From the IMG/VR virus record IMGVR_UViG_3300012039_000031, positions 1 through 20,156 of that record: 20,156 nt of DNA; one strand, 5' to 3'. This document shows positions 1 to 20,156 of the stretch, piece after piece. The notes under the pieces were generated by a model. It was given only the letters and a program-made list of their open reading frames with translations. It searched no databases and was not told the origin of the DNA. The translations under genes and the position numbers were made by a program. Source of the DNA: a virus. Each line of letters starts with the position of its first letter. Position 1 is the stretch's first letter.

Positions 1-660
1 GAAGAAGGGTTCGATCCCACCCTGATTCATCTTACCACTTGAGGAGTATTCCTGGTACAGTTTCTGGGCCAGGTTAGTATCGTACTTATCCAGGGCGGTG
101 ATGGCTGCAACCCGCTCGTAATTGGAATTGGCTTCATCCAACATCAAACGTATCTGGCGTTCCGAACTTTGACTATTCTTTGAAGCGTTACGGACAATGG
201 AATCCACGAACCGACTTATCATATCGAAGTCCATGTCTCCCTGCTGGTACATCTGCCCACCCGCGTGAAGTTCAGTCCACAGTTTAGTTGCAGCTAATGG
301 ATCACGTTTCATCACATCCTTTAGGATGAGGCGCTTCTCGTCATTAGTTGATGCGGATCGGATTGCTGATTTAAGCTGTGAATAGGTACCTGATGTATCA
401 TTGCCCTTGTAGATGGAGTCCACGAACTGCTTAACCATGGTCTCATCCATCTCACTCTGGAACATCTCCCCTCGTGAGCGAGCCTTCTCCCAGACATCCA
501 ACGCAACCATCTGGTCGTATTTAGTGGCTTCCTTGATGAAGGCACGCTTCTCTTCGTTGGATGAGGCATCCATGATGGAGTTTCTAAGCTGACCTGCAAA
601 GTCATACTTCTTGTTACGATACATGGCCCCCACCATTCTCTCAATCATATCCTGATCCAG
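1..660 (-). repeat. Three ~71-codon tandem repeats in the giant protein
   Basis: The protein encoded here repeats a unit of 70, 72 and 73 residues (nt 451-660, 235-450, 16-234), and a fourth may begin at the edge. The shared pattern is M(D/I)xxM(V/I)xxFVDSI at the start, then a Leu/Ile-rich stretch, a (T/S)NxEKR-like turn, KYD or KRD, AxxLW(E/T)E, and SxGxMxQ at the end. The units are diverged at protein level and not obvious in DNA. Each probably folds as a small helical module. Confidence 0.8.
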
Positions 661-3600
661 GGACTGGCTGAGGAGCGGGTTGCTCTTTATTAGATGAAGC
701 AGCTGGGCGATGTCCATCGACCCTTCCTCGCCCGGAACGAAATGAATAATGTTCATATCCACTCCACTGGCGGCTGCCCAAATCCGGGTCATATCATAGA
801 TATGTCCGGCCTCCTCTTTGCTGGTGAATATTCCACCCAGCAGTTTCAGGAATCCTTCCTTGTCATTCATGCCCGTCACGGACTGGTGATTGTTAATGAG
901 CTTCAGGATTTCTGTTTCGTTAATATTGATGCCGCTGTTATTGGCAAGGGAGCGAATGGCAAAGGAGTTGGCCTTCGGGATCTCGTCCAGCTTGGCACCT
1001 GTGAAGGTGCGGTCAAGGGTTGAGAGCATATCCAAATCCATCTCGCGCGTCATGACATCGCCTTCCAGTATGTTCTTATACGGCTTGGCAATGTAGTCAC
1101 GGCGGAAGTTCATGAAGGTCTTCTTAAGCTTCGGGTTCTCTGTTACGCCATTCTCCACCCACTTGGTGAAGATGTCGGCGAAGTGTTCACTCTGTTGTGT
1201 GGATAACTTGTTACCAATCACCGCCTCATTGCTGAGCTTGGTAATCATATTGCGAATGGTGCGAAGGTCTTCAACAGCCCCGGCATCTCCATGCTTGGCA
1301 AGGAATGTCAGGTCTTCATAGAACATCTGGCTCATCTGTGCGGTCAGGCCTCGGAAGTTCTGCTGCCCAAAACCATAGAATACGAAGCGCTCCGTACCAT
1401 CCTTCACGCCCGTGCGGGCAAGTTGTAATCCTTCGTTAATGGTAAGGCTGCCTTCCATGCGCGCAAATCCCAGGCGTCCCAGTAGTTCTTCCATCGGGAT
1501 TCCTGAGCGGGCGGACATCATATCCACATGTTCACGAATGGTCAGGGCATAGGCGCGGCTTTGAGGTACGGTCAATCCAAATGAATTAACCAGGGCGCGG
1601 CTCATCTGGTCGATGGCAGACATGTTCGGATCGAGCAGCCTGTTTGCATCCACCATGACGGTTGTGTCACGGCTCAATGAACGCCGGGCATTCGGAGAGA
1701 AGAACGATTCCTCCATCTGCTTGGTATCCCACTTGGCATAGATTGGGTTGGACTGTGTCGGACGTCCCTTGGCAATGGAGCGATCGCCCAGCTTGAAGCT
1801 GAACTGCTCAACCCCACCGTCAATGTTCTTGGTAACGGTAAAGCCCAGGCTCTCCAGGTACTTCTCGGAGAATTGCTGGTTGAATTCCATAAGGATGCGT
1901 TTAGCTTCCTCCGGATTTTGAGATTGAAGAACCTTCAGTATCTCACGATTACGAATGGCAGAGCGGTCGTATATCTCGCCCTTCATTTCCCAGAATGCTC
2001 TCCATACCTTATCCTTCTTTAGTGCGGTAAGGCCGCGAGCCTTGAACGGGCCCGGGAAGTTGTGATACATGAAGTCGGCCAGGTTGCCGTCAGCCACAAA
2101 CATATGTGCTAAATAGTTTTCAAGTTCCTTGACCAGTTCCGGGTCATTGAACCTATCCTTGATAATATACTCGCGCAGTTCCAGGGTGCTGAGGGCTTTC
2201 TGATTACCCTTGACCATGATCTCTGGAGGGGTCTTGGAAAATTGGGCGTCAAGGTCATCAACAGCCCGCTTCCAATCCTCACCGACCAGATCGTAGATGT
2301 TCATTCCGCTGCGGTCGAGCATGCGCGTCCCCTCAAACGAAAGCTTCTCACCTTTTAGGTTTTCGAGAATGGAGCGCATGTGTGTGTCATCCGTTAGCTG
2401 TCCAGCTACAATAAGAAATAAATTCTTATCCTTACGCAGCAATTCTACGGGGCCGTTATGAGTCATGAACATATTATATGCAGACACATAATCATCCATT
2501 GAGGCTCCAACGCTGTCCAGCAGGGCATGGTCGATGGTTCCTTTGGCTTTGATGGTACCCTCGGTCAGGGCGGTGACCATTTCCTTGCGGGTTCCCTTCA
2601 TCAGCTCTTCGCCGATGGCAATGGAAACCTGCCCATCCACCATGGATACTGTAACTTCCTTTCCAGGAACCAAACTTGCAGCGCCATATGGTTCCATGGC
2701 TCGTGCAAAGTCCTGCACCACTTCTTTGTAGTGACGACTTTTATGTTTCAGGGAGCGGGCGGCCAGGGTCTCTGAGCTGGTGGCGGGTTTCGTGAATGCA
2801 GTATTTATCTTGTCCATCAATCCTTTGATGGTGAAGTTGGGGGTGTTGCGTGCAACCTTCGGGGGAGAAGGCCTAAGATTGGGGCGGATAATGCCGGCAA
2901 TCATGTTCGCAACTTTCTCCATGGTGGGGGGTTTATGCGAAACATCCGGGGCTCCGAACCCATCCACATTTCTACCCATCGTATCACTGGAATCAGAGAT
3001 GCGCTGTTGGATTTCGTTCTGAACGGCCTTCATGTGGTCGTCGATGAACTTGTTGACATCCTCTTCTGTAATGCTGCGGCCAGCTTTCTTGATTGAATCC
3101 AGGTTACGCTCGAACCTGTCTCCAATATCAGCCAGGAATACCTGCTTCTCCTGTGCTGTAAGGGCGGCCATTGATTCATCTACATCCTGACCGAACAACA
3201 AAGACCAGGACTTCTCCTTCATCTGGGCAGGGGTCAGTTTCGTGCCATCGGGTGCAACATCTGAGATGATGTTGTCGACCATGTCGGCCATCTTGGATGG
3301 ATTGTTCCCTGATTCATCCCAAATCTGCATGGCGAGTTTCTTAACCGTCGGACTAAGATCTTCTGTACCCATGTTCTTGAATTGCGGAGACAGGGTATCC
3401 AACAGCTTGAAGTATTCGCGCGAGAACATACGCAAACGAACAGTAAATTCGATTGCGGTATTGAAATCAGATGACGCTCCTGGGATTGCGGCAATGCCGG
3501 CCCCAATACCGCGCATTAATCTGCGGGCGGCCTGGGATGCCGGACTTCCATCCAGTTTGGAAGCCATCATCTTCTGCACAATAGCGGGAAGTTCCTCTAT

Positions 3601-6600
3601 ATTGCGGGTTCCCTCTTCCATGATGCGGTCATACTCATATTTCCACCAGGAGTAGGGGCCCATTAGAGGCTGGAAGCCCTGGTGCAGATAACGGGAGGTA
3701 ACAGTGTAGGCTTCATCCTGTCCCTGTCGTGCCAGGTTCTGTCCAAGCTCCAGGGGGATGTCTCCAAGCTTCTTGGCGAGACTGGAGTGCGTACCGAACA
3801 TGAGCATGAACATATCTTCCAGAGGGTTGCCCCCGAAGAGGAAGCTTCTGCCTGTGGTGTCGATTAAGTTCTGGATATACCAGCGCGGATTCATGGAGAG
3901 TACAGCCATGGCCCATAGCTGGTACGCATATCCAGTGGCCTGGTGTACATCTTCCAGGGAACTGGCTATCTTGGTGGCTTTTGCGCGAGTCTTGGAATTC
4001 ACTTCTGTGCCCAGGGAGACAATCATCTTGTTGATTGTATCTCCGAAGGAGAGGTGCCCCTTCTCCACACCCGCCCTCATCTCACTCCACAGTACGGCCT
4101 TCTGCCTGGAGGTCATACCTTTCTTCTTAATGTTATATACCTCAAGCATGTGCTTGTAGGCTTCATCCTTCCCAAGCGCGTCTTGAATTCTCTTAAAGGC
4201 GGGGAGATGTTCCAGGTCGTCACCCAACATGTATATCTTCTGCACGAGCTGACCAAAGAACGTATCCTCAAGCAGGGGGCTGGCGTTGCCGGTGATGTCC
4301 TGCCTCACGCGATGAGACGAAAGAAACGATTTCTTGAATTCCTGAGAGAAACGGGCGATGATGTTGGAATTCTTGGTCGGATCCGATGCAGTATCGGACA
4401 ACTCACGAGCAATCATCTTCTTATATTCGTCATCAGAAACCTTAAGCTTCATGCTCCTGATTTGATGCTTGACCTGGTGTTCGGCGTTGCGGAACATCTC
4501 CTGCTCGGAGGCAGATACAGCTCGCTTATACAGATCAGTCCACGTGGAGGGATCAATACCACCACCTTCCACATTGGTGATGTCCCTTAATTTCTTAAAG
4601 GTGTTGTACGATAGATTCTCCATGCCTGGGAGGTAATCTGGCAATCCCTTCGTGGAGACAGATTCAAATATTTGTCGGGCTTCATCATCGCTCTTCCCCA
4701 GGGCCCGTCGTAAAACATCCCCTATTACAGGAAGAGCTTTCTCGAAGGATTCTGCCTGACCTGAGTAGGCCTTCACCACCTGGAGAAATGCACTGTTGAC
4801 ACTGTTGCCTATCTTTCCGCCAACAGAAGAAGCGGATTCACGTGCAAGCCATCCGACTACTGGAACCTTGTCTATAAAGCTTGAAAACGATTCCTTGAAT
4901 ATGGTGCGTACACCTTTCATTCCAGGAAGGACTTCATCCAAAACTCCGAGACCTGGCAGGAAGTTGGTAACATCGAACATACTTTCCGCAAGCATCTCTG
5001 TTCCTGGGTTTGAATACTCCTGTTTCAGGGTGCGAACTTCCGCGTCCGTTGGCATTCTTCCAGTCTGGATAAGGAAATGTGCCACGGCTAAATCAAACGC
5101 TTCCTTGCGCCACGGCTCACGATCCCATGTAGCGGCAGCCCGAGGGTCATGCTCTTTCAATGCATAGGTAATGTCAATGGCCTTCTGTGCGTCAGCCACA
5201 ATGCCCTGCTCCAGTTTCTTTCGTTCCCCTTCCGTCATTGGGCGCTCGTACATGTGGTCTTTCTTCAGATCCTCTATAATATCTTCGCGAGCCAGAGATA
5301 GGCCGCCGCGATGAATCCTATCAATGCGGGCGGCTTGCACCTCGGCGTCTGATGGTTCGTAGGGAACCGTTTCGCGGGTATCATAGGAGAGGCTTGAGTA
5401 TAAAGAGTCCAAATCAGTACCACTCAAACCATACATCTCATCCATCTTCTCACTGATTTGCTTGAGAGTGGGTTCTTCGATGTTGGCTCGATACAGGATG
5501 GAGAACACTTCATCCGCAGTGGCTCCTGGATAGTCCTTCATTGCAGCCTTTAGTTGTTCTGCCGTGGGGATGCGGGTATTCTCTTCGATGATCGCATATT
5601 GAGCATCAGTGACGCTTATATTCGTACCTCGTGGAAGGTCGTTGCTCTCCACAATGGCGCGTTCCAGGTCATTAATGGTCACATTCCCATAGGTAGTCGT
5701 TGTCATGAGTTCAGACACGGTACCCTTGTTCATGGCCTTTATCTTATCGGCCATTGACTTCTCCAGGGTATCCGCTTGAAGAGTCATGGCCTTTCGTTCG
5801 TCTGGGTTTATCGTGTAGGCGGGAGTAAATAGGCTCTTCACCGTTTCACCAATTAGGTTGGCTCCGTAGGAGAGACTTCTGGACGCGCCTGATAATACTG
5901 CGTTGGGGTCGTACTGTCCGCGCGCGGTATCCGCTTGTGCGGCAGCTCTTGAATTCACTCCAGCCTGACGAATGACATCCGCCACTTTAGCAAACGATTT
6001 GAATGTGGCAGTTCTGGCGTCTTCAAGGCGCTGGTGGTCGGAGAGCATCTTCTTCTCCTGCTCCTCCAGCAAGTTGAGCTTCGCCTGGGCCATTACCTTA
6101 TTCTCTTTCATTGCAAGGGGATTGGCGAGAATTGAATTCAGGAGTTTGCGGTCTCGCTCAATCTTAGCCGGGGATTCAAACCTGATTGGTGACTGAATTA
6201 TAACTTTACCAGTTTTAGCATCCCGCTTTATGGGCAGGTCAATTTCAAAACTGTTACTGATGGCCTCGCCAATCAACAGCCCTACGTTCATAGCGCTTTG
6301 CAGGATGGCGGTAGCCGGGCTTGCGTTACGTTCACTGAATACGTATTCAACCTCAACAGGCCCCATGGCAAGATAAATGGCATTCTTATTTAAGTTTAGG
6401 GTAATGTTCTTCAGGGCCAGTCCGGCCTTAATCTCAGCATCAGACTTACCCTGCGCGCGCATGGCATTAATTAGTTCCAGGTCTGAAGTCGGCCTTCCGG
6501 CTTCAGTCAGGAATGGAACCAAATGCTCATAGTCCACGCTCTTGGTTTCTTCATCAATCGGGGCAACCAATACCTTATATGAGTTACCGAGAATGTCATT

Positions 6601-7203
6601 CTCAATATCATCTGCGGTAGGAGCGGTAAAGTCGGATCCTCCAATTTCACGTCTCCACCTGTCCCGTATGTTCTCCATTGTATTTCCTTCAAACTCATCA
6701 ACACTCCCCAAAGGAGCTCTATATCCAATGGGCTGGTCAACAGATTCAGGGCGCTGTGTTCCAACCTGTGCTGGAGTTAACGACCCTGGAATGGATGTCG
6801 GAGTAAGGGAACCAGTGAGTGAATAGGGAACCACTGATGTTGAAGGGCTCGCACTCAAGCTTGATATGATGGAAGCAAAACCAGGCCTCGCCCAAAATGG
6901 GGAGGCCTCGGAAGAAGCTGCGGCGGATACGGCAGGTATGTAGCCTGAGGGAGGGCGGGGCGGCCCAGCCACGGCTGACGTGGTTCTGGGAGTTACTCCC
7001 GAGGATCTGCCTCTATTGGTTATGCTGGCGAGGGTGCGTGCGGATGGAGCCGTTAAGGGAGTAACGCCTGCCGAGCGGCTGCGGTTGGTAATACTTGAGG
7101 GGGTGGCTACTTCAGTCTTTCTTGCCGCCTCATCCATCAACCTTCCGGCGTGTCTTACTTTCCCACTGCCGTAGTCCCGTAACGACTTATACTTTTTTGC
7201 CAT
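1..7203 (-). CDS. Giant virion-type (polyvalent-like) protein, 3' end beyond window
   Basis: I read this frame codon by codon from ATG at 7203 to base 1 and found no stop: at least 2401 residues. The start follows a GAGGAG site and lies just after the 56-aa gene. Residues ~1-170 are rich in S, T, P, A and G and look disordered, with a repeat (SITNRxRSxGVTP). The middle is largely helical and charged, with a stretch near residue 1104 (NPRWYIQNLIDTTGR) like phage large polyvalent proteins. Residues ~1940-2040 resemble the phage-associated zincin family, including STQQSEHFADIF, but the HExxH site reads AQMSQ. Three ~71-aa repeats follow from residue 2182. Its place downstream of portal suggests a virion component, perhaps ejected with DNA or an internal head protein; that role is inferred. 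It could also be a tail-associated protein. C-terminus not seen. Confidence 0.85.
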   Translation of the reverse strand, partial: MAKKYKSLRDYGSGKVRHAGRLMDEAARKTEVATPSSITNRSRSAGVTPLTAPSARTLASITNRGRSSGVTPRTTSAVAGPPRPPSGYIPAVSAAASSEASPFWARPGFASIISSLSASPSTSVVPYSLTGSLTPTSIPGSLTPAQVGTQRPESVDQPIGYRAPLGSVDEFEGNTMENIRDRWRREIGGSDFTAPTADDIENDILGNSYKVLVAPIDEETKSVDYEHLVPFLTEAGRPTSDLELINAMRAQGKSDAEIKAGLALKNITLNLNKNAIYLAMGPVEVEYVFSERNASPATAILQSAMNVGLLIGEAISNSFEIDLPIKRDAKTGKVIIQSPIRFESPAKIERDRKLLNSILANPLAMKENKVMAQAKLNLLEEQEKKMLSDHQRLEDARTATFKSFAKVADVIRQAGVNSRAAAQADTARGQYDPNAVLSGASRSLSYGANLIGETVKSLFTPAYTINPDERKAMTLQADTLEKSMADKIKAMNKGTVSELMTTTTYGNVTINDLERAIVESNDLPRGTNISVTDAQYAIIEENTRIPTAEQLKAAMKDYPGATADEVFSILYRANIEEPTLKQISEKMDEMYGLSGTDLDSLYSSLSYDTRETVPYEPSDAEVQAARIDRIHRGGLSLAREDIIEDLKKDHMYERPMTEGERKKLEQGIVADAQKAIDITYALKEHDPRAAATWDREPWRKEAFDLAVAHFLIQTGRMPTDAEVRTLKQEYSNPGTEMLAESMFDVTNFLPGLGVLDEVLPGMKGVRTIFKESFSSFIDKVPVVGWLARESASSVGGKIGNSVNSAFLQVVKAYSGQAESFEKALPVIGDVLRRALGKSDDEARQIFESVSTKGLPDYLPGMENLSYNTFKKLRDITNVEGGGIDPSTWTDLYKRAVSASEQEMFRNAEHQVKHQIRSMKLKVSDDEYKKMIARELSDTASDPTKNSNIIARFSQEFKKSFLSSHRVRQDITGNASPLLEDTFFGQLVQKIYMLGDDLEHLPAFKRIQDALGKDEAYKHMLEVYNIKKKGMTSRQKAVLWSEMRAGVEKGHLSFGDTINKMIVSLGTEVNSKTRAKATKIASSLEDVHQATGYAYQLWAMAVLSMNPRWYIQNLIDTTGRSFLFGGNPLEDMFMLMFGTHSSLAKKLGDIPLELGQNLARQGQDEAYTVTSRYLHQGFQPLMGPYSWWKYEYDRIMEEGTRNIEELPAIVQKMMASKLDGSPASQAARRLMRGIGAGIAAIPGASSDFNTAIEFTVRLRMFSREYFKLLDTLSPQFKNMGTEDLSPTVKKLAMQIWDESGNNPSKMADMVDNIISDVAPDGTKLTPAQMKEKSWSLLFGQDVDESMAALTAQEKQVFLADIGDRFERNLDSIKKAGRSITEEDVNKFIDDHMKAVQNEIQQRISDSSDTMGRNVDGFGAPDVSHKPPTMEKVANMIAGIIRPNLRPSPPKVARNTPNFTIKGLMDKINTAFTKPATSSETLAARSLKHKSRHYKEVVQDFARAMEPYGAASLVPGKEVTVSMVDGQVSIAIGEELMKGTRKEMVTALTEGTIKAKGTIDHALLDSVGASMDDYVSAYNMFMTHNGPVELLRKDKNLFLIVAGQLTDDTHMRSILENLKGEKLSFEGTRMLDRSGMNIYDLVGEDWKRAVDDLDAQFSKTPPEIMVKGNQKALSTLELREYIIKDRFNDPELVKELENYLAHMFVADGNLADFMYHNFPGPFKARGLTALKKDKVWRAFWEMKGEIYDRSAIRNREILKVLQSQNPEEAKRILMEFNQQFSEKYLESLGFTVTKNIDGGVEQFSFKLGDRSIAKGRPTQSNPIYAKWDTKQMEESFFSPNARRSLSRDTTVMVDANRLLDPNMSAIDQMSRALVNSFGLTVPQSRAYALTIREHVDMMSARSGIPMEELLGRLGFARMEGSLTINEGLQLARTGVKDGTERFVFYGFGQQNFRGLTAQMSQMFYEDLTFLAKHGDAGAVEDLRTIRNMITKLSNEAVIGNKLSTQQSEHFADIFTKWVENGVTENPKLKKTFMNFRRDYIAKPYKNILEGDVMTREMDLDMLSTLDRTFTGAKLDEIPKANSFAIRSLANNSGININETEILKLINNHQSVTGMNDKEGFLKLLGGIFTSKEEAGHIYDMTRIWAAASGVDMNIIHFVPGEEGSMDIAQLLHLIKSNPLLSQSLDQDMIERMVGAMYRNKKYDFAGQLRNSIMDASSNEEKRAFIKEATKYDQMVALDVWEKARSRGEMFQSEMDETMVKQFVDSIYKGNDTSGTYSQLKSAIRSASTNDEKRLILKDVMKRDPLAATKLWTELHAGGQMYQQGDMDFDMISRFVDSIVRNASKNSQSSERQIRLMLDEANSNYERVAAITALDKYDTNLAQKLYQEYSSSGKMNQGGIEPFF

Positions 7204-7209
7204 GAATGA

Positions 7210-7380
7210 TTACTCCTCTTTGCTGGATGGACGACCGGCCCTTGCTTTTTCCTTTAAAATAATAACCATGCGATTGTTGGTTGTTGCCCAGGCGTGTACC
7301 AGATCCCAGGCCTTGAATTTGTTTAATTCATCCTCCATCTTGGGGAGGTCACTTTCCAGAAAAACTAAAACTTTAAACAT
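7210..7380 (-). CDS. Small hypothetical protein, 56 aa
   Basis: ATG at 7380 follows an AGGAGA site that overlaps the TAG stop of the 247-aa gene. The protein begins MFKVLVFLESDLPKMEDEL and ends in basic, polar residues (KARAGRPSSKEE). It has a mixed strand/helix look, starting with a hydrophobic strand (KVLVFLE) and containing a second one (RMVIILKEK), so a small alpha/beta fold is likely. Its end carries the SD site of the giant gene seven bases downstream, so the two are probably translated together. I do not recognise the family. It could be a small virion part or chaperone of the giant protein; this is a guess from position. Confidence 0.75.
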   Translation of the reverse strand: MFKVLVFLESDLPKMEDELNKFKAWDLVHAWATTNNRMVIILKEKARAGRPSSKEE

Positions 7381-7388
7381 GTAGTCTC

Positions 7389-8132
7389 CTATATGAACAG
7401 GTTCTTGTTGGGCGAGCCGTAATTGGTTCGACCGTTATATTTGAATGTATCTATCAGAGGAGTGCCATCAACTGTTGGGTTGATGATAGCGCGTCCAAGT
7501 TCCACATAGGACGAATCGGCTGACTTGGAAATGTCGCCGAACTCCTTCATCATAGCGGCGTAATTAGCGCGGCTGATCCCTCCTTCTGCGTTGGAATACT
7601 TATCCAACAGAAGAATGGTGTTCTTCAGGAATTCGTAATCGGAGCCGACGGGAACTGAACCGGATGCCGCCTCCATGGATGCTAGATTTGACAGGGCAGT
7701 TTGAGCCCTTTCCTTGGAGAACATTTGACGTCTCAGGGCGGACGTGCTTACTGGAGCGGTTCGTCTCTGGTTAGCTGCTGTTTCCTGCTCTGAGATTTTA
7801 TCATAACCAAATCCAGTGAAATTGGATCCCAGCCACTTTCCAATGCTTGACGCTTCCGTATCTGTTAAGGATGGTATCAGGGCATTGGCGGAATTAGCGA
7901 GCGTTTCATTGCTTCCTGACGAACCATATGCAAGAGGCCTCCACCAACTTCGGCTGGAGGGGGATTGGGGCGTATAGAGAGTCATACCTTCCGGGGCAAC
8001 ATACGTACCCCTTCCAGCGGATTCCGCCGTCGGGGGAGTGGCGAGGGCGTGGGGAGCAAATGGAGAATCCTCCCCGGGTTTCTGGCGTCTGGGCGTTCCA
8101 TCCGCTCTTAGTTTATTTTTTGGATCAGCCAT
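7389..8132 (-). CDS. Hypothetical protein, 247 aa, probable virion protein
   Basis: ATG at 8132 has an AAGGAG site and overlaps the end of the 65-aa gene by 8 bases. It ends in TAG at 7389. The first ~75 residues are rich in P, S, T, A and G and look disordered, as does the start of the giant protein two genes downstream. The middle and C-terminal part (from about residue 125, with RRQMFSKERAQTALSNLASM and SDYEFLKNTILLLDKYSNA) is helical. No catalytic motif, signal peptide or membrane segment is visible. The place in the terminase-portal operon suggests a structural or head-assembly role such as scaffold or internal protein. That is inference; I do not recognise the family. Confidence 0.8.
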   Translation of the reverse strand: MADPKNKLRADGTPRRQKPGEDSPFAPHALATPPTAESAGRGTYVAPEGMTLYTPQSPSSRSWWRPLAYGSSGSNETLANSANALIPSLTDTEASSIGKWLGSNFTGFGYDKISEQETAANQRRTAPVSTSALRRQMFSKERAQTALSNLASMEAASGSVPVGSDYEFLKNTILLLDKYSNAEGGISRANYAAMMKEFGDISKSADSSYVELGRAIINPTVDGTPLIDTFKYNGRTNYGSPNKNLFI

Positions 8133-8322
8133 TTGTCACACTCCTTGATTCCATTTCCCTGACGTACTTCTCCACTTCAGCCTTTCCATATAAATCAGAT
8201 AATTTCTGAAGGGAGGCGGCGTCAAGGGTCTTATAAAGCTGGACGTCACGATCTATATGAAGAGCCTTGTCTATCTTTGTATAGGCCTGCTCTCCGGCCT
8301 TTGCTATCTTTGTATAATCCAT
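8125..8322 (-). CDS. Small hypothetical protein, 65 aa
   Basis: ATG at 8322 lies one base after the portal stop and uses a GGAG site inside the last portal codons. The protein is short, charged and probably helical (MDYTKIAKAGEQAYTKID at the start, KLSDLYGKAEVEKYVREME near the end), with no cysteines or membrane segment. It overlaps the next gene by 8 bases. Size and location between portal and a putative virion protein fit a small head-completion or assembly factor, but no family is recognised. Confidence 0.75.
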   Translation of the reverse strand: MDYTKIAKAGEQAYTKIDKALHIDRDVQLYKTLDAASLQKLSDLYGKAEVEKYVREMESRSVTNG

Positions 8323-8323
8323 A

Positions 8324-10174
8324 TTATACTCCTGTCATGGAGGGGCGTTCAGTTGCCATGGTGTTCTGAACATCCGCTGCCGACCTTCCTGCAATCTCCC
8401 CTCCGACTGCCTGGGGTACCGGCTGTCCACTCTGGGTGGGCTGGCCCGATAGTTGGGCAGGAGAGGTGGGTTCGGTAGGACGACCCTGTGGATTGGCGAC
8501 GCCGCCATTGTTCAAGGCTTCGAGGGTCTTGGCTGCTACTGCATCACCAGACTCTGCGCGCTTGGTAAGTTCACGTCGAACAGCGTACTCCACCGAGGCG
8601 GGGTGCTGTGTAACCTTTTCCATGAAGATGCGCTCTTCCTCGTCCTCTGGCTGTTCAATGTCCAGGAACATTTCCATGATCTTGTAGTTAGACAGCGTGC
8701 CTTTGACCTGGGAGGCCATGGCGACTTTGCGCTGTTGTTCATTGGGGAATGTCGGACGAACTTCCGCGCGTATCTGGTATCCTTCCAGGGCGCTGATCTT
8801 CACATAGTCGACGTAGTCAGTCCCACGCTGGTGACCATACACGCAAATGCTGGTATCCTTGGCGAACTTATCCAGCAGGGAGAGGGTCTTCTTGGCCCAG
8901 GCCGTGAACAGAAGTTCAATGTGTTTGATGGGCTGCTCCAGTCGGATGCGATTCTGGTCTCCCAGTTGTGCCATCGCATACCCAGCGGCATCCCCATTTC
9001 CCTGTCCGAACATTACATCGGAGAAACCGGATTGCTGAATACGGGAGCGCAGGAAGTCCATATGCATTTGAAGATCCGGAGCATTACCGGGCCAGGTCGG
9101 AAATTCAATGCTTTCATCCGGGGAGATGGATACGTGATTGTAGAGTCCCGGATCAATATTTATCTTACGCCCAGGCTGCGTCTTGGTGACAAGGGGAAGT
9201 CCCGTGTAGACATCAATCTGGTAGGCGCGCCGATTAAAGGAGCGCTCCAACAATGCAACACTATCTTCCAGGGGTGAGAGAATGCTCTGCCATTTGCTGG
9301 GGTCTTTCCCAGTTGGCTTATAAAACTGTACGCTGTAGGGCAGGTCTTCGTACCCCATCATAATGTTGGGGCCGCGCAGGGGAATCTGGTCGAACATTGC
9401 CGTGTTACGGATTGCCATGTGTTTTACTGATGGCTGTGGTTCGCCGCTTTCCTCTGTGGGTTCGGGGGAGGGGGTTTCAAGAGTTACCCAGTCCCACAGG
9501 TCGACGAATGTTCCAAGGGTTGTCGCCTTTTCATATTCACCGAGGTGTGCAAACTTGGGGAGCTTGACCCCATAAAGTAGCTCCACATCCAATACAGACA
9601 TGGATTCTTCCCTGCCAGCGACAAGCCACCGTTTGGGGCCGCCTGGCAGGCAGAAGAACTTTATGGGGTCAATGACTTTCACGCACATGGGCACTTCTTT
9701 GAAGAGCCAGTACGCTTCAGAGCCGTCTTCGGGCTGAACCATTTCGCGCGAGCGTGCCGCTACTTCAGGATCAAACACCGAATACAGAATCCCGCCGCCG
9801 TCGCGTACGAAATTCTGAAATAGTTCGAAGCGCTGGTATCGTTCCTCGCGCTCATCATTGGCAGACAGGATACCTTCAAGCAATTTTTCTATCTTGCCTG
9901 TATCCTTTTGTTCCGCGTAGGTTGGGGTAAATCCAAAGGCATGCCAGCGTAATTGGTTGGCAAGCATGATGCCGACTGCAAGATCCACCGTGTTTGTAAA
10001 TGTAGGATCGGAATATTGGATTTCTCGCTTGCCTGGGAGTTTGGCATAATGTGCCATTTCATACAGCCGCTGCCATCGGGCGATGTTGGTGCGCCAGTCC
10101 TTGACATATTCCACGGCCCTTTGGTATTTCATCAACACATCCAGAAACTGGTCTCGTTCTATTTTATCTTCCAT
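8324..10174 (-). CDS. Phage portal protein, 616 aa
   Basis: This is the best candidate for the portal, the dodecameric ring at the head vertex through which DNA is packaged and released. It starts at ATG 10174, seven bases after the terminase stop, with a GAGGAG site. The length is normal for a portal. Portal-like traits are the helical N-terminus (ARWQRLYEMAHYAKLPGKRE), the alpha/beta wing-like middle, a long helical stem region (LEDSVALLERSFNRRAYQID), the loop VMFGQGNGDAAGYAMAQ before a helix, and a Pro/Gln/Gly/Ser-rich tail over the last ~60 residues. Its place directly after TerL is the standard order. Identification rests on these features and context, not on a search. Confidence 0.85.
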   Translation of the reverse strand: MEDKIERDQFLDVLMKYQRAVEYVKDWRTNIARWQRLYEMAHYAKLPGKREIQYSDPTFTNTVDLAVGIMLANQLRWHAFGFTPTYAEQKDTGKIEKLLEGILSANDEREERYQRFELFQNFVRDGGGILYSVFDPEVAARSREMVQPEDGSEAYWLFKEVPMCVKVIDPIKFFCLPGGPKRWLVAGREESMSVLDVELLYGVKLPKFAHLGEYEKATTLGTFVDLWDWVTLETPSPEPTEESGEPQPSVKHMAIRNTAMFDQIPLRGPNIMMGYEDLPYSVQFYKPTGKDPSKWQSILSPLEDSVALLERSFNRRAYQIDVYTGLPLVTKTQPGRKINIDPGLYNHVSISPDESIEFPTWPGNAPDLQMHMDFLRSRIQQSGFSDVMFGQGNGDAAGYAMAQLGDQNRIRLEQPIKHIELLFTAWAKKTLSLLDKFAKDTSICVYGHQRGTDYVDYVKISALEGYQIRAEVRPTFPNEQQRKVAMASQVKGTLSNYKIMEMFLDIEQPEDEEERIFMEKVTQHPASVEYAVRRELTKRAESGDAVAAKTLEALNNGGVANPQGRPTEPTSPAQLSGQPTQSGQPVPQAVGGEIAGRSAADVQNTMATERPSMTGV

Positions 10175-10181
10175 ACTCTCC

Positions 10182-11747
10182 TCAATCTTCCATTAGTTCT
10201 CGTGGGAATTTGGGCATCAAGTCCTTTGGCCCGTAGTCTGTCATGTTCGAATAGGGGGATGTCATGGTAACCGGTATGCTGATGTCAACCCCGCCGTTCT
10301 TCACGGCATCGTAACAGGCCATTGCCAGGGCGACTGCCCCGTCGACGTGATGTTTCTTCATGGCCTTGTTCTTCACGATGCGGAATCCGTTTGCATTTGT
10401 TTCCGCCACAGCCATCTGAAGATGCTTGCGCAAATCCTCGGCTGGGTACATTTCAAGATTCTTATTCTTCAGCAAATCAAAAAGTAGTTGCGAGGCCGCT
10501 GTCATTGCGGGGGCGGTCTGCTGAAATGCGGTCACGGGGAACCCTTTCCCTTTGAGCCGATACATCATCTGCATCAGATGCTTGGGGTCGTAGACAATGG
10601 AGGACACCGTAAACTTATTATACAGTTCCACGAGCGTTTTTTCCACCTGATCTAAATCAATTTGCTCCGATTCGGAGGGTGTCCAGATCTGGTGATGCAC
10701 CACGCCGACCTTGCCACGCTTACTATCGTACCCTACCATGACCAGGGCGGTGCAGTCCTGTACGATGCCTGCGTCCAATCCTATCGTGATCGGCCACTGA
10801 GCGAAGGGGTGTTCCTCCCACAGGCTTGCGTCTGCCGGGTAGGCCTTCATGGCCCTATCCACCCATTCGATCGGGATAAAGCTTTCCTGGCTGGTCACCC
10901 ACTGATTCATATGCAGGCGCAGGAAGGCGGAGGGGCGCTCGGCTTTCATGGCGCTCTCGTAATATGCTTCCGTCTGCCAGGGCATGGTCGGTTCGTGTGT
11001 CCAGTACGTAATTAGATTGCCGTTGCGCCAGATGGGCATGTCTTCCATTCCAGGAATTCTCTCTCCCTGTCCAGCGTCATGCTCATCAACCCCCACCCCT
11101 CGCAGATACATTTCCCACAACAAGTCGGATTCATTTTCGAATCCTGCGTAGGTCGAGATGAAACGCAGGGAGTTGTTGACGGTCGGGATGGGGATCATTT
11201 CGTCCCATACACGACGGTCAAGTTCCGACGTAGCGCCCCATAGTTCGTCCCATAGAGTCAGGGAGTGGCGGGAGCCTGCTACGGACTTATACGATTGACC
11301 CAGTACCTGAATGAAAGTCCCATTGGCAAATTCAATCCGATACTGGGTGATGTTGACATAATTGGCCTTGTTACGATTGTCAGAGTATTTCCCCTCCAGG
11401 ATGCGCTGTTCGAAATGAAAGCGAATATCCCGGAACAGGCGTCCTTCACCTGCTTCGAGAGTATTGGCGATCACATAAATTTCAGTTCCATCGCGGGCCT
11501 CCTCCGCATACCAGCACCCCACTGAAGATCCCATACAGGTCTTGCCGGATTTCTTGGTGGCGGAGTAGAGCACGGTCTCGTATATCAAGTCCCCTTCCTC
11601 GTCCATCTTCAGGGCTTCGGATAGGATGCGTCGCTGCACGGGCTGAAGAACCATCTTGCCGATGCCCTTCATCTTGTGCTTTTTCTCGTCCCATGAATCC
11701 CTGATCCAAAAACATTCCTTCTCGATCCATTCCAAATAACTACGCAA
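10182..11747 (-). CDS. terL: Terminase large subunit (TerL), 521 aa
   Basis: This is the ATPase-nuclease that cuts phage DNA and pumps it into the head. The Walker A variant is at residues 62-70 (SATKKSGKT), Walker B at 163-168 (LTLWDE), and a coupling-type motif (FISTYAG) is near 197. The RNase H-like nuclease shows its three acidic positions at D325 (IGLDAG), D387 (IVYDP) and D469 (HHVDG). The start is TTG at 11747: an in-frame TAA lies two codons upstream, and a GAGG site stands six bases before it, so TTG is the only sensible start. It overlaps the methyltransferase end by 8 bases. No small terminase gene is recognisable beside it. Confidence 0.95.
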   Translation of the reverse strand: MRSYLEWIEKECFWIRDSWDEKKHKMKGIGKMVLQPVQRRILSEALKMDEEGDLIYETVLYSATKKSGKTCMGSSVGCWYAEEARDGTEIYVIANTLEAGEGRLFRDIRFHFEQRILEGKYSDNRNKANYVNITQYRIEFANGTFIQVLGQSYKSVAGSRHSLTLWDELWGATSELDRRVWDEMIPIPTVNNSLRFISTYAGFENESDLLWEMYLRGVGVDEHDAGQGERIPGMEDMPIWRNGNLITYWTHEPTMPWQTEAYYESAMKAERPSAFLRLHMNQWVTSQESFIPIEWVDRAMKAYPADASLWEEHPFAQWPITIGLDAGIVQDCTALVMVGYDSKRGKVGVVHHQIWTPSESEQIDLDQVEKTLVELYNKFTVSSIVYDPKHLMQMMYRLKGKGFPVTAFQQTAPAMTAASQLLFDLLKNKNLEMYPAEDLRKHLQMAVAETNANGFRIVKNKAMKKHHVDGAVALAMACYDAVKNGGVDISIPVTMTSPYSNMTDYGPKDLMPKFPRELMED

Positions 11748-12468
11748 CGGTTACCTCTATTTGTGTATGCTCAGAGATGCGGACATTCTTAACCTCATAT
11801 CCCGCCGTCTTGCACAGGTTGTGAAGTACCCAGGGTTCAAAGTGATAGAGATGGGCGAGACGCCATGGGCCTCCCTTACTTGTCATGGATGGAACTTCTA
11901 TCAACAGAGTTCCGCCTTTTCGAAGGTACGGCTTAAGAGAAGTCAAAGTCTCCAGGGGGTCGGTCACGTGTTCCAGAACGTGGATCATGGTAATGAGATC
12001 GAAATCTCCCACCAGCAACTTCAGACTATCCACCACGGGAATTCCCTCCACAGCATATCCAGGATTCTCATCCACTCCCTGAATCCCGCAATTAAACGCC
12101 TCCCTCGTAGCATTTAAAAGATACCCACGAGAACAGCCAATATCCAGGTGACGAGTTGGAGCCCGTCCGAGTTCCTTGGCAATTCGAATGGATCGGCTCA
12201 TTTCATCCCCATCCACATCCATGCCTTCCATATACTTACGATAATGACCTTCCGAATAGTACGCCCCAACAGAATCATCAGACATGCGGGGATTTTGGAA
12301 TATCAACCCACAGCTCAGGCATCTGTCGTACTTCACCAGCACAGCCACAGGCAGGACTGCATATCCAAAATCCAGGGTTACCATGGGCTTTGACATAAAA
12401 CTTCCCACGGGGGACTTGCCAAAACACCCACATACCGGACACTTCTCCAACGAAATTAATTCATTCAA
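11740..12468 (-). CDS. Zinc-ribbon class I SAM methyltransferase, 242 aa
   Basis: Residues 10-53 hold two Cys pairs (CPVC and CLSC) typical of the zinc-binding front domain found on sugar C-methyltransferases and related enzymes. The SAM-binding Rossmann part follows: motif I at ~107-115 (HLDIGCSRG), acidic residue after strand 2 (GVDEN), and the HVLEHVTDP motif at ~163-171, as in the Methyltransf_23 type. Start is TTG at 12468, six bases after a perfect AGGAGG; the nearby ATG is out of frame and hits a stop at once. The substrate cannot be told. Proteins of this build often act on sugars or small metabolites, so modification of a surface glycan is possible, but DNA or protein is not excluded. 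Its position between a cargo-like gene and TerL is unusual. Confidence 0.88.
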   Translation of the reverse strand: MNELISLEKCPVCGCFGKSPVGSFMSKPMVTLDFGYAVLPVAVLVKYDRCLSCGLIFQNPRMSDDSVGAYYSEGHYRKYMEGMDVDGDEMSRSIRIAKELGRAPTRHLDIGCSRGYLLNATREAFNCGIQGVDENPGYAVEGIPVVDSLKLLVGDFDLITMIHVLEHVTDPLETLTSLKPYLRKGGTLLIEVPSMTSKGGPWRLAHLYHFEPWVLHNLCKTAGYEVKNVRISEHTQIEVTVA

Positions 12469-12607
12469 CTTCCGCCTCCTGTTTGATGGTTACTTTTGTG
12501 ATGACATCCAGGCAGTTGTCACACTGCCAGACTTCCTTGTATTTGGTCTTTTCAATGAGCGCCCACTTGTCGTGACGCTCATATACACATCTACACCATG
12601 CCCACAT
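12461..12607 (-). CDS. Cys-rich mini-protein, 48 aa
   Basis: ATG at 12607 comes one base after the stop of the upstream gene and has an AAGGTG site. The protein starts MWAWCRCVYERHDKW and has a second Cys pair in WQCDNCLD, giving a CxC plus CxxC layout that could hold one zinc ion. It overlaps the methyltransferase start by 8 bases and carries that gene's AGGAGG site, so the two are likely coupled. Being short and aromatic-rich it may be a small zinc-ribbon adaptor. No family is recognised. Confidence 0.7.
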   Translation of the reverse strand: MWAWCRCVYERHDKWALIEKTKYKEVWQCDNCLDVITKVTIKQEAEVE

Positions 12608-12608
12608 A

Positions 12609-13529
12609 TTAGCTCACCTTAATCCAGTCTGGGCTCATTATGTAGTGGAACCAATTGTTATACACCCCGTTGGTCTTGCCGACCCCATGCGGAAGATGAG
12701 ACAGCCACCACTTATGATGGGCGATGCGTGAGCCGCACCCCCACTCCGTGTGATTGACGGTCTTGGTAATTCCACGCATCTCGGGATAGTTCTCCCAATC
12801 GTCACAGCTTGACAGGACATAGCGGTTGTTCTTCCAGTCGTAGTCCGTCAGGGAGTTGGGCGCGTAGTGCGCGGTGCCGACACCTGCCCCGTTGGGGGTT
12901 GTCTTGTCGATTGCCGTAAAGCGGTTCCACGAATGATACATCGGGGGGTGCTTGGCATAGACCATGGTCATGATGGCTTCCGCACGGTGTATCAGGGACT
13001 CGAGCATGGCCCCCACATCCTGGGAATAATCAAATCCCATGACAGGGAAGCGTCTAAGGGAGTTTTCAGTGTCCTTTAGGGCGGGGCCTGTCAACCATAT
13101 CGGACTGGGGCCGCCCATGACCGCCTCATGAAACCCTGAATGGGGATAACCCATCAACCAGACCTCGTCGATCTCGCGGCTGGCTACCTTGCGGACAATG
13201 TCGTACTCTCTTAGTGTGTATAAATAGTCAAAATAACAAAAATAGAACTACATCTTCCCAAACAGAACCTTTTCCAGGTCTGGGGTGCGGTAGATGAAGT
13301 CTCCATACAGGCGGGTCGGCGAAGAAATCATTTCTTCAGACACAATCTCATATTTATAGGTGTGTCTTGAGGTTTCCCATATCAGATTGACGTATTCCTC
13401 GACCAATAGGGAGGGATCGTTGTATCCCATGGATAGATTCAAGTCTTTCCCAGACTCCATAATCGGATTCCAGGTCAATAACATGACCTTCTTCACCTTG
13501 GTATTGATAAACACCCTGTCTTCGCTCAT
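12609..13529 (-). pseudogene. Amber-interrupted gene of a conserved bacterial-type protein (~305 aa)
   Basis: One reading frame runs from ATG 13529 (SD AGAGGAAG, ATGA overlap with the gene before) to TAA 12609, broken only by TAG at 13248-13250. Before the stop there are 93 residues (VKKVMLLTWNPIMESG..., MGYNDPSLLVEEYVNLIWE). After it the same frame goes on as FYFCYFDYLYTLREYDIV, EIDEVWLMGYPHSGFHEAVM, VMGFDYSQDVGAMLES, HYAPNS, CDDWENYP and KWWLSHLPHG. From memory these blocks occur in this order in one family of bacterial proteins of unknown function, so both halves belong to one gene. A separate start at TTG 13157 would lose part of the conserved EIDEVWL block. It is either a decayed gene, a readthrough protein or two split pieces. 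Other genes here end in TAG (methyltransferase, 247-aa gene), so TAG is not generally reassigned. Confidence 0.7.
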
Positions 13530-13738
13530 GTTATCTTCCTCTCCTGCACGTGAACCATCAATTCCCTCCCAATCTCGACAAAATTCCAACCCCATCCCCG
13601 TCTTTGGCAGCGCAGGTAGAGGTTTTCCCTTACCCTGTGACACTCTTCGGGGGTCTTGAAGGTAATCGAAGGATATTTTTCTAGCCAGAGACGCCAACGG
13701 AACGTCCAGAAGACGTCTTCGGTAGTTCGATCGGTCAA
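13526..13738 (-). CDS. Small hypothetical protein, 70 aa
   Basis: The protein is rich in Trp and Arg (VFWTFRWRLWLEKYPS, CQRRGWGWNFVEIG) and ends with a TGA sharing an ATGA overlap with the amber-interrupted gene. The preferred start is TTG at 13738, which overlaps the TGA stop of the 35-aa membrane peptide (TTGA), matching the coupling pattern of this operon and the TTG starts of TerL and the methyltransferase. A GTG at 13780 would give 84 residues but has a poorer SD site and lies inside the upstream gene. Function unknown; no membrane segment. Confidence 0.65.
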   Translation of the reverse strand: MTDRTTEDVFWTFRWRLWLEKYPSITFKTPEECHRVRENLYLRCQRRGWGWNFVEIGRELMVHVQERKIT

Positions 13739-13842
13739 TGCGACCCGAACCAGAGACCTGCGGCGAAGATGATGAGCCACAAAACGGCCCCCAACTCCAT
13801 GCGCCTGGCAAACCCAGGGATGTACACGCGTCGTTTATTCAT
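13735..13842 (-). CDS. Single-helix membrane peptide, 35 aa
   Basis: ATG at 13842 overlaps the TGA of the preceding 36-aa gene (ATGA). The peptide has a basic start (MNKRRVYIPGFARRME) followed by one membrane helix (LGAVLWLIIFAAGLWFGS). That layout predicts an inner-membrane peptide with its N-terminus in the cytoplasm. With two other small membrane proteins in the same operon it could take part in lysis or membrane changes late in infection; this is inferred from place and shape only. Confidence 0.65.
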   Translation of the reverse strand: MNKRRVYIPGFARRMELGAVLWLIIFAAGLWFGSH

Positions 13843-13949
13843 CTTTCGAGCCATCGCAGGATCCTGCCGAGCAATTTTTCCAGCCATGAACGCGGCCTCG
13901 AGTATTTGATGTCCCAGAGATTGGGTTGTTGTCTTAAATTAGGCTTCAT
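13839..13949 (-). CDS. Small basic protein, 36 aa
   Basis: ATG at 13949 follows AGAGG at slightly long spacing and overlaps the end of the 58-aa gene by 11 bases. The protein starts MKPNLRQQPNLWDIKYS and ends in an amphipathic basic helix (WLEKLLGRILRWLER). The helix could bind membrane or nucleic acid. Its stop is coupled to the next start by ATGA. It is short, so coding status rests mostly on the unbroken chain of overlaps in this operon. No family recognised. Confidence 0.6.
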   Translation of the reverse strand: MKPNLRQQPNLWDIKYSRPRSWLEKLLGRILRWLER

Positions 13950-14115
13950 TTTTATTTTCCTCTACTTTCTCGGCATAAGTCCATATAACCAGAGGGCTGT
14001 AATTAATATCGGTTGACCCGCAAATCTCACGAGTAACTGTAACTTCCATTCCACAGTCAGGGCATACTTGAAGTCCCTCTACTTCTTCGATTAAATTTTC
14101 ATGTTTGCATTTCAT
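13939..14115 (-). CDS. Small zinc-ribbon protein, 58 aa
   Basis: ATG at 14115 has a near-perfect AAGGAGGTAAA leader. The first half carries MKCKHEN and VCPDCGMEV: Cys and His in the first, a CxxCG knuckle in the second, which is the usual pattern of a one-zinc ribbon. The second half (NYSPLVIWTYAEKVEENKNEA) is polar and acidic. It overlaps its upstream neighbour by four bases (ATGA). Phages often carry such mini-ribbons as DNA-, RNA- or protein-binding factors; the target here is unknown. Confidence 0.75.
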   Translation of the reverse strand: MKCKHENLIEEVEGLQVCPDCGMEVTVTREICGSTDINYSPLVIWTYAEKVEENKNEA

Positions 14116-14261
14116 TTTACCTCCTTGGGAATTAGTGACACCACGGCCCCGATTGCAAGCAGGGCTATGGACATGAGTATTTGAAGTTCTGTAGATGAAT
14201 AGTAGATTGAAATAAGTCCAAGCACCAATAGGGCCAGGCTCAGGGGTTTTGCATGTCTCAC
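14112..14261 (-). CDS. Small two-helix membrane protein, 49 aa
   Basis: GTG at 14261 overlaps the stop of the 54-aa gene (GTGA) and has a GGAGG site eight bases before it. Two hydrophobic segments (LSLALLVLGLISIYYSS and ILMSIALLAIGAVVSLI) are joined by a short polar link, with a basic start and end. The hairpin shape resembles small holin-like or unknown phage membrane proteins. A lysis role is possible but unproven, as no endolysin is in the window. Confidence 0.65.
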   Translation of the reverse strand: MRHAKPLSLALLVLGLISIYYSSTELQILMSIALLAIGAVVSLIPKEVK

Positions 14262-14422
14262 TTCTTAACCCTCCCCGAGAGGAACCTCAGTACTCCCCAG
14301 AGGATTAACCAGGAGGGTATCACAACCCAGAGGGGAAGTTTATCCAACCCTACATAGATGGTAATGGTTAAAACCACCCCTGCAAGGAACCCTATATCAA
14401 ACCTGCTAATCACATTTTTCAT
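14258..14422 (-). CDS. Small two-helix membrane protein, 54 aa, first gene of the late operon
   Basis: ATG at 14422 opens the overlapping minus-strand series. An AAGG site lies upstream at rather long spacing. The protein has two hydrophobic stretches (FLAGVVLTITIYVGL and LWVVIPSWLILWGVLRFL) and a basic tail (SGRVKK), so both ends are probably cytoplasmic. The stop is coupled to the next gene by GTGA. Function unknown; paired small membrane proteins like this and the next one are often phage lysis factors, which is only a guess. Confidence 0.65.
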   Translation of the reverse strand: MKNVISRFDIGFLAGVVLTITIYVGLDKLPLWVVIPSWLILWGVLRFLSGRVKK

Positions 14423-14548
14423 TGTTCATTTAACCTTTCTGCCCTTCGGGCGCTATCTATTAGTTATTTCGTCGTTGTTCCCCGCTAAGCACCACCAAGT
14501 GTAACACCCCTCACATGAAAAGTCAAGGGTAAATCGCCCCAATAGAGG

Positions 14549-14570
14549 AACTCTAACACAACTCTAACAC
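14549..14570. repeat. Tandem 11-bp direct repeat
   Basis: AACTCTAACAC occurs twice without a gap (14549-14559 and 14560-14570). It falls in the probable leader of the late operon. An 11-bp period is close to one helical turn, so the two copies would face the same side of DNA, as expected for a pair of protein sites. Confidence 0.7.
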
Positions 14571-14681
14571 AAAGAACCCCTGGGTAAGTATAAGTACCTA
14601 TTCCGCCCAGACGTACCCGTAAGGATACGGGAATAAGGGTATATCCATTCCGCCCCTGGAATCCAAATCGGACACGATTAG

Positions 14682-14709
14682 TATATATACGCCGCTGGGA
14701 TTTAGACAA
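14682..14709 (-). promoter_or_regulatory. Candidate promoter of the late operon
   Basis: On the minus strand TTGTCT (14704-14709) is followed after 16 bases by TATATA (14682-14687), or after 18 by TATACT. It lies about 260 bases before the first gene of the operon. The site is AT-rich within a gene-free region, and no better sigma70-like match was noticed there. A phage-specific late promoter elsewhere in this region is possible. Confidence 0.35.
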
Positions 14710-14904
14710 GAAGAGAAATAATAGAACGATAAACATAACTTACCTACCCACCTAAAACAATAGGATACGAGAACCCGACCGCCCTCCTCTATGTTGTGTA
14801 TGTCAGGGTGTGGGCGTGTATCATGTGATGTGCTATGCGTGTGTCATCACATGCGCGTGTACATCACATGCTAGTGTGTCGTCACTCGCGCGCGTGATAG
14901 TAGC

Positions 14905-14943
14905 ACACACGTTCTAATTATGATTAGTGAACACACGTTCTAA
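14905..14943. repeat. 13-bp direct repeat with imperfect palindrome between
   Basis: ACACACGTTCTAA occurs at 14905-14917 and 14931-14943, 26 bases apart. Between and partly within them lies CTAATTATGATTAG, an imperfect palindrome. The layout is like a regulator binding region; no bound protein can be named. Confidence 0.6.
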
Positions 14944-15025
14944 CAATGTACCGCTGACAGCAGATGGTATACAGGTGCGCAACATATGTCGTTTAGGAAA
15001 AACGTGTTGGTTATCTTATACGTAG

Positions 15026-15061
15026 GCAAAATAAATCCCCCATGCGATTACATGGGGGATT
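15026..15061 (-). terminator. Intrinsic terminator after the secreted-protein gene
   Basis: AATCCCCCATG (15034-15044) and CATGGGGGATT (15051-15061) form a perfect 11-bp stem with a six-base loop. Read on the minus strand the stem is followed by TTTATTTT (15026-15033). It lies 24 bases past the stop of the 130-aa gene and should stop minus-strand transcription before the late region. Confidence 0.85.
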
Positions 15062-15084
15062 AGGTCTTACAGGTTGTCTGTTGT

Positions 15085-15477
15085 CTATTCGGGTGTTTCG
15101 TCGTCGTTGCCATTCTCCGGGTGATTGCCGGGATCACAGCCTTCCGCGCCATTGCCCGAACCTTTATTGCACTTTTCCTTGTCATCACTGGCGGGCTGTG
15201 TCTCTGTGGGCTGTGGGACGATTACAGGCGTGTTGTCAGTAATTACGGGAATTATGACGGTCGTGTCAATTATGGCGATTACAGGCCCGCTTGACGCGAC
15301 AATAACAGGCAATTCCACATCATCACTTGACGGGCGGATTACGACGGGCGAACCGTGTGAAGGGACAATTCCCGCACCATCGACAGGGGTCATCATGGCG
15401 TGAGCGGGGAGGACGAACACGAACGCCAGTACTACGGCGATTAGAGCGGACACGATTGAAAGGGTGAGTTTTTTCAT
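15085..15477 (-). CDS. Secreted protein with signal peptide, 130 aa
   Basis: ATG at 15477 follows AAGGA. Residues 1-27 (MKKLTLSIVSALIAVVLAFV to AHA) are a clear Sec signal peptide with predicted cleavage after AHA. The mature part has a run of PV-I blocks (SPVVI, LPVIV, GPVIA, IPVIT, TPVIV), spaced about 8-20 residues apart, which look like short beta-strands. The C-terminus is acidic and Gly/Asn-rich with two cysteines in KCNKGSGNGAEGCDPGNHPE. From memory GNG-x-CDPGN tails are seen in bacterial surface proteins, so this may be cargo acting on the host surface, such as exclusion of other phages; that is a guess. It has its own promoter and terminator, so it is a separate unit and could be expressed in lysogeny. 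Confidence 0.82.
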   Translation of the reverse strand: MKKLTLSIVSALIAVVLAFVFVLPAHAMMTPVDGAGIVPSHGSPVVIRPSSDDVELPVIVASSGPVIAIIDTTVIIPVITDNTPVIVPQPTETQPASDDKEKCNKGSGNGAEGCDPGNHPENGNDDETPE

Positions 15478-15498
15478 TGGTTAGGTTTCCTTGTCTCT

Positions 15499-15527
15499 AG
15501 GATACACGATTTATGGGTCGAATTCAA
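15499..15527 (-). promoter_or_regulatory. Promoter of the secreted-protein gene
   Basis: On the minus strand TTGAAT (15522-15527) and TATCCT (15499-15504) are 17 bases apart, a good sigma70-like layout, and lie just before the gene start at 15477. The -35 box directly abuts the palindromic repeat at 15528-15564. Confidence 0.6.
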
Positions 15528-15564
15528 ATGACAAATGTCACCTTGTGGGGGTGACATTTGTCAT
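15528..15564. promoter_or_regulatory. Double palindromic operator, 15-bp inverted repeat
   Basis: ATGACAAATGTCACC (15528-15542) and its exact complement GGTGACATTTGTCAT (15550-15564) flank seven bases. Each arm itself contains the near-palindrome TGACAAATGTCA. The element touches the -35 box of the secreted-protein promoter and lies 11 bases past the stop of the 169-aa gene, so it can serve as an operator pair and also as an RNA hairpin ending that gene, although no U-run follows it. Confidence 0.65.
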
Positions 15565-15575
15565 ATTTCACGATA

Positions 15576-16085
15576 TTATGCGGGTGATGTTACCTTTGAA
15601 GCATCCGCAAGGGCGAATATCTCTTTCGCACGTTCAACGGTAACGGACATCTGTTGGGCGCGTTTGGCCCACAGTTTTTCGTCCGCACTCGCCTTGTCAT
15701 TTGTGGCGAGAGAGGTAAACACTGCCTTATTAGCGTCAAACACTCCGCTATATGCACGCATGGCAGAGTCGAACACGATCTCAACTTCCGCGTCTGTGTC
15801 GCATTCTGACAATGCGGTCAATGTGACAGTACGGGCGATATTGGCATATTGCATCCAATAGGCATTGACCGCGTCACGAATGACTTTTTGTTCTGCGGTC
15901 AATTCGGCATACTTGACGCGCTTCATGGCGTCCGTGCCTTTGGGGACGGAGGTCAAGGCGAGTTTGGTCAAGGTCAATGCTTCGATGTTTGGCAAGGTGA
16001 CGTTGAATTCACCATTGTTACGGGCGGTATATTGCAGTGTTACCGCTTTTGTTGCATTCACTTGCGTTTGAGTTTGCTTGGACAT
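15576..16085 (-). CDS. Hypothetical protein, 169 aa
   Basis: ATG at 16085 has an AAAGGA site. The N-terminus is polar and Gln/Thr-rich (MSKQTQTQVNATKAVTLQYT), then a strand-like part (GEFNVTLPNIEALTLTKLAL), then alanine-rich helices to the end (YWMQYANIARTVTLTALSE, LWAKRAQQMSVTVERAKEIF). There are no membrane segments and only one cysteine. It has its own promoter with the shared palindromic operator upstream. I do not recognise a family. A DNA-binding regulator of that operator family would be a natural role for one gene near here, but no helix-turn-helix is evident to me. Confidence 0.75.
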   Translation of the reverse strand: MSKQTQTQVNATKAVTLQYTARNNGEFNVTLPNIEALTLTKLALTSVPKGTDAMKRVKYAELTAEQKVIRDAVNAYWMQYANIARTVTLTALSECDTDAEVEIVFDSAMRAYSGVFDANKAVFTSLATNDKASADEKLWAKRAQQMSVTVERAKEIFALADASKVTSPA

Positions 16086-16164
16086 GATATTATCCTTTGT
16101 ACTGAATTCAGACGAACACCGTCCGAATTGACCCGTTGTTATGGGGGGTCAGACCGTTGCCCCA

Positions 16165-16191
16165 ATAATACAGCGTCCCGACCACTGTCAA
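16165..16191 (-). promoter_or_regulatory. Promoter of the 169-aa gene
   Basis: On the minus strand a perfect TTGACA (16186-16191) is followed after 15 bases by TATTAT (16165-16170), with TG just before the -10 box. The spacer is shorter than the usual 16-18. The palindromic operator at 16195-16222 lies three bases upstream of the -35. Confidence 0.55.
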
Positions 16192-16194
16192 TAG

Positions 16195-16222
16195 TGTCAT
16201 ATGTCACCTTTTTGGGGTGACA
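16195..16222. promoter_or_regulatory. Operator with inverted repeat, same family
   Basis: TGTCATATGTCACC (16195-16208), seven bases, then GGTGACA (16216-16222). The inner arms TGTCACC and GGTGACA pair perfectly. Layout, loop length and sequence closely match the element at 15528-15564, and it stands directly upstream of the -35 box of the 169-aa gene. Confidence 0.6.
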
Positions 16223-16285
16223 AACGAGTAGTTTTTTCGTCGTTTCGCATAAGTTTGTCCAACTTTTGTCCAGTTTTTCGGTGTT

Positions 16286-16360
16286 CATGTATTGTCCACA
16301 TATTGCACAGGTATGCACGTGTACACATCTTGTCCATGTATTGTCCATATCATGCACAGG
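16286..16360. repeat. Pair of 26-bp direct repeats (iteron-like)
   Basis: Copies at 16286-16311 and 16335-16360 match at 23 of 26 bases and are 49 bases apart. Each starts CATGTATTGTCCA and ends TGCACAGG. Further TTGTCCA boxes flank them. Such clustered direct repeats are typical of regulator or replication-initiator sites. Confidence 0.75.
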
Positions 16361-16620
16361 CTCACGCGCATATATGGCACGCATGGCATACGCACACGCG
16401 CGGGCGATGGTTCGACCCTGGATGAAATAGACCTATTCATGTATGCTATGATAAGGGCGTGGGAGTTTGACTAATACATGGTACAATGCCAAGAAGCCAA
16501 TCGAGCGTATCGCGCGCGATTCATACAACGCGCGAAGTCACGCAAATACGTGCGAGTTATAAGTCACGCGCGACTCTAGACTCACACGCAAGAACCCCCA
16601 AACTACAAGCAGGCATAGCA

Positions 16621-16668
16621 TGGGGGCAAGAAAGCATTTCTTTCGATATGCTTGGGGGCATGCCCCCA
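16621..16668. repeat. GC-rich inverted repeats with perfect 14-bp palindrome
   Basis: GGGGGCATGCCCCC (16654-16667) is a perfect palindrome. TGGGGGCA at 16621-16628 can instead pair with TGCCCCCA at 16661-16668, and a small GAAAG/CTTTC hairpin lies between. The alternatives exclude each other, so this could act as a structural switch, attenuator or protein site. Confidence 0.6.
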
Positions 16669-16750
16669 CTCTGGATTAAATAGCTGAGGGGCAAGGATGC
16701 CGACAATCGTGTCCGTGCGATTGGCTACCACAAAATTTCTCCGCCGTCAA

Positions 16751-16810
16751 GTGACAAACGTCACCTCTTTCGTCACTGATCTGAAGTGACAAAAACAGGA
16801 CGTTTGTCAC
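16751..16810. promoter_or_regulatory. Operator cluster, same family
   Basis: GTGACAAACGTC (16751-16762) and its exact complement GACGTTTGTCAC (16799-16810) bracket a second pair, GTCAC (16772-16776) and GTGAC (16786-16790). These are the same GTGACAAAYGTCAC half-sites seen at the two minus-strand promoters. The right arm overlaps the likely -35 of the plus-strand promoter. Confidence 0.6.
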
Positions 16811-16829
16811 CCCAAAAGTGTGGGATAAT
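16804..16829 (+). promoter_or_regulatory. Candidate promoter for the plus-strand genes
   Basis: GATAAT (16824-16829) is a plausible -10 box about 64 bases before the 170-aa gene. TTGTCA (16804-16809) is a possible -35 but the 14-base spacer is short, as if an activator at the overlapping operator might be needed. Confidence 0.4.
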
Positions 16830-16892
16830 TTTTCCACGCCGAAAAAACGGCACAGTTTCAGACCCACAAGAAAACGCTAGGAGGTCACAATC

Positions 16893-17405
16893 ATGACACA
16901 CACTTTACATGACATATTCACCAATCAGATTGTATTGGATGGGACTACGCAGGAGTTATTCAGTAATGTGACACTCAATCCCATCACCCGCATACGAGAT
17001 GATGAGAAAGTCACGTCCTATTATTTCAAGGGTGCCATCGCGTATAATGTGGAGGATAGAGTGTGGGTCATCAATCGCCCTTCTCGCCCACCTAAAAAAC
17101 AATCACAACGTTCACGTAAAGACGAGCGCGATGAATCGGGGTGGACGCTTGAGAAATACATGAATAACAATGACCTCATTCGTATGCTCGCACGCAAGAA
17201 ACTGGAAGGGGAGTTCAACAAACCCGAAGAACCATCCCCCAATCACACGGCGGCGGAAGTGTGGAACGCCAGTCTCACGAGTAAACTATTCCTGTGCATC
17301 GTACAGGACGGTGACGCGCACATCGGGTATTCACCCAAGAATCCCACAATAAACTATAAAGTCATCCGTGTGGATGGCGAGTGGCAAATCACAAATAAGG
17401 AGTAA
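16893..17405 (+). CDS. Hypothetical protein, 170 aa, first gene of the right arm
   Basis: ATG at 16893 follows AGGAGG. The protein is soluble-looking, with a strand-rich start (VTSYYFKGAIAYNVEDRVWV), a very basic, polar middle (RPPKKQSQRSRKDERDESG), and a C-terminal part ending in strands (KLFLCIVQDGD, YKVIRVDGEWQITNKE). The basic linker suggests nucleic-acid contact or disorder. It leads a group with two more small genes and a terminator, and the shared operator stands before it, so it is co-regulated with the genes going left. No family recognised. Confidence 0.8.
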   Translation: MTHTLHDIFTNQIVLDGTTQELFSNVTLNPITRIRDDEKVTSYYFKGAIAYNVEDRVWVINRPSRPPKKQSQRSRKDERDESGWTLEKYMNNNDLIRMLARKKLEGEFNKPEEPSPNHTAAEVWNASLTSKLFLCIVQDGDAHIGYSPKNPTINYKVIRVDGEWQITNKE

Positions 17406-17409
17406 TCGC

Positions 17410-17619
17410 ATGTGGAGTAGTGACCCCAATCTGGACTTGTTCGTTTGGTTCGTAATATTTGCAATCGGGTGTGTGATACTGTTCTTCTTCGTGCCCGCGT
17501 TCGTAAAGCACCTGGACTTGGAGCATGGCTTTGTCATCCTCATCCTCTTAATCATCATGCTCGCAGTAATCCTGTGTGTGTCATTCATCTTCCTGTTATT
17601 CGGATTAGCAGGAGCGTAA
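17410..17619 (+). CDS. Two-helix membrane protein, 69 aa
   Basis: ATG at 17410 has an AAGGAG site seven bases upstream at the stop of the 170-aa gene; a longer in-frame start at 17368 inside that gene has no good site. The sequence is almost all membrane: LFVWFVIFAIGCVILFFFV, a short polar loop (KHLDLEHG), then a second long segment (VILILLIIMLAVILCVSFIF). It is probably an inner-membrane protein of unknown role; superinfection exclusion or membrane anchoring are options. Confidence 0.75.
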   Translation: MWSSDPNLDLFVWFVIFAIGCVILFFFVPAFVKHLDLEHGFVILILLIIMLAVILCVSFIFLLFGLAGA

Positions 17620-17620
17620 C

Positions 17621-17791
17621 ATGGGATGGACAATCAAACAGTCGGGTACGCACACGACCCTGAAAGTCACCAATACCGTGACTAAAATAATGAGCAATAT
17701 TCACCCGACGCAACCCATGAAGGGGACACAGAATCCCCCACACGTACAGGTGAAGTTGCCCCCGTCAATCAGTAAGTTAATTCAGAAGTAG
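17621..17791 (+). CDS. Small hypothetical protein, 56 aa
   Basis: ATG at 17621 has AGGAG seven bases upstream, in the last codons of the membrane protein. The protein (MGWTIKQSGTHTTLKVTNTV at the start, VQVKLPPSISKLIQK at the end) is polar and basic, with a probable strand start and a Pro-rich second half. It is the last gene before a hairpin terminator. No family recognised. Confidence 0.65.
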   Translation: MGWTIKQSGTHTTLKVTNTVTKIMSNIHPTQPMKGTQNPPHVQVKLPPSISKLIQK

Positions 17792-17796
17792 AAATG

Positions 17797-17817
17797 GGGA
17801 GGAGCTATTCTCCTCCC
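17797..17817 (+). terminator. Hairpin terminator after the first plus-strand gene group
   Basis: GGGAGGAG (17797-17804) and CTCCTCCC (17810-17817) form a perfect 8-bp stem with a five-base loop, six bases past the stop of the 56-aa gene. The following TTGTAG is only weakly U-rich, so termination may be partial. Confidence 0.6.
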
Positions 17818-17840
17818 TTGTAGAACTGAGTGCAAGCACG

Positions 17841-17917
17841 ATGCGTTATGGTTAGGGAACGGTTTCCCTAGAGAGCTCATAATCCTCCGAATGTCGTTCG
17901 ACTCGACGAACGCTACC
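17841..17917 (+). tRNA. tRNA-Met(CAU)-like element, degenerate
   Basis: A T-arm TGTCG-TTCGACT-CGACG (17893-17909, first pair a wobble) and an anticodon loop CTCATAA with CAU at 17878-17880 are present. The acceptor is weak: GCGTT pairs with AACGC, but the two outer pairs fail. The D-arm can be AGGG/CCCT around a loop with GG, yet it stands too far from the acceptor, and the anticodon stem is imperfect. It ends directly before the next tRNA. It may be a decayed tRNA or a tRNA-like RNA. Confidence 0.45.
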
Positions 17918-17918
17918 T

Positions 17919-18008
17919 TGCGGGATAAAGTAGTCTGGTCATGCTTACGGGTCTCATAAACCTAGTGCACCCTAATAGGTGTCGGAGGTTCGAATCCTCC
18001 TCCCGCCT
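17919..18008 (+). tRNA. tRNA with CAU anticodon and long variable arm
   Basis: The acceptor is TGCGGGA with TCCCGCC (six pairs; pair 1:72 is T-C), followed by discriminator T. D-stem AAGT/GCTT has a GG-containing loop. Anticodon loop CTCATAA has CAU at 17955-17957, with stem CGGGT/ACCTA (three strong pairs, one wobble, one mismatch). T-arm GGAGG-TTCGAAT-CCTCC is perfect. Between anticodon stem and T-arm are 19 bases that can form their own stem (CACC/GGTG), as in class II tRNAs. Loop and D region resemble initiator tRNA-Met. The 3' CCA is not encoded. It may serve initiation, Met, or Ile after lysidine modification. Confidence 0.8.
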
Positions 18009-18252
18009 CAGCGTTATCGAACTCCCAATGGCAATTGGGACATAACGTCACCAGGTTGTCGATGTGGTTAATGATATTTAATGTATCGGCGTCAGATGCA
18101 CTTGAGACTGACTTGATATGGCATATTTCAACGTGCTTGTCATAACCACATCGACATACCCAGGGCTTTCCACTTCTAGTGTAAACCCTCTCAGCGTGTT
18201 TGCGTATGCTGCTGAATATGTATGTCCCCTTGTAAGGAGGTAAACATGAAAG
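17962..18252 (-). pseudogene. HNH endonuclease remnant, 5'-truncated
   Basis: The minus-strand frame reads FSSIRKHAERVYTRSGKPW, then CRCGYDKHVEICHIKS, then NHIDNLVTLCPNCHWEFDN. That is the C-terminal HNH nuclease domain with its zinc knuckles (CxC and CPNC) and the H, N and H motif positions. The frame has no ATG, GTG or TTG start, and the upstream stop at 18253-18255 leaves no room for the usual N-terminal DNA-binding part. After the domain the frame runs antisense through the CAU tRNA (GGGFEPPTP) and stops inside it. It is best read as the remnant of a homing-type endonuclease that once lay beside the tRNA. Expression is unlikely. Confidence 0.75.
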
Positions 18253-18350
18253 TTAAGTACAACAAGTCCTACCGCAACGCGCGGAAGGCAAAACTCCACA
18301 GGCGCTATATGCACCGTGGATGTCGCACCCGTCACTCTATTGGAGGGTAA
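18246..18350 (+). CDS. Very basic mini-protein, 34 aa
   Basis: ATG at 18246 follows a strong AAGGAGGTAAAC leader. The protein (MKVKYNKSYRNARKAKLHRR at the start) has about 13 Lys/Arg and almost no acidic residues, so it very likely binds nucleic acid or the ribosome. Its end overlaps the SD of the next gene with no gap. Its leader overlaps the 5' end of the antisense HNH remnant. No family recognised. Confidence 0.65.
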   Translation: MKVKYNKSYRNARKAKLHRRYMHRGCRTRHSIGG

Positions 18351-18488
18351 ATGCATAAGATTCTTGATAGGGATGGCAAGGTTGTATTCGAGGACGATGA
18401 CAGGGCGACTGTCCTGGCTGCCTTGATTAACCTGCTGTCAAATGACCCGCTGAATCTTTGCGGGTATCATATGCCAAAGGAGACATAA
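18351..18488 (+). CDS. Small hypothetical protein, 45 aa
   Basis: ATG at 18351 starts right after the previous stop, with GGAGG in the previous gene's end. The protein begins MHKILDRDGKVVFEDDDRAT and goes on with a helix (VLAALINLLSNDPLN). It is acidic, unlike its basic neighbour. No family recognised. Confidence 0.65.
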   Translation: MHKILDRDGKVVFEDDDRATVLAALINLLSNDPLNLCGYHMPKET

Positions 18489-18489
18489 T

Positions 18490-18633
18490 ATGGACGAGTT
18501 CATTCAAGCGATAGAAGAGATTCTTGGGCGTGGTCTTAGCGCAGACGAAGAATCGCAGGCGCGTCAGGCATGGGAGTACAACTACACTCCCGAAGAAACC
18601 GCACGCAAGTTCAGGTTTTACGCGGAGGCATAA
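18490..18633 (+). CDS. Small acidic helical protein, 47 aa
   Basis: ATG at 18490 has AAAGGAG at good spacing and follows the previous stop by one base. The protein (MDEFIQAIEEILGRGLSADE, then EESQARQAWEYNYTPEETARKF) seems to be two or three helices with many Glu and Ala. No cysteines or membrane segment. Role unknown; size and charge are like many phage early host-takeover or inhibitor peptides, but nothing specific shows this. Confidence 0.65.
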   Translation: MDEFIQAIEEILGRGLSADEESQARQAWEYNYTPEETARKFRFYAEA

Positions 18634-18634
18634 C

Positions 18635-18790
18635 ATGGTGTACGTTATTATCACCCTGATTGTCCTCATCATCCTGATGCCTGTTGTCGGGTACTTCATT
18701 TACTCACTGATGGATAAGTATCACCACCCAGAGGTGCGGGACATGAATATATACGCACGTGTCCAGAGGAGCGGACGCTATGAAAAATAA
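18635..18790 (+). CDS. Single-helix membrane protein, 51 aa
   Basis: ATG at 18635 has GGAGG seven bases before it. A strong membrane helix comes first (MVYVIITLIVLIILMPVVGY), followed by a polar tail (MDKYHHPEVRDMNIYARVQR). The lack of a basic start suggests N-out, C-in topology. A longer in-frame start exists upstream at 18524 but would overlap the preceding gene and lacks an SD site. Function unknown. Confidence 0.7.
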   Translation: MVYVIITLIVLIILMPVVGYFIYSLMDKYHHPEVRDMNIYARVQRSGRYEK

Positions 18791-18902
18791 GCGCAAGCAC
18801 GTGAAAGACCCGTATCTCAGGCGTGTGTACTACACGCTGACCGTCATATTCCTGTTGTGGGTGGTGATGATGACCTTCCTCCCCTGGCATGGAACTCCCT
18901 AG
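18780..18902 (+). CDS. Single-helix membrane protein, 40 aa
   Basis: ATG at 18780 has AGAGGAG upstream and overlaps the previous gene by 11 bases. A basic start (MKNKRKHVKDPYLRR) is followed by a membrane helix (YYTLTVIFLLWVVMMTFL). The basic start predicts N-in orientation, opposite to its upstream neighbour; the two may be a pair. The last codons form one arm of the structured RNA that follows. Confidence 0.65.
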   Translation: MKNKRKHVKDPYLRRVYYTLTVIFLLWVVMMTFLPWHGTP

Positions 18903-19006
18903 TTGTAGGTTCTATTCAGGGCATTCGCAGAGAGTGTCCTGACTAGAACAGGCAAGCTGAAGGACGTTCAAAGGTCGAGAGGTTTACTGTATGCAGACTA
19001 GGGAGT
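18894..19006 (+). ncRNA. Candidate structured RNA upstream of tRNA-Glu
   Basis: ACTCCCTAGT (18894-18903) pairs perfectly with ACTAGGGAGT (18997-19006). Inside, GTTCTATTCAGGGCA (18909-18923) pairs with TGTCCTGACTAGAAC (18935-18949) in a 15-bp hairpin with one mismatch and one wobble. A further short palindrome (CTGTATGCAG) is at 18987-18996. No open frame of note is present. It lacks a T-arm, so it is not a normal tRNA. Possible roles are a small RNA, a processing signal for tRNA-Glu, or an mRNA-end element. Confidence 0.5.
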
Positions 19007-19022
19007 ATATAGTCTAGTGGTG

Positions 19023-19060
19023 TTGGAAGGGCATACCACGATAATCACCATCCCCTCCAA
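19023..19060 (+). other. Hairpin directly before tRNA-Glu
   Basis: TTGGAAGGG (19023-19031) and CCCCTCCAA (19052-19060) pair with one mismatch around a 20-base loop that can form GGTG/CACC-type pairs with flanking bases. It ends one base before the tRNA 5' end. The preceding TATAGTCTAGTGGT resembles a tRNA D-arm, but no T-arm is found, so this may be a decayed tRNA or a processing hairpin. Confidence 0.4.
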
Positions 19061-19061
19061 A

Positions 19062-19134
19062 GTCCCGTTCTTCTAGAGGCTTAGGAAACAGCCCCCTCAA
19101 GGCTGTAACAGGAGTCCGAATCTCCTACGGGACA
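19062..19134 (+). tRNA. tRNA-Glu (CUC anticodon)
   Basis: The acceptor GTCCCGT/ACGGGAC (7 bp), D-arm TTCT/AGGA with GG in the loop, anticodon stem CAGCC/GGCTG and T-arm AGGAG-TCCGAAT-CTCCT all pair. Sequence closely follows bacterial tRNA-Glu (TCTAGAGGC, GGCTGTAACAGG). The loop reads CCCTCAA with anticodon CTC, which reads GAG. Two oddities: position 33, nearly always U, is C, and the T-loop starts TCC instead of TTC. CCA is not encoded. GAG codons are common in the phage genes here, so it may support translation. Confidence 0.88.
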
Positions 19135-19156
19135 CTGTACCAATAAGGAGGTACCA

Positions 19157-19306
19157 ATGAGATTATTATTTGCTGTTGCATGTGCTGTGTTTGCATTTGC
19201 GTTCTGCGTAGGAGCTGCTGCCGCCACGCTCCCATGGAGCTTGGTGTTGTTGGGGGCTGGTCTATTTTATGCGTTCATGACAGCATACATACTGTCATGT
19301 GGATAG
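19157..19306 (+). CDS. Small membrane protein, 49 aa
   Basis: ATG at 19157 follows AAGGAGGTACCA. Two hydrophobic segments are visible (LLFAVACAVFAFAFCVGAAAA and LVLLGAGLFYAFMTAYIL). The first could also be read as a signal peptide with AAAA cleavage, but a second hydrophobic segment follows at once, so a two-helix membrane protein is more likely. Its end carries the AGGAGG of the peptidase-like gene, suggesting joint translation. Confidence 0.7.
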   Translation: MRLLFAVACAVFAFAFCVGAAAATLPWSLVLLGAGLFYAFMTAYILSCG

Positions 19307-19314
19307 GAGGCGCC

Positions 19315-19812
19315 ATGAATGAATATTATTTGAACCCATCACAGGAACATATACGGGAACTTCCCAGGGAAAACGTGTTGGTATGCAACTTCGCATCAGG
19401 CATCACCACGCCCAGTTTATATCAGGAACTCATAGCATACAAGGGTAAGTACCGTATAGCCACCAAGCGCGGGTTCTCCAATCAGGTCAGGGAATGCAAA
19501 ACCCTGGTGCTGAATGGTGGAAGTTCCCCCCTCCTGATAGATACCTTGAACTCAATTAAAGGCTGGCAACATTACCTGAAGAACAAGAATGTGGTGGCGT
19601 ATAGCGCAGGTATTAGCGCGCTCGCCAGGTACAGCTTCAACTTCGACATCAATCGCGTGGTGCAGGGGCTGGGTATCATCCCATACAACACCATCGTACA
19701 TTACGACAATAGCCCACGCATGAAGATGGGCTGGTCGACTCTCAAGTTGTGCTTTCCATTTACCCAAGTTCTGTGTATTGAGGACAAGGATACGTACGTA
19801 TTTGAAGAATGA
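19315..19812 (+). CDS. Peptidase S51 (dipeptidase E / cyanophycinase)-like protein, 165 aa
   Basis: ATG at 19315 has a perfect AGGAGG. The core has S51 hallmarks: a strand then LNGGSSPLLIDTLNS (residues 66-80), the nucleophile elbow NVVAYSAGISALA with Ser97, and VQGLGIIPYNTIVHYDNS with His129, matching the GLG-xxP-x-HYD block that carries the catalytic His of dipeptidase E. At 165 residues it is shorter than typical S51 proteins (about 200-250), mainly at the start. The family cuts small peptides or cyanophycin. It might turn over a peptide in the host or be a diverged non-peptidase; the phage role is unknown. Confidence 0.7.
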   Translation: MNEYYLNPSQEHIRELPRENVLVCNFASGITTPSLYQELIAYKGKYRIATKRGFSNQVRECKTLVLNGGSSPLLIDTLNSIKGWQHYLKNKNVVAYSAGISALARYSFNFDINRVVQGLGIIPYNTIVHYDNSPRMKMGWSTLKLCFPFTQVLCIEDKDTYVFEE

Positions 19813-19820
19813 AAGAAGTT

Positions 19821-19983
19821 CCTGGTGTGTGCTGGTGGCTCATTCGCTAACAGCGCAACGCGTATATTGGGTGACCTGTGTTACGGATGTGCACAATCTG
19901 TAGCCAGGAAAAGATGTTTCTCGGAATAGGGAGATGCGCAGGGCAATTGATCCTGTCCTAGTAAACCACCAGCACACATCAGG
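19821..19983 (+). ncRNA. Candidate structured RNA closed by 18-bp stem
   Basis: CCTGGTGTGTGCTGGTGG (19821-19838) pairs with CCACCAGCACACATCAGG (19966-19983) over 18 base pairs with one G-U wobble, enclosing 127 bases. The interior has small hairpin options (CGC-TAACA-GCG near 19846, TGTGCACA near 19887). The region between the peptidase-like gene and the next gene (19813-20019) has no gene of its own. A stem this long across so wide a gap is unlikely by chance and suggests a stable noncoding RNA. I cannot match it to a known class. Confidence 0.6.
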
Positions 19984-20019
19984 GGAATCTTTCATATCCT
20001 CTTTAGAAAGGAGAGACCC

Positions 20020-20156
20020 ATGTTAGAAGATAAACTCGCACAAGCCAGGCGTGATTTACGCCTCGCTGAAGCATGTGGAGACGAAGAAGCCATCGCCACC
20101 GCACAGGAGCGGATCGAAGAGTTGGAACATGAAATCACCCACCCGCAACGCACCCC
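20020..20156 (+). CDS. Small coiled-coil protein, 3' end beyond window
   Basis: ATG at 20020 has AAAGGAG upstream. The 45 residues visible (MLEDKLAQARRDLRLAEACG, then EEAIATAQERIEELEHEITH) are highly charged and helical with heptad-like Leu/Ala/Ile spacing, so a coiled coil is likely. The end is out of view. No family recognised. Confidence 0.7.
   Translation, partial: MLEDKLAQARRDLRLAEACGDEEAIATAQERIEELEHEITHPQRT

Follow-up and report, generated by a model that had tools for sequence, protein, structure and literature searches.

An in-frame amber codon in a phage copy of an unnamed protein family found mainly in Chloroflexota

The window, by which we mean the whole stretch of DNA analysed, is a linear virus record of 20,156 bases and represents an incomplete genome. 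In it, an interrupted gene lies upstream of the terminase large subunit (terL) and portal genes and beside a methyltransferase gene (Table 1). Translation confirms the sequence-only reading in that the frame from the ATG at 13529 to the TAA at 12609 is open save for one TAG: it consists of 93 codons, the TAG, 212 codons and the TAA, with no other stop. The ATG is preceded by a Shine–Dalgarno-like sequence, GAGAGGAAG. In-frame starts 3' of the TAG are a TTG at 13157 and an ATG at 13154, both past the EIDEVW motif, in agreement with the earlier view that no other start before this block is convincing. At the 1–7203 end of the window, a 2401-codon stop-free frame runs off the sequence, and some stretches of it have relatives among the frames that follow the portal gene in contigs L119, L120 and L124.

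Table 1. Features of the window around the interrupted gene, with the evidence for each.
Feature	Position	Strand	Evidence
Interrupted gene, 306 codons counting the TAG; its protein family is unnamed and found mainly in Chloroflexota	12609..13529	-	Translation, homology, model
In-frame TAG, codon 94 of 306, in a loop at a position where the family varies	13248..13250	-	Translation and alignment
Pre-stop part, 93 codons, with model strands 11–20 and 58–68	13251..13529	-	Translation, model
Post-stop part, 212 codons and TAA, with most family-invariant residues	12609..13247	-	Family alignment
Possible internal start, GAGGT 7 nt before ATG 13154	13152..13166	-	Sequence; strands from model; inference
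Small upstream ORF, 84 aa, with an ATGA overlap with the start of the interrupted gene	13526..13780	-	ORF and sequence
Short downstream Cys-rich ORF (MWAWCRC...CDNC), whose start lies at the TAA that ends the interrupted gene	12464..12608	-	Sequence
SAM methyltransferase (PF13489), TAG-terminated	11740..12468	-	Pfam domain, stop check
Terminase large subunit (terL)	10182..11747	-	phrog_9, 6.8e-45
Portal protein	8324..10174	-	PHROG portal family; 60% identical homologue adjoins terL in L124

A first alignment (A1) was seeded with two hand-written family-like sequences and served as a search probe only; later results come from database sequences, and the family is defined by alignment A2. A scan of GTDB genomes guided by a profile found 80 loci, nearly all in Chloroflexota, that encode relatives of the joined frame, with 35–46% identity over residues ~13–304 and E-values to 1e-76; 83 of 400 Chloroflexota genomes had a family match. 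The alignment of these relatives stays in one frame through codon 94, and the spacing of the motifs flanking it is constant to within a residue or two. As the relatives align straight across the position, the open extension past the stop is not a product of chance, and the comparison supports the interrupted gene being one gene of one mainly Chloroflexota family, much as the order of its conserved blocks had suggested to the sequence-only reading. In the full-length alignment, the window protein carries the family motifs in their order: EIDEVW, MGF, MLExxxHRxE, H-APNS, DYDW, W-P, EWG, HHxWW and NNW. An active member needs a single uninterrupted frame, which the TAG at codon 94 breaks here, and on the aligned sequences we claim membership by descent, not for an active product. 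The family has no model in Pfam, NCBIfam or PHROG; searches of Pfam, NCBIfam and PDB sequences gave no function, and by eye no common partner is obvious among the neighbour genes of bacterial members at eight loci.

None of the 80 relatives has a stop at codon 94, and the aligned column lies in a variable loop, with G in 40 relatives and a gap in 29. Internal stops flagged in four relatives (L014, L024, L027 and L067) are located at gene ends. A bacterial relative, L114, has an unrelated in-frame TGA at the invariant W263; single broken copies thus do occur in assembled genomes. We also considered, and set aside, a compensated frameshift at the AT-rich patch, where by eye neither of the other frames yields the family's HxPD motif.

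An AlphaFold2 model of the joined frame, with the TAG entered as a placeholder residue, forms one domain, predicted with confidence (mean pLDDT 95.1, pTM 0.91). Strands 11–20 and 58–68 precede the stop, strands 122–127 and 161–167 follow it, and codon 94 itself falls in a loop. As the stop thus divides the core strands, it is improbable that either part alone would make up a domain. The post-stop part retains E177, H181, R182, E184, H221, H271, W274 and W293. A viral fold search with the model gave nothing significant. Metalloprotease domains of ADAM/ADAMTS proteins recur as weak fold matches (Foldseek E about 1e-3, TM at most 0.41), and VIA-align comparisons to them reach Z up to 7.0 with an rmsd of 4.0 Å over 170 residues, a range common for unrelated folds. 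The HExxHxxGxxH motif of these metzincins is absent from the window protein, whose conserved helix instead reads E177-x3-H181-R-x-E, and we take the predicted likeness of fold as a lead only.

The same model bears on the possibility of gene fission, with the two parts made separately and associating, the second from the internal ATG at 13154. The GAGGT upstream of this ATG would suit such a start; the five bases are, however, also the codons of a conserved E-V pair. As judged from the model, a product begun there, past EIDEVW, would lack strands 11–20 and 58–68 and most of 122–127, and codons 95–125 would be left untranslated though conserved. No relative split into two separate genes was found among the 80 loci, nor were the halves seen as independent proteins among the relatives examined; homologues of each half that stand alone were what the sequence-only reading had named as its refutation. 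We consider fission highly improbable.

The part downstream of the stop does not look abandoned. Its mean identity to the family is 0.444 against the 0.498 predicted from the pre-stop part (residual sd 0.046), and it keeps 50 of the 65 sites conserved at at least 95% but only 23 of 74 weakly conserved ones. By these sequence measures, it is not clearly more decayed than the pre-stop part predicts, which bears out the earlier remark that the rest of the gene is undecayed, and the far better retention of strong sites than of weak ones argues that selection shaped the downstream part until recently. On the other hand, the window protein sits on a long branch, as does the phage protein L083, and residues 64–103, around the stop, are its least family-like stretch; together, these suggest that some older relaxation of selection is possible.

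Relatives of the phage itself were collected with a terminase alignment search of IMG/VR, which gave 79 loci. The closest by portal are L124 and L164 (IMGVR_UViG_3300044712_001178 and 3300042876_000399; terL 62% and portal 60% identical to the window), whose sequences, from two metagenomes, are identical but for 1 base in 17,554. In both, the family homologue is an uninterrupted ORF of 254 aa at 6201–6965, upstream of terL. No family match was found at the other 77 terL loci in the DNA examined around them, and in a profile search, the gene was absent from six of eight whole records. Given its apparent absence from other terL relatives, the gene seems to be accessory in its phage group and its loss tolerated; the word "conserved", applied to it in the sequence-only reading, holds for the bacterial family but not for the related phages, where it is sporadic. 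Scans with a single protein as query gave no matches in viral contigs, phages or plasmids because the phage copies, later found by alignments, are too diverged. No second copy turned up in a pattern search that covered the surroundings of the stop and left the TAG codon free, though near records may be hidden from it.

In a more distant phage (L083), the family copy stands among a B12/radical-SAM protein, a nucleotide-sugar epimerase, a galactosyltransferase-like protein and terL, and in L117, a terL relative in a Chloroflexota assembly, nearby ORFs by eye resemble sugar-nucleotide and transferase genes. Going by such neighbour genes only, one might guess at a role in surface or glycan modification. 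Two further arrangements were seen in other contigs. At 7206–8708 of L084, a phage contig, a 500-aa protein combines an apparently exported N-terminal region with a family-related stretch (HFAPNSASDYDW), and at 6424–7170 of L125, a related contig, terL is interrupted by an insert that keeps the frame and has intein-like ends, beginning CLTPDTK and ending VSDGYCSHN before T.

A stop within an otherwise intact phage frame raises the question of the genetic code. TAG could encode an amino acid in this phage, a reassignment known from some crAss-like phages (PMC11210395), and one in-frame TAG in a late-operon gene is what points that way. Yet TAG terminates the neighbouring 7389–8132, 11740–12468 and 15085–15477, and reading past the methyltransferase TAG would add 85 aa out of frame inside terL. 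The 2401-codon frame contains no internal stop, and the other late genes have no TAG in about 4,100 codons; at the usage of CAA, a minor sense codon (42 of 4,439), TAGs would number tens in the late genes. The many in-frame TAGs in late genes by which table 15 is recognized are thus not seen in the window. The nearest relative, the 50-kb G410, is about 90% coding under table 11; it carries the coding-density evidence, as the values for the window, L124 and L120 are unusable with their open-ended genes uncounted. Phages using table 15 gain much coding capacity with TAG as a sense codon, and about half of them (52%) carry a CUA suppressor tRNA (PMC11210395). The sequence-only reading had argued from the neighbours' TAG stops and the TAG-free giant gene that a genome-wide code change is unlikely, and we reach the same conclusion; for reassignment of TAG in this phage, we see next to no chance.

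The tRNAs of the window have CAU and CUC anticodons only, as do those of G410, while the 62-kb relative G406 has no tRNA. The CAU tRNA, at 17919–18009, is 91 nt long with a long variable region; a CAU tRNA of 78 nt is present in L124, L164 and G410. The tRNA-Glu (CTC) at 19062–19135 has the anticodon loop CCCTCAA, which would place a C at position 33, near-universally U in tRNAs; G410 likewise has a tRNA-Glu (CTC).

Short of a change of code, the stop might be functionally suppressed or read through: a suppressor tRNA of host or phage or a leaky UAG would let some of the protein be made at full length, perhaps as a minor product under regulation. The selected look of the downstream part and the position of the stop in a loop with length differences among family members are both compatible with this. 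However, no CUA tRNA was found in the window, itself part of an incomplete genome that may carry a suppressor tRNA elsewhere, or in G410 or G406; no structured RNA was found at or after the stop (z 1.46 and 0.35 against shuffles); the nearest phage copy is uninterrupted; and no second phage with the same TAG is known. We regard functional readthrough as unlikely. That the amber codon has been kept as a switch, a low level of readthrough providing a small full-length amount from a two-product gene within a standard-code operon, appears very unlikely.

We consider the TAG best explained as a nonsense allele that is particular to this contig and affects an accessory phage gene, either recent or an assembly error, and put the probability of this at roughly 0.77; within it, a real mutation takes about two thirds of the weight and a sequence or assembly error about one third. 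The sequence-only reading had left the stop as recent, suppressed or read through: since the closest phages carry an unbroken copy and no CUA tRNA was found, the evidence favours a recent mutation or a sequence error over the other two options. Under the nonsense-allele explanation, a phage of probable Chloroflexota hosts would have acquired a gene of the unnamed single-domain family, placed upstream of terL beside the methyltransferase, and codon 94, in a tolerant loop, would have become TAG, probably not long ago. Read with the standard code, the gene would then yield a 93-residue fragment unable to make the fold and presumably inactive, so that the gene would be off in the window genome, or in the majority base of its assembly.

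One nonsense codon in a phage contig from a metagenome is of little import by itself; its use is as a verified case showing that recoding does not have to lie behind an in-frame TAG. A widespread Chloroflexota family without a Pfam or NCBIfam model, captured by phages whose terL lineage has relatives among contigs of Chloroflexota genomes, may matter more than the stop. With the members of that family (e.g., L003, JADFRG010000031.1), the window gene shares the single-domain architecture, the motif order and nearly the full length; the bacterial members, however, have an unbroken frame and, as a rule, an extension at the N terminus, whereas the window gene is broken by the TAG. L124 and L164 belong to the same phage group and carry the gene on the same side of terL, but their copy is diverged, without a large share of the stretch surrounding codon 94 and without the residues aligned to E177, H181 and H221. 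The crAss-like phages using table 15 have in common with the window a TAG inside a phage gene, but in them it is frequent in many genes (PMC11210395), while the window has one such TAG.
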